From Candidatus Gastranaerophilales bacterium (GTDB lineage Bacteria > Cyanobacteriota > Vampirovibrionia > Gastranaerophilales > Gastranaerophilaceae): a stretch of DNA of 50,911 nt. The stretch covers positions 1 through 50,911 of the forward strand of contig CANQML010000003.1 in NCBI GenBank assembly GCA_947624935.1, in the 5' to 3' direction. Positions 1-50,911 of the stretch are shown here, piece by piece. The notes beneath the pieces are model-generated. The model worked only from the letters and a program-made list of their open reading frames with translations, ran no database searches and had not been told where the DNA came from. The translations under genes and the position numbers were made by a program. Each line of letters opens with the position of its first letter. Position 1 is the stretch's first letter.

Positions 1-1152
1 ATGAAAAAAGGTTTTACAATGGCAGAAGGTGCTACGCACGTAGCCATGCAACACAATAATCGTAAACTTGCATTTACATTGACAGAAGTCCTTATTACCC
101 TCGCCGTCATCGGTATCGTCGCCGTTATGACAATACCAAACTTGGTACAAAACTATCAATCAAAAGCATGGGAAACGGCAGCAACAACATTTAACAGGAA
201 ACTGGGTGAAGCATTAAAGGTAATGAATACGCAAGAAACACTTGCAGGCTACAGTTCGACGGAAGATTTTGTAAAAGAATTATCAAAACATTTAAAAATA
301 ACAAAGACATGTGATAAAAAAAACTTAACAGCATGCTTTAATAATAAAGTAATGTGGGGAGAAGATGAAGTAGATATATCGGAATTATCAACGAGTGCGG
401 ATATGGGGCATGATGATTGGAAAACAAATATGGTAGGATTTCAAATGGCAAACGGTGTAACGGGACTTGTTGCATATAATCCTGCATGTACTCAAGACCC
501 GTATAATAACAGACACATAGCAATAAGCGGAGGTATAGACGGCAGAAAAGGCAAGGTTGAGTTTCCCGGAACGGATTGCATAGCGATGGTATATGATGTA
601 ACGGGATACGGAAAACCTAATACAAAAGAAAAGGATATATCAGGCAACGTAACAACATTAGCAAAAGCCAAATCTTGTGATGTGAAATTTGCAGATCATT
701 GTTGGGCTATATTGGATCAATCTACACCGCTATCATCGACAGAATGCAACGAACACAAAGCAGAATTAGGCATACCTGATTGTTGTACCGAAGAATGGTG
801 TTCGTCACGTGACGACTATTGGGCAGGAGCTGTTAAACAGTGTGGCGGAATAAAGAACATGCCAACTATGGAACAGTTAGCACAACTTGCAACACAGATA
901 TATGGAGTAAGTATAGGAGCAAAAGATAATAAATATCCTGTAACAGTTCAAGACCAAGTGTTATTTGACACGCTTCTGTCGAAATCGCCCTATTCCGATT
1001 GCTTCTTTGTTTGGTCGAGTGAGGAGTATAGAGATCTTGAAGTATACAATCGCGTCTTTTACAAAACATACACACGCTATAACGATAGCAACACCAGTCG
1101 TGAATCCGGCGGTGAAGGAGGTCGTAACATTACGGTTTGTTTGAGTGATTAA
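1..1152 (+). CDS. Type IV prepilin-like protein (pseudopilin), 383 aa
   Basis: Secreted or pilus-associated protein with a class III prepilin signal. The basic leader ends RKLA, followed by FTLTEVLITL and a hydrophobic helix running to about residue 45; the predicted cut is A24/F25 with Glu at mature position 5. The rest (about 340 residues) is Cys-rich (for example CDKKNLTAC, CCTEEWC) and matches no fold I recognise. The leader contains an earlier prepilin-like string, GFTMAEG at residues 4-10. The ATG is base 1 of the window, so neither the ribosome binding site nor a possible upstream start can be seen. A terminator hairpin follows the stop. Family call is secure; substrate and function are unknown. 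Confidence 0.85.
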   Translation: MKKGFTMAEGATHVAMQHNNRKLAFTLTEVLITLAVIGIVAVMTIPNLVQNYQSKAWETAATTFNRKLGEALKVMNTQETLAGYSSTEDFVKELSKHLKITKTCDKKNLTACFNNKVMWGEDEVDISELSTSADMGHDDWKTNMVGFQMANGVTGLVAYNPACTQDPYNNRHIAISGGIDGRKGKVEFPGTDCIAMVYDVTGYGKPNTKEKDISGNVTTLAKAKSCDVKFADHCWAILDQSTPLSSTECNEHKAELGIPDCCTEEWCSSRDDYWAGAVKQCGGIKNMPTMEQLAQLATQIYGVSIGAKDNKYPVTVQDQVLFDTLLSKSPYSDCFFVWSSEEYRDLEVYNRVFYKTYTRYNDSNTSRESGGEGGRNITVCLSD

Positions 1153-1156
1153 TCTG

Positions 1157-1177
1157 TGTGATATATCACAGGTTTTT
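1157..1177 (+). terminator. Rho-independent terminator of the first pilin gene
   Basis: The perfect 14-bp palindrome TGTGATATATCACA (1157-1170) is followed by GG and five Ts, four bases after the pilin stop codon. The stem is AT-rich and short, so termination may be partial. Confidence 0.5.
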
Positions 1178-1214
1178 AAAATTGTAAATTATTTTTGCAA
1201 AATATGTATAAAAC

Positions 1215-1243
1215 TTGCCAAATAATTTAAAATGATGTATGCT
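1215..1243 (+). promoter_or_regulatory. Predicted promoter for the 1249-1336 RNA
   Basis: TTGCCA (1215-1220), a 17-bp spacer and TATGCT (1238-1243), which places the start near 1249-1250. The atp operon promoter at 37156 uses the same TTGCCA -35 with the same spacing. Confidence 0.4.
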
Positions 1244-1248
1244 ATTCA

Positions 1249-1336
1249 TGTCGGTAGGGGTAACCGACACAACTCTTGGGCGTTTTCGCCCACCTCCTTT
1301 ATTTAAGCAGATCTTATACTCTCTGCTTATTTTTTT
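1249..1336 (+). ncRNA. Candidate small RNA, three hairpins with an anti-Shine-Dalgarno segment
   Basis: No ORF is present. Three hairpins follow each other on the plus strand: TGTCGGT/ACCGACA (1249-1269), TGGGCG/CGCCCA with a TTTT loop (1277-1292), and TAAGCAGA/TCTGCTTA (1304-1329) followed by seven Ts, a good intrinsic terminator. The single-stranded stretch between hairpins 2 and 3 contains CCTCCTTTA, complementary to a Shine-Dalgarno sequence. The T-run is only on this strand, which argues against it simply being the terminator of the minus-strand gene ending at 1335. I cannot assign it to a known RNA family. Confidence 0.45.
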
Positions 1337-2846
1337 ATGTTTCTAAAAGACGCTTGTTTTCTTTGATTAAAAATTCTTTGCCCGGAGCAATTTCAATAAA
1401 ATCCCATGGCAAATCTTTTTCAAATTCGATATTTGCCAGTGCAAAATAATCTGCATCAATTCGACCTTTAGCAGCGGTTTTAAAAGCGCCTATATTTGCC
1501 TTGTTTTTGTAAACTTCCACCAAAAAATCACCCAAGGTTTCATCGCCCCGTGAAAGTACCGCTTGCCAATAATCCCATTTGATACTTGAAATTTGCGCCC
1601 TGATACCTATTTTGTGAAATTCTTTCTTTAAGTATTGTGCTTTTTTTTCAAGTGACTTTGTATCTTCTCTGCCAATCCATTGAAACGGTGTGTGCGGTTT
1701 TGGTACAAAGCTTGAAATTCCAAAAGATATGTCAAAACCTTTATATTTTTCTTTAATCCGTTTGCCCAAAGAAATCATCTCGTTTATATCCTCTTGAGTT
1801 TCTGTTGGTAAACCAATCATGCCGTAAAATTTAAAACCTTTTAAACCGTTATCAACGGCAATTTTTACCGCATCAAAAATCTGTTCTTCGGTTAAATTTT
1901 TGTTAATAATTTTTCTAAGTCTTTCACTTCCTGCCTCAATTGCAAGAGTGGTGTTTTTTTGACCGCATGCCACAAGAGTTTTTACAATTTCGGGGCAAAA
2001 AGCATCAACACGCATTGAGGAAACGCTCATGCTGATTTTTTGTCCGGCTTGAACTTTATCATAAATAAATTTGCAAATATCTTTAAACCTTGGATGCGAG
2101 GTCAATTGTGCACCTAAAAGTGCAATTTTATCGGTGTGTTCAAGCCCCAAGTCGATTGCTTCAATAACTTTTTCGTAAGGCACAAACCTTATCGGTAAAT
2201 TCAAATATGAAGCCAAACAAAATCCGCACCTGTTTGAACAGCCTCTTTCCAATTCAATAATAAACGTATTTTTAAAGTATGCCTCATCGCTTAATATTGG
2301 AGTATAAATACAATCATCGAGCTTTTGAGTAATTTTTTTCACCTTTTTTGGGAAAAATTTTGGAACATAAATCCCGTCGCACTTTGCAAGTTCTTTTAAA
2401 ATTTCAATCTTAGGTCTATTGCGGTTTTTACGGCATATATCAACAGCAATCGTGTTTATCAACTCGCCGTCGCCGATTATAAAAAAGTCGAAAAAATCTG
2501 TATACGGTTTTGGATTTGCGCTAACAACAGGCCCGCCCGCAAAAATCAGCGGTGAATTTTCTTCCCTTTCGCAGGCTTTTAATTTATATCCGAGTTTTTC
2601 AATTAAAGAAAATATTCCGTAAAAATCCATATCAAAAGTAAACGAAAAGCCCAGCATATCTGCTTTTTTAGTCTTTGTAAAAGCCGTATCCGAAAAAATA
2701 GGTTCAACGTTTACGCCGTCTTTTTCGTCCAGTTTTTTAAGCATCCACATGTAACCCAGTGATGACATGGCAAAGGATTTTGGTCCCGGAAAAGCCAGCA
2801 ATACATTAAAGTCACTGTTTTTTACCTGTGTATAGAGCTTTTTCAA
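1335..2846 (-). CDS. Radical SAM protein with B12-binding-like N-terminal region, 503 aa
   Basis: The [4Fe-4S] radical SAM motif is ERGCSNRCGFC, with Cys203, Cys207 and Cys210 (CxxxCxxC). It is followed by a TIM-barrel region with AIEAGSERLR and GFKFYGMIGLPTET, typical of COG1032-type enzymes. Residues 1-140 have the pattern of a cobalamin-binding-like domain (LGFSFTFD, IFAGGPVVSANP, IIGDGE), but I do not see the DxHxxG cobalamin ligand motif, so cobalamin may not be bound. The substrate cannot be read from the sequence. The start codon overlaps the stop of the upstream permease gene by 4 bp (ATGA), indicating co-transcription. Confidence 0.85.
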   Translation of the reverse strand: MKKLYTQVKNSDFNVLLAFPGPKSFAMSSLGYMWMLKKLDEKDGVNVEPIFSDTAFTKTKKADMLGFSFTFDMDFYGIFSLIEKLGYKLKACEREENSPLIFAGGPVVSANPKPYTDFFDFFIIGDGELINTIAVDICRKNRNRPKIEILKELAKCDGIYVPKFFPKKVKKITQKLDDCIYTPILSDEAYFKNTFIIELERGCSNRCGFCLASYLNLPIRFVPYEKVIEAIDLGLEHTDKIALLGAQLTSHPRFKDICKFIYDKVQAGQKISMSVSSMRVDAFCPEIVKTLVACGQKNTTLAIEAGSERLRKIINKNLTEEQIFDAVKIAVDNGLKGFKFYGMIGLPTETQEDINEMISLGKRIKEKYKGFDISFGISSFVPKPHTPFQWIGREDTKSLEKKAQYLKKEFHKIGIRAQISSIKWDYWQAVLSRGDETLGDFLVEVYKNKANIGAFKTAAKGRIDADYFALANIEFEKDLPWDFIEIAPGKEFLIKENKRLLET

Positions 2847-3871
2847 TGTTCTTTGCCTCTATTTATCGGTACCAAATAAAGCTCATCCAAAAGCACGCAG
2901 ATAGTTGCCGCTATAGCCGGAGATAAAATCACACCCCATACGCCCAAAAACTGCTGTGCCACAAACAGCGAAAAGAATATCAAAAGCGGATGTAACGACA
3001 TGAATTTGCCGAACAAAAACGGTCTTACGACGTAATTTGAAAGCTGCTGTACAAGTAAAAACAGAACAATTGCAAGAATAACTTTAACAAGTCCCAGTTG
3101 CGCAGCAACCAGAATTATTACTGCAAGAGCAATTGCAGGCCCGAGTATCGGGATGATGTCCAATATACCTGCAATCAAACCCAATAATAGCGGGTAATCA
3201 ATTTTTAATATTGCAAGTGCAATCATTACCATAACAGCTACGGTAGCCATTGAAAGTATTTGTGCTCTGACATAACTTCCGACCTTGTTTGTTATTGAGG
3301 CAAGTATTGCGTCCGCTTTATTTTTCATATTAGGCGGGAAAAACTCAAGAAATTTTTTCCGCAAATAACTTTTATCAACAAGCAGGTAAAATACAATCAT
3401 TGTGATAGCAATAGCCAAAACACACACTTGCGCCGCACCGATTGTGATATCAAGCGAACGGTTAAAAACATTTTGTGCAATATTTGTTGATGAACCTAAA
3501 ATAGAATTTAAGTCAACCAAATCGGCTATACTTTTCCCATGGATTTTGTACGATATAAGAAATTGTGTAAGTATTGTAATTTTTTGCGGAAGTAAAGAAA
3601 CAAAAATTTTAATTTCTCTAAATGCCATTACAAAAATAGGCAAAAATAATGCCACCATGGCAAAGACGCTTGAAATAACGACAATAGCGGTTGCAAGTCC
3701 TCTGTTCATACTGGCATTTAGCTTGTTTACATAAGGGTTAAGCGCAGCCGCAATTATAAATGCCGCAAAAAATAACAAAATTATACCTATAATTTTCGGT
3801 ATAAATATTAACAATAAAATCAGTAAAATTATAAAAATTAAATTTTTCCAATTAAAATTTTGTTTAAACAT
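2843..3871 (-). CDS. AI-2E family transporter (PerM/YtvI-like permease), 342 aa
   Basis: Polytopic inner-membrane protein with the family's order: two N-terminal helices (FIILLILLLIFIPKIIGIILLFFAAFIIAA split by a short turn), a soluble middle segment, then clustered helices including LLGLIAGILDIIPILGPAIA and the C-terminal FLGVWGVILSPAIAATI. The length fits the family (about 340-370 aa). Members are linked to export or Na+/H+ exchange, but the substrate is unresolved. It is first in a two-gene unit with the radical SAM gene and is divergent from the coiled-coil gene at 4003. Confidence 0.87.
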   Translation of the reverse strand: MFKQNFNWKNLIFIILLILLLIFIPKIIGIILLFFAAFIIAAALNPYVNKLNASMNRGLATAIVVISSVFAMVALFLPIFVMAFREIKIFVSLLPQKITILTQFLISYKIHGKSIADLVDLNSILGSSTNIAQNVFNRSLDITIGAAQVCVLAIAITMIVFYLLVDKSYLRKKFLEFFPPNMKNKADAILASITNKVGSYVRAQILSMATVAVMVMIALAILKIDYPLLLGLIAGILDIIPILGPAIALAVIILVAAQLGLVKVILAIVLFLLVQQLSNYVVRPFLFGKFMSLHPLLIFFSLFVAQQFLGVWGVILSPAIAATICVLLDELYLVPINRGKEH

Positions 3872-4002
3872 AAAACCTCACAAATCCATAATACCACAAG
3901 CAAAAAAATATATTAACTTTTGTAACAATGTTTTACACATGTGGCAATTAGCGCCAATATATATACTTTATATATTTAAGAGTAATATCACGAGGACTAC
4001 AC

Positions 4003-4605
4003 ATGGGTTTCTTATTAGGAATGTATGGAAAACTTATGGCGGGCAAGCGGGTCAGAGAGCTGCAAGCTCGGATGATGAACGTCCAATCTCAATTGAGACG
4101 TGCTACTCGTGATGTTGCAAATATGGAAAAATACCTCAATCAACAACAACGAATGATGAAGACTGACTTGCAGTCTAAAATGTATTCTACGATGATGGGT
4201 ATGTCAGGCTCGATGCAAACAAGCGTATTTGATGCTTTAAAAACAACCGGTGCATTTAGTAAGGCTCAACTTGAAGCGTTGAAAGGCGGTAATTTAAAAG
4301 GACTTTCAAGCGAACAATTAAGTTTATACAATTCAGAATCACAAAAGATTTCGACACAATTCCAGTATCAGCAACAAACTTTGCAGTCAAATTTAATGCA
4401 ACAACAATCAATGATGGAAAACAATTTTGAAGCTTACAAAGAAATGATGCTGGAACCTTTGAAAGATACGGAAGAAGATTTACAAACAGAAAAAGATTCA
4501 CTGGAATCCCAAATACAACTTGCACAACAAGATTACGAAGCTTGCAAGGAAATGGAAAAAGCAGGTGTGAAGAATTTAACTCCGCAATACACAGGTCAAG
4601 GTTAA
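4003..4605 (+). CDS. Hypothetical Gln/Met-rich coiled-coil protein, 200 aa
   Basis: I do not recognise a family. It is predicted almost entirely helical: residues 15-55 (RVRELQARMMNVQSQL) and 120-185 (QYQQQTLQSNLMQQQSMMEN, then LEPLKDTEEDLQTEKDSLES) look like coiled coils. There are no Cys pairs or long hydrophobic segments, so it is probably a soluble or scaffold-like protein. GAGG at 3992-3995 is 7 bases before the ATG. The gene is monocistronic, with its own terminator at 4611. The upstream region has the inverted repeat TGGCAATTAGCGCCA. Confidence 0.7.
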   Translation: MGFLLGMYGKLMAGKRVRELQARMMNVQSQLRRATRDVANMEKYLNQQQRMMKTDLQSKMYSTMMGMSGSMQTSVFDALKTTGAFSKAQLEALKGGNLKGLSSEQLSLYNSESQKISTQFQYQQQTLQSNLMQQQSMMENNFEAYKEMMLEPLKDTEEDLQTEKDSLESQIQLAQQDYEACKEMEKAGVKNLTPQYTGQG

Positions 4606-4610
4606 TAAAT

Positions 4611-4632
4611 AAGTCCCTTCGGGGACTTTTTT
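4611..4632 (+). terminator. Rho-independent terminator
   Basis: AAGTCCC, loop TTCG, GGGACTT, then a run of Ts, directly after the coiled-coil gene's stop. The UUCG loop makes it a strong hairpin. Confidence 0.85.
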
Positions 4633-4640
4633 AATGCCTA

Positions 4641-4823
4641 TTACCCGACTATTTTTATTGCATTTACCGGACATTCAAACAGCGCATCAATGCACTTTTC
4701 TTCATTACCTGCAATATAATACGGATTAACAACGGCAAAATTACCCGTTATATCAAATACTTCTGGATTTATCATACTGCAAATACCGCAGCCGATACAC
4801 TTTGTGGAAACACTTATATTCAC
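4641..4823 (-). CDS. Single-cluster [4Fe-4S] ferredoxin, 60 aa
   Basis: Small electron carrier. Cys9, Cys12 and Cys15 (CIGCGIC) plus Cys51 in CPVNAI form the ligand set for one [4Fe-4S] cluster. The second-cluster motif of 2[4Fe-4S] ferredoxins is missing, and Cys44 is an extra cysteine. This is the monocluster type seen in anaerobes. It may serve radical SAM or fermentative enzymes, but no partner is fixed by context. It lies downstream of thrB on the same strand with a gap of about 46 bp. Confidence 0.9.
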   Translation of the reverse strand: MNISVSTKCIGCGICSMINPEVFDITGNFAVVNPYYIAGNEEKCIDALFECPVNAIKIVG

Positions 4824-4869
4824 ACCCGTATTATGACAGATTTAGCGTAATAAATTATGCTCTTAAAGT

Positions 4870-5817
4870 TTAATCTTCATTGCTAACAACTTGTGCCCCG
4901 CATGGCTCGATTTGCACAGTCTTGATTTCCGCCTTAATGTTTATATCGTTTAATGTCTGTTTTATAACAGAGTGAATTTTATCAGTATTATTTTTATTAG
5001 AAATTACAAGCATGGAAGGTCCTGAACCACTTAAAACACAGCCTAAAACACTATCTTCATGCCTTAAAACTTCTGAAATTTTATCTAATCCCGGAACAAG
5101 TTTTGACCTGTATGGTTGATGTAATTTGTCTTGCAGCGCATACTTCATAAGTTCATCATCGTGCTTATTTATTGCCTCAATAAACATCCCAAGCCGTTTT
5201 GTGTTAAATATCGCATCGCACATGGCAACTTCTTTGGGTAAAACTGACCGCGAGATTTCCGTTGTTAACTCGTAATCGGGAATACAAAGTGTAATTGTCC
5301 AATCATCAGGCCAATCGAGCTTTCTGTATATTACAGAACAATCTTCTTCTTGAGATGCTAAGACCAAGCCTCCGGTTATTGTAGCCGTGACGTTATCGGG
5401 GTGTCCGTCAACTTCTGTTGCGATAGATAACAGCGCCGCTTCATCTGCAGGACGCCCCAGCAATTCGTTTGCTGCAATTAATCCGCCTACAATAATTGAT
5501 GCACTGCTTCCTAAACCCCTTGCTATCGGGATATCTGATTGTATATTTATCTTTAATTCGCTCGGGGTTTGCCCTATAGAATTGAACAAAAGCTCAACCG
5601 CTTTATAAACAAGACTGTTTTCGTTTAATTCCATGTGCTCAATTGACAACTCATCAACCTCGGAACTGTCAGAAAAAACGTTAATTTCAACGCCTGTACC
5701 GGGTAATACTGTTTCTTCAATGGTAACAGTATTATAAATTGGCAATGCCATCCCTAAACAATCAAATCCGGGGCCTATATTAGTCGCCGTAGCCGGCACT
5801 TTTACGCTTATTTTCAT
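4870..5817 (-). CDS. thrB: Homoserine kinase, 315 aa
   Basis: Phosphorylates L-homoserine to O-phosphohomoserine in threonine synthesis; GHMP kinase family. Seen: N-terminal KISVKVPATATNIGPGFDCLGMAL, the GHMP phosphate loop PIARGLGSSASIIVGG, and the C-terminal CVLSGSGPSMLVI. An in-frame upstream start at 5988 would add 57 residues unlike the family. The ATG at 5817 gives the canonical N-terminus and lies 9 bases after a TATAAT box, so it is chosen. Neighbouring threonine-pathway genes (thrC, hom) are not in the window. Divergent from the mnmC-like gene. Confidence 0.93.
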   Translation of the reverse strand: MKISVKVPATATNIGPGFDCLGMALPIYNTVTIEETVLPGTGVEINVFSDSSEVDELSIEHMELNENSLVYKAVELLFNSIGQTPSELKINIQSDIPIARGLGSSASIIVGGLIAANELLGRPADEAALLSIATEVDGHPDNVTATITGGLVLASQEEDCSVIYRKLDWPDDWTITLCIPDYELTTEISRSVLPKEVAMCDAIFNTKRLGMFIEAINKHDDELMKYALQDKLHQPYRSKLVPGLDKISEVLRHEDSVLGCVLSGSGPSMLVISNKNNTDKIHSVIKQTLNDINIKAEIKTVQIEPCGAQVVSNED

Positions 5818-5826
5818 AACTTTTAT

Positions 5827-5856
5827 ATTATACCAAAAACATAAAAATTGTGTTAA
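5827..5856 (-). promoter_or_regulatory. thrB promoter, nearly leaderless
   Basis: On the minus strand, TTAACA (5851-5856), an 18-bp spacer and TATAAT (5827-5832). The thrB ATG begins only 9 bases downstream of the -10 box and no Shine-Dalgarno is present, so the transcript should start within a few bases of the start codon. Confidence 0.55.
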
Positions 5857-5876
5857 TAATAAGATTTTTAACGAAC

Positions 5877-5904
5877 TTGAACTATTTTTGCAATAGGCTA
5901 TAAT
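5877..5904 (+). promoter_or_regulatory. Promoter of the split mnmC-like gene, predicted leaderless
   Basis: TTGAAC (5877-5882), a 16-bp spacer and a consensus TATAAT (5899-5904). The ATG at 5911 is 6 bases after the -10 box, where transcription itself would begin, and there is no ribosome binding site. A leaderless mRNA is inferred. Confidence 0.6.
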
Positions 5905-5910
5905 GGCAAT

Positions 5911-6573
5911 ATGTACGAATTGTATCCTTATTTTACAAACGACGGTTCTGTAGGGCTTTATAGCTTTAGTGATGATGATATCTATCACTCTACTTATGGC
6001 GCTCTTTCGGAAGCCTATGAAAAATTTATCCTACCCGCTGACTTTGATGAATTTTTTAAATCCCATTCGCAAATAAAAATTTTGGATATTTGTTTTGGAA
6101 TTGGTTACAACACAAAAGCATTTTTAAATTATTTTTTTGAAAATTATAAAAAAAATACTTCATTAAAAAATAATACTATCGCCTCGATAGATACCGATAA
6201 TAAAATCAAGAAAATTTTTATAAAATCAATTGACACTGATAAAAATTTAATTTTTCTTTCACCCTTTATAAAGACCTCAAAAAAATTCTACATGAATAAT
6301 AAAATCAATTTTGAAAACGAAAAGATTTCCGAAAAACTTTCCAAAAAAACAAAACAAAAATATAAATTCAACAAATTTATAAATATAATTTTATTAAAAA
6401 AACTTGTGAAAATTTTTCCTGAAATTTTAGATGACGAAGAATTTGCCGAAATTTTAAAAATGTATTCCAAATTTTGTGACCCGAATATGAGAGCCATTTT
6501 TAAGTTTTATCAAAATCAGGGGGGTATAAATGGCTCGTTAACCCGTTTAAACGTCTTTTTACATAATATATAA
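5911..6573 (+). pseudogene. mnmC: mnmC-like tRNA methyltransferase, N-terminal 220 codons, cut by the prophage
   Basis: N-terminal part of a COG4121/MnmC-type SAM-dependent methyltransferase acting on the wobble uridine side chain of tRNA. Seen: IYHSTYGALSEAYEKFI (family motif YHS..GA..E) and the SAM-binding motif I KILDICFGIGYNTKAFL near residues 54-70. The reading frame runs into the prophage attachment site and ends at a TAA (6571-6573) supplied by the phage. The remaining 178 residues lie at 11905-12439, in frame. Joining 5911-6572 to 11905-12439 gives 1197 nt, exactly 399 codons with stop. The fragment lacks the catalytic half, so the integrated state should be a null. Confidence 0.88.
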
Positions 6574-6583
6574 TCTTGGTATA
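6556..6583 (+). other. attL: dif-like site at the left prophage junction
   Basis: Arm TTTTTACATAA (6556-6566), spacer TATATA (6567-6572), arm ATCTTGGTATA (6573-6583). The left arm and spacer are identical to attR. The right arm is phage-derived and keeps only GGTATA of the host arm. The phage arm provides the TAA that ends the host gene fragment. Confidence 0.8.
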
Positions 6584-6647
6584 TCATGCTCCGATATAAA
6601 TCATCTAAATGATGTAGTTAGTTTAGTTGATAGAAAAGGAGTATTTT

Positions 6648-7046
6648 ATGACAGAAACAAAAATTGATGTTGGAAATTCAGATTTTTCAGAAAGTGTTGA
6701 TTTAATGAGTAAAGATGATGGTCATTATGACCGTACGGTTTATGCCATTTATGACAAAAAATCGCGTTTGTTTTCTGCTCCGTATATTGCTGAAAATGAT
6801 GATGCTGCTGTTCGTATTTTCGGTGATATGTGTTATTTTGGCGGTGATAATCTTATCGCTCGCCATCCCGAGGATTATTTACTTTATTCTGTGGGTCAGT
6901 TTTCTGTTCTTACTGGTTTGATTTTCGGTAAAGATTTAGTTGTTACTATTATTTCTGCTGAAGATGTTATTAAACGGTATAAAGAACATTATTCTAAGTT
7001 AAATAAAGTTGAAAAATCGTCAGAAGTTTCTTCAGATCCTTCTTAG
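6648..7046 (+). CDS. Microvirus nonstructural protein (VP5-like), 132 aa
   Basis: Matches the small nonstructural protein of gokushoviruses: AIYDKKSRLFSAPYIAENDDAAVRIFGDM followed by ARHPEDYLLYSVGQFS corresponds to the family pattern (AVYD..a..y..PF......A.R.F.D....s....HPeDy.Ly.iG.fd). Its role in infection is not settled. AAAGGAG at 6636-6642 sets the ATG at 6648; an in-frame TTG at 6627 is rejected because the Shine-Dalgarno would lie inside it. It is first in the integrated order and is followed by an intrinsic terminator. The N-terminal 25 residues and the Ser-rich tail exceed the family core. Confidence 0.8.
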   Translation: MTETKIDVGNSDFSESVDLMSKDDGHYDRTVYAIYDKKSRLFSAPYIAENDDAAVRIFGDMCYFGGDNLIARHPEDYLLYSVGQFSVLTGLIFGKDLVVTIISAEDVIKRYKEHYSKLNKVEKSSEVSSDPS

Positions 7047-7096
7047 TTAATTCTCAATCCTCCGATTATGAGTATCGGTTATTTTGTTTCATTTTT

Positions 7097-7133
7097 GGGA
7101 GGTTTTTGGATAATTTTCCTCCCCTTTTTTTTT
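7097..7133 (+). terminator. Intrinsic terminator inside the prophage
   Basis: GGGAGG (7097-7102), a 15-base loop, CCTCCC (7118-7123), then C and nine Ts. It lies between the nonstructural gene and the scaffold gene, so transcripts coming round from rep would stop here after the VP5-like gene. Confidence 0.7.
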
Positions 7134-7147
7134 AGAAAGGAGTTTTT

Positions 7148-7783
7148 ATGGTAGATAAAGTAGAAAAAGTAGAGAGTGTTGAAAAAGTTGAAAAAGTTGA
7201 GGATTTAGGCTCTTTTGGTCCTTTATTACGTAGACAGGTTACTGTTAATTCCAGGTTTAATAGACGTCGTGATAAGGCATTTTCAAGTGATTTGCCGTCA
7301 ATGACGCAGCAGCATTGTGCTGCAGAAACAGATTTAAATAATTTAGTTGACAAAAATATGCGTTTTAAAGATCCGGCATTTTTGACTAAACTGCAGTTAA
7401 TGGGAGCTGGCAAACGTAATGAGCCGCTTTATGGTGATTTTACTGAGGTTGGTGATTTGCAAAGTGCTTTTGATACTGTTAAGCGTGCAAGTGATTTATT
7501 TATGTCTTTGCCTTCAGATGTTCGTTCTAGGTTTGATAATGACCCTGTTAAACTTATGGATTTTGCTCAAAACCCTGACAATTTTGATGAAGGTGTTAAG
7601 CTAGGTATATTTAAGGCTAAGGATCCTGATATGGTATTCGCAACTGCAGAAGGTGCAGTTAAAGCGACTGGTGATGCATCAGCTTTAGCTGATGTGTCAC
7701 AAGCCGCAAGTCAATCGCCTGGAAAGGCAGGTGTAGACACCGTTTCCGGTGTTCCGGAAACGTCCGCACAATCGGCTACTTGA
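7148..7783 (+). CDS. VP3: Microvirus internal scaffolding protein VP3, 211 aa
   Basis: Gokushovirus scaffolding family: PSMTQQHCAAETDLNNLVDK (family PS.T....ke.dIN.i), then PLYGDFTEVGDLQSAFDTVK and FMSLPSDVRSRFDNDPVKLM with QNPDNFDEGVKLGIF. It assembles the procapsid with VP1 and is not in the mature virion. It is longer than usual (about 150 aa) because of a repetitive VEKVEKVE N-terminus and a Ser/Ala-rich C-terminal tail after residue 160. That tail is encoded partly by DNA that forms strong hairpins (7741-7772). AGAAAGGAG is 6 bases before the ATG. Confidence 0.9.
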   Translation: MVDKVEKVESVEKVEKVEDLGSFGPLLRRQVTVNSRFNRRRDKAFSSDLPSMTQQHCAAETDLNNLVDKNMRFKDPAFLTKLQLMGAGKRNEPLYGDFTEVGDLQSAFDTVKRASDLFMSLPSDVRSRFDNDPVKLMDFAQNPDNFDEGVKLGIFKAKDPDMVFATAEGAVKATGDASALADVSQAASQSPGKAGVDTVSGVPETSAQSAT

Positions 7784-7836
7784 TGTAATTGTGCGGACTG
7801 ACAGGGTCAAGGAATAGTGTACATTTCCGCCCTGTC
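7741..7836 (+). other. Cluster of three adjacent perfect stem-loops in the prophage
   Basis: Hairpin 1: CGTTTCCGG/CCGGAAACG, 4-base loop (7741-7762). Hairpin 2: GTCCGCACAAT/ATTGTGCGGAC, 15-base loop (7762-7798). Hairpin 3: GACAGGG/CCCTGTC (7800-7836) with an inner GGAA/TTCC. They abut with no more than one base between them and span the VP3 stop. There is no T-run, so they are not terminators. In an ssDNA phage, likely roles are complementary-strand initiation or packaging. This is an inference from structure and from the multi-hairpin origin of phage G4. Confidence 0.5.
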
Positions 7837-7881
7837 GATATGTAATTTTAGTTATTAAAATTTTAGAAAGGTAGGTTTGAA

Positions 7882-7995
7882 ATGAGTTTATCGGACAAAA
7901 TTGAAACAATTAAACACGTTTTGGCAGTGTTTACAAAGGTTGTGGATGTAATTGTAAAGTGTGTAGAATATATCATTTCTGCAGTTGAAAAGTAA
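7882..7995 (+). CDS. Small uncharacterised phage protein, 37 aa
   Basis: GAAAGGT at 7867-7873 precedes the ATG. The protein is one amphipathic or hydrophobic helix: MSLSDKIETIKHVLAVFTKV followed by VDVIVKCVEYIISAVEK. It lies 12 bp upstream of the next small gene in the same orientation and in the T-rich phage codon style. It resembles no core gokushovirus protein I know. Membrane association, and so a lysis or entry role, is possible but unproven. Confidence 0.55.
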   Translation: MSLSDKIETIKHVLAVFTKVVDVIVKCVEYIISAVEK

Positions 7996-8006
7996 AGGAT
8001 TGATTT

Positions 8007-8189
8007 ATGGCTCGTGAATTAGATGATAATCAGTTATATTATTTGTTACGTCGTTCGGTTGTTTATTATTTTTCAAAGCAAGCTATGAGTGAAGAATACT
8101 ATGTAACTGATTTTAAGCAAGTTATGGATTTTACAACAAGGCTTTATAAGTCTTATATAGAAAGAAAGGTAGATGTACAAAAATGTTAA
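8007..8189 (+). CDS. Small uncharacterised phage protein, 60 aa
   Basis: Begins MARELDDNQLYYLLRRSVVY. Charged and Tyr-rich, predicted helical, with no membrane segment. AAAGGA lies 8 bases before the ATG, and the 3' end overlaps the VP1 start by 7 bp, a typical compact phage arrangement that supports real translation. I recognise no family. Its position just upstream of the capsid gene is occupied by variable small ORFs in other gokushoviruses. Confidence 0.6.
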   Translation: MARELDDNQLYYLLRRSVVYYFSKQAMSEEYYVTDFKQVMDFTTRLYKSYIERKVDVQKC

Positions 8190-9784
8190 AGTCAGTAATG
8201 TCACATAGATTTAGTCAAGCGCCTGTTGCGAATATATCTCGTAGTCGTTTTGACCGTTCTTTTGGTTATAAAACCACTTTTGATGCTGGTTATTTGGTAC
8301 CTTTTTATATTGACGAAGCTGTTCCCGGCGATACTTTTGATGTTGATACAACAATGGTTGTTCGTATGTTGTCAGCTTTACAGGTACCTGTTATGGATAA
8401 TATTTTTATCCAAACGTTTTTCTTTAAAGTTCCAATGCGTTTAGTTTGGTCTAATTTTGAGAAGTTTATGGGTGCACAGGATAATCCCGGTGATAGTACG
8501 GATTATTTAATTCCTACTACTTCATCCGGTTCTGACGGATTTGCTAGTGGTAGTGTTTTTGATTATGCTGGTTTGCCTGTTGGTGTATCTAATTTAAAGG
8601 TTAACGCTTTGCCATTTATAGGTATGTTGCGTATATATGATGAGTGGTTTAGAGATGAAAATTTACAGAAATCTAAGTATTTTGGTAATGATGAATTTTT
8701 TGCTACTAATAAGCAGGATGGTCCTTTTGATAAGTCATTGTTTCCTCTTTTAAAACGTGGTAAGCGTCACGACTATTTTACTTCAGCTTTGCCTGAGCCC
8801 CAAAAAGGTCCTGCAGTTGATTTGCCTTTAGGTACTACAGCTCCTGTATTGTCTACAGGTCATTCGTTATATTATAATATTGGTGGTGTTGATCAATATC
8901 CATTTATTAACGGTTTATCTGGTCATGAAAATAAAACGTTGCAGTTTGTAGCTTCAGCTGCTGGTACTACTACTTATGGTGCTGCTAATTCTGTTTATAG
9001 ATGTTTAAATGTCGATTTATCGTCGGCAACTGGTGTCACTATTAATTCATTACGTCAAGCATTTATGTTGCAAAGGTTTTATGAAACTGATGCACGTGGT
9101 GGTACACGTTACATTGAGAAAATTCTTGCTCATTTTGGTGTACAGTCGCCGGATGCAAGATTACAACGTACAGAGTATTTAGGTGGTAAACTTGAGAGAT
9201 TAAATATTTTCCAAGTTACTCAGACTTCCGGTACAACAGATACTGCGGCATTAGGTGATTTAGCTGCTTATGCTGTTTCGCGTTCTTCTGGACACGGTTT
9301 TGTTACTTCATTTACAGAACATTGTTATGTAATTGGTTTTGTTAATGTATTTGCTGATTTAACATATCAGCAAGGTATTGACCGGATGTTTTCACGTTCA
9401 ACGGTTTTAGATTTTTATTGGCCGGATTTTGCTCATTTAGGTGAACAGCCAATATATAATAAAGAAATTTATGCTCAAGGTACTGACGATGATAATGGCG
9501 TTTTTGGTTATCAAGAACGTTATGCTGAGTATAGGTATAAACCTTCAAAGATAACAGGTAAGTTACGTTCTTCTGACCCTCAATCTTTAGATGTGTATCA
9601 TTTATCTCAGAAATTTGATAGTTTACCTAAGCTTAATTCTGATTTTATTGAGGATAATCCTCCATTAAAACGTGTTGAGGCTGTACAAACTGAGCCAGAT
9701 TTTGTAATGGATGCGTACATTAAGAATATTTGTATACGTCCAATGCCTGTGTATAGTGTACCGGGATTAACCCCGCATTTTTAA
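8183..9784 (+). CDS. VP1: Major capsid protein VP1 (F-type), 533 aa
   Basis: Single jelly-roll coat protein of Gokushovirinae. The N-terminal segment FSQAPVANISRSRFDRSFGYKTTFDAGYLVPFYIDEAVPGDTF is the diagnostic gokushovirus stretch, and QVPVMDNIFIQTFFFKVPMRLVW follows as expected. The C-terminus SVPGLTPHF is also family-like. The length is typical, and the 200-300 region corresponds to the variable surface-loop insertion. GAAAGGT is upstream of the ATG at 8183; an internal ATG at 8198 is possible. VP1 is the best gene here for placing the phage phylogenetically. Confidence 0.96.
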   Translation: MLKSVMSHRFSQAPVANISRSRFDRSFGYKTTFDAGYLVPFYIDEAVPGDTFDVDTTMVVRMLSALQVPVMDNIFIQTFFFKVPMRLVWSNFEKFMGAQDNPGDSTDYLIPTTSSGSDGFASGSVFDYAGLPVGVSNLKVNALPFIGMLRIYDEWFRDENLQKSKYFGNDEFFATNKQDGPFDKSLFPLLKRGKRHDYFTSALPEPQKGPAVDLPLGTTAPVLSTGHSLYYNIGGVDQYPFINGLSGHENKTLQFVASAAGTTTYGAANSVYRCLNVDLSSATGVTINSLRQAFMLQRFYETDARGGTRYIEKILAHFGVQSPDARLQRTEYLGGKLERLNIFQVTQTSGTTDTAALGDLAAYAVSRSSGHGFVTSFTEHCYVIGFVNVFADLTYQQGIDRMFSRSTVLDFYWPDFAHLGEQPIYNKEIYAQGTDDDNGVFGYQERYAEYRYKPSKITGKLRSSDPQSLDVYHLSQKFDSLPKLNSDFIEDNPPLKRVEAVQTEPDFVMDAYIKNICIRPMPVYSVPGLTPHF

Positions 9785-9794
9785 GGAGTAGTTT

Positions 9795-10511
9795 ATGGCA
9801 TTTTCATTAGCTGCAAATGCAATAGGTAGTGCTGCAGGTAGTGCGTTCGGAAAAGCTCTTGGTGGTCTTTTTGGAGGCGCTGCTAGTTCAGCCGGTGCAT
9901 TTCTTAATTATGAATCTCAAAAGAAATTGATGGATAGACAAAATGCTTTTACAAAGTATATGTCTGATACAGCGCATCAGCGTGAAGTTGTTGATTTACG
10001 AGCCTCAGGTCTTAATCCTGCTCTATCAGCCCTCGGCGGAAGTGGTGCATCCACTCCCTCCGCTGGGACTGGTTCATTGAGTACTGATTTTGCTAATGGT
10101 GTAAATTCAGCTTTAGCATGGCGTCAGCAAAAAAATGAAAATGATATAGCTGAAACTCAGCAGGATTTGAATACTGCTAATGCTTTTCGAGCACGTAAAG
10201 AGAGTGCTTTGATTGGTGAACAGGCACGTAATGAGGCTGAGCGTTATGATAGTATTATTCAAGATAGAATTAATAGTATTAATTTGACTGCGGCACAGAT
10301 TGAAAATTATAAAAAGCAAGGTGATGCGGCATTAATTAATGCTATAGCTAATCAATCTACAAGTGCCGCTCAAGTTCGCAATTATGATGCTAATACTAAG
10401 TATACTAACGAGCGTTCACGTGGCTATTCTGAAAGTGATGGTTTTTCTCTTCAAGGTAGCGGATTTGGTGTTGGTTTAGGTGGTAGTCGTTCTCATTCTC
10501 GTACTTATTAG
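9795..10511 (+). CDS. VP2: Minor capsid / DNA pilot protein VP2 (H-like), 238 aa
   Basis: Gly/Ala-rich hydrophobic N-terminus (residues 5-35, FSLAANAIGSAAGSAFGKALG onward) followed by the conserved gokushovirus block YMSDTAHQREVVDLRASGLN and PALSALGGSGASTPSAGTGS (residues 55-94). A long helical stretch with Gln/Asn bias follows, as in tube-forming H proteins. By family it delivers the genome through the envelope. AAGGAG is at 9784-9789, 11 bp after the VP1 stop. The last 107 bases are overlapped antisense by the ORF at 10405-10650. Confidence 0.93.
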   Translation: MAFSLAANAIGSAAGSAFGKALGGLFGGAASSAGAFLNYESQKKLMDRQNAFTKYMSDTAHQREVVDLRASGLNPALSALGGSGASTPSAGTGSLSTDFANGVNSALAWRQQKNENDIAETQQDLNTANAFRARKESALIGEQARNEAERYDSIIQDRINSINLTAAQIENYKKQGDAALINAIANQSTSAAQVRNYDANTKYTNERSRGYSESDGFSLQGSGFGVGLGGSRSHSRTY

Positions 10512-10650
10512 TATCTGGTATTAGTAGATTAGATAATGTAAAAAATCCTATTACAAATGCTATTCCCCCTATAATAATTACAGCGAATTGAATAATCAAA
10601 TACCATTTAACCAACCATTTAACACATTTTTTAAATTCTTCAAAGTTCAT
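10405..10650 (-). CDS. Antisense single-pass membrane protein encoded within the prophage, 81 aa
   Basis: On the minus strand, AAGGAG (complement of 10658-10663) lies 7 bases before an ATG at 10650. The first 44 residues are basic-amphipathic and then strongly hydrophobic: MNFEEFKKCVKWLVKWYLII followed by QFAVIIIGGIAFVIGFFTLSN. This part fills the otherwise empty gap between VP2 and the DNA-binding gene (10512-10698). The C-terminal third is simply VP2 read in reverse and is unremarkable. Microviruses are normally transcribed from one strand only, so expression would need a minus-strand promoter, which I could not identify. It could be a chance ORF, but the ribosome binding site and membrane segment make it worth annotating. 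Confidence 0.4.
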   Translation of the reverse strand: MNFEEFKKCVKWLVKWYLIIQFAVIIIGGIAFVIGFFTLSNLLIPDTNKYENENDYHLNQHQIRYLEEKNHHFQNSHVNAR

Positions 10651-10698
10651 ACAATCACTCCTTGGTTAAAGGATACAAGAAAGAAAGGACAAAGTCAA

Positions 10699-10818
10699 AT
10701 GGCGAAACGACAAAAAATGAGTTTAAAGCAAAGTAAGCGTATATTTAGCGCTGCTGGAGCAAAGATTAACAATTTAAACACTCGTGCAGTTCCAATGCGT
10801 GGTGGTTTTAGAATTTAG
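10699..10818 (+). CDS. Small basic DNA-binding protein (VP8 / J-like), 39 aa
   Basis: MAKRQKMSLKQSKRIFSAAG then AKINNLNTRAVPMRGGFRI matches the tiny Arg/Lys-rich gokushovirus packaging protein, which begins MAKR.KMs...Sk..F..ta and ends in PMRGG-R. It probably neutralises packaged ssDNA. GAAAGGA at 10683-10689 decides the ATG at 10699. A longer in-frame start at 10588 would add 37 non-family residues and is rejected. Confidence 0.87.
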   Translation: MAKRQKMSLKQSKRIFSAAGAKINNLNTRAVPMRGGFRI

Positions 10819-10830
10819 TTTGTTACGAAG

Positions 10831-10879
10831 TTGGCGCCGCCGTAGAAAGCCTGTATTGAGCTTTCAGGCGGCAAGCCAA
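10831..10879 (+). other. Long GC-rich hairpin upstream of rep
   Basis: TTGGC-GCCGCC pairs with GGCGGC-AA-GCCAA, and inside it GAAAGC pairs with GCTTTC (10845-10866). It is the most GC-rich block of an AT-rich phage, has no T-run and ends 21 bases before the rep ATG. Plausible roles are a replication origin, complementary-strand initiation or rep regulation; the sequence does not decide. Confidence 0.5.
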
Positions 10880-10900
10880 AAGGATTGAGAGGTTTTATTT

Positions 10901-12439
10901 ATGGTTTGTTATCATCCAGTTACGTGTATTTATCCTGCAGTTGAAAATTCAGAAGGTAAACGTCCTTTATTGTTTTCAGTTCCTGAGGATTGGCGTTTAG
11001 ATAGAAAGTTGCCTATTTTTCGTATGGCTGGCAAGAATTATGAGGATATTCAAGGTTTTAAGATTAAAGTTCCATGCGGTAAGTGTATTGGTTGTCGTTT
11101 AGATTATGCCCGTCATTGGGCAATTCGTTCTATGCATGAAGCTCGGATGCATAAAGATAACTGTTTTGTTACACTAACTTTTAATAATGAGCATATGCCC
11201 GATAACGGTTCTTTGTGTCGCGGTTATATTCAGTCTTGGTTGAAACGTTTTCGTTGGAAATATGGTAATAATATTCGTTATATGCTATGTGGTGAATACG
11301 GTTCCAAAACTCATCGACCTCATTATCATATATTGTTTTATGGTTTTAATTTTCCCGATCGGTATGTTTGGTCTGAACGTCACGGTAATTTGTATTATCG
11401 TTCCCCCGGATTAGAAGAAATTTGGCGAGATGCTTCATCTTCTGAGAGTAATGGTTTTTCTGTTATTGGTGATGTATCTTTTGAGAGTTCTGCTTATGTT
11501 GCAAGGTATATTACAAAGAAAGTTTTTGGTGTTCCTGCTAAGGATCATTATAATGGTCGTGAGAAAGAATTTTTGAATATGTCCCGCATGCCCGGACTAG
11601 GCAACGAATTTTTTTATAAGTATTGGTCAGATATGTATAATGTTGGTTATGTTGTTTGTTATAATCGTGGTAAAAAGTTTAAGGCGCCCATACCTCGTTA
11701 TTATGATAATTTGTTATCTGAGTACAAACCAGAACTTTACAATCGTTACAAATTTGACAAACGAAAAGAAATGATTAATAATTTGTTTGTTGAACATTTA
11801 GATGAAAGCACGGAGCGTTTACAGGTTCGTGAGGAGTTACAAAATTTGAAATTGGACAAATTAGTCAGATTTTATGAAATAAGTGACTTTTTACATAATA
11901 TATATTATAGGTATATATCTGCAAGTTATAAAAAGGCACTGAATGCCCTTAAAACACTGGATTTTATATTCGAGGCAAAATGCGACGATGCTCGCCAAGT
12001 TTTACAAGATGATAAAAATACGTACGATTTTATATTTTTAGACGCTTTTACGCCTGCCAAGTGTCCTGTGCTTTGGACTGTTGACTTTTTCAAGCTGCTC
12101 CATTCTCATCTTGACGATAACGGAATGATATTAACTTACTCAAACTCTGCCGCTGTTCGTAACGCGTTTATTCAGGCAGGATTTTGGGTCGGTAAAATTT
12201 ATGACAAAGCCTCAGATAAATTTAACGGCACAATTGCCGCAAAAAAATTGGAGCTTATAAAATACGGGCTCTCAGAATACGATTTAGGGCTGATTAATTC
12301 AAAAACAGGTATTGTTTATAGGGATGAAAATTTAACGCTTGATAATGAGGCTATAATCGCCGCTCGTCAAAAAGAGGTTGATATGAGCGGGTTACAGTCG
12401 GGTTCCAAATTCATAAGAACATACAGGAGTGCAAAATGA
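10901..12439 (+). CDS. VP4: Chimeric ORF: microvirus replication initiator VP4 (residues 1-334) fused to host MnmC C-terminus (335-512)
   Basis: Residues 1-334 are the rolling-circle initiator: Cys59/Cys62/Cys65 (CGKCIGC), motif FVTLTF (89-94), the HUH metal site H141-Y-H143 (THRPHYHILF), and Tyr199 and Tyr203 with Lys206 (SSAYVARYITKK), the two-tyrosine arrangement of phiX174 gpA. In the circular phage the frame would end FLHNI-stop at the attachment site. After integration it reads through attR into the host methyltransferase half, IYYRYISASYKKALN onward. GGATTGAGAGG before the ATG is the likely ribosome binding site. Whether the chimera still nicks DNA or folds is unknown. Confidence 0.92.
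   Translation: MVCYHPVTCIYPAVENSEGKRPLLFSVPEDWRLDRKLPIFRMAGKNYEDIQGFKIKVPCGKCIGCRLDYARHWAIRSMHEARMHKDNCFVTLTFNNEHMPDNGSLCRGYIQSWLKRFRWKYGNNIRYMLCGEYGSKTHRPHYHILFYGFNFPDRYVWSERHGNLYYRSPGLEEIWRDASSSESNGFSVIGDVSFESSAYVARYITKKVFGVPAKDHYNGREKEFLNMSRMPGLGNEFFYKYWSDMYNVGYVVCYNRGKKFKAPIPRYYDNLLSEYKPELYNRYKFDKRKEMINNLFVEHLDESTERLQVREELQNLKLDKLVRFYEISDFLHNIYYRYISASYKKALNALKTLDFIFEAKCDDARQVLQDDKNTYDFIFLDAFTPAKCPVLWTVDFFKLLHSHLDDNGMILTYSNSAAVRNAFIQAGFWVGKIYDKASDKFNGTIAAKKLELIKYGLSEYDLGLINSKTGIVYRDENLTLDNEAIIAARQKEVDMSGLQSGSKFIRTYRSAK
11888..11915 (+). other. attR: dif-like site at the right prophage junction (equals the uninterrupted host site)
   Basis: Arm TTTTTACATAA (11888-11898), spacer TATATA (11899-11904), arm TTATAGGTATA (11905-11915). 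Compared by hand with Bacillus subtilis dif as I remember it (reverse strand), 22 of 28 bases match, including the whole spacer; with E. coli dif, 20 of 28. The right arm is host DNA, so this is also the inferred attB. It encodes FLHNIYYRY of the methyltransferase. Confidence 0.8.
11905..12439 (+). pseudogene. mnmC: mnmC-like tRNA methyltransferase, C-terminal 178 codons
   Basis: Second half of the gene begun at 5911. DFIFLDAFTPAKCPVLWTVDFF is the MnmC signature (FLDgFaPaknP.lWt), and MILTYSNSAAVRNAFIQAGF completes the Rossmann domain. It has no start of its own and is expressed only as the tail of the Rep chimera. The stop overlaps the next gene's ATG by 4 bp (ATGA), so before integration mnmC and the FAD oxidoreductase formed one operon. 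Codon use changes abruptly from T-ending phage codons to host style at 11905. Confidence 0.88.
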
Positions 12440-13716
12440 TATACGATTTAGCGGTTGTGGGAGGCGGAACGGCAGGATGTGCCGCTGCATACATCGGTGC
12501 TAAATATGGCTTAAAGGTTATACTGATTGAAAAAAACATACATCTTGGCGGCACAATCACGTCAGGGCTTGTTGTTCCGGTCATGAAATCGGGTGATAAT
12601 CAAATTAATACGGAATTTTATAACGATTTAATCACCGAATTACGCAAAATTGGCGGGCAAATAACTTATCAAAATAATTCGGGATGGTTTAATCCGGAAC
12701 TTGTAAAAATTGCACTTGATACCTTAATGCTAAAAGTCGGTGCAGATGTGCGTTTCAAGTGTCAGGTGTATAAAATTGATGCAAAAAATCAACATATAGA
12801 GACCTTATATATAAATGATAAAATTTTATCGGTATATAACTATACGATACATAATGAAAATAATATGTTATTGGAACCTATCGCCGCGAAATATGTTATT
12901 GATTCGACGGGAAATTGTGAAATCGGAAAAATTTTAAATTGCAAATTTTTAGAAAATTTTTCACAGCCGATGAGTCTAAGATTTATCGCAGGCGGAATTG
13001 ATATAAAAACGTTTGCAAAATGGCTTGAAGAATTTGACACGGACAGAAATGTTACAACAGTTGAACATATAGAGGGTAGTATACACCTTTCAACAGCCTA
13101 TACATGGGATGGTTTGTGGGCACTTGCGCCATTATTTGAGGATGCCGTTGCAAAAAACATACTAAAACCCCCTGATTGCAACTATTTCCAGATATTTACG
13201 GTTGCGGGAATGTCTGATGCTATTGCATTTAATTGCCCGAGAATTATTGAAAACATTGACCAAAACAGTGTTAAAGATGTTTCAAAAGCGCTCATTGAGG
13301 CACGTGGCGCCATATTCAGGCTCATGGATTTTTGCAAAATTTATTTTCCCGGATTTGAAAACGCGTACATTTCAAATATCGCAGATGAGCTTGGCATAAG
13401 GGTTTCAAACAGAATTGAAGGTAAATATGTTTACACAGAAGATGATTTAAAAAACTCTAAAAAGTTTGAAAACCCTGCCGTTGTTGCTGATTATCCTATA
13501 GATGTTCATTCGTGCGATAAAAACAAGGGCGAACTTATCAAAACAGGTGAATATCAGCTCCCGATTGAAGCCTTGATGAGTGCGGATTTTGACAATTTAT
13601 TTGTTGCGGGAAGGTGTTTGTCGGCGGATTACAAGGCACAGGCGGCTTTAAGAGTTCAGGCAAGCTGTTTTTCGATGGGTGAAGCCGTTGCAAAATATAT
13701 TGTAAAAAATTGTTAA
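12436..13716 (+). CDS. FAD-dependent oxidoreductase (FAD_oxidored family), 426 aa
   Basis: The N-terminal dinucleotide fold is DLAVVGGGTAGCAAAYIGAK with GLKVILIEKNIHLGGTITSG; a second FAD motif, DFDNLFVAGRCLSADYKAQA, is near residues 383-402. The family oxidises unidentified small molecules; the substrate is not readable. It overlaps the mnmC stop by 4 bp, so its native promoter was upstream at 5877. With the phage in place it is over 6.5 kb from that promoter and lies behind a phage terminator, so any transcription probably comes from phage promoters. Confidence 0.87.
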   Translation: MIYDLAVVGGGTAGCAAAYIGAKYGLKVILIEKNIHLGGTITSGLVVPVMKSGDNQINTEFYNDLITELRKIGGQITYQNNSGWFNPELVKIALDTLMLKVGADVRFKCQVYKIDAKNQHIETLYINDKILSVYNYTIHNENNMLLEPIAAKYVIDSTGNCEIGKILNCKFLENFSQPMSLRFIAGGIDIKTFAKWLEEFDTDRNVTTVEHIEGSIHLSTAYTWDGLWALAPLFEDAVAKNILKPPDCNYFQIFTVAGMSDAIAFNCPRIIENIDQNSVKDVSKALIEARGAIFRLMDFCKIYFPGFENAYISNIADELGIRVSNRIEGKYVYTEDDLKNSKKFENPAVVADYPIDVHSCDKNKGELIKTGEYQLPIEALMSADFDNLFVAGRCLSADYKAQAALRVQASCFSMGEAVAKYIVKNC

Positions 13717-13755
13717 AATCTTAGCAAAAAATATTTTTACAAGTTTTATGCCTAT

Positions 13756-14043
13756 ATGACAAATATTAATAAAGTAACTTTTACCGGCAGAATTAAATAT
13801 GGTGACATCATTAAGAAAATAAATGCCTGCCAAAATAAAGTTAAGACTAAATGTAATGATGCTCTGGAGTATTCTTTTTTTGATGTAAGCAAATTATCAA
13901 ATGATGGAAACCTTACATCAAGTGATTACTCAAAAATTGTTGCGCTTGCAAATTCTACCGGTACAAGTTTGCCTACATCAACGTCTACAAGCTCAACCCG
14001 GTGGGAATATCTAACCTCTACAACTTCAAGTTTATTAGGATGA
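13756..14043 (+). CDS. Small hypothetical protein with N-terminal KVTFTG motif, 95 aa
   Basis: Not recognised. It begins MTNINKVTFTGRIKYGDIIK, and the F-T-G near residue 10 recurs in three other proteins of this window. The C-terminal third is Ser/Thr-rich (STGTSLPTSTSTSSTRWEYL). No Shine-Dalgarno is visible. The stop overlaps the acyltransferase start by 4 bp (ATGA), which supports translation and a two-gene unit. Confidence 0.55.
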   Translation: MTNINKVTFTGRIKYGDIIKKINACQNKVKTKCNDALEYSFFDVSKLSNDGNLTSSDYSKIVALANSTGTSLPTSTSTSSTRWEYLTSTTSSLLG

Positions 14044-14900
14044 ATGTAAATAAGATAATTAATTATGCGGATTATATACCACGCAAAGTATTAAATACCT
14101 TAACCTATACTTTTGCTAAAAAGCGCATGGACAAATTCTGTCAATGTATTATAGAAAGCGACAAACAGGCAGAGATAACCGGTGCAATAGCAGACATATT
14201 TTTGCGCAAAAAAGATGTTTTATGCAATTTTGAAGAAAAGCATTTTCAGGATTTAATAAATTCAAACAGCCCGACAATATTTGTGATGAACCATTCAAAA
14301 CAAATATCTGATGTTAAATTAATGTGTATATTTAATTCACTGTTAAATATGCACTATTTTATAAAGGGGCGTCCAATACCTCAATCCAAAATAGTTGTGA
14401 ATGAAAATATAATTAAATCACAGCCAGCAATTATACAAAAGGTTTATGAAAAAACAGGCGTAACAGGCATAAACATATTCAGCGCAACAGCCAGTAATAT
14501 AAGAAAATTTTTTGGATTAATTAACGGCTATATAAATGAAAACAACAATATATTCATATTCCCCGAAGGTAAAAATTGCTGCAAGAAAAACGCAAAATTA
14601 AAAGAAAAATTTCAAGACGGGGTATCAAAAATCGCAAAGCAAATAGCAGAAAGCGGCAAAACTGCCAAGATAATTCCGCTCGGCTTTGCCTACGGGAAAA
14701 ATAAATCGCTTTTAGGCTCGATTTATGCAGGTAAACCACTGTATTTTAAAAAAAGCGGGCAAAAGCTTATAACAAATGGTGAAAAAATCGAAGAAGTAAA
14801 AAGCGTTTCGGATATTTCAAACAGGATTATTAATGCAATGGAAAAAAGCATAGAGTCTGCTAAAAAACGATATATAAATCCTGATGAAACAAGATTATAA
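14040..14900 (+). CDS. PlsC-like 1-acylglycerol-3-phosphate acyltransferase family protein, 286 aa
   Basis: Block I is FVMNHSKQISDVKLM and block III is IFIFPEGKNCCKK, as in LPLAT acyltransferases that transfer fatty acyl groups to glycerolipids. The H-to-D spacing in block I is five residues instead of the canonical four (HX4D), which is unusual. There is no clear membrane helix; attachment is probably peripheral. The ATG at 14040 overlaps the previous stop; the earlier in-frame GTG at 14001 is rejected. It converges with the following minus-strand gene with a 6-bp overlap. Family is likely, exact substrate unknown. Confidence 0.78.
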   Translation: MNVNKIINYADYIPRKVLNTLTYTFAKKRMDKFCQCIIESDKQAEITGAIADIFLRKKDVLCNFEEKHFQDLINSNSPTIFVMNHSKQISDVKLMCIFNSLLNMHYFIKGRPIPQSKIVVNENIIKSQPAIIQKVYEKTGVTGINIFSATASNIRKFFGLINGYINENNNIFIFPEGKNCCKKNAKLKEKFQDGVSKIAKQIAESGKTAKIIPLGFAYGKNKSLLGSIYAGKPLYFKKSGQKLITNGEKIEEVKSVSDISNRIINAMEKSIESAKKRYINPDETRL

Positions 14901-16259
14901 ACCTTCCTCGTAAATTTTCAAAAGAATTTGCGCAGCGTTAAGCAGGGGGTCAATGGTCGGGGCAAAGGGCGGAGCGTAGGTTAAATCGTTTTTTGTAAAC
15001 TGTTCGATTGTGAGCCTGCCTAAAAGTGCGGCAGTCAGCGCATTAATTCTTTTATCTGCATCACCGCTTCCGACAGCCTGTGCGCCCAATAAAAGTCCGG
15101 TAGTTTTATCAGCAACAAGTTTAAGCGTAATGTTATTAACATCGGGCATATAGCCAACTTTGTCGTACTTTGTAACCTTAGCAGATATCGGATTAAACCC
15201 TGCAAGATTTGCTTTTTTAACGGTTAAACCGGTCATTGACATGGTTAATGACAAACATCTGACGACAGCCGATGCCAAAATTCCGTCAAAATCCTCGTCA
15301 AATCCTGCCAGATGCATAGCGGCAACGCGTCCTTCTTTGTTTGCGGTTGAACCTAACGGCACCCAGACTTTTGAATTGTTGATTAACAATGTTTTTTCTG
15401 CGCAATCACCGCAGGCGTAAATATTTTCAATGTTAGTTTGCATGTGCTTATTCACCTTAATTGCCCCTGTTTCTCCGATTGCAATGCCGGCTTCGCGTGC
15501 GATTTCAACATTCGGTAAAACGCCCGTACAAATCACCGCCATATCAGTTGAAAATTCTTTTCCCGTACCCGTTTTAACTCCTATAATTTCGCCTTTATCA
15601 TTTGAAAAAAATTCGGTCACAAGTTCTGAGGTTACAATCTCAAACCTGCCGTCACTGATACTTTTTAATTGCTGAGAAATAATTTGAGAGATATCTTCAT
15701 CAAACATTGGCGCAATGACAGGCGAATATTCAACCAAAGTCACTTTTAGCCCAAGCTCGGTGAACGCTTCCAATAATTCAAGTCCGATATATCCGCTTCC
15801 GATAATTGTCGCATGCTTTGATTTTAGCGCGCATTCACGTATTGAAATTCCGTCCTCAATTTTTCTGACCGTAAATACATTTCTTAAATTAACGTTGGAA
15901 ATTGAAGGTATAATAGGTCTTGCGCCTGTTGCGATTACAAGCTTGTCATAATCGACCAAAAACGCCCTGTTTTCTTCTAAACTTTGGATTAAGACCTGTT
16001 TTGTTTCGGGAACGATTTTTATTGCTTTGTTTTTTAGATGAACGTGTATGCCTGATGCTTCAAATTCTTCGGGGCTTCTGACCAAAAGCGTTCTGTAATC
16101 TTCAAAGTTACCCTGAATATAATAAGGCAGACCGCAGGCCGAATATGACACATGCGTGTCATCAGTATAAATATCAATAACCGCATCGGGCAAAAGCCTT
16201 TTTGCCTTTGCCGCAGCCTTTGCGCCTGCCGCTACCGCTCCGAGAATTACTATTTTCAT
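14895..16259 (-). CDS. CoA-disulfide reductase / NADH oxidase-like flavoprotein, 454 aa
   Basis: Pyridine nucleotide-disulfide oxidoreductase with one active-site Cys: VSYSACGLPYYIQG (Cys42, the SxxCG motif of CoA-disulfide reductase and Nox). FAD motif VILGAVAAGAKAAAKAKRL at the N-terminus, NAD motif ATIIGSGYIGLELLEAF, second FAD motif NIYACGDCAE. The GxGxxG of the first FAD site reads GAVAAG, a common variant in this group. It reduces CoA disulfide, polysulfide or O2; the sequence alone does not separate these. In an anaerobe an oxygen- or disulfide-stress role is reasonable. Confidence 0.85.
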   Translation of the reverse strand: MKIVILGAVAAGAKAAAKAKRLLPDAVIDIYTDDTHVSYSACGLPYYIQGNFEDYRTLLVRSPEEFEASGIHVHLKNKAIKIVPETKQVLIQSLEENRAFLVDYDKLVIATGARPIIPSISNVNLRNVFTVRKIEDGISIRECALKSKHATIIGSGYIGLELLEAFTELGLKVTLVEYSPVIAPMFDEDISQIISQQLKSISDGRFEIVTSELVTEFFSNDKGEIIGVKTGTGKEFSTDMAVICTGVLPNVEIAREAGIAIGETGAIKVNKHMQTNIENIYACGDCAEKTLLINNSKVWVPLGSTANKEGRVAAMHLAGFDEDFDGILASAVVRCLSLTMSMTGLTVKKANLAGFNPISAKVTKYDKVGYMPDVNNITLKLVADKTTGLLLGAQAVGSGDADKRINALTAALLGRLTIEQFTKNDLTYAPPFAPTIDPLLNAAQILLKIYEEGL

Positions 16260-16301
16260 ACCAACAATTTATAAACTGTCAGCCGATAATACATCCCGCC
16301 G

Positions 16302-16442
16302 CTAGTTTAAGCCTGATGTCGCAAGAAATGTCTGCTTCATAAATTCACAATATGCGTCAATTTCGCTTTGAAATTCTTCCGCGATATCAATCAATGTCTT
16401 AAGTTCTACTATAACCTCGTTGTTTTTTAATTCGTCGTACAT
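16302..16442 (-). CDS. Small acidic hypothetical protein, 46 aa
   Basis: Begins MYDELKNNEVIVELKTLIDI, predicted to be one or two helices. AAGGGGTG lies about 11 bases before the ATG at 16442; a longer in-frame start at 16487 has no ribosome binding site. No family recognised. It could be spurious, but it fits the gap between two minus-strand genes. Confidence 0.4.
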   Translation of the reverse strand: MYDELKNNEVIVELKTLIDIAEEFQSEIDAYCEFMKQTFLATSGLN

Positions 16443-16531
16443 AATAATACACACCCCTTGTAATTTATTTATCGGAGTGTGTACCATGATTCTTTAATAT
16501 TTATATTCAATTTTTTACATAAGTTTACATA

Positions 16532-16792
16532 TTATGCGATTATGTTTAAGTATTTTGCGTTAAAACCTCCGTTGCTTTCAAAGTTAATACTGCCTTGCGG
16601 ATCAAACTGTTCCAAGTTAAATCCTTTAGCTTTTTTCTCTGTTTTTTCTTTTCCAACGCCTGCAACCTGTACAAAGTTATTAAATTCCGCATAACTTATA
16701 ACACCGTCGCCGTTTTTATCATATTTGTCAAACGTTAATTGATCCATTCTGCTTAGCGATTCACGCCTCAAACCTGCTATAATATTTACCAT
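16532..16792 (-). CDS. EF-hand calcium-binding protein, 86 aa
   Basis: One canonical EF-hand loop: Asp25, Asn27, Asp29, Val31, Ser33, Glu36 in DKNGDGVISYAEF. The second half has a degenerate loop-like DPQGSINF. No signal peptide, so probably cytoplasmic. GAGAGGAG 5 bases upstream selects the ATG at 16792 over the one at 16807. It would bind Ca2+, and a partner is unknown. Divergent from thiC. Confidence 0.72.
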   Translation of the reverse strand: MVNIIAGLRRESLSRMDQLTFDKYDKNGDGVISYAEFNNFVQVAGVGKEKTEKKAKGFNLEQFDPQGSINFESNGGFNAKYLNIIA

Positions 16793-16906
16793 AAATGCTC
16801 CTCTCATATATATAAAGTTTTTAAAAAATAGCCGATTTCAAATGTTAAAATTTTTGTTACGAAAGTTAATATTATTAATGCTATAATAATTTAGAGGAGA
16901 AAACTT

Positions 16907-18181
16907 ATGACAACACAGATTATTGAAGCAAAAAAGGGTAATATAACCGAAGAAATGAAATTTATTGCACTCAAAGAGGGTGTGAGCGCTGAATTTGTAC
17001 GGGATAAAGTTGCAAGCGGCAGAGTTGTAATTTTAAAAAACAACAGACGCGAAAACGTCATACCGACCGCCGTCGGCGAAGGTATGACAGTCAAAATAAA
17101 CGCAAACATAGGAACTTCAATGGAACGTTCGGGAATTGACGAGGAATTGGAAAAAGTTAAAATAATTGAAGCGACGGGCGCGGATGTTTTGATGGATTTA
17201 TCAACGGGAAAAAACATTGATGAAACAAGAAAACAGATAATTGCCGCAACAAAACTTCCAATCGGAACCGTTCCGATGTATCAGGCGGGAAAAGAAGCCA
17301 TTGACGAATTTCAAGACATTTCAAAGCTTTCAAAAGAAAAACTGTTTTCCGACATTAAAAAGCAGTGCGAGGACGGGATAGATTTTATAACAGTGCATTG
17401 CGGAGTAACAAAGTTTGTCGTAGAGCAGTTGGAACGTCAAGGCAGAATAATGGATATAGTATCCAGAGGCGGGGCGATGCTTGCGGCTTGGATTAAGGCG
17501 ACAGGCAAAGAAAATCCTCTCTATGAATATTATGACGAACTGCTTGAGATAGCTCGAGAATATGATTGTACGCTGTCACTGGGTGACGGACTTCGCCCCG
17601 GATGTATTGCGGACGCAGGCGACAGAGCGCAAGTTGCTGAAACAATCGTTTTGGGTGAATTGGTTAAAAGAGCAAGAGAAGCAGGTGTTCAAGCCATGGT
17701 AGAAGGCCCGGGGCATGTACCTTTAAATAAAATCCCCGCTATGATAGAAACAGCAAAGGTTTTAACCGATTATGCACCGCTTTATGTTTTAGGGCCGCTT
17801 GTAACTGATATTGCACCAGGGTATGACCATATTACATCGGCAATCGGAGGAACTCTTGCCGCATATCACGGCGCAGATTTTTTGTGTTACGTTACACCGG
17901 CTGAACACATCGGTTTGCCTGATGTGAAACAGGTTCGTGAAGGAATTATTGCAAGCAAAATTGCAGCGCATGCCGCTGATTTGGCACGCGGTAACAAAGC
18001 CGCTTACCAAATGGATTTGGATATGGCGATTGCACGTAAAAAACTTGATTGGGATGCTCAAAGGGCTTGCGCTATCGATAAATGCACGCTTGAAGATATT
18101 AATAACGGCGAACCCTGCACTATGTGCGGAAAATATTGCAGTGTTAAAGTGTTCAAAGAATACTTCAACGAATGCCGCTAA
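16907..18181 (+). CDS. thiC: Phosphomethylpyrimidine synthase, 424 aa
   Basis: Radical SAM enzyme converting aminoimidazole ribotide to HMP-phosphate for thiamine synthesis. Seen: NANIGTSMERSGIDEELEKV, GADVLMDLSTGKNIDETR, VEGPGHVPLNKIPAMIE, LGPLVTDIAPGYDHITSAIG. The C-terminal cluster ligands are Cys404, Cys407 and Cys411 (CTMCGKYC); the spacing is CxxCxxxC, one shorter than the CxxCx4C of long ThiC. The 424-aa length matches the short ThiC form. GAGGAG precedes the ATG and a TATAAT lies at 16882-16887. I see no TPP riboswitch upstream and no other thi genes nearby. Confidence 0.95.
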   Translation: MTTQIIEAKKGNITEEMKFIALKEGVSAEFVRDKVASGRVVILKNNRRENVIPTAVGEGMTVKINANIGTSMERSGIDEELEKVKIIEATGADVLMDLSTGKNIDETRKQIIAATKLPIGTVPMYQAGKEAIDEFQDISKLSKEKLFSDIKKQCEDGIDFITVHCGVTKFVVEQLERQGRIMDIVSRGGAMLAAWIKATGKENPLYEYYDELLEIAREYDCTLSLGDGLRPGCIADAGDRAQVAETIVLGELVKRAREAGVQAMVEGPGHVPLNKIPAMIETAKVLTDYAPLYVLGPLVTDIAPGYDHITSAIGGTLAAYHGADFLCYVTPAEHIGLPDVKQVREGIIASKIAAHAADLARGNKAAYQMDLDMAIARKKLDWDAQRACAIDKCTLEDINNGEPCTMCGKYCSVKVFKEYFNECR

Positions 18182-19032
18182 TCTTCGATGTAAACGATTT
18201 TTTTGCGCAAATTCCACTGGATTAGCGTTAAAACAAGTATTATTACAAATAGAACGTAGGCAATAGCGGACGCTTTGCCTGCGTTAAAGTATTCAAACGC
18301 ATTTTTGTAAATTGCATAAACAAGTACGTTTGTGCTGTCAAAAGGCCCGCCCTGTGTCATTAACCACACTAAATCAAACACTTGGAAAGAACTTATCGCC
18401 GTAATTATTACAACGAAAAAAATCGTCGGCGATAAAAGCGGAACTGTAACATTTAAAAAGGTTTGAACCGAATTTGCACCGTCAATTTTTGCCGCCTCAA
18501 AAAGCGACTGATCCATGGCACTTAGTGAGGACAAAAATATAATCATGTTATATCCGATAAGTTTCCACACGCTGACCGCAATTAGAGCAGGCATGGCAAA
18601 ATGCGTGTCATAAAGCCAGTTTATGTGCAAATGTAAAACCTGATTTAAAAGCCCGATATTAGGGTCAAATATCCACTGCCAAACAATCCCTATTACAATC
18701 ATAGGCGTAATAAACGGCAAAAAATACGCTGTTTTATAAAATTCCGACCCTCTTATTTTATTATTCAAGATTACCGCTAAAATTAACGGAATTATTACCC
18801 CGAAAACCGACGTCGATATTGCAAAAACAACTGTATTCAATAATATTTTATAAAACAATTCTTCATTAAAAAGCTCTTGATAGTTATATAAACCGACAAA
18901 TTCGGGCGAAGTCAGCAAATTCCACTTGAAAAAACTCAAACCAAATGAGCAGATGACAGGAATGATAATAAATATAAGCATCCCTAAAATTGCGGGCAAA
19001 ATAAATATCCAAGCTTTTGCGTCATGTTTCAT
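18178..19032 (-). CDS. Sugar ABC transporter permease (MalF/UgpA type), 284 aa
   Basis: Binding-protein-dependent transport permease with about six membrane helices (for example FILPAILGMLIFIIIPVICS and TVVFAISTSVFGVIIPLILA). The EAA loop that contacts the ATPase reads EAAKIDGANSVQTFLNVTVP. It is of the carbohydrate-uptake CUT1 class by overall pattern. No second permease, binding protein or ATPase gene is adjacent, so it stands alone in this window. It overlaps the end of convergent thiC by 4 bp. Confidence 0.87.
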   Translation of the reverse strand: MKHDAKAWIFILPAILGMLIFIIIPVICSFGLSFFKWNLLTSPEFVGLYNYQELFNEELFYKILLNTVVFAISTSVFGVIIPLILAVILNNKIRGSEFYKTAYFLPFITPMIVIGIVWQWIFDPNIGLLNQVLHLHINWLYDTHFAMPALIAVSVWKLIGYNMIIFLSSLSAMDQSLFEAAKIDGANSVQTFLNVTVPLLSPTIFFVVIITAISSFQVFDLVWLMTQGGPFDSTNVLVYAIYKNAFEYFNAGKASAIAYVLFVIILVLTLIQWNLRKKIVYIED

Positions 19033-19064
19033 ATATAATAATTATACAGTACTGAGGAGAAATT

Positions 19065-20495
19065 ATGCAAAAATATGAACAAGCTTTCGGTAAAAACGAC
19101 ATAAGAGGGATTTTCGGACAGGACATAACGGAAGAACTTTTCTATAATATAGGTTTAGGGTTTGTCGAGTGGCTTAAAATAAATTCAAATAAAAAGCCGG
19201 ATGAGATGAAAATAACCGTTTGCCGTGACGCCAGACTTCATTCGCCGCAGCTTGCAAACGCTTTGATATGCGGGGTTTCTTCAACAGGCGCAAAAGTCGT
19301 TGACTTGGGGCTTTGCCCGACACCATTGGGCTATTATTCGGAAGCCGCCGCAAATGACGTAACATCCGCCATGATTGTAACGGCAAGCCACAACCCGAAA
19401 GAATACAACGGGCTTAAAATGACTTATAACCGCCAAACTTTAAACGAAAATCAAATAAAAGAGGTTAAAGAGCTTACGTTTAAAAATTGGCAAAAACCCG
19501 ACTTTAATTGCCCCAAAGCCGAAAAATACAATATCATTCCCGATTACATAAATGATATGCTAAAACGTTTCGGAAAAATCGGGGAAAGCATTAAAGTTGT
19601 TGTCGACAGCGCAAACGCAACTGGCGGAATTGTTGCGCCCGAATTATACAAAAAATTGGGGTGCGAAGTCGTTGAACTGTTTTCCGAACCCGACGGCAAT
19701 TTCCCGAACCACCACCCAAATCCGAGTGATTTAAAGACATTGGACACAATCAAAAAAACGGTAGTTGAAACGGGAGCGGATGTCGGGATTGCGTTTGACG
19801 GTGACAGCGACAGAATTGGGGTTATAACAAGCGAGGGGCAAACCTTGACGGGCGACAAGCTGCTTTTAATCTATGCAACAGACTTAATTAAAAATTGCAA
19901 AGAAATGCCGACGGTTGTATCGGAGGTTAAATGTTCGCAAGTTTTGTTTGATACCATAAACAGTACGGGCGCAAAAGCCGTTATGTGCAAAACAGGTCAC
20001 GGCTATGTAAAAGAAAAAATGAAAGAAACTGGCGCCGTTTTAGCAGGCGAAATGAGCGGTCACACATTCTTTAAGGACAGATATTTCGGTTTTGACGACG
20101 CGATTTATGCAGGCTGCAGAATTATAGAAATAATTTCAAAAAACAAAGCCGAAAATCCCAATTTCAAACTTAGTGATTTGTTAAAGCCCTTTAATGCGGT
20201 TTATACGTCTGATGAGGTGAGATTTCCCTGCCCGAATGAGCTTAAAAAGCCCGTTATGACAGAATTAAAAGAATATATTGAAATACATAAAGATATGTTT
20301 AGTGCCGAAATCAAGGATATTATAACACTTGACGGGATGAGGATTGTATTTGACGGCGGGTTTGCGCTAATTCGTCAAAGCAACACAGAACCTGTTTTTA
20401 CATTGAGATTTGAGGCAAAGACGAAGGAAATGTGCGAACATTTCAAAAAATGTATGCTTGGCAAATTGGACGAAATAATAAAATCAAAACTTTAA
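19065..20495 (+). CDS. Phosphomannomutase/phosphoglucomutase, 476 aa
   Basis: Alpha-D-phosphohexomutase. Phosphoserine loop MIVTASHNPKEYNG (Ser108), metal loop GIAFDGDSDRIGV (about residue 248), sugar-binding loop AGEMSGHTFFKDRYFGFDDA, and phosphate-binding RQSNTEPVFTLRFEAK at the C-terminus. It interconverts hexose 1- and 6-phosphates for envelope polysaccharide and, with glgC elsewhere in the window, glycogen. It is ManB/AlgC-like rather than GlmM by the metal and sugar loops, but specificity is inferred. GAGGAG lies upstream of the ATG. Confidence 0.92.
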   Translation: MQKYEQAFGKNDIRGIFGQDITEELFYNIGLGFVEWLKINSNKKPDEMKITVCRDARLHSPQLANALICGVSSTGAKVVDLGLCPTPLGYYSEAAANDVTSAMIVTASHNPKEYNGLKMTYNRQTLNENQIKEVKELTFKNWQKPDFNCPKAEKYNIIPDYINDMLKRFGKIGESIKVVVDSANATGGIVAPELYKKLGCEVVELFSEPDGNFPNHHPNPSDLKTLDTIKKTVVETGADVGIAFDGDSDRIGVITSEGQTLTGDKLLLIYATDLIKNCKEMPTVVSEVKCSQVLFDTINSTGAKAVMCKTGHGYVKEKMKETGAVLAGEMSGHTFFKDRYFGFDDAIYAGCRIIEIISKNKAENPNFKLSDLLKPFNAVYTSDEVRFPCPNELKKPVMTELKEYIEIHKDMFSAEIKDIITLDGMRIVFDGGFALIRQSNTEPVFTLRFEAKTKEMCEHFKKCMLGKLDEIIKSKL

Positions 20496-20708
20496 AAGTT
20501 CATACGGTTCAACATTCAACGCTTTAGCAATCATTCTTATTCTTGAAAGCGGGATATCTCTGTGAGCGTTTTCAATATTAGCGATATATGAGTTATCTGC
20601 ACCAATTTCAAAACTGAGCTGTTCTTGAGTCATACCTCTTTCAAGACGGAGTTCACGCACCCGCTTGCCGAATTTCTTATGAAAAACTTTACTCATTTTT
20701 TTACCCAT
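20484..20708 (-). CDS. XRE-family helix-turn-helix regulator, 74 aa
   Basis: Cro/CI-type DNA-binding domain filling the whole protein: FGKRVRELRLERGMTQEQLS, then FEIGADNSYIANIENAHRDI, and LNVEPYELLKF. No effector domain. It overlaps the convergent phosphohexomutase end by 12 bp. The start may be the ATG at 20708 or at 20696; neither has a clear ribosome binding site. Target genes are unknown. Confidence 0.85.
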   Translation of the reverse strand: MGKKMSKVFHKKFGKRVRELRLERGMTQEQLSFEIGADNSYIANIENAHRDIPLSRIRMIAKALNVEPYELLKF

Positions 20709-20826
20709 AAATAAAGATATAGCAAATAATACAAATAAAAAGTATTGCTATTTTGAAGATTATATGGTATAAACATGATTGTAATGCGTGTTTATGGCAT
20801 GTATTTTTTGTTTAAAAGATGTTAGG

Positions 20827-20859
20827 ACTTTAAGTCGTTAAGACGTTAAGTTCGTATAT
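20827..20859. repeat. Short iteron array (GTCGTTAAG/GACGTTAAG) upstream of pilin gene
   Basis: Units of about 9-10 bp, ending in TTAAGTTCGTATAT. The same block, including TTCGTATAT and about 20-30 bases before the ribosome binding site, recurs at 45618-45667 before another pilin gene. Confidence 0.65.
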
Positions 20860-20891
20860 GAAAATAAATTATTAGAAAAGGAGCAATAAAG

Positions 20892-21785
20892 ATGAAACAA
20901 TTAAAGAAAATTACAAGAAGTAGAGTCATTGCGAGGTGGCAAGCCACTCATCACTTAGGGCTTTGCGAATTTGCCAATATGCGAGCCGAGCGTCGCAATC
21001 GCAAAGTTGGTGAAATGCAACGATTATGCGATTACGACGTCGCTTACGCTCCTCGTAATGACGAGAACATTGGCACTTCATATAGCCTAATTAAAGTAAG
21101 CGACTTAACGTCTTATCGTCTTAACGACTTAACGACTTTAAGAAAAGCCGCCTTTACATTGGCTGAGGTCTTAATCACTTTGACGGTCATCGGCATTGTT
21201 GCTGCCATGACTATTTCTAATTTGGTTCAAAATTATCAGGAAAAAGTTATTGTTACCCAACTCAAAAAAACATACGCAATGCTTTCACAGGCAACTGAAC
21301 TCGTAAAAATTGATTATCCGTTTAGCGAATGGAATTTGATAGATACCAACACAGATTCAGTAAAAAATATTTACGAAATGTATAAAAAATATTTAAGAAT
21401 AAATAAAGACTGCGGTTGTGGAGTAAGGGCACCCGTCGGCTGTTGGAGTGAGGATGTAACAAAGCGATTTAAAGGAAATGATGCTGCCAACGTAGCCGGT
21501 AAAGGCTATATTGGATCCTATGCCTGCGCGGTTAGACTTGCTGACGGTACAAATCTGACATTTGATATTTATACCGGAACACCGGATTACTTAGCATTTT
21601 ACTTGGATTTTAACGGCGATAAAAAGCCTAATGAGGTAGGCAGGGATGTTTTTGTATTTAAAATAACTGACAAAGGTACTTTTTCTCCATTTGGCTTAGC
21701 AGAAGGTTGTAAGGCAAGTAACAGCGTGTATTCCGGCTTTTCTTGTGCTGATTATGTCCTAAAAGAAAATAAATTACCAAAATAA
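20892..21785 (+). CDS. Type IV prepilin-like protein with repeat-extended leader, 297 aa
   Basis: Class III signal RKAAFTLAEVLITLTVIGIV, with predicted cleavage A87/F88 and mature Glu5. The hydrophobic helix ends near AAMTISNLVQ. The 87-residue leader is about ten times the usual length: residues 12-57 are encoded by the 138-bp element A, and residues 69-84 by an inverted copy of the iteron array. AAAGGAG (20877-20883) lies just upstream of the first ATG, so translation really starts before the insert. The mature domain is Cys-rich (CGCGVRAPVGCW) with a D-rich, EF-like LDFNGDKKPNEVG near the end. Processing of such a long leader is inferred, not shown. Confidence 0.85.
   Translation: MKQLKKITRSRVIARWQATHHLGLCEFANMRAERRNRKVGEMQRLCDYDVAYAPRNDENIGTSYSLIKVSDLTSYRLNDLTTLRKAAFTLAEVLITLTVIGIVAAMTISNLVQNYQEKVIVTQLKKTYAMLSQATELVKIDYPFSEWNLIDTNTDSVKNIYEMYKKYLRINKDCGCGVRAPVGCWSEDVTKRFKGNDAANVAGKGYIGSYACAVRLADGTNLTFDIYTGTPDYLAFYLDFNGDKKPNEVGRDVFVFKITDKGTFSPFGLAEGCKASNSVYSGFSCADYVLKENKLPK
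20925..21062 (+). repeat. Element A, copy 1 (138 bp, in pilin leader)
   Basis: Bounded by GTCATTGCGAGG and CCTCGTAATGAC, an 11-of-12 inverted repeat. Length is 46 codons exactly. It is translated in frame as VIARWQATHH..EFANMRAERRNR..CDY.....PRND. Copies 2 and 3 are at 45737-45874 and 50668-50811. Confidence 0.85.
21097..21142. repeat. Iteron array inside pilin coding sequence
   Basis: Units CGACTTAACG, TCTTATCGTC and TTAACGACTT are the complement of the upstream array at 20827-20859 and are read as SDLTSYRLNDLTTLRK of the prepilin leader. Confidence 0.65.
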
Positions 21786-21926
21786 ATTTTACGGATGCTT
21801 GCAAATAAAAATCTTTTATGTTAGACTAACACTTGTCAGAAAAGTTATCTCACATATTTTTACCAAACAGCTTGAAATAAGCTTATTTTTGGTGTATGAG
21901 TGAAATTAAACAATGAAAGGTAGACA

Positions 21927-22628
21927 ATGAAAGACGAATTAAACGTTGAAGAAAAAGCGGCAGAAGCAGCCGAAAAAACAGAAGAAACAGTAGCAGAAAC
22001 AACCGAAGAAGTAACAGAAGAAGTTGTAAAAGAAACTGCTGAAGAAACCGTTGAAGAAGCGCCTGAAGAATTGCCTGTTGAAAGACAATCAAAAAGACGT
22101 TCAAGATCGGGTAAAAAACAAAAAATCGAAACAATCGAAGAAAAACCCCAAAGCGAATGGACGGAACAAGTAGTACAAATAAGCCGTGTAACTAAGGTTG
22201 TAAAAGGCGGTAAAAAATTGAGTTTCCGCGCAATCGTAATTGTCGGAAACAAAAAAGGTCAGGTTGGTATCGGTTGTGCCAAAGCATCCGAAGTTATTAT
22301 TGCGATACAAAAAGCAATAGCTGACGGCAGAAAGAACCTCATCACGGTTCCTATATTCAAAACCACAATACCTCATCCGATAACAGGTAAATCAGGTGCA
22401 GGCTCTGTAATGCTTAGACCTGCATCACAAGGTACAGGTATCATTGCAGGCGGCGCTGTCAGACCTGTTTTGGAACTTGCAGGGATTGAAAACATTCTTG
22501 CAAAATCATTAGGTTCAAAATCACCGCTAAACGCGGCTTATGCAACAATCAATGCGCTTAAATCACTTACGCCGTTCAATGATGTTGCTAAAAAACGCGG
22601 TTTAACAATGGCAGAACTTTTAAACTAA
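21927..22628 (+). CDS. rpsE: 30S ribosomal protein S5 with acidic N-terminal extension, 233 aa
   Basis: The S5 core runs from about residue 75: [20 protein letters not shown], then [18 protein letters not shown], ending in GLTMAELLN. Before it lie about 50 very Glu/Thr/Val-rich residues ([20 protein letters not shown]) and a basic linker ([14 protein letters not shown]), making the protein about 65 residues longer than a typical S5. AAAGGT precedes the ATG at 21927. In most bacteria rplR precedes rpsE; here a pilin gene does, so the spc cluster is broken at this point. Needed for decoding accuracy and 30S assembly. Confidence 0.95.
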
Positions 22629-22640
22629 GGAAGGTAAATA

Positions 22641-22829
22641 ATGGCAAAAAAAGCAAATACTATAAAAATTAAACTTGTAAAAAGTTTAATCGGCGCATCA
22701 GAAGCGCAAAAGAAAGTGGCATCTTCACTCGGTTTTTCTAAAAAAGATCAAGTGGTTGAGCATGCCGAAACACCCGTTATAATGGGTATGGTAAATAAAA
22801 TATCACATCTTCTTGAAGTGGTAGAATAA
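22641..22829 (+). CDS. rpmD: 50S ribosomal protein L30, 62 aa
   Basis: IKIKLVKSLIGASEAQKKVA then SSLGFSKKDQVVEHAETPVI and GMVNKISHLLEVVE match bacterial L30 over its whole length. AAGGAAGGT precedes the ATG, 12 bp after rpsE, in the conserved S5-L30-L15-SecY order. Confidence 0.94.
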   Translation: MAKKANTIKIKLVKSLIGASEAQKKVASSLGFSKKDQVVEHAETPVIMGMVNKISHLLEVVE

Positions 22830-22901
22830 AAGCAGACCGCGTACGGTTACTCGTGTAACAATAGTGAAAAGCGAGCGGTAAAATTATAAGGAAAGATAAA
22901 A

Positions 22902-23345
22902 ATGATTACATTAGAAGACTTAAAACCTAAAGAAGGTTCAACAAAAAAATCAAAAAGAGTAGGCAGAGGCAGATCATCAGGACACGGCAAAACATCTTGC
23001 CGCGGTCATAACGGTGAAGGACAGCGTTCGGGCAGCAGTGCAAAACGCGGTTTTGAAGGCGGTCAAATGCCTGCTTACAGAAGACTTCCTAAATTAAAAG
23101 GATTTCAAGTTATTAATAAACTTAACTATGCTGAAATCAACGTAGGAAGAATTGCTCAATTGGGACTTAAAGAAGTTTCTTTGGAAAGCCTGAAAGAAGC
23201 TAAGAGAGTTCACCCGTCATCAGACGGTTTGAGAGTACTCGGAAACGGGGAAATCAAAAAAGCCGTAACGGTTAAGGCGTCTTACGTTACACCTTCGGCA
23301 AAAGAAAAAATAGAAAAAGCAGGCGGAAAGGTTGAGTTGGTATAA
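22902..23345 (+). CDS. rplO: 50S ribosomal protein L15, 147 aa
   Basis: N-terminal Gly/Arg-rich segment RVGRGRSSGHGKTSCRGHNG followed by GFEGGQMPAYRRLPKLKGF is the L15 signature. The length is normal. The TAA shares its last base with the secY ATG, indicating translational coupling. A 72-bp gap to rpmD contains only a weak ACCGC/GCGGT inverted repeat. Confidence 0.96.
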   Translation: MITLEDLKPKEGSTKKSKRVGRGRSSGHGKTSCRGHNGEGQRSGSSAKRGFEGGQMPAYRRLPKLKGFQVINKLNYAEINVGRIAQLGLKEVSLESLKEAKRVHPSSDGLRVLGNGEIKKAVTVKASYVTPSAKEKIEKAGGKVELV

Positions 23346-24676
23346 TGGGAATTAAAATGCCTACAACTGAAGATTTGATGTCGATGTGGCAGGCATCCGG
23401 GCTTAAACAAAAGATTTTGTTTACGTTTTTGATGATTGCTGCGTTCAGACTTGGTGTTCAGATGCCGTTATTCGGGATTAACAATCAGGTTTTCTCAAAC
23501 ATCGCTCAAGGAAACAACATCATCGGATTTTTGGATTTGTTCTCGGGCGGTGCGTTGGGTACGGTATCAATATTTGCACTGGGCATAGGACCGTTCATCA
23601 CATCATCAATTATCATTCAGCTTGTTTCTGTCGTAATTCCTTCGCTTGAAAAATTGCAAAAAGAAGAAGGCGAAGCCGGCAGAAGAAAATTATCACAGTA
23701 CACAAGAATATTTACGGTAGTATTGGCAGTATTTCAATCGGTAATCTTTATGCTTTATTTGCATCATTTACCGGGTGCGGTATTACCTAACTTAAATCCG
23801 TTGATGTTCTTTGTAAGTTCAATCTTGGTATTGACAGCAGGTTCAGTATTGGTTATGTGGATATCAGAGCTTATAACCGAAAAAGGTATCGGCAACGGCG
23901 GTTCTTTAATCATCTTTGTCGGTATTTTGTCAGGTATACCTGTTTATGCGTCAAGAACAGCGCAAATGGTTGCAAACAGCTCTGCTTTACAGCTTGGCTT
24001 GGCGGCACTTTTGGCGATTTTCTTTGCCGCAATGGTATTCATCGTAATTATGCAGGAAGCTGTCAGAAAAGTTGTTATCGTAAATCCGAAAAGACAGGTC
24101 GGAAACAAAGTTTATGGCGGAATGAACTCGTTTATTCCGTTCAAGCTTAACCCCGGCGGGGTAATGCCGATTATCTTTGCGATTGCGATATTACTTTTCC
24201 CGTCAACCGTATTGAGTTTGGTCGGACAGGCAAACTTTAGCTCGGAAGCAGTTAAAAACATTGTTATAATGCTTAATCAGGTATTAAGTCCGAGCGGGAT
24301 TACGTATTATGTATTATATTTTGTGTTGATTGTAGGTTTAACCTTCTTCTACGCATCTATAATGCCTAATATGCAGCCAAAAGACATTGCCGACAACCTT
24401 AAAAAATACGGTTCGTCAATCCCCGGTATTAAACCCGGAAAGCCGACGGCTGAAGCACTTGATAAAATATTGAGTAAGACAACCTTTATCGGCGCAATGG
24501 GACTGGGTATTATAGCACTTGTTCCGTCACTTGCAAGTTATATAACTAATATTAAAACACTGCAAGGTATCGGCGCAACGTCGTTAATAATCATGGTCGG
24601 TGTTGCACTCGACTTGATAAATCAAGTAAGAACGCACTTATTGGCAAGAAATTACGAATCTTTTTTAAAAGAATAG
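23345..24676 (+). CDS. secY: Protein translocase subunit SecY, 443 aa
   Basis: Channel of the Sec translocon, ten membrane helices. Seen: NIIGFLDLFSGGALGTVSIF, ALGIGPFITSSIIIQLVSVV, GNGGSLIIFVGILSGIP, the cytoplasmic PKRQVGNKVYGGMNSFIPFK loop, and PGIKPGKPTAEALDKILSKT. Last gene of the ribosomal unit; the usual downstream adk, map and infA are absent and a terminator follows directly. Confidence 0.97.
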   Translation: MGIKMPTTEDLMSMWQASGLKQKILFTFLMIAAFRLGVQMPLFGINNQVFSNIAQGNNIIGFLDLFSGGALGTVSIFALGIGPFITSSIIIQLVSVVIPSLEKLQKEEGEAGRRKLSQYTRIFTVVLAVFQSVIFMLYLHHLPGAVLPNLNPLMFFVSSILVLTAGSVLVMWISELITEKGIGNGGSLIIFVGILSGIPVYASRTAQMVANSSALQLGLAALLAIFFAAMVFIVIMQEAVRKVVIVNPKRQVGNKVYGGMNSFIPFKLNPGGVMPIIFAIAILLFPSTVLSLVGQANFSSEAVKNIVIMLNQVLSPSGITYYVLYFVLIVGLTFFYASIMPNMQPKDIADNLKKYGSSIPGIKPGKPTAEALDKILSKTTFIGAMGLGIIALVPSLASYITNIKTLQGIGATSLIIMVGVALDLINQVRTHLLARNYESFLKE

Positions 24677-24696
24677 TATTTTCGGACAATATTAAA

Positions 24697-24721
24697 AACA
24701 GCTCGTAAGAGCTGTTTTTTT
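24697..24721 (+). terminator. Rho-independent terminator after secY
   Basis: AACAGCTC, loop GTAA, GAGCTGTT and a run of seven Ts. Strong; closes the rpsE-rpmD-rplO-secY unit. Confidence 0.9.
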
Positions 24722-24752
24722 ATGCAAATAATTAACATTTCGGATAATGTTT

Positions 24753-24838
24753 TATAAATCGAGGAGTTTAAGATGATTATGTAAATCCTCAACTCTTCTG
24801 ATTGCTCAGCATTGCCTCTTTTTTAAGAGGCTTTTTTT
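24753..24838 (+). promoter_or_regulatory. Structured leader upstream of leuC with terminator: attenuator or separate small RNA
   Basis: After a possible -10 (TATAAA, 24753-24758) comes GAGGAG, then the tiny ORF ATG-ATT-ATG-TAA, TCCTC able to pair with GAGGA, and finally GCCTCTT/AAGAGGC (24814-24831) with seven Ts. The hairpin lies 29 bases before the leuC ATG, so it would end transcription unless leuC has its own start. The CCTC of the terminator could also pair with the early GAGG, giving alternative structures. The mini-ORF has no leucine codons, so a classic leu leader peptide is excluded. Confidence 0.5.
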
Positions 24839-24867
24839 ATGATATACTAAAGTCATAAGGAGAAATT

Positions 24868-26106
24868 ATGGGACAAACTTTGGCGGAAAAAATAATATCA
24901 ATGCACACAGGAAAACCCGTTAAAGCAGGTGAGCTTGTTATCGCAAATGTTGATGTTTGTGCAGTTCAGGACGGAACGGGGCCTTTGACCGTTCAGGAAT
25001 TTAAAAAACTGGGCAAAGACAAACTGTTCAACCCCGAAAGAACAATACTTTTTATCGACCACGCATCCCCAAGTCCCAAAAAAGAGCTTTCAAATATGCA
25101 CACAACGCTTAGGGAATTTTCTCGGGATTATGGCGCTGTTTTGTCAGAATCCGGCTCGGGGGTTTGCCATCAAAGGCTTGTTGAAAGCTTTGTAAACCCG
25201 CTTGAAATTTTAGTCGGAGCGGATTCTCATACATGCACTTCAGGCGCACTCGGTGCTTTTGCAACAGGCATGGGCTCAACAGATGTCGCTGTTGCAATGG
25301 CGCTTGGAAAAACCTGGTTAAAAGTTCCAGCAACCTTCAAAATTGAAGTTAACGGCAAATTCAAAGAAGGAATTTGTTCAAAAGATTTAATGCTGCATTT
25401 AATCGGGCTAATCGGTGCTGACGGCGCTACATACAAGGCGCTGGAATTTTGTGGCGACACTATAGACAATATGGAAATGTCTGAAAGATTTACACTTGCA
25501 AATATGGCGGTTGAGGCGGGCGCAAAAGCGGGTTTGTTTGTTGCTGATGAAAAGACAAAAGAATATTTAAAAGAACAGGGCAGAGAAGATGAATTTAAAA
25601 GCATAAAGCCCGATAGCGATGCGATTTACGAAAGAATAATAAAAATCAATGCAGAAGATATAAAGCACACTGTATCTTGTCCGCATACGGTTGATAACAC
25701 AAAAACAGTTGATGAACTTGGTAAAATTGAAATAAATCAGGTTTATATCGGCACTTGCACAAACGGCAGAATTGAAGATATGCGAGTTGTGGCAAAAATA
25801 TTAAAAGGTAAAAAAGTTAAGGTAAGAACGCTTATTTGCCCTGCATCCCGTGATGTTTATTTAAAAGCGCTAGATGAAGGTTTGATAAAAATATTTATAG
25901 AGGCAAATGCAGTTGTATTGCCGCCGGGGTGCGGGCCATGTGTTGGAATCCATGCCGGAATTTTGGCTGATAATGAAGTTTGTCTTTCAACCCAAAACAG
26001 AAATTTCTTGGGCAGAATGGGTAACACAAACGGATTTATCTATCTTTCATCCCCTTATGTTGCGGCATATAGCGCCGTTTGCGGCTATATATCAGACAAG
26101 TTATGA
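24868..26106 (+). CDS. leuC: 3-isopropylmalate dehydratase large subunit (aconitase family), 412 aa
   Basis: Isomerises 2- to 3-isopropylmalate in leucine synthesis, as the LeuC partner of LeuD. Fe-S ligand regions are IGTCTNGRIEDM and PPGCGPCVGIHAG. DSHTCTSGALGAFATGMGST and SQNRNFLGRMGN-like TQNRNFLGRMGNTNGFIYLS are conserved. The length (412) is that of the short archaeal-type IPMI/homoaconitase group, so homoaconitase or a related hydro-lyase is an alternative. AAGGAG precedes the ATG. leuD and other leu genes are not adjacent in this window. Confidence 0.9.
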   Translation: MGQTLAEKIISMHTGKPVKAGELVIANVDVCAVQDGTGPLTVQEFKKLGKDKLFNPERTILFIDHASPSPKKELSNMHTTLREFSRDYGAVLSESGSGVCHQRLVESFVNPLEILVGADSHTCTSGALGAFATGMGSTDVAVAMALGKTWLKVPATFKIEVNGKFKEGICSKDLMLHLIGLIGADGATYKALEFCGDTIDNMEMSERFTLANMAVEAGAKAGLFVADEKTKEYLKEQGREDEFKSIKPDSDAIYERIIKINAEDIKHTVSCPHTVDNTKTVDELGKIEINQVYIGTCTNGRIEDMRVVAKILKGKKVKVRTLICPASRDVYLKALDEGLIKIFIEANAVVLPPGCGPCVGIHAGILADNEVCLSTQNRNFLGRMGNTNGFIYLSSPYVAAYSAVCGYISDKL

Positions 26107-26186
26107 TTTTAATAATAAAAATATAACCATCCTGCCATATAGTAAAGAATGAGTAATTTGCCGCCTGTATTGCTTACCATATTAGT

Positions 26187-26750
26187 ATGGCTCAGTATAA
26201 GAAATTATCCCTTGAAGAGCTTATTGTTCTGTCACAAAACGACGACTTGAAAGCTCTGGAAGAACTGATAAGACGTGAGCAGAAAAATGTTTTTGCGGCG
26301 TTTTCTTACCTTAGTAAAGATAATGTTTCCGACCTAACGCAGGAAGCACTGCTTCGGGTTGCAAAAAATATACATACGCTAAAAAACCCAAAGAATTTTA
26401 AAGGCTGGTTAAACCAAATAATAACAAATCTGTTTTTTGATGAATTAAGAAAAAAACAACGCAAGCCGGATATGATTTCAATTGATGAAGAAGATGAAAT
26501 AAAAACACAGCTCCCCGACAAACGATGTAAACCAAACGAAAAATGTCTTTCTAATGAGCTTGAAAATATGATTAAAAAAGCTATAAGAGAATTGCCGGAA
26601 CAGTTTAGAATAGCGATTATCTTGCGCGAATTACAAGGATTAAGTTATGAAGAAATAGCGATTGCGACAAACTCAAATGTCGGCACCGTAAAATCACGTA
26701 TTGCAAGAGCAAGAGGACGATTGCAGGACGGATTGAAATCGTACATATAA
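26187..26750 (+). CDS. ECF-type RNA polymerase sigma factor, 187 aa
   Basis: Region 2 around DLTQEALLRVAKNIHTLKNP and FKGWLNQIITNLFFDELRKK, a linker, then region 4 ELPEQFRIAIILRELQGLSYEEIAIATNSN with VGTVKSRIARARGRLQ. Two-domain sigma-70 of the ECF class. No Shine-Dalgarno before the ATG, so leaderless translation is possible. It is followed 11 bp later by an anti-sigma gene with a strong ribosome binding site (AAGGAGGAAAATT), so the pair is co-transcribed and probably autoregulated. Confidence 0.93.
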   Translation: MAQYKKLSLEELIVLSQNDDLKALEELIRREQKNVFAAFSYLSKDNVSDLTQEALLRVAKNIHTLKNPKNFKGWLNQIITNLFFDELRKKQRKPDMISIDEEDEIKTQLPDKRCKPNEKCLSNELENMIKKAIRELPEQFRIAIILRELQGLSYEEIAIATNSNVGTVKSRIARARGRLQDGLKSYI

Positions 26751-26761
26751 GGAGGAAAATT

Positions 26762-27256
26762 ATGCAATTGACATGTTCACAAGTTATATCACTTCTGCCC
26801 TTTTACGAAGAAGGCAAGCTCACCGATAAATTGAAATATTATATTGATGAACATTTAAAAAAATGTTCAAAATGCAGAGAAATATACATGCGCTCTCAAA
26901 AAATAGCAAATAACATCCTCGACACCTATAACACAAAGCAGTATGAGGCATTTAAGCAAAACATATCCGCATACATTGATAGCGAACTCGATGAGGCGGA
27001 AAGTTTGAGAATAAAAAAGACTGCCATATCAAATCCATTGGCAAGAAAAGATTTAGAAGATATGTATGCCTTCAAACGAATGCTCCATAACTCTTTTGAA
27101 CGCACAAAAAACGAATGGAGAAATGATTACTCAAGACTTATCATAAGCAAATTAAACCATAGCGAATATAAAGATAATTCATTTATAAAACTTGCCGCTG
27201 CATTTGCCTTGATGATAATAGCAATTGCCGCAGGATTTATAACATTATACTTTTAA
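26762..27256 (+). CDS. Membrane-anchored anti-sigma factor with zinc-binding motif, 164 aa
   Basis: HLKKCSKC is the Hx3Cx2C motif of ZAS anti-sigma factors, near residues 31-38, with a Cys at residue 5 as a further ligand. A second region (ISAYIDSELDEAESLRIKKT) resembles the same helical fold without its cysteines. The C-terminal helix IKLAAAFALMIIAIAAGFIT crosses the membrane and leaves almost no outside domain. It should hold the upstream sigma factor at the membrane. The signal sensed is unknown. Overlaps the convergent gene end by 12 bp. Confidence 0.87.
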   Translation: MQLTCSQVISLLPFYEEGKLTDKLKYYIDEHLKKCSKCREIYMRSQKIANNILDTYNTKQYEAFKQNISAYIDSELDEAESLRIKKTAISNPLARKDLEDMYAFKRMLHNSFERTKNEWRNDYSRLIISKLNHSEYKDNSFIKLAAAFALMIIAIAAGFITLYF

Positions 27257-27886
27257 ATTCCCGTATTTTGCGTATGCCATATTTCTGTAAGCATCCATTG
27301 AAATACCTCTTGGATGCGTAAGCTGTGTTTTATTCATTTTAGCAAGCTTTGCTTTTTGTCTTGAAGATGCATACATATTTCTTACCAACGGAGTAACTAT
27401 ATTGCAGGAAATTATGGAACCAACAGTCATTCCAATGACTTCCATGCCATTTTTAAACGATTCATAGTCGTCTTTTATTGAATCGTAGTTTGGCAAATCT
27501 TTTATGTTAAATTTTGAATAATCAAAATTATCGTCTTTAATTTTCCAGCCATCTTTTGTTTTTATATTAATTCCTGAATCAGTTAAGAATTTTCTTATTT
27601 TAATATTAGCAAGTTTGCCGGAAGAAACCAGTTTGGACGCATACCCTTTTATTGCGCTTGTAATTAAAAAGAAAGATAAAATATTAACAGCACCGTCGCC
27701 AATCTCTTGTGGGATTAAGAAATACTTTTGTTCTTTCGGGATATTTTTGTTTGCGGCGATTGCTGAAATTTGAGCGGTAGAAGATAAAAACCAGCCCAAA
27801 ACTCCAGTATAGATGAGCATTTTAGCAGGATTTGCCGAAAACCTTTCATAAATAGTATTTATAAAAAGCTGCATAAACTTACTCAT
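27245..27886 (-). CDS. Hypothetical membrane protein, 213 aa
   Basis: Not recognised; appears lineage-specific. Hydrophobic segments near residues 22-45 (AKMLIYTGVLGWFLSSTAQI), 63-80 (GAVNILSFFLITSAIKGYAS) and 150-168 (IGMTVGSIISCNIVTPLVRN) suggest two or three membrane helices with a charged middle (KTKDGWKIKDDNFDYSKFNI). The overlap with the upstream gene (8 bp) indicates a two-gene operon. It shares the hydrophobic/charged style of the large paralogs at 41932-45026 but no clear alignment. Confidence 0.65.
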   Translation of the reverse strand: MSKFMQLFINTIYERFSANPAKMLIYTGVLGWFLSSTAQISAIAANKNIPKEQKYFLIPQEIGDGAVNILSFFLITSAIKGYASKLVSSGKLANIKIRKFLTDSGINIKTKDGWKIKDDNFDYSKFNIKDLPNYDSIKDDYESFKNGMEVIGMTVGSIISCNIVTPLVRNMYASSRQKAKLAKMNKTQLTHPRGISMDAYRNMAYAKYGNLKV

Positions 27887-28454
27887 TTTTGCGACCTCCT
27901 TTTACAAACAAATTTGTCAATAAATTTGTCAACGGAGCGTCAACAAAAAAGTTTGTAAATATCATCACATCAAGCGCCAGTAACGTGCCCAGAGTGTTTT
28001 TGTGCTGTTCAAGTCTGTCTTTTGTAATTTCAATGGTAGGTAACAGGCATGAACGAAGTTTTTTAAACTTCATTGTGTCGGTAATTTCATTTGGCAATTT
28101 GGTAAATGCGTTTATAGATTTAATACATAATTTGCGAATTGTAAATCCCGTAAAAGTGCAGGCAATAATTTTTGCTATAGTTCTGCACATAGCGTAATAG
28201 CGTGTTTTATCATCTACTTTTTTATTGGAAGCTTCAATAAAAGGTTGAGTTAAAAGTGCCGATGCACCAAGAATGAGTCTGTTTTCAGCGGAGGACAAGT
28301 TTTTACCAATCCATTTAACCGCATGATCGGCTTTTTTACTCATAGTCGGAAGTTTTTTATTACTTCCTGATACATTCAAGGCAAATTGCACGGACTTATG
28401 TTTTAAATTACCGTAATTTAAAATAGTTGAAATATTGCCTACACGATTTACCAT
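27879..28454 (-). CDS. Hypothetical membrane protein, 191 aa
   Basis: Not recognised. Hydrophobic segments ENRLILGASALLTQPFIEAS, AKIIACTFTGFTIRKL and LGTLLALDVMIFTNFFVDAP. The C-terminus is a near-repeat of LTNLLTNLFV. The ATG at 28454 is chosen; a TTG at 28478 would add eight residues and has no ribosome binding site. Translationally coupled to the downstream membrane protein by an 8-bp overlap. Confidence 0.6.
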   Translation of the reverse strand: MVNRVGNISTILNYGNLKHKSVQFALNVSGSNKKLPTMSKKADHAVKWIGKNLSSAENRLILGASALLTQPFIEASNKKVDDKTRYYAMCRTIAKIIACTFTGFTIRKLCIKSINAFTKLPNEITDTMKFKKLRSCLLPTIEITKDRLEQHKNTLGTLLALDVMIFTNFFVDAPLTNLLTNLFVKGGRKNE

Positions 28455-28522
28455 ACACCAATATGTAAAGCAACTCAAGGAGCAAAATTGCCCTGAATAT
28501 GCAAATTATTACAAAATATTAA

Positions 28523-29758
28523 CTAAAGAATAGCACCTTTAGGTACAACCGTCACACCGTTTGGCGAGACATGAAATCCTCTTTGTATATCCTCCTCGCA
28601 GTTGTAACCTATTCTGGTATTCGGCGGGATTTTGACATTTTTATCAATAATGGCTTTACGAATTTTTGAATATCTGCCGACTTCAACATTTTCCATTAAA
28701 ATACTGTCAACCACTTGAGAATAGCTGTTAATTCTGACCTTTGGCGATAATATACAGTGCGATAACATACCGCCAGAAACAATACAGCCTTCAGATACCA
28801 TAGAATTGGTTGCCATACCGACCCTGTCGCCTTCTTGCCAGATGAATTTTGCCGGAGGATAGTTGTAGTTAAAGGTTCTCAAAGGCCACTCCTTTGAATA
28901 TAAATCAAGCTCGGGTTCAGCCTGCAATAAATCCATATTCGCCTGCCAATACGCGTCAATACTTCCAACATCGCGCCAATAACCGCGTTCCGTATCCGTT
29001 ACACCCGCAAATGAATTATCGTGGAAATTATATACAAAAATCCTTTTTCCTTCATTCAAAAGCATGGGGATAACGTCTTTTCCAAAGTCATGACTTGAAG
29101 TTTCAATCTTATCATCTTTATATAGAGCATCAAGCAAAATATGTTGTTCAAAAATATAATTACCCATAGATGCAAGGCACATATTCGGATTGCCTGGGAT
29201 TGATTTTGGCTGAGTCTTTGGCTTTTCAACAAAATTTACCAATCTCCAATTGTCATCAACTTCTATAATTCCAAATTCTGATGCTTCTTCAATCGGAATA
29301 GGGATAGCCGAGATTGATAAATCAGCGTTATTTGATTTATGAAAATCAAGCATTTGCGATACATCCATTTTGTAAATATGGTCACCGCCAAAAATGCAAA
29401 CATACTTTGGGTCTTCATCTAAAATGTGAAAAATATTTTGAAAAATAGCATCGGCAGTACCTCTATACCAGTCGTTACCCGTTCTCATCTGAGCCGGTGC
29501 CAAATCTATATACTGGTCTAAAAACGGCGAAAGTGCCCAGCCTCGGGTTATGTGTTTATTTAACGAATCAGATTTGTACTGGGTTAAAACTTTTATCTTA
29601 AAAAAGCCCGAATTAACAAAATTATTTATTACAAAATCAATAATTCTGTACCGCCCACCAAAGGGCACAGCCGGTTTTGCCCTGTCTTTTGTCAAGGGAT
29701 AAAGCCTTTTACCCTCACCGCCTGCAAGTATCATTACCAACGCATCATCTATAGACAT
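28523..29758 (-). CDS. glgC: Glucose-1-phosphate adenylyltransferase, 411 aa
   Basis: Makes ADP-glucose for glycogen. Seen: ILAGGEGKRLYPLTKDRAKPAVPFGG (nucleotide loop), WYRGTADAIFQN, FGGDHIYKMD, FVEKPK, and the C-terminal left-handed beta-helix (ENVEVGRYSKIRKAIIDKNV). Length and layout are of the bacterial and cyanobacterial enzyme. It implies glycogen storage; no other glg gene is next to it. Monocistronic as far as seen. Confidence 0.97.
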   Translation of the reverse strand: MSIDDALVMILAGGEGKRLYPLTKDRAKPAVPFGGRYRIIDFVINNFVNSGFFKIKVLTQYKSDSLNKHITRGWALSPFLDQYIDLAPAQMRTGNDWYRGTADAIFQNIFHILDEDPKYVCIFGGDHIYKMDVSQMLDFHKSNNADLSISAIPIPIEEASEFGIIEVDDNWRLVNFVEKPKTQPKSIPGNPNMCLASMGNYIFEQHILLDALYKDDKIETSSHDFGKDVIPMLLNEGKRIFVYNFHDNSFAGVTDTERGYWRDVGSIDAYWQANMDLLQAEPELDLYSKEWPLRTFNYNYPPAKFIWQEGDRVGMATNSMVSEGCIVSGGMLSHCILSPKVRINSYSQVVDSILMENVEVGRYSKIRKAIIDKNVKIPPNTRIGYNCEEDIQRGFHVSPNGVTVVPKGAIL

Positions 29759-29793
29759 ATATAACCTCTTATATATTTATTATACACAAGACT

Positions 29794-30885
29794 TTATGAA
29801 ATGTTAATATCATTTCTGAAAATTTTATTTTGCATTTGAATTTTATCGGCAAAATCGTACAGCTTTTCAAACGGATTTTTACCCGAAGTGCAAAGCGACA
29901 AAACACGACCGCCATTTGAATACAATTTGCCGTTTTGTTCTTTTACGCCTGCAAAATACACTTTTATATCATCGCATTTTGGCAAAATAATTTCATCACC
30001 TTTCAAAGGGTTATCGGGATACCCTTTTGAGGCAATCGTAAGACAGGCGCTGTAGCCGGAATTATATTGCGGAACTTCACCGTTTAAAATTATTGATAAA
30101 AAATCATTTTTAAGATGATTTAAAATCACCTGACACTCCGGATCGCCAAGCCTTACGTTATATTCTAAAACATACCAATCATCATTTGCCCATATAAGCC
30201 CTGAATAAATAAATCCTTTAAAATCAGCCCCCTCACTAATTAGAGCAGTTTGAAGTTTTAAAAGATACGCATTAAGTTTATTGAGCTGAAAATCAGTCAA
30301 ATCAACGGGACAATAAGCTCCCATTCCGCCCGTGTTTGGAGAATTAATATCATCGTTTAAGCGCTTAAAATCACGCGCCGGACAAAAATTGATTAATTTT
30401 TTACCGTCAAAATACGACATCAAAGAGATTTCATCACCGTCTAAGTATTCTTCAATAAAGTATCTTGCATTCAACTTTCTCGTAAACTCGTTTTTTTGCT
30501 CTTGGTTATACACAACCTTAACGCCCTTTCCCTTAAAAAGCCCGACCGCTTTCACTACTTGCGGAAAAACATTACTTTCAACAGGCAAAAGTTTAGCGCA
30601 TTTAATCCCATACTTTACCATAAAGCTTTTTGCTAAAAGTTTTGAGCTTTCAAGACGCGAAAATTTATGATTTACCCCGATACATTGAACGCCGAGTTTT
30701 AAATATTTATCGACAAGCCCGTCACAAATTGGCTGTTCAGGTCCAAATATTATTAAATCAGGCAAATTTTCAACACAAAATTCATTAACAAGTTTTACCG
30801 ATTTACAAAGCGGCGACTTTTCGCAAGATTCAAATATTGCCCGCTCTCTTGCGCCGGAACCATAGACCCAAATATCTAATGACAT
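29794..30885 (-). CDS. purD: Phosphoribosylamine-glycine ligase, shortened, 363 aa
   Basis: ATP-grasp enzyme of purine synthesis (GAR synthetase). Seen: VYGSGARERAI at the N-terminus, RYFIEEYLDGDEISLMSYFD, NTGGMGAYCPV, VLEYNVRLGDPECQVIL, and SKGYPDNP in the C-domain. At 363 residues it is about 55 shorter than the usual 420; most of the loss is in the N-terminal substrate domain. The ATG at 30885 gives the canonical start and overlaps purN by 10 bp; an upstream start at 30903 adds six unneeded residues. Third gene of purM-purN-purD. Confidence 0.93.
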   Translation of the reverse strand: MSLDIWVYGSGARERAIFESCEKSPLCKSVKLVNEFCVENLPDLIIFGPEQPICDGLVDKYLKLGVQCIGVNHKFSRLESSKLLAKSFMVKYGIKCAKLLPVESNVFPQVVKAVGLFKGKGVKVVYNQEQKNEFTRKLNARYFIEEYLDGDEISLMSYFDGKKLINFCPARDFKRLNDDINSPNTGGMGAYCPVDLTDFQLNKLNAYLLKLQTALISEGADFKGFIYSGLIWANDDWYVLEYNVRLGDPECQVILNHLKNDFLSIILNGEVPQYNSGYSACLTIASKGYPDNPLKGDEIILPKCDDIKVYFAGVKEQNGKLYSNGGRVLSLCTSGKNPFEKLYDFADKIQMQNKIFRNDINIS

Positions 30886-31448
30886 TTGCCGCAGCCTCCG
30901 CAACCGCCTATCAAATCTTGAAAATCAAAAACTTCATCCTTTAAAATTTTATCAATAACAACAGGGTAAAGTAGATGTTCAATTTTATGGATTTCAGCTT
31001 CAAATTCGTCAATATGGGTTGTATTACCGATTAAAACAGGGTATTGTGCTATAATTTTACCTCCATCCACATCTCCTGTAACCCAGTGAACTGTAACACC
31101 CGAAACCTTTACACCTGCAAGAAAAGCCCTTTGAATAGCGTCTTTGCCCTTAAATGCGGGCAAAAGCGACGGGTGAATGTTTATAAATTTGCCCAAAGTT
31201 AAAACTTCATCAGGCAAAATTTGCATATAACCTGCCAGAACGATTAAATCAAAATTATGTGAGGCAAAATAACTTGCATTCTCCTCAAACGGAAGATACC
31301 TAAATGGCACATCAAGCCTTTTGGCACGTTCTAAAATATAAGCGTTCACATTATCCGAAAGACAAGTAATTTCAACATCTTTCAAGTAATTAACGATAGC
31401 TTCAAAATTGCTCCCGTTACCGGAGCCCATAACAGCTATTTTTTTCAT
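30876..31448 (-). CDS. purN: Phosphoribosylglycinamide formyltransferase with Cys-rich tail, 190 aa
   Basis: Transfers formyl from 10-formyl-THF to GAR. N-terminal KKIAVMGSGNGSNFEAIV; catalytic region INIHPSLLPAFKGKDAIQRA and GVTVHWVTGDVDGGKII contain the Asn/His/Asp triad (NIHPS and the D of DVDGG). The last residues, GGCGGCGKCH, are not part of the family fold; three Cys and a terminal His could bind metal. Overlaps purM by 4 bp and purD by 10 bp. Confidence 0.95.
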   Translation of the reverse strand: MKKIAVMGSGNGSNFEAIVNYLKDVEITCLSDNVNAYILERAKRLDVPFRYLPFEENASYFASHNFDLIVLAGYMQILPDEVLTLGKFINIHPSLLPAFKGKDAIQRAFLAGVKVSGVTVHWVTGDVDGGKIIAQYPVLIGNTTHIDEFEAEIHKIEHLLYPVVIDKILKDEVFDFQDLIGGCGGCGKCH

Positions 31449-32356
31449 TTTTTAACCGCCTTTCCAAAAACAAACGGTGAAAAATCCTTACACATATCCA
31501 AAACTTCATTGACACGGTTTGTAACAACACAAAATCCTACACCACAATTAAATACGTCATATATTTCATCGCCGCAAATTTCATAAAGTTTATTAAAAAT
31601 TCTCTGTGGCGGAATTTTTGAAAAATCAAGCTCTAATGACAAATGTTTTGGTAAAATACGTTTCAAATTTGTAATTATGCCGCCGCCTGTAATATTTGCA
31701 CCTGATTTAATTAAATTATTTTCCCAGAGCTTTCTTACCGTATTGTAATAAATATGAGAAGGTTTTAAGCATTCTTCAAAATCAAACTCGGATAACTTGC
31801 CGTCAGAATATAACCTGCGAATGAGTGAAAATCCGTTAGCATGAATACCGTTAGAGCAAAATGCAACGATATCGTCATTATCGCAGACATGCGCCGGCTT
31901 TTTATCATCGGCAACACCGATTGCAAACCCGCAAATATCAATAGCGCCTTCTTTTAAAAGAGCCGGGATTTCTGATGTTTCACCGCCCACAAGTGTACAA
32001 TTACAATCGGCAAGAACTTTTTGCAGCTCAATTATAATTTGTGAAACAGCAACACTATCAAGTTTGCTGACTGCAATATAATCGGAAAATGCGACAGCTT
32101 TGGCATCACGCGTTGCCATATCGTTTAAGTTTGCAGCCGCAAGGTCGATTGCAATAGTTTTGTATAATTTGTGGTCATAAAGCGGAATGATTTTTGAACC
32201 GATACCGTCACAGCAGTTAAGTATTCTAAACCCGTTATGTGATACACTGCCTGCAAAAGCAGAAGAATTTTCACCTAAAACCCCGTTAGATAAAAGTTTC
32301 GACAACTTTTCCGCCTCAAATAAATTTACACCTGCAGCTTTGTACATATCACTCAT
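31445..32356 (-). CDS. purM: Phosphoribosylformylglycinamidine cyclo-ligase, 303 aa
   Basis: Forms AIR, the last imidazole-ring step. Seen: YKAAGVNLFEAEKL, CCDGIGSKIIP, DLAAANLNDMATRDAKAVAF (family D..a.n.ND....GA.P), CTLVGGETSEIP, SNGIHANGFSLIRR, and ITGGGIITNLKRILP. About 40 residues shorter than typical PurM. First gene of the purMND unit on the minus strand. The supply of FGAM from purL is not encoded nearby. Confidence 0.95.
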   Translation of the reverse strand: MSDMYKAAGVNLFEAEKLSKLLSNGVLGENSSAFAGSVSHNGFRILNCCDGIGSKIIPLYDHKLYKTIAIDLAAANLNDMATRDAKAVAFSDYIAVSKLDSVAVSQIIIELQKVLADCNCTLVGGETSEIPALLKEGAIDICGFAIGVADDKKPAHVCDNDDIVAFCSNGIHANGFSLIRRLYSDGKLSEFDFEECLKPSHIYYNTVRKLWENNLIKSGANITGGGIITNLKRILPKHLSLELDFSKIPPQRIFNKLYEICGDEIYDVFNCGVGFCVVTNRVNEVLDMCKDFSPFVFGKAVKK

Positions 32357-32422
32357 AGTTACATTTTATTACAAAAAATATAAAATTGAGCAAAAAATTT
32401 TTTTCACAAGAATTAATACAGT

Positions 32423-32764
32423 ATGCAAATTACAAATCAATCACCCTCATTTGGTATAAAAACAGACACAGTAAAAATTTTGGAAACAACAACTTTAAAA
32501 ATGATACAAAATGAATCCGTATCAGATTTAAAGCCGATAGTTGACACTTTTTGGAAAACGCCCTTAAAAGCGGCGGGAAACAGAGGTTACAGATATTACC
32601 TTCAACAGATAGGTAAAGAAATTACGGATAAATATCCCGAAATTGCTGATGCGTCAGAAAATATTTTACAATTTTTGAAAAGTAACCCGTCGAAACAAAA
32701 GCTTCAGGAATTTGTTGAACCGATTGTTGAAAAACTTGGCAAAACAATTGACATAACGCTTTAG
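32423..32764 (+). CDS. Small hypothetical protein with N-terminal PSFG motif, 113 aa
   Basis: Begins MQITNQSPSFGIKTDTVKIL. The F-G near residue 10 belongs to the motif shared with the proteins starting at 13756, 43464 and 45026. The rest is predicted helical (PLKAAGNRGYRYYLQQIGKE), with no membrane segment and no known domain. No clear Shine-Dalgarno. Divergent from purM. Confidence 0.55.
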   Translation: MQITNQSPSFGIKTDTVKILETTTLKMIQNESVSDLKPIVDTFWKTPLKAAGNRGYRYYLQQIGKEITDKYPEIADASENILQFLKSNPSKQKLQEFVEPIVEKLGKTIDITL

Positions 32765-32874
32765 TCCTTCTTTTTAGGTTCAAGCGGTTGATTGAACACA
32801 TAACCAACGTAACCAAAAAATAATGCTAACACAAGCAAAACTAAAGCTTGAAACCAATTTAATGAGTAGTCCAT
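32761..32874 (-). CDS. Small membrane protein, 37 aa
   Basis: MDYSLNWFQALVLLVLALFF then GYVGYVFNQPLEPKKKD: one hydrophobic helix with a basic C-terminal tail, N-terminus outside by charge. AAGGAGAAGGT lies directly before the ATG. The start overlaps the end of the upstream membrane-protein gene by 16 bp, which supports real coupled translation. No family recognised. Confidence 0.55.
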   Translation of the reverse strand: MDYSLNWFQALVLLVLALFFGYVGYVFNQPLEPKKKD

Positions 32875-33107
32875 ACCTTCTCCTTGTTCATTTGATTTAA
32901 TAATTCAAATAATGCTACTCTGCGAACCATATAAGCATTAAATAACAAAATACCAAAACCTATACCTAAAATTATAAGGACAAAAGTTTTAATTGTAAAT
33001 TGAGTAAACAAAAGTCCTATTGTTCCGCCTATCAAAACTATCAAAGCATTCCACAAATGGGACATTTCATTTTTAATTATTCCGATTTTTTGAACGATTA
33101 AATCCAT
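32859..33107 (-). CDS. Hypothetical two-helix membrane protein, 82 aa
   Basis: Two hydrophobic segments, LWNALIVLIGGTIGLLFTQF and FVLIILGIGFGILLFNAYMV, with a basic stretch (RR) after the second. The ATG at 33107 starts MDLIVQKIGI; an upstream in-frame start at 33122 is less likely. Not recognised. It pairs with the 37-aa protein downstream and lies next to, but behind the terminator of, the oad operon. Confidence 0.6.
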   Translation of the reverse strand: MDLIVQKIGIIKNEMSHLWNALIVLIGGTIGLLFTQFTIKTFVLIILGIGFGILLFNAYMVRRVALFELLNQMNKEKVWTTH

Positions 33108-33158
33108 AAAACAATTATACAATTATAATTTAACTTAGTACAATTGTAAAGAAAAATA

Positions 33159-33180
33159 AAGACAGCCTATCGGCTGTCTT
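33159..33180 (-). terminator. Terminator of the birA-oad operon
   Basis: AAGACAGCC, loop, GGCTGTCTT; on the minus strand it is followed by TTATTTTTC. It lies 8 bp after the oadB stop. Confidence 0.75.
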
Positions 33181-33187
33181 ACAATTT

Positions 33188-34363
33188 TTATCCGCACAGT
33201 GCAAGCAGGATACCTGCGGCGACACCGGAGCCGATAACGCCTGCTACATTTGGACCCATTGCGTGCATCAATAAGTAGTTTTGGTCGTTAGCCTCCAAAC
33301 CCACTTTATTTGCAACACGTGCGGCCATAGGAACGGCTGAAACGCCTGCCGCACCGATTAACGGGTTAACTTTATTTTTAGAGAATAAATTCATAATTTT
33401 GGCAAATATAACACCTGCGCCGGTTGCCAGTGCAAATGCAGTTATACCTAAAACCAAAATAAACAATGTCTGCATTGTCAAGAACTGATCTGCCGAAAGC
33501 TTTGAACCGACAGACAGTCCCAAAAATATGGTTACAATGTTAATCAAAGCATTTTGCATAGTATCGGAAAGTCTTTCGACAACACCGCATTCTTTGCATA
33601 AGTTACCGAACGTCAAAGCACCGATTAAAGGGCAAGCATCGGGTAAAAATATTATACAAAGCCCCAAAACCAAAAGCGGGAACACGATTTTTTCACGCTT
33701 TGAAACAGTTCTGAGCTGCTGCATTTGAATTTTACGTTCTTTTTCAGTTGTCAAAAGTTTCATAATAGGCGGCTGAATAACGGGAACCAGTGCCATATAA
33801 GAATATGCCGCAACTGCAATTGCGCCCAAAAGTTCAGGCGCAAGTTTAGATGTTACATAAATTGAGGTTGGGCCGTCCGCGCCGCCAATGATACCGATTG
33901 CGGCAGATTGTGGAAGGGTAAATCCGAAAACACACAATGCCAAAAGCAAAGCGCCAAATATGCCAAATTGTGCCGCACCGCCCAAAAGTGCGGTTTTAGG
34001 GTTTGCAATTAAAGGTCCGAAGTCCGTCATTGCACCGACACCCATAAATATTATCAAAGGGAAAAGCCCTTGATGAATACCCGCTTCATAAATTATTCCC
34101 AAAAAGCCATGCGCTCCTGCAATATCTGCAACGGGAATGTTTGATAACAAACCGCCAAAAGCAATAGGCACCAACAAAAGCGGTTCATACTGTTTTTTTA
34201 TACCTAACCATAAGAGAAAACAGCAGATTAAAAGCATAATCGGCGAACCGTATTGATGCAAAAACTGCTCCGCACCGCTTGTGATATTCGGGTCAACGGG
34301 TTGGATAAGGTTTGCAATACCCGTTGACTCCCATAATTTTATTAAACTATCTTGTATATTCAT
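33188..34363 (-). CDS. oadB: Sodium-pumping oxaloacetate (or methylmalonyl-CoA) decarboxylase beta subunit, 391 aa
   Basis: Integral membrane Na+ channel/decarboxylase: removes CO2 from carboxybiotin and exports Na+. Conserved [20 protein letters not shown] and [19 protein letters not shown]; multiple helices throughout and the C-terminal [20 protein letters not shown]. Length matches the family. Last gene of birA-oadG-oadA-oadB, 11 bp after oadA. Choice of oxaloacetate over methylmalonyl-CoA comes from the OadA neighbour. Confidence 0.95.
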
Positions 34364-34374
34364 TTTTTAATCTC

Positions 34375-36150
34375 CTAACCGACAGTAACCAATACCTGCC
34401 CTGTTTGAACATGATTACCAACTTCAATTTCAACCGAATGAACCGTACCGCCGACAGGTGATTTAATTTCGGTTTCCATTTTCATAGCCTCAACTACTGC
34501 AATAACGTCACCTTCTGCAATGCTATCGCCTTCTTCAACCAAAACTTTCAAGACTGTTCCGGGTAAAGCTGCCTTAACCGGAGTACCTTCACCTGTTGCG
34601 GCTTTTGAAGCTTCAATTCCTTCTTTTATGCTGAAATCGTAAAGCTTTCCGTTGACGGTTGCTTTCTCGCCTTCAAACGCAACAGCATATTTTTTGCCGT
34701 TAACGGTTACTGTGTAAGCATTTGCAGAGCCTTCTGATTTTTCTTTTTTAGGTTCGCATTTTCTAACGCCGATTGTGCCTTTACCTTCAAGGAACAAAAT
34801 ACCTTTTTCCTTACAAGCTGCGGCGATAAAGATATTTTCTTCCGTTTCTTCAAGGTTAGCGTCTTTAAGCATTTTTCTTGCGGCTTCAATACCTTTGCTC
34901 GGGTCTTTATCGTTAATATCAACAACTTTTTCCGATGTAGGTTTCAGATTTAACTGTTCTGATGCAAGTTTTACAACGTCACTGTCGGGTTCACAAGGAG
35001 TTTTACCGAAATATCCGAGAACCATTTTCCCGTAACCTTCGGCAATTTTCTTCCACTTACCGAACATAACGTTATTAAATGCCTGCTGGAAGTAGAATTG
35101 TGAAACGGGCGTAACAGATGTGCCGAACCCGCCTTTTTCAACAACTTCTTTCATAGCGGCAACGATTTCGGGGTATTTATCCATAATACCGTTATCGCGT
35201 AACATTTGCGTATTTGCAGTTAACGCACCGCCGGGAAGCGGTGATTGGATAATCATCGGATTAACCGCCAATGCCTCAGGCGGCAGGAAGTAATCTTTCA
35301 TACATTCTTTGAATACTTCTTCGGTTTCAAGAATTTTTTCAATATCAATACCCAAATCGTACTCTGTACCTTTTAGAGCATGCCACATGGAAACAATATC
35401 GGGTTGAGCCGTTCCGCCCGATACGGGTTTCATTGAAAGGTCAATACCGTCCGCGCCACCATCAAGTGCCGCCAAATATGCAGCCAAGCCTGTTCCAGCT
35501 GTTTCGTGTGAATGGAACCTGATGTGAGCATCAGCGCCCAAAATTTCTCTTGTACGTTTAACCGTTTCATAAACTTTTCTCGGGGAAGAAGTACCCGATG
35601 CGTCTTTAAATGCAAGGCTGTCAAACGGTATTCCCGCATCTAAAATACTTCTTAAAACTCTTTCATAAAAATCAACGTCATGCGCGCCGGTACATCCTAT
35701 CGGAAGCTCCATCATCGTAATTGTAACTTCGTGTTTAAGCCCGTTATCTTTAATACATTGACCGGAATAGATAAGGTTATTGACATCATTTAACGCGTCA
35801 AAGTTACGAACGGTTGTAACACCGTGTTTTTTAAACATTTTTGCGTGAAGATTAATGATATCTCTTGGTTGAGAATCAAGTCCGACAACGTTTACACCGC
35901 GTGCAAGCGATTGAAGATTAACATCAGGACCGACTGCAGCTCTGATTTTATCCATTGTTTCAAACGCATTTTCGTTGCAGTAGAAAATCGGCGACTGAAA
36001 TCTTGCACCGCCTGCTACCTCAAAGTGACTGATACCGGCGTTCACTGCTGATTGAAGCGCCGGAATAAAATCATCAACAAATACTCTTGCTCCGTAAACG
36101 GATTGAAATCCGTCCCTGAATGAAGTGTCCATTACTTTAATAAGTTTCAT
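34375..36150 (-). CDS. oadA: Oxaloacetate decarboxylase alpha subunit (carboxyltransferase plus biotin domain), 591 aa
   Basis: Cytoplasmic subunit moving CO2 from oxaloacetate to biotin. Carboxyltransferase domain with DTSFRDGFQS (residues 8-17; catalytic Asp and Arg), FHSHETAGTGLAAY (metal His pair) and SGGTAQPD. A conserved middle domain (PGGALTANTQML), then a linker and the biotinyl domain with EAMKMETE, biotinylated Lys557. The position homologous to KDAsG reads LAFKDASGTSSP. Pyruvate carboxylase subunit B shares this layout, but the oadB and oadG neighbours settle the call. Confidence 0.95.
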   Translation of the reverse strand: MKLIKVMDTSFRDGFQSVYGARVFVDDFIPALQSAVNAGISHFEVAGGARFQSPIFYCNENAFETMDKIRAAVGPDVNLQSLARGVNVVGLDSQPRDIINLHAKMFKKHGVTTVRNFDALNDVNNLIYSGQCIKDNGLKHEVTITMMELPIGCTGAHDVDFYERVLRSILDAGIPFDSLAFKDASGTSSPRKVYETVKRTREILGADAHIRFHSHETAGTGLAAYLAALDGGADGIDLSMKPVSGGTAQPDIVSMWHALKGTEYDLGIDIEKILETEEVFKECMKDYFLPPEALAVNPMIIQSPLPGGALTANTQMLRDNGIMDKYPEIVAAMKEVVEKGGFGTSVTPVSQFYFQQAFNNVMFGKWKKIAEGYGKMVLGYFGKTPCEPDSDVVKLASEQLNLKPTSEKVVDINDKDPSKGIEAARKMLKDANLEETEENIFIAAACKEKGILFLEGKGTIGVRKCEPKKEKSEGSANAYTVTVNGKKYAVAFEGEKATVNGKLYDFSIKEGIEASKAATGEGTPVKAALPGTVLKVLVEEGDSIAEGDVIAVVEAMKMETEIKSPVGGTVHSVEIEVGNHVQTGQVLVTVG

Positions 36151-36168
36151 TTTATATTCCCTTTCGTT

Positions 36169-36402
36169 TTATCCTCTAGCCTTAATTACGGCAAGTGCCA
36201 CCGCAATTGCTTCATCATCGGATGAAGACTTTTTAGACGGTTTTTCAACAACATATACCTGTTCGGGGAAAATTTTGTTTAAAAATCCCACAACCTTGGA
36301 CATAATGCTCATTGAAAAGACCAAAATACATAAGAAAGCCATTACAAATCCTACGCCGATTAGCATAATCATTAAGCCTTCTCCTAAAATCGTGTCTAGC
36401 AT
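36169..36402 (-). CDS. oadG: Oxaloacetate decarboxylase gamma subunit, 77 aa
   Basis: One N-terminal helix (GEGLMIMLIGVGFVMAFLCI), then a charged hinge (EKPSKKSSSDDEAIAVALAV) typical of OadG, which docks alpha to beta. The C-terminal His cluster found in Klebsiella OadG is missing. Overlaps birA by 7 bp upstream and is 18 bp from oadA. Confidence 0.85.
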   Translation of the reverse strand: MLDTILGEGLMIMLIGVGFVMAFLCILVFSMSIMSKVVGFLNKIFPEQVYVVEKPSKKSSSDDEAIAVALAVIKARG

Positions 36403-37124
36403 AATATATCTCCTATAGTAAGTACAAACTCTTTACCGTTGTCATCCAGCACAAGCTCACCAAAATCATTGACAGATTTTGCAACCCCATGCTTTGTGTC
36501 ATTCAAAACCTGAACACATATTTCATTGTCTAAAAATGATGCCCGAGATATATATTCAGATTTGATAAATTCAAAACCTTTGCTTAAAAATTCGTCATAA
36601 TTCTCAAAAAATTTATTTACAAGTTTATTGAAAAATTCATCAATATCAACCTGTTTATTAATTTCCAAATTAAGCGCGGTAACAGCCTTATCAGGTATTA
36701 ATTCAACATCTTTTTGCGCTGCATTAAGATTAACACCGATACCCAAAGCAAGCCCTTTGAAAAAACTTCCTTGCATGACCGTTTCGGATAAAATTCCCGC
36801 AATTTTTTTACCATCGATTAAAACATCATTTGGCCATTTAATTTGCGTTTTAATACCGTATTCTTCAAGCACTTTACATAAAACAACAGACAAATACTGC
36901 GTAAGATTTGAATACACTTCACAAAAAGTATCGGAAGGTTTAAGGACAAAAGACATGAAAAGATTGCCATTTCCTAAATCAACCCACTTGCGATTAAGTC
37001 TGCCACGCCCGGCAGTCTGCCTTTTTGCACGAATAACCGTACAATCCGCTAATTCGGTCATGCGGGATTTAGCGTAAATGTTTGTTGAATCTACTTCGTC
37101 AAGTATTATAATCTGCTCCCTCAT
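36396..37124 (-). CDS. birA: Biotin-protein ligase, 242 aa
   Basis: Attaches biotin to carrier lysines; here the obvious substrate is Lys557 of OadA. Seen: DEVDSTNIYAKSR, the biotinyl-AMP loop QTAGRGRLNRKW, KWPNDVLIDGKKIAGILSE, and GIGVNLN. It lacks the N-terminal helix-turn-helix of E. coli BirA, so it is a monofunctional class I ligase. First gene of the operon with oadG, oadA and oadB: enzyme and substrate are made together. Confidence 0.95.
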   Translation of the reverse strand: MREQIIILDEVDSTNIYAKSRMTELADCTVIRAKRQTAGRGRLNRKWVDLGNGNLFMSFVLKPSDTFCEVYSNLTQYLSVVLCKVLEEYGIKTQIKWPNDVLIDGKKIAGILSETVMQGSFFKGLALGIGVNLNAAQKDVELIPDKAVTALNLEINKQVDIDEFFNKLVNKFFENYDEFLSKGFEFIKSEYISRASFLDNEICVQVLNDTKHGVAKSVNDFGELVLDDNGKEFVLTIGDILC

Positions 37125-37155
37125 ATAGGTTAATTGTATAACAAAAATAAAATAT

Positions 37156-37184
37156 TTGCCAAATAAAAAAAAATGAGTTAAAAT
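37156..37184 (+). promoter_or_regulatory. atp operon promoter
   Basis: TTGCCA (37156-37161), 17-bp spacer, TAAAAT (37179-37184), followed by AAGGAGAGG and the atpB ATG at 37205. Confidence 0.65.
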
Positions 37185-37204
37185 TAATTCACAAGGAGAG
37201 GTTA

Positions 37205-37897
37205 ATGAGCGGACATTGGGTTCACAGTTTAATAATCGGCGGTCATGGATACACGTTCAATCTTGACACCATTTATACAATGTGGTTTGCCATGGCTGTT
37301 GTGCTTATTTTTGCATTTATTGCAACCAGAAACCTCTCTATTATTCCAAACAAACTTCAAGCGGTAGCCGAAAGCTTTATGCTCTTTATATGGGGCGTTT
37401 TGGATACTATGATAGAAAAAGATAACAGACGGCATGTTCCGCTTGTGGCATCTTTGTTTTTATTTATTTTGACTGCAAATCTTATGGGGCAATTACCTTT
37501 AAGAATTATACATTTAAAACAGGGCGAACTCGCATCGCCCACAAATGATTTGAATTTAACCTCCGCAATGGCAATTATTGTTCTTGTCTATTACGTATTT
37601 ATGGGGTTAAAGAAAAAGAAATTCAAATTTTTCCTGCATGAATTAAGTTTTACTGGGATTATCTCGGGGCTTGTAGAGATTTTGGAAATGATTACAAGAC
37701 CTTTGAGCCTTGCAATCCGACTTTTTGCAAACATTTTTGCGGGAGAAATCTTGGTAACGGTTGCACTGGGTGTATGCGCATACCTTTTGCCGTTACCTGT
37801 TATGTTGTTTGAATTGCTTGTAGCATTTATTCAAGCGACAGTATTTATGATGTTGACAATAGCTTATGTTTCATCGGCAACAGGTGATGAACATTAA
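37205..37897 (+). CDS. atpB: ATP synthase F0 subunit a, 230 aa
   Basis: Proton half-channel. Helices 4-5 carry ITRPLSLAIRLFANIFAGEI with the essential Arg (RLFAN) and LLVAFIQATVFMMLTIAYVS at the C-terminus. The N-terminus is short. AAGGAGAGG lies just before the ATG. First gene of the cluster; no atpI upstream. Confidence 0.96.
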   Translation: MSGHWVHSLIIGGHGYTFNLDTIYTMWFAMAVVLIFAFIATRNLSIIPNKLQAVAESFMLFIWGVLDTMIEKDNRRHVPLVASLFLFILTANLMGQLPLRIIHLKQGELASPTNDLNLTSAMAIIVLVYYVFMGLKKKKFKFFLHELSFTGIISGLVEILEMITRPLSLAIRLFANIFAGEILVTVALGVCAYLLPLPVMLFELLVAFIQATVFMMLTIAYVSSATGDEH

Positions 37898-37914
37898 AAA
37901 ATAAGGAGAACAAA

Positions 37915-38157
37915 ATGGAAGAATTAAAGACAATTTCAGACATCGCGCAATTGGGCGGAGGTATCGCAATCGGGTTTGGTGCAATCGGTGCCGGACTTGG
38001 TATCGGGGTTGCGACAAAGGGTTTAATGGATGCCGTTTCAAGACAGCCGGAAGTTGCAGGTAAAGCGTTCGGGTTTTTCTTACTCGGTGCGGCACTTGCA
38101 GAAGCCTGCGCACTTTACGCATTCGTTATTGCAGCTAAACTTGTAGGACTTATGTAA
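37915..38157 (+). CDS. atpE: ATP synthase F0 subunit c, 80 aa
   Basis: Rotor-ring hairpin: IAIGFGAIGAGLGIGVATKG, loop SRQPEV, then FFLLGAALAEACALYAFVIA. The ion-binding Glu is in LAEACA. Helix 1 has no Gln or Glu at the Na+ site and Glu is followed by Ala, not Ser/Thr, so by known signatures the ring is H+-specific. The TAA shares one base with the next ATG. Confidence 0.96.
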   Translation: MEELKTISDIAQLGGGIAIGFGAIGAGLGIGVATKGLMDAVSRQPEVAGKAFGFFLLGAALAEACALYAFVIAAKLVGLM

Positions 38158-38573
38158 TGGAATTTAACGCAACATTTTTGGTATCTGCAATAAGTTTTAT
38201 AGTGTTTGTCTTTTTGATGAACATGATTTTCTACGCTCCGCTTGAAAAAATCATGACCGAGCGTGAAAAGCTTGTTAAAGATACCTTAGATGATGCACAA
38301 ATGGCTAAACAGGATGCTGAAAAACTGCTGTTTGACAGAGATATGAAACTTTCACAAGCCGATGACGCAAGCAAAAAAATCATTAATGACAGCGTTAAAA
38401 AAGCCAACGAAAATTCCAAAGAACAGCTTGACAAAGTAAAGGCAAGCTCAATTGAAGAAATCAATTCAAGAAAAATCAAGCTTAACGAAGAAAATGATGA
38501 CGTCAAATCAAAGCTTGCAGAAACAGAAAAAGAGCTTGCAAAGGTTATTTCACAAAAGGTACTGGGAATATGA
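38157..38573 (+). CDS. atpF': ATP synthase F0 subunit b' , 138 aa
   Basis: One N-terminal helix (FLVSAISFIVFVFLMNMIFY) followed by APLEKIMTEREKLVKDTLDD and a long charged coiled coil. YAPLEKIMTER is the b' signature. Having two different b-type stalk subunits is typical of cyanobacteria and other photosynthetic lineages and is carried here by a non-photosynthetic relative. Overlaps atpF by 4 bp. Confidence 0.9.
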   Translation: MEFNATFLVSAISFIVFVFLMNMIFYAPLEKIMTEREKLVKDTLDDAQMAKQDAEKLLFDRDMKLSQADDASKKIINDSVKKANENSKEQLDKVKASSIEEINSRKIKLNEENDDVKSKLAETEKELAKVISQKVLGI

Positions 38574-39048
38574 CAAATTTTTGGGACATAATAGTTGAAA
38601 CAAACACATTTAATTTCGCAATTTTGGCGATAATTATTGCCGTGGTTTTAACAAAAATTAATATTCCTGAATTAACCGAAAAAATCAGAAAAGAAATAGC
38701 CAAACAAATAGAAAACGCAAGGCTTGAAAAGCAAAATGCACAAGACGAGCTGAAATCGGCAAAACGTATCACTAAAAATACCGATACCGAAGTCAACGAA
38801 AAACTACAGGGAGCAAAAAACAACGCAAAACTTTTATCCGACGAAATCAAGAAAAATACGGAAGAACAAATCCAAAATATAAACGCAAACATTGAGCGTG
38901 TAATCTCATCGGAAGAAAAGAAGATGTCAGCCAAGCTTAAATCAGATACAATGAAAAATGCAATTGAGCTTGCAAGGCAGGATATCACAAGTAAGCTTGA
39001 TACAAAGCTTCACGAAAAGCTTATCGAGCAAAGTATTAAGGAGTTGTC

Positions 39049-39052
<4 letters not shown>
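38570..39052 (+). CDS. atpF: ATP synthase F0 subunit b, 160 aa
   Basis: N-terminal helix FNFAILAIIIAVVLTKINIP then a coiled coil rich in Lys/Glu (KEIAKQIENARLEKQNAQDE). It forms the peripheral stalk as a heterodimer with b'. Overlaps b' and delta by 4 bp on each side. Confidence 0.9.
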
Positions 39053-41931
<2,879 letters not shown>

Positions 41932-41945
<14 letters not shown>

Positions 41946-43464
41946 GCATTTTACCTGCCGTAAAGTTCATTTGATTACTCAAAAATGCAATGTTTTCGGG
42001 TTTTAGCATATTATTTACCGGATTCATGGCACGCTGACGCGCACGTTTTTGTTCACTCTTGTTGGTCATATAGATATTGAGTTTTGGGATACCACGACCA
42101 AGGACAATGCCGGAGAATGCGTAACCTGCAAGCTGTGCAATATTAAGCTTGTTAAGTTTAAGTCTTGTGATTTTGTCAGTCTTTGGTAAGAGTTTAAGAA
42201 GTTTACTGAACGGTAGGGCTTTATTGTCTTTAACGGTAGAAATACCGGCTTTTTTCAAAGCGCCGTACACAATTTCATCTCTTGTTTTGCCGACCAAATC
42301 TTTATCCAGAGCTTTTAATACACCTTTAGATACAAAGTTACCAAGGACAAGCCAAGTTAAAAATCCTAAAGTATCTTTAACCGATGCTTCTCTAAGTTCA
42401 TCCTTGTCACGTGCAGCCATAAACCTTGACATGATTGTTAAACCATAGACAAACATAAATTGCGGTATGGTTGGCGTTAGCCCTTTAAACTGAACATTTT
42501 TCAAAAAGTCAGCCTTTTTCCAAGAATGGTTTGTTATAAAGCTGTATACGCCTGCGCCAAATAATGATGCGACACCTGTTTTTAACGCTTTAAAGCCAAA
42601 GGATTTGTCTTTTTCTCTGCCTTCGACACCTACAAAACCGTCACTTCCGGTTTTACGCTTAGTCAGATATATGTTAAAGGGTTGAATACAAGAACCGATT
42701 GCCGCGCCGATTGAAATTCCCAAAAGTGACCTTCTCATACCAAAATTTTTCAAGGTCTTTAAAAATTCCACGCTGTCAAAAGACGCCGCCTTTTTAAATG
42801 AATTGGTTACTTTATCCTTAAACAAATTCTTTGATAAAGAAGTTATATTACTTGCAATATCATTTAATGATGCAACGGTTTTCTTTTCACCTGCCTGCAA
42901 GGTTAAGTTCGTTTCTTTACCCAAATCAGAAAGCACGATATTTTTCAACAATTTTGCAGTGTCTTTAGAGGGTGATGCAATATCAGATGCCAAAGTCTCC
43001 GCAAAATTTTTCTTAGCAGCATCAGATAAGAATTTGCCATTATCTGAAATGCTTTCAGCGACTTTTTTTGCATATTCACCGGCACTGTTTTCAAGATTCA
43101 TGGTATCAAAACGATGTTTACCCAATATATCGATAACAGCGGAATCTGCAAAGATTTTATGAGCTTTGATACCATAATGAGCATTAATCGCAGAGGATAA
43201 AAGCATACCTGCCAAAGTACCATAAGCGCAGCCGATTAATGCGTGGTTGATAGTACCGGACGCTTCACGTCTTGCGGTTTCAATTCCGGCATCAGCGCCT
43301 CTTGAAAAGTCAGTTATGGTTCTTGGGGCAACCATACACGTAAAATCAACGCCGGTTGCACCCCATGCTTGGTTTACATCCAAAAATCTCAGACCCGCAT
43401 CAAGCCATCCGGTAAAGTGGGGTTTTTGTTGATTGTTAAATTGTTGTATGTTCTGTATATTCAT
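41932..43464 (-). CDS. Hypothetical membrane protein with KPHFTG N-terminus, paralog of the next gene, 510 aa
   Basis: Not a family I can name. N-terminus MNIQNIQQFNNQQKPHFTGW. Hydrophobic segments near residues 95-115 (GTLAGMLLSSAINAHYGI), 245-265 (LGISIGAAIGSCIQPFNIYL), 345-360 and 385-400 suggest a polytopic protein. It aligns with the upstream gene at three blocks: APRTITDFSRG/RREASG versus LPRTYIETKES/RRESSG, QPFNIYLT versus QPINRWIT, and SRFMAARDKDELREASVKD versus SRMASSEDKNELREATIRD. Start and stop overlap by 4 bp, so the pair arose by tandem duplication and is one operon. Confidence 0.75.
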
Positions 43465-45026
43465 AATTTCTGTTCCTCTTGTAAGCTAAAAAATGATTTA
43501 AATGTAGGTGACTTAATTTGATCTTTCAAAAAACCGTTTGTGGAATTAACCGACAGAGCGAGTTTTTTGAGTTCTTCCTCACGCTTTTTATTCGTTTGCG
43601 TTCGGGTGTAAAGCGGGATAAACAAGCCAAGTGCCAAAAGCGAGAATGCAAGGTTACCGAGCTGGCAAACGGAACGCATATTTCTTGCGGTTTTGCCGAC
43701 AACTTCGTCCGACGATTTAAGACTTACGTCTTTTACCCAATGCCAGAATTTTTTAGCCATATTTGCATCTTTTGGCAATTCCTTAATGGTATTCAATAAT
43801 TTGACATCAGGTTTAACTTTTTCAATCAAAGATGCAACGCCTTTTGCCGCATAATCGCCTAAGAAATACAAGCTTGAGAAGGTTGCGATATCTCTTATTG
43901 TTGCTTCTCTGAGTTCATTTTTATCTTCAGATGATGCCATACGGCTTGCAAATGTCGCAGTTGAGATTATTCTTGCCTGATCCATGGTCGGGAAAATTCC
44001 TTTGAATTGTAGCATTTGTTTACATGGAAGTTTTCCGCCCATAGAAAGGAATGCCACACCCAACATAGATCCTATTGAAATCAGTTTTTGTTTAAACAGA
44101 GCGACTTTTTCTTTATGTGAAAGTTCTTTGTTATCAGTTGATTCAACAAAGTCTTTATAGATAGGTGCGCCTTTAACGCCTGAATGTTTTGCGGTAATCC
44201 ACCTGTTAATCGGCTGCATTGAGATAGCGAGCGGAATTATAATGCCCAAACCCGCAAAACTTTTCCAATTTACAAGTTTGATTGAATTTTTAATAAATTC
44301 GGCAAACTTGGTCGGAGTATCCGCACCGTTTTTGAGTGAAGCTTTATAAACATGAACAAAGTCTTCCAAATAACCTTTCAGGTTTTTGGAAAGGACTTTA
44401 CCGTTAAGTTCAAGATGTTCGGTCATGTGAGTTTTGTCAGCAATTTCAAGGTAACCGCGTTTAATAAGTTTTTCGGGGTTTTTAAGCCGTTTTGGAGAAA
44501 TATCAACAGATTTTGAAACCTTTTTAATGCCCGACTTAAGATCAAAATCTTTAAAAGCTAGCTTGGCATTACCGTCAACACCACTCAGGTCATTAACAAA
44601 GGCTGTAAGAGCCGATTCAAGCTTTTTAGCACCCGAACCATCAGCTTTTTCGAGGTAATTTTGGATAATTTTCAAAGATTCTTCATTAGCCCAAACCCCT
44701 GACATGCCTTTGATACCTTTAACAATACCGAGATTGCGGATAAGGGAAGCCATACCCATAACAATAAAGCTCGGCAAAATACAGTTGACGATAAGCCCAG
44801 AGGACTCACGTCGCAAAGCTTCCATACCTGCATAAATATTGGATTCTTTTGTTTCGATATAAGTACGAGGCAGAATAGCAGTGGATAAATCAAGCACAGA
44901 AACATTGAGCATAGGATTTTGTTCGCAAAGTTGTACACCTTGCAAAATCATATCACCCAAGCCATTGAATTGCGGCTTATATTTGGGGCTTTCATATTGA
45001 TTTTTTTCTACACCACTAATCTTCAT
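43461..45026 (-). CDS. Hypothetical membrane protein with KPQFNG N-terminus, paralog of the previous gene, 521 aa
   Basis: N-terminus MKISGVEKNQYESPKYKPQF then NGLGDMIL. It shares the PRT..., RRESSG, QPINRWIT and DKNELREAT blocks with its neighbour and has similar hydrophobic segments (NCILPSFIVMGMASLIRNLG, FAGLGIIIPLAISMQ, FSLLALGLFIPLYTRT). The middle (residues 130-230) is divergent and charged. Membrane location is likely; function unknown. First gene of the two-gene unit, no ribosome binding site evident. Confidence 0.75.
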   Translation of the reverse strand: MKISGVEKNQYESPKYKPQFNGLGDMILQGVQLCEQNPMLNVSVLDLSTAILPRTYIETKESNIYAGMEALRRESSGLIVNCILPSFIVMGMASLIRNLGIVKGIKGMSGVWANEESLKIIQNYLEKADGSGAKKLESALTAFVNDLSGVDGNAKLAFKDFDLKSGIKKVSKSVDISPKRLKNPEKLIKRGYLEIADKTHMTEHLELNGKVLSKNLKGYLEDFVHVYKASLKNGADTPTKFAEFIKNSIKLVNWKSFAGLGIIIPLAISMQPINRWITAKHSGVKGAPIYKDFVESTDNKELSHKEKVALFKQKLISIGSMLGVAFLSMGGKLPCKQMLQFKGIFPTMDQARIISTATFASRMASSEDKNELREATIRDIATFSSLYFLGDYAAKGVASLIEKVKPDVKLLNTIKELPKDANMAKKFWHWVKDVSLKSSDEVVGKTARNMRSVCQLGNLAFSLLALGLFIPLYTRTQTNKKREEELKKLALSVNSTNGFLKDQIKSPTFKSFFSLQEEQKL

Positions 45027-45291
45027 AAATCGAATACTCTAATTATAACAAGAGCATATTATTATTAAAAGCGCGCAAAAATAAAAATTGCCTAATCGGA
45101 CAAGATTGTTAAGTTAATGTAAAGAGCGATTTTTGAATATTTATATAAAAATAGAACATTTTAAAACAATTTTTTGAAAATTTTCGTCAAAAAATTAAAA
45201 TTTACGGACAAAAAATGTAAAAAATACAATTTTTCAGCTCAAAATTTTTTGTAAATTTTTGTAACAAAAATTATGTAAAGGTTAAAAAAAA
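45027..45291. other. AT-rich intergenic stretch with no gene seen
   Basis: 265 bp between two minus-strand genes, dominated by A/T homopolymer runs with recurring AAAATTTTT. I see no ORF, terminator or known RNA. Confidence 0.6.
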
Positions 45292-45513
45292 TTAAAAATT
45301 CAAAAGTTCTGAAACGGAGATATTAAAAGCGGAAGCGATTTTAACGAGGGTAATGTATTTAGGTTCGACTATAGCCTGCTCAATTCTGGACAAAGTGGAC
45401 GGTTCAATACCTCTGCCGTAGCACACCTGACCGAGCGTGAGTTTTTTAGATTTTCGCAATTTGTGAATATGTTGACCCAAATTTTGTAACAGGGTTTCTT
45501 CATTAACTTGCAT
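45292..45513 (-). CDS. XRE-family helix-turn-helix regulator, 73 aa
   Basis: Cro/CI-type DNA-binding protein: LGQHIHKLRKSKKLTLGQVC, YGRGIEPSTLSRIEQAIVEP, FNISVSELLNF. The start at 45513 gives the usual short N-terminus; the in-frame start at 45561 would add 16 hydrophobic residues foreign to the family. A palindrome overlaps the chosen start codon and a second lies 40 bp upstream, suggesting autoregulation. Confidence 0.85.
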   Translation of the reverse strand: MQVNEETLLQNLGQHIHKLRKSKKLTLGQVCYGRGIEPSTLSRIEQAIVEPKYITLVKIASAFNISVSELLNF

Positions 45514-45561
45514 ATATGCAATTTTAATGCTAATATTAAAGAAAAAATTGCACGCATGCAA
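45508..45561. promoter_or_regulatory. Two TTGCA-N4-TGCAA palindromes, probable operators
   Basis: TTGCATATATGCAA (45508-45521), a perfect palindrome covering the regulator's start codon, and TTGCACGCATGCAA (45548-45561), with the same 5-bp arms. They are 40 bp apart, close to four helical turns. No other copy was noticed nearby. Confidence 0.55.
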
Positions 45562-45617
45562 AAAATATAGAGTAAATAAGCTGATAAGCCAATAAGCGAA
45601 TAGGCACGTTACAGGAA

Positions 45618-45667
45618 GTCATTAAGACGATAAGACGTTAAGACGTTAAGACGTTAAGTTCGTATAT
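45618..45667. repeat. Iteron array upstream of pilin gene
   Basis: GTCATTAAG, ACGATAAG, then three ACGTTAAG units and TTCGTATAT, matching 20827-20859. Just before it (45571-45604) lies a second small array built on AATAAGC. Confidence 0.65.
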
Positions 45668-45703
45668 AAAAATAGGTAATAAACAATATAAGGAGAAATA
45701 GAA

Positions 45704-47050
45704 ATGAAAGAAAAAGAACAATCAAACTTAAATCATGTCATTGCGAGGTGGCAAGCCACTCATCACATAGAGTTTTGCGAATTTGCCAATATGCGAGCGG
45801 AGCGTCGCAATCGCAAGACTGGTGAAATCCGACGATTATGCGATTACGACGGCACTAACGTGCCTCGTAATGACAAAGCTCAAAGTCATGGCGTTCCACG
45901 TCATTGCGAGGAGGGCGTAGCCCGACGCGGCAATCCATTGAGTGGATTGCTTCGTCACTTCGTTGTCTTGAATTTTGACAACTCGCAAAAGCGTGGTTTT
46001 GCTCGTTTGGACGTGCTGGGCGGCTTACGCCGCGCGGCGCACTTGTCAAAATCCGCTCCTCGCAATGACGGTATCAGTAGCACTCCACAGAGCCTAATTA
46101 ATGATAAGGGCTTAGCGCGAGCGAGCAGAGGGCGAGCTTTGTCGTCGAAAATGACTAAGTCATTGCAGACGACAAGCGCAGACCCGTTTAACGCGAGCGA
46201 GCAAGACTTCGCTTATTTGCCTATTCGCTTATTCGCTTTAAAACATGCCTCTACCCAAATTATTCGGGGTGCGGCAAAAGCGCGGTTTCGCCGCACCTTA
46301 CGGGCTGGGCTCGCTGACGCTCGCACGGCGCCCTACCGAAAATTTGGTTTTACTTTGGCAGAGATTCTCGTTACCTTAGCCGTCATCGGCATAGTCGCTG
46401 CCATGACAATCCCCAATCTTGTTCAAAGCTATAAGAAAAAAGTTGTTGAAACAAAACTCGCTAAATTTTACAGTATAATGAATAATGCCATAAAGCTCGC
46501 TGAAGTTGATTACGGTCCGCAAAGCACTTGGACGGATTACCATATAACTCAAGACTATGACGATGAACATAACATGGTGTTTGATAAAGGTGATAAGTAT
46601 GATGTGGTTGTCAAAAAATATTTTGCTCCGTATTTAAAAATAACAGGTTCAGAGGAATTTAATGATGTGCCGATTACCTCTTATGGCGGACCACAAAAAG
46701 TTTATTACCTTTCTGACGGTAGTGCATTTGGTTTTAGCACACATGAAAACAGAGAAATATATTTTTATCCCAACAACCCCCAAAAATGTTTGCAAAATTC
46801 TAATGATTCAATGGGTTCATGCAGGTTTGTATTTGCTTTTTTACCTATTATAACGTACGATTACGATAAGCGATATAAATATAATAGAGGTAACGGTATG
46901 CAGCCAAACTTATTAGATTGGGATGGAAAAGAGGATAGCCTTAATAATAATTCTAAACTTGGCTGTAAAAACGGCAACGGTTGGTATTGTACCGAAGTCA
47001 TTCGCCGCAACGATTGGAAGATACCTGATAATTATCCTTACAAATTCTGA
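45704..47050 (+). CDS. Type IV prepilin-like protein with a 215-residue repeat-built leader, 448 aa
   Basis: Class III site YRKFG/FTLAEILVTLAVIGIV with predicted cleavage G215/F216, followed by AAMTIPNLVQSYKKKVVETK. Everything between the native start (MKEKEQSNLN) and YRKFG is translated repeat: element A (residues 12-57), element B (66-122), element D (about 136-169), a GGTGCGGC/GCCGCACC hairpin block, and short arrays. The frame is open throughout. AAGGAG lies 9 bases before the ATG. The mature part shares its C-terminal block (YCTEVIRRNDWKIPDNYPYKF) with the pilin at 49585. The end overlaps cca by 13 bp. Confidence 0.8.
   Translation: MKEKEQSNLNHVIARWQATHHIEFCEFANMRAERRNRKTGEIRRLCDYDGTNVPRNDKAQSHGVPRHCEEGVARRGNPLSGLLRHFVVLNFDNSQKRGFARLDVLGGLRRAAHLSKSAPRNDGISSTPQSLINDKGLARASRGRALSSKMTKSLQTTSADPFNASEQDFAYLPIRLFALKHASTQIIRGAAKARFRRTLRAGLADARTAPYRKFGFTLAEILVTLAVIGIVAAMTIPNLVQSYKKKVVETKLAKFYSIMNNAIKLAEVDYGPQSTWTDYHITQDYDDEHNMVFDKGDKYDVVVKKYFAPYLKITGSEEFNDVPITSYGGPQKVYYLSDGSAFGFSTHENREIYFYPNNPQKCLQNSNDSMGSCRFVFAFLPIITYDYDKRYKYNRGNGMQPNLLDWDGKEDSLNNNSKLGCKNGNGWYCTEVIRRNDWKIPDNYPYKF
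45737..45874 (+). repeat. Element A, copy 2 (138 bp, in pilin leader)
   Basis: Same GTCATTGCGAGG / CCTCGTAATGAC ends and exactly the same length as copy 1, with substitutions that keep the reading frame open (VIARWQATHHIEFCEFANMR). Confidence 0.85.
45900..46069 (+). repeat. Element B (170 bp MITE-like, in pilin leader)
   Basis: Perfect 14-bp terminal inverted repeat GTCATTGCGAGGAG / CTCCTCGCAATGAC. The first 12 bases equal the end of element A, so the two are related. Internal inverted repeats (CAATCCATTGAGTGGATTG) are present. No transposase. A solo left end recurs at 49400. Confidence 0.8.
46111..46210 (+). repeat. Element D, copy 1 (about 100 bp, in pilin leader)
   Basis: GC-rich block beginning GCGCGAGCGAGC and ending GCGAGCGAGCAAGACTTC. 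An inverted, diverged copy lies at 49184-49282 outside any gene. Confidence 0.7.
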
Positions 47051-48426
47051 ACAAATTTTACAGCCTCATCGCGAGTTGTCACATCACCCGCGATTTGTGC
47101 ATCCAATAGTGCATCCATAATTTCGCCCAATTTCGGCGACGGTTTGAGTTTCAAAATCCGCATAACCTTGTTTCCGTCTAAAAGCTTTGGCAGAGGTTTC
47201 AAGCTCTCACGTTTTGCCAAATAAAATTCAAGCAGACGATTTAAAGCCGTAATATTCCGTTCAACCATTTCATCCGTAATCTCAACCCCGCGCGCCGAAA
47301 GCCTGTCCGCCATTGCAAGAATAATATTATCAATCGCATTCAAATCAGATTTTCTCACAAATCGCATCATAACTTTATCCGTAACATCGGGTGCAGACAT
47401 CACCTGCGACGGGTAAATATGGTTTTTAATCAAATACGACACGTATTCGACCTGTTTGTTTGAAAAATGCATACCCTTTAAAATATCGTGCGCCATTTTT
47501 GACCCGACATCATCGTGTTTAATGAACCTGTGGCGACCGTCCTCAATTGTCCATGTCGAAAATTTGCCGATATCATGCAAAAATCCCGCAAGTTTTAAGT
47601 GTGAAATCCTTGGCAGACCTCCAAAATCAATGCGGTTGAGGTGCTTTTTGACATTCTCACTTGAATTATTATAAATTTCGTTAATCTGCTTTACCGTTTC
47701 GATTGAATGATGAAACAAATCCAAATGGTGGTGCGAATTTGGCGGAACTTTTTTTACATCAAGCATAACAGGGAAAATCTCAGTCAAAAGCCCGCAATCA
47801 TCCGCCAGCAAAAGTGTTTCATGTACATAATTTCCGCCAAACATCTTTAAAATCTCATAATTTATCCGCTCAAGCGCAGGTTTATGAATTAATTTGACAT
47901 TTTTACCTACAAAATCCAAAATACTTTTTGAAATTTCAAACCCCGTTACGGCATGAAACCTGAAGGCTCTAAGCATTCTCAAAGGGTCGTCCGAAAAATT
48001 TTGCTCGCATATCATATTAATTTTTTTGTTTTTAATATTATCCAAACCGCCAAACGGGTCAAGGATTTCAAGCGTTTTTAAATTCACCGCAACGGAATTA
48101 ATTGTCAAATCACGGCGCTTTAAATCGTCGTCGAGTGAATTATTTATCGGATTTGTTATATCAAGATAATTCAATTTATCCCTGAAAACGAGCCTATAAA
48201 TCTTGTTTTTTTCATCAAGCGGAACAAAAACCGCCATAAATTTTTCGGCAAGTGCGAGCGAAAACTCACGCGCATCCCTATCGGTTACGATTAAATCCCT
48301 GTCATAAGTTTTTTTACCCATCGCAAAATCACGAACGGCACCGCCGACAAGATAAATTTCGTTGTCAAATTCCTGCTTTATTTTATTTAAAATTTTATCG
48401 TTTTCAATTTGTTGAAGTAAATTCAT
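47038..48426 (-). CDS. cca: CCA-adding tRNA nucleotidyltransferase with HD domain, 462 aa
   Basis: Adds or repairs the CCA end of tRNA. Class II nucleotidyltransferase: IYLVGGAVRDFAMGKKTYDRDLIV (GG...RD and DxD), RRDLTINSVAVNL, DPLRMLRAFRFHA. An HD phosphohydrolase domain follows (LAGFLHDIGKFSTW, RFIKHDDVGSKMAHDIL). Poly(A) polymerase is the alternative for this family, but the overall layout is that of CCA enzymes with HD. Overlaps rsmE by 23 bp. Confidence 0.9.
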   Translation of the reverse strand: MNLLQQIENDKILNKIKQEFDNEIYLVGGAVRDFAMGKKTYDRDLIVTDRDAREFSLALAEKFMAVFVPLDEKNKIYRLVFRDKLNYLDITNPINNSLDDDLKRRDLTINSVAVNLKTLEILDPFGGLDNIKNKKINMICEQNFSDDPLRMLRAFRFHAVTGFEISKSILDFVGKNVKLIHKPALERINYEILKMFGGNYVHETLLLADDCGLLTEIFPVMLDVKKVPPNSHHHLDLFHHSIETVKQINEIYNNSSENVKKHLNRIDFGGLPRISHLKLAGFLHDIGKFSTWTIEDGRHRFIKHDDVGSKMAHDILKGMHFSNKQVEYVSYLIKNHIYPSQVMSAPDVTDKVMMRFVRKSDLNAIDNIILAMADRLSARGVEITDEMVERNITALNRLLEFYLAKRESLKPLPKLLDGNKVMRILKLKPSPKLGEIMDALLDAQIAGDVTTRDEAVKFVQNL

Positions 48427-49129
48427 AAATAATATTTCCTAACGCAACCGTGACGGCAGTTTCAGCCTTCAAAATAAGATTACCCAAAGTCAGCATATCG
48501 CAATTATTGGATTTAAAAAATTCAAATTCTCTATCGGAAAACCCGCCCTCGGGTCCTACGATTACAAGCAAATTTTCACCCGCTTTGACGGGCTTGATAT
48601 CTTTTAGTGTTTTTGTCGCTATGCGTTCGCAAAAAACAATTACCCTGTCGAACTTTTCGATAAGGTTTTCCAACGTATCGGGCTCAAAACATGTCGGAAT
48701 ATCCGCACGCTCGCACTGTTTTGACGCTTCGTACATGATTTTTTGCCACTTTGTTATTTTTTTTGCAATAACTTCAAAAGGCAAAGCACAATTGTCAGTG
48801 TGAACAGGATAAATCCCTTTGGCGCCGAGCTCGCAAGCTTTTTCCACAAGCCACGATTGCGCATCACTTCTGAGCGGACTTTGCGCAAGATATAATCCAA
48901 AAGGAAGGCTTCTATCAGATTTATAACGATTTTCAATTTTACAAATCACCTCACTTGCCGTAACATTTACGACAACAGTTTCGTATCGAATTTGATTTTC
49001 GTCAACCAATAAAAGTTTTTCGCCTTTTTTTATGCGCAAAGACTTTGCGATATGCCTGTAGTTATCGGCATCGCAGACGGTTATTTTGTCTTTGTCAACA
49101 CAGTTTGATGATATAAAAAAATGCGGCAT
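48404..49129 (-). CDS. rsmE: 16S rRNA m3U1498 methyltransferase, 241 aa
   Basis: SPOUT methyltransferase. N-terminal PUA-like region, HIAKSLRIKKGEKLLLVDEN, then the SAM knot VIVGPEGGFSDREFEFFKSN and LTLGNLILKAETAVTVALG. AGGAC five bases upstream selects the ATG at 49129 over 49141. Transcribed with cca, whose start lies inside it. Both act on stable RNA. Confidence 0.94.
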   Translation of the reverse strand: MPHFFISSNCVDKDKITVCDADNYRHIAKSLRIKKGEKLLLVDENQIRYETVVVNVTASEVICKIENRYKSDRSLPFGLYLAQSPLRSDAQSWLVEKACELGAKGIYPVHTDNCALPFEVIAKKITKWQKIMYEASKQCERADIPTCFEPDTLENLIEKFDRVIVFCERIATKTLKDIKPVKAGENLLVIVGPEGGFSDREFEFFKSNNCDMLTLGNLILKAETAVTVALGNIIYEFTSTN

Positions 49130-49584
49130 AATTGTCCTCATTTAAAGTATATACCAAACATGAAACTTACAAAGCGAATAGGTGAAGTCTTGCTCGCTCG
49201 CGTTTAACGGGTCTGCGGTTGACGTCTGCAATGACTGACGTCATTTTGCCGTCAAGCCTCGCCCTCAGCTCGCTCGTGCAAGTGAGTAAGGTAGTTAATA
49301 AGAGTGAATAAGTGCGTTAATAAAGTCGTTAAGACGATAAGACGTTAGGACGTTAAGTCGGTTACATTAAGCAGGCTCTGTAGAGTGCCACTATCTCCGT
49401 CATTGCGAGGAGGGCAAGTGCAGCCCGACGAAGCAATCCATATAAAGATGTAGACGCAAAAGTATGTAATTGGTGGGTGAAATGAAAATTGTTTCACCCA
49501 CCCTACTTTCTTGTGGTTTGCCACTGTTACTGAAACATGCCCCCTCGCCCCACGGGAGAGGGCTGGGGTGAGGGGGCAACACCG
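49130..49584. repeat. Gene-free 455-bp repeat cluster
   Basis: No gene seen. In order: an inverted copy of element D (49184-49282); iterons GTCGTTAAG, ACGATAAG, ACGTTAGG (49324-49360); a motif GGCTCTGTAGAGTG also found reversed in both pilin leaders; a solo end of element B (GTCATTGCGAGGAG at about 49400); a perfect 11-bp hairpin GGTGGGTGAAA/TTTCACCCACC (49472-49502); and a REP-like hairpin CCCCCTC/GAGGGGG (49540-49576). The last one is next to the pilin stop and could act as its terminator. Confidence 0.7.
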
Positions 49585-50538
49585 TTAAAACTTAAAAGGG
49601 TAATCCTCAGGGATTTTCCAGCCGTTACGCATAATTACTGCTGTACAATATCCCCTATCATTCTGCAAATTATTACATCCTCGAGTGGTATCTTCTCGCA
49701 ATATTTTGTCAATTTCATCCTTATCGGTCACTGTTGCCCATAGATTATTGCTCCAGCTATACGGTTGAACTCCATGCTGATATAAAACAGAAGCAGATGT
49801 AGACTGCTGCAAGTTTTGTAAAAAAAGGAAACAATCTATTCCGCCATTGCACTCCTCGGTAATTGACCCAAACGGAAAAAACAAGAAGTGAGGCTCTCTG
49901 TCCTTTGTAGACTGATTTGTTATAGCTACAGCACTGCCGTTTGCAAAATAAACATTAATGAAAGGATGTGTAGTACCATCAAGAGCCTTCATATCTTTTA
50001 CTTCCGTTTTTGCGCTCTTTAAATATGGTGCAAGATATTCATTAAAATATTCTTCTATAGAATACGGCATTAAACAAGTTTTAGAAGAATTCAACAGCAA
50101 CCATGAAAATTCTTCACCATGGTCAATTTCAGACAATTTAACTGCTTGATTCATTATTGAATAAAATTGTAACAATCTTGTTTCAACAACTTTTTTCTTG
50201 TAGCTTTGAACAAGGTTTGGAATTGTCATGGCTGCTACAATGCCAATGACGCCAAGGGTCACCAAGACTTCCGCTAAAGTAAAGGCGACATGTTTTAAAG
50301 CGAATAAGCCCTTATCATTAATTAGGCTCTGTGGAGTGTCGCTGTTGTTGTGAAAAACCCTCTCCCTAACCCTCTCCACTAGGAGAGGGCACTCTTCACT
50401 TCTTCCTCTCCCGATTTGGAGAGGATGCAGTTGTGCGAACGCAGTGAGCTTACAACAGCTGGTGAGGGCTCTTCTTCGGATTGCGTCACGACTACCGTTT
50501 TGTTTTGCTACTTTTTCATTTACTAATTCTTTTGTCAT
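49585..50538 (-). CDS. Type IV prepilin-like protein with REP-extended leader, 317 aa
   Basis: Class III site LKHVA/FTLAEVLVTLGVIGIV, with predicted cleavage A85/F86. The 85-residue leader starts MTKELVNEKVAKQNGSRD, then reads through REP-like CCCTCTCC/GGAGAGGG hairpins (LHPLQIGRGRSEECPLLVER) and the PQSLINDKGL segment it shares with the pilin at 45704. AAAGGAT precedes the ATG. The mature C-terminus YCTAVIMRNGWKIPEDYPFKF matches that of the 45704 protein, so they are paralogs. It has two Cys pairs in the distal half. Confidence 0.83.
   Translation of the reverse strand: MTKELVNEKVAKQNGSRDAIRRRALTSCCKLTAFAQLHPLQIGRGRSEECPLLVERVRERVFHNNSDTPQSLINDKGLFALKHVAFTLAEVLVTLGVIGIVAAMTIPNLVQSYKKKVVETRLLQFYSIMNQAVKLSEIDHGEEFSWLLLNSSKTCLMPYSIEEYFNEYLAPYLKSAKTEVKDMKALDGTTHPFINVYFANGSAVAITNQSTKDREPHFLFFPFGSITEECNGGIDCFLFLQNLQQSTSASVLYQHGVQPYSWSNNLWATVTDKDEIDKILREDTTRGCNNLQNDRGYCTAVIMRNGWKIPEDYPFKF
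50358..50475. repeat. REP-like hairpins inside pilin leader
   Basis: CCCTCTCC-ACTA-GGAGAGGG (50370-50389) and CCTCTCC-N6-GGAGAGG (50405-50424), within a longer CT-rich block, all translated in the pilin leader on the minus strand. Confidence 0.65.
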
Positions 50539-50589
50539 AATATTATCCTTTCATTTTCTTGTTGGGCTGAAAGCCCAACCTACATTTTT

Positions 50590-50634
50590 TTAAGTCGTTA
50601 AGACGTTAAGTCTTTAAGTCGATAAGTTCTTTAC
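50590..50634. repeat. Iteron array upstream of pilin gene
   Basis: GTCGTTAAG, ACGTTAAG, TCTTTAAG, TCGATAAG units about 50 bp upstream of the pilin start at 50538, as for the other repeat-bearing pilins. Confidence 0.6.
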
Positions 50635-50667
50635 ATTAAGCTGGCTTTGTAAGATGCCTCTGTTCTC

Positions 50668-50811
50668 GTCATTACGAGGCACGTTAGTGCCGTCGTAATC
50701 GCATTGTCGTCGGATTTCACCAATCCTGCGATTGCGACGCTCCGCTCGCAATGACATATTGGCAAATTCGCAAAGCTCTATGTGATGAGTGGCTTGCCAC
50801 CTAGCAATGAC
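50668..50811 (-). repeat. Element A, copy 3 (144 bp, intergenic)
   Basis: Reverse orientation; ends GTCATTACGAGG and CCTAGCAATGAC. It is 6 bp longer than copies 1 and 2 (two extra codons, ANMSLRAER versus ANMRAER). The same frame is still open although it is outside a pilin gene. The remaining bases to 50911 contain only a partial echo (GTGGCTTGCCA) and no gene I can support. Confidence 0.8.
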
Positions 50812-50911
50812 ATGTACACTAAAAACTCTATATGGTAAGTGGCTTGCCAAATGACGAATGCTACTATGCAAAGCTAATTGTGCCGAAGGCACATTAAACA
50901 CCTCACTCACT

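Follow-up and report, generated by a model that had tools for sequence, protein, structure and literature searches.

Three prepilin genes with long leaders

The window, by which we mean the whole stretch of 50,911 nucleotides analysed, includes three prepilin genes, each with a long leader ahead of the FTLAE box, and three copies of a palindromic repeat, here called element A. The features are as follows.

20878..20883, plus strand: Shine-Dalgarno AAGGAG of prepilin gene 1, 8 nt before the ATG at 20892
20892..21785, plus strand: prepilin gene 1, 297 aa; PF07963 at 22.2 bits, above the curated cut-off
Residues 84-107 of prepilin gene 1: N_methyl motif
20892..21152, plus strand: leader of prepilin gene 1, 87 codons; cleavage expected before F (codon 21153-21155)
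20925..21062, plus strand: element A copy 1, a CGTC-type palindromic repeat of 138 bp, in frame, codons 12-57 of leader 1
21101..21139, plus strand: 8-mer array of the TTAACGTC type, closing the leader of prepilin gene 1
45704..47050, plus strand: prepilin gene 2, 448 aa, mature part DUF6613
45704-46348, plus strand: leader of prepilin gene 2, 215 codons
45737..45874, plus strand: element A copy 2, 90% identical to copy 1, in frame in the leader of gene 2
45899..46070, plus strand: second CGTCATTGCGAGG...CCTCGCAATGACG palindromic repeat in the leader of gene 2; related copies exist
46254..46348, plus strand: module encoding TQIIRGAAKARFRRTLRAGLADARTAPYRKFG directly before FTLAE in the leader of gene 2, common to other leaders
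49585..50538, minus strand: prepilin gene 3, 317 aa, mature part DUF6613
50284-50538, minus strand: leader of prepilin gene 3, 85 codons, built of repeats other than element A
50668..50811, minus strand: element A copy 3, inverted, 144 nt (two codons more), outside the leader of gene 3

The frame of gene 1 is unbroken from the ATG at 20892 to FTLAEVLITL, which bears out the leader of 87 residues proposed for this gene in a first-pass annotation of the window, and no ATG, GTG or TTG with a Shine-Dalgarno match occurs in the gene downstream of element A. An inverted counterpart of the array that closes this leader precedes the gene, at about 20824-20853. Genes 1 and 2 score above the Pfam cut-off for N_methyl; gene 3 is recognised only via DUF6613. 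The structure model of gene 3 has a long N-terminal helix (81-140) and a sheet, with leader residues 25-79 at a pLDDT below 50. A fold search of the mature prepilin part against the PDB gave no significant match, the window has no Rfam match, and none of its long-leader prepilin genes has a poly-G tract.

In the region 20484-22628, gene 1 is flanked by phosphoglucomutase and rpsE; because sister species carry other fast-changing genes between these two, the locus is a variable site. At window 58-132, elsewhere in the genome (C22, C66, C89 and C99), and at L169, L248 and L310, the FTLAE box is duplicated (FTLAEGATHVAMQHNNRKLAFTLAEV and similar), which looks as though a short insertion had doubled the cleavage site.

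Element A is a repeat of prepilin neighbourhoods

The two ends of element A are inverted (GTCATTGCGAGG...CCTCGTAATGAC, with terminal ...CCTCGTAATGACG) and carry a CGTC/GACG tag, and CGTCATTGCGAGG ends are present in other palindrome copies. As DNA it folds better than 200 of 200 shuffles (z -4.6). The first-pass annotation had recorded a 138-bp element with inverted ends in three copies, two of them placed between start codon and cleavage box (genes 20892-21785 and 45704-47050), and both statements stand. It had also held that all three copies keep one frame open. Copies 1 and 2 do share one frame. Copy 3 sits outside any leader, some 130 nt ahead of the gene 3 ATG.

The same genome (2.2 Mb in 181 contigs) contains 43 matches to element A, of which 40 are usable for placement: six lie in prepilin leaders, 13 fall within 600 nt of a prepilin gene, 19 sit at contig ends where no prepilin is visible, and two are elsewhere. 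The copies in leaders are on the gene's own strand, and the full-length ones are all in one frame; the favoured site is some 10-50 nt past a prepilin stop codon. With only 6 of 40 copies in leaders, element A is not itself leader-targeted, and a leader-specific element is ruled out. The proposal that it is targeted to the discarded part of the protein must be given up, since the mostly intergenic placement that its author had set against it is what the genome contains. Element A is a repeat of prepilin neighbourhoods, not of leaders alone. No transposase is linked to it (the Y1_Tnp loci lack element A), and a plasmid search with a related palindrome gave no match. An open frame at 50614-50910 on the minus strand, leader-like in that element A is followed by NRGILQSQLNVKNLST, stops without a pilin and is a possible leader relic.

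Repeat-built leaders across the genome

The genome encodes about 116 prepilins (114 N_methyl hits; 116 genes by a motif scan of the DNA examined, 547 kb around prepilins and element A copies) and a single prepilin peptidase gene (Peptidase_A24). Dozens of the prepilin genes have an N-terminal leader of 50-215 residues. Among the 82 genes whose upstream region is complete, leaders have a median length of 82 codons; 46 of these leaders have at least 40. Thirty-four of the 116 leaders are cut off by the end of a contig; in this family, short-read assemblies break in prepilin leaders.

Repeats of many families cover 98% of the 85 leaders of at least 25 codons, and 89% of leader nucleotides have a copy outside leaders. 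The modules of this mosaic include CGTC palindromes, GC-rich palindromes encoding PTPCGRGS...SPARGEGA, 8-mer arrays (LTSYRLNVLTTS, LFAYSPIRLFA), 9-mer arrays (THFTHL) and others, and N-terminal and C-terminal leader segments (MTKELVNEKVTRHDG..., NSGTPQSLINVKN...) are common to several genes. One site is found both empty (CATGAC/GG, as CATGACGGAGATAGTGGC in C58, C53 and C75) and filled (CATGAC[GTCACACGTCATTGCGAGG...CCTCGCAATGAC]GGAGATAGT or equivalent, in C39, C170 and C7), presumably by insertion. Because copies spread with duplicated or exchanged leaders, independent insertions must be far fewer than copies.

In the 46 complete long leaders all 4,743 codons are free of stops, the +1 and +2 frames having 313 and 390. 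Because the choice of start itself uses the frame, the test that matters is whether the frame remains open as far upstream as an ATG preceded by a Shine-Dalgarno match; it does so in 46 of 46, with a spacing of 6-9 nt between the two in almost all cases. Ungapped matches between leaders are in the same frame 2,154 times and in a different frame 12 times, counted as pairs of copies and not as independent insertions. These figures bear on the view that the repeats are untranslated 5' regulatory elements, with the real start near FTLAE. The same repeats do occur in intergenic DNA of this genome, and many N-terminal REPs have been cautioned to be possibly extragenic (PMC3733652); against this stand the open frames, the frame agreement, and the finding that 33 of 45 complete long leaders have no ATG, GTG or TTG within 30 codons of F, only two of the 45 having a start codon with a Shine-Dalgarno match in that interval. 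We regard untranslated repeats as very improbable. A downstream start, which the first-pass annotation had named as an outcome that would overturn its account, is rejected in view of this near absence of usable start codons close to F.

That the pattern is an artefact of assembly or binning is barely credible. The genome is a draft whose contigs break in leaders, but the window genes lie inside a 50.9-kb contig, sister genomes show the pattern too on contigs of 176-439 kb, and misassembly cannot produce a frame constraint.

Judged by codons with a single difference, amino-acid change in the leaders is nearly neutral, with dN/dS about 0.84; the first 25 mature codons give about 0.05. Mature pilin regions in the 547 kb examined yielded no repeat copy, and outside prepilin leaders the only frames of that DNA with repeats are an unassigned one (C129) and one that is leader-like and truncated by a contig end (C58). 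When the reading frame is transferred, non-leader copies away from contig ends, a sample biased to the surroundings of prepilins, have 21 stops in 2,610 codons versus 7 in 4,594 for leader copies, an excess that is only moderate. The leaders are hydrophilic and net basic and end in G or A before F. A membrane-like stretch occurs in 2 of 70 leaders; in four of the five other frames of the leader DNA the count is 10-36 of 70, and in two it is 24-36. Low hydrophobicity is expected if the peptide has to remain in the cytoplasm. The special feature is the leader, which takes many repeat families in frame in most of the roughly 116 prepilins, the mature regions holding none. The genome-wide search called for in the first-pass annotation thus finds leaders accepting many families in frame, with element A itself mostly elsewhere: the original observation is confirmed and was understated, and its interpretation is supported in part.

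Leaders vary independently of the mature pilin

Mature pilins that are 80-96% identical can carry unrelated leaders. C78, with a leader of 98 codons, and C48, with a poly-G leader, are 92% identical in their mature parts and unrelated in their leaders, and the same is true of C23 and C58 (89%) and of window gene 3 and C59 (80% amino-acid identity). DNA homology within such pairs in most cases starts between -13 and +32 nt of F, and in most it ends no more than about 10 nt from the stop codon. Across 54 genes, similarity of leaders is uncorrelated with similarity of mature parts (Mantel rho 0.008, with 196 of 500 permutations as large). Where the two bodies of a pair are still 90-96% identical, wholesale replacement of the leader, rather than divergence, is needed; from the sequences, its cause may be recombination, insertion-deletion turnover or both.

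Long open leaders filled with repeats, 50-205 codons before FTLAE, are found as well in sister species (G005, G010 and G013) and two other genera of the family (G016 and G057), where prepilins were chosen by N_methyl score, nearby repeat or large frame, so that these cases document presence but say nothing on frequency. G057 reads the palindrome in a different frame (RSLAMTK, not PRNDG), an indication of separate events. Palindromes elsewhere in the family are ordinary intergenic repeats.

Inheritance alone might account for leader segments common across genes: a single ancestral long-leader prepilin would have been duplicated about 100 times, the intergenic copies would be relics of dead prepilins, and no insertion or recombination would be going on now. 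Such a history predicts neither the missing correlation between leader and mature similarity nor the unrelated leaders on closely related bodies, and the empty and filled forms of one site and the palindromes read in other frames in other genera also speak against it, so we consider it improbable.

Poly-G tracts

In many prepilins a poly-G tract (8-14 G) lies 10-20 codons past the start, and in the assembly most of these tracts put the gene out of frame. They are found in this genome (C41, C66, C53, C48, C97, C6, C70, C120 and C109) and in relatives (L157-L208, L294-L307). For 61 of the 63 such genes with a good start, the frame is open from the tract to FTLAE, with no stop in 4,039 codons; the tract leaves 11 of the 61 in frame and 50 out of frame. 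One homologous group in this genome has G9, G10, G11 and G12, and only G11 is in frame. An open frame after the tract, with genes both in and out of frame, is expected of slipped-strand phase variation, and we regard the poly-G prepilins as candidate phase-variable pilins.

The long leader might then be functional, a contingency or expression module in which repeats and poly-G tracts switch pilins on and off and also act as recombination sites that pair different bodies with different leaders, the outcome being antigenic variation. The 61 open poly-G genes, the homologous group with a single tract in frame, and unrelated leaders on 80-96% identical mature pilins are all in line with this. The window leaders and most long leaders of the genome lack a poly-G tract, however, and leader amino acids change almost neutrally, so that the proposal is possible and on balance doubtful. 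A bolder version is more tentative still. The prepilins would be two-part genes, in which an exchangeable, discarded repeat-built leader, with the start and often a poly-G switch, is joined to a cassette running from FTLAE to the stop codon; repeat-mediated recombination would re-pair the two across more than 100 loci and generate combinatorial phase and antigenic variation of a surface filament, and the switch would leave the mature protein unmarked.

The leader as a probable refuge for repeats

The explanation we favour, at a probability of about 0.7, is that REP/RPE-like palindromes are tolerated in a leader that is translated and then discarded, and that leaders are exchanged among pilin bodies. 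Each gene would start at its own Shine-Dalgarno sequence and ATG. The ribosome would read a long, hydrophilic, basic and probably disordered leader derived from REP/RPE-like palindromes and short arrays, and the single prepilin peptidase would be expected to cut before the F of FTLAE, whereupon the leader is lost. Since only frame, solubility and the end of the leader would matter, this would be the sole coding place where dispersed repeats survive, and for that reason they would have accumulated both there and in the neighbouring intergenic DNA. In turn, the repeats seem to allow leaders, together with start site and 5' region, to be swapped among about 116 dispersed pilin bodies.

It thus seems that a throw-away peptide has turned into a place where repeats are tolerated, and the leader is perhaps an exchangeable switch module. 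This would be a clear-cut example of selfish or junk DNA turned coding where the product is discarded, and it makes testable the question of why proteins come to contain RPE-like elements in the first place. On this account the prepilin peptidase and the signal-recognition route should both accept leaders ten times as long as usual. Should reassortment be active, these gut bacteria would have a large unstudied system of pilus variation.

Comparison with known systems

GTAG-tagged REPs mobilised by RAYTs flank their own Y1 transposase gene. Element A differs in having no linked transposase, and only a GTAG-like hairpin is found at Y1_Tnp loci: of two Y1_Tnp hits, one lies beside a hairpin (L252, 743-773) similar to GTAGGTTGGGCTTTCAGCCCAAC. 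This GTAG-type hairpin, GTAGGTTGGGCTTTCAGCCCAAC, occurs just before the Shine-Dalgarno sequence of many start sites, for example at window 50550-50580.

In Neisseria (pilC, opa, pilE/pilS), simple repeats lie in the signal-peptide region, and pilin sequence is reassorted against a constant 5' end. Simple repeats near a signal peptide and reassortment of pilins are common to both systems; here, in contrast, the pilin genes number about 116, all complete and dispersed and each having a start and leader of its own, and no silent cassettes were identified.

Class III leaders, as in T4b pilins and the Streptococcus sanguinis pilins, vary in length (PMC10191384), and like those described here they are hydrophilic, cytoplasmic and end in G or A. 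The present leaders differ in consisting of dispersed repeats, in reaching 85-215 residues and in varying between near-identical pilins; we found no reports of class III leaders with these properties and, in the open-access literature, no paper on repeats within the leaders of prepilins or on this group's pilins.

The closest likeness is to CGTC-tagged REPs, including RPEs, which are known inside genes and also at N-termini, where the copies may be untranslated; Rickettsia conorii proteins decorated at the N-terminus are expressed, and reported REP-encoded regions reach 43-82 aa (PMC3733652, PMC10969869). Element A has the features of this class: it is a short palindrome (about 100-150 bp in the class) with a CGTC (GACG) end, present in many dispersed copies, inserted in frame in coding DNA and found in intergenic DNA too. 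The resemblance to Rickettsia palindromic elements of an in-frame palindrome in the discarded part of a prepilin, drawn in the first-pass annotation, is therefore supported. RPEs, however, enter many unrelated genes and stay in the product, whereas in the 547 kb examined here only prepilin leaders are entered, in dozens of paralogues, over up to 215 residues and in a part expected to be removed. By structure and behaviour, element A fits the CGTC-REP type, minus the insertion in diverse unrelated genes.
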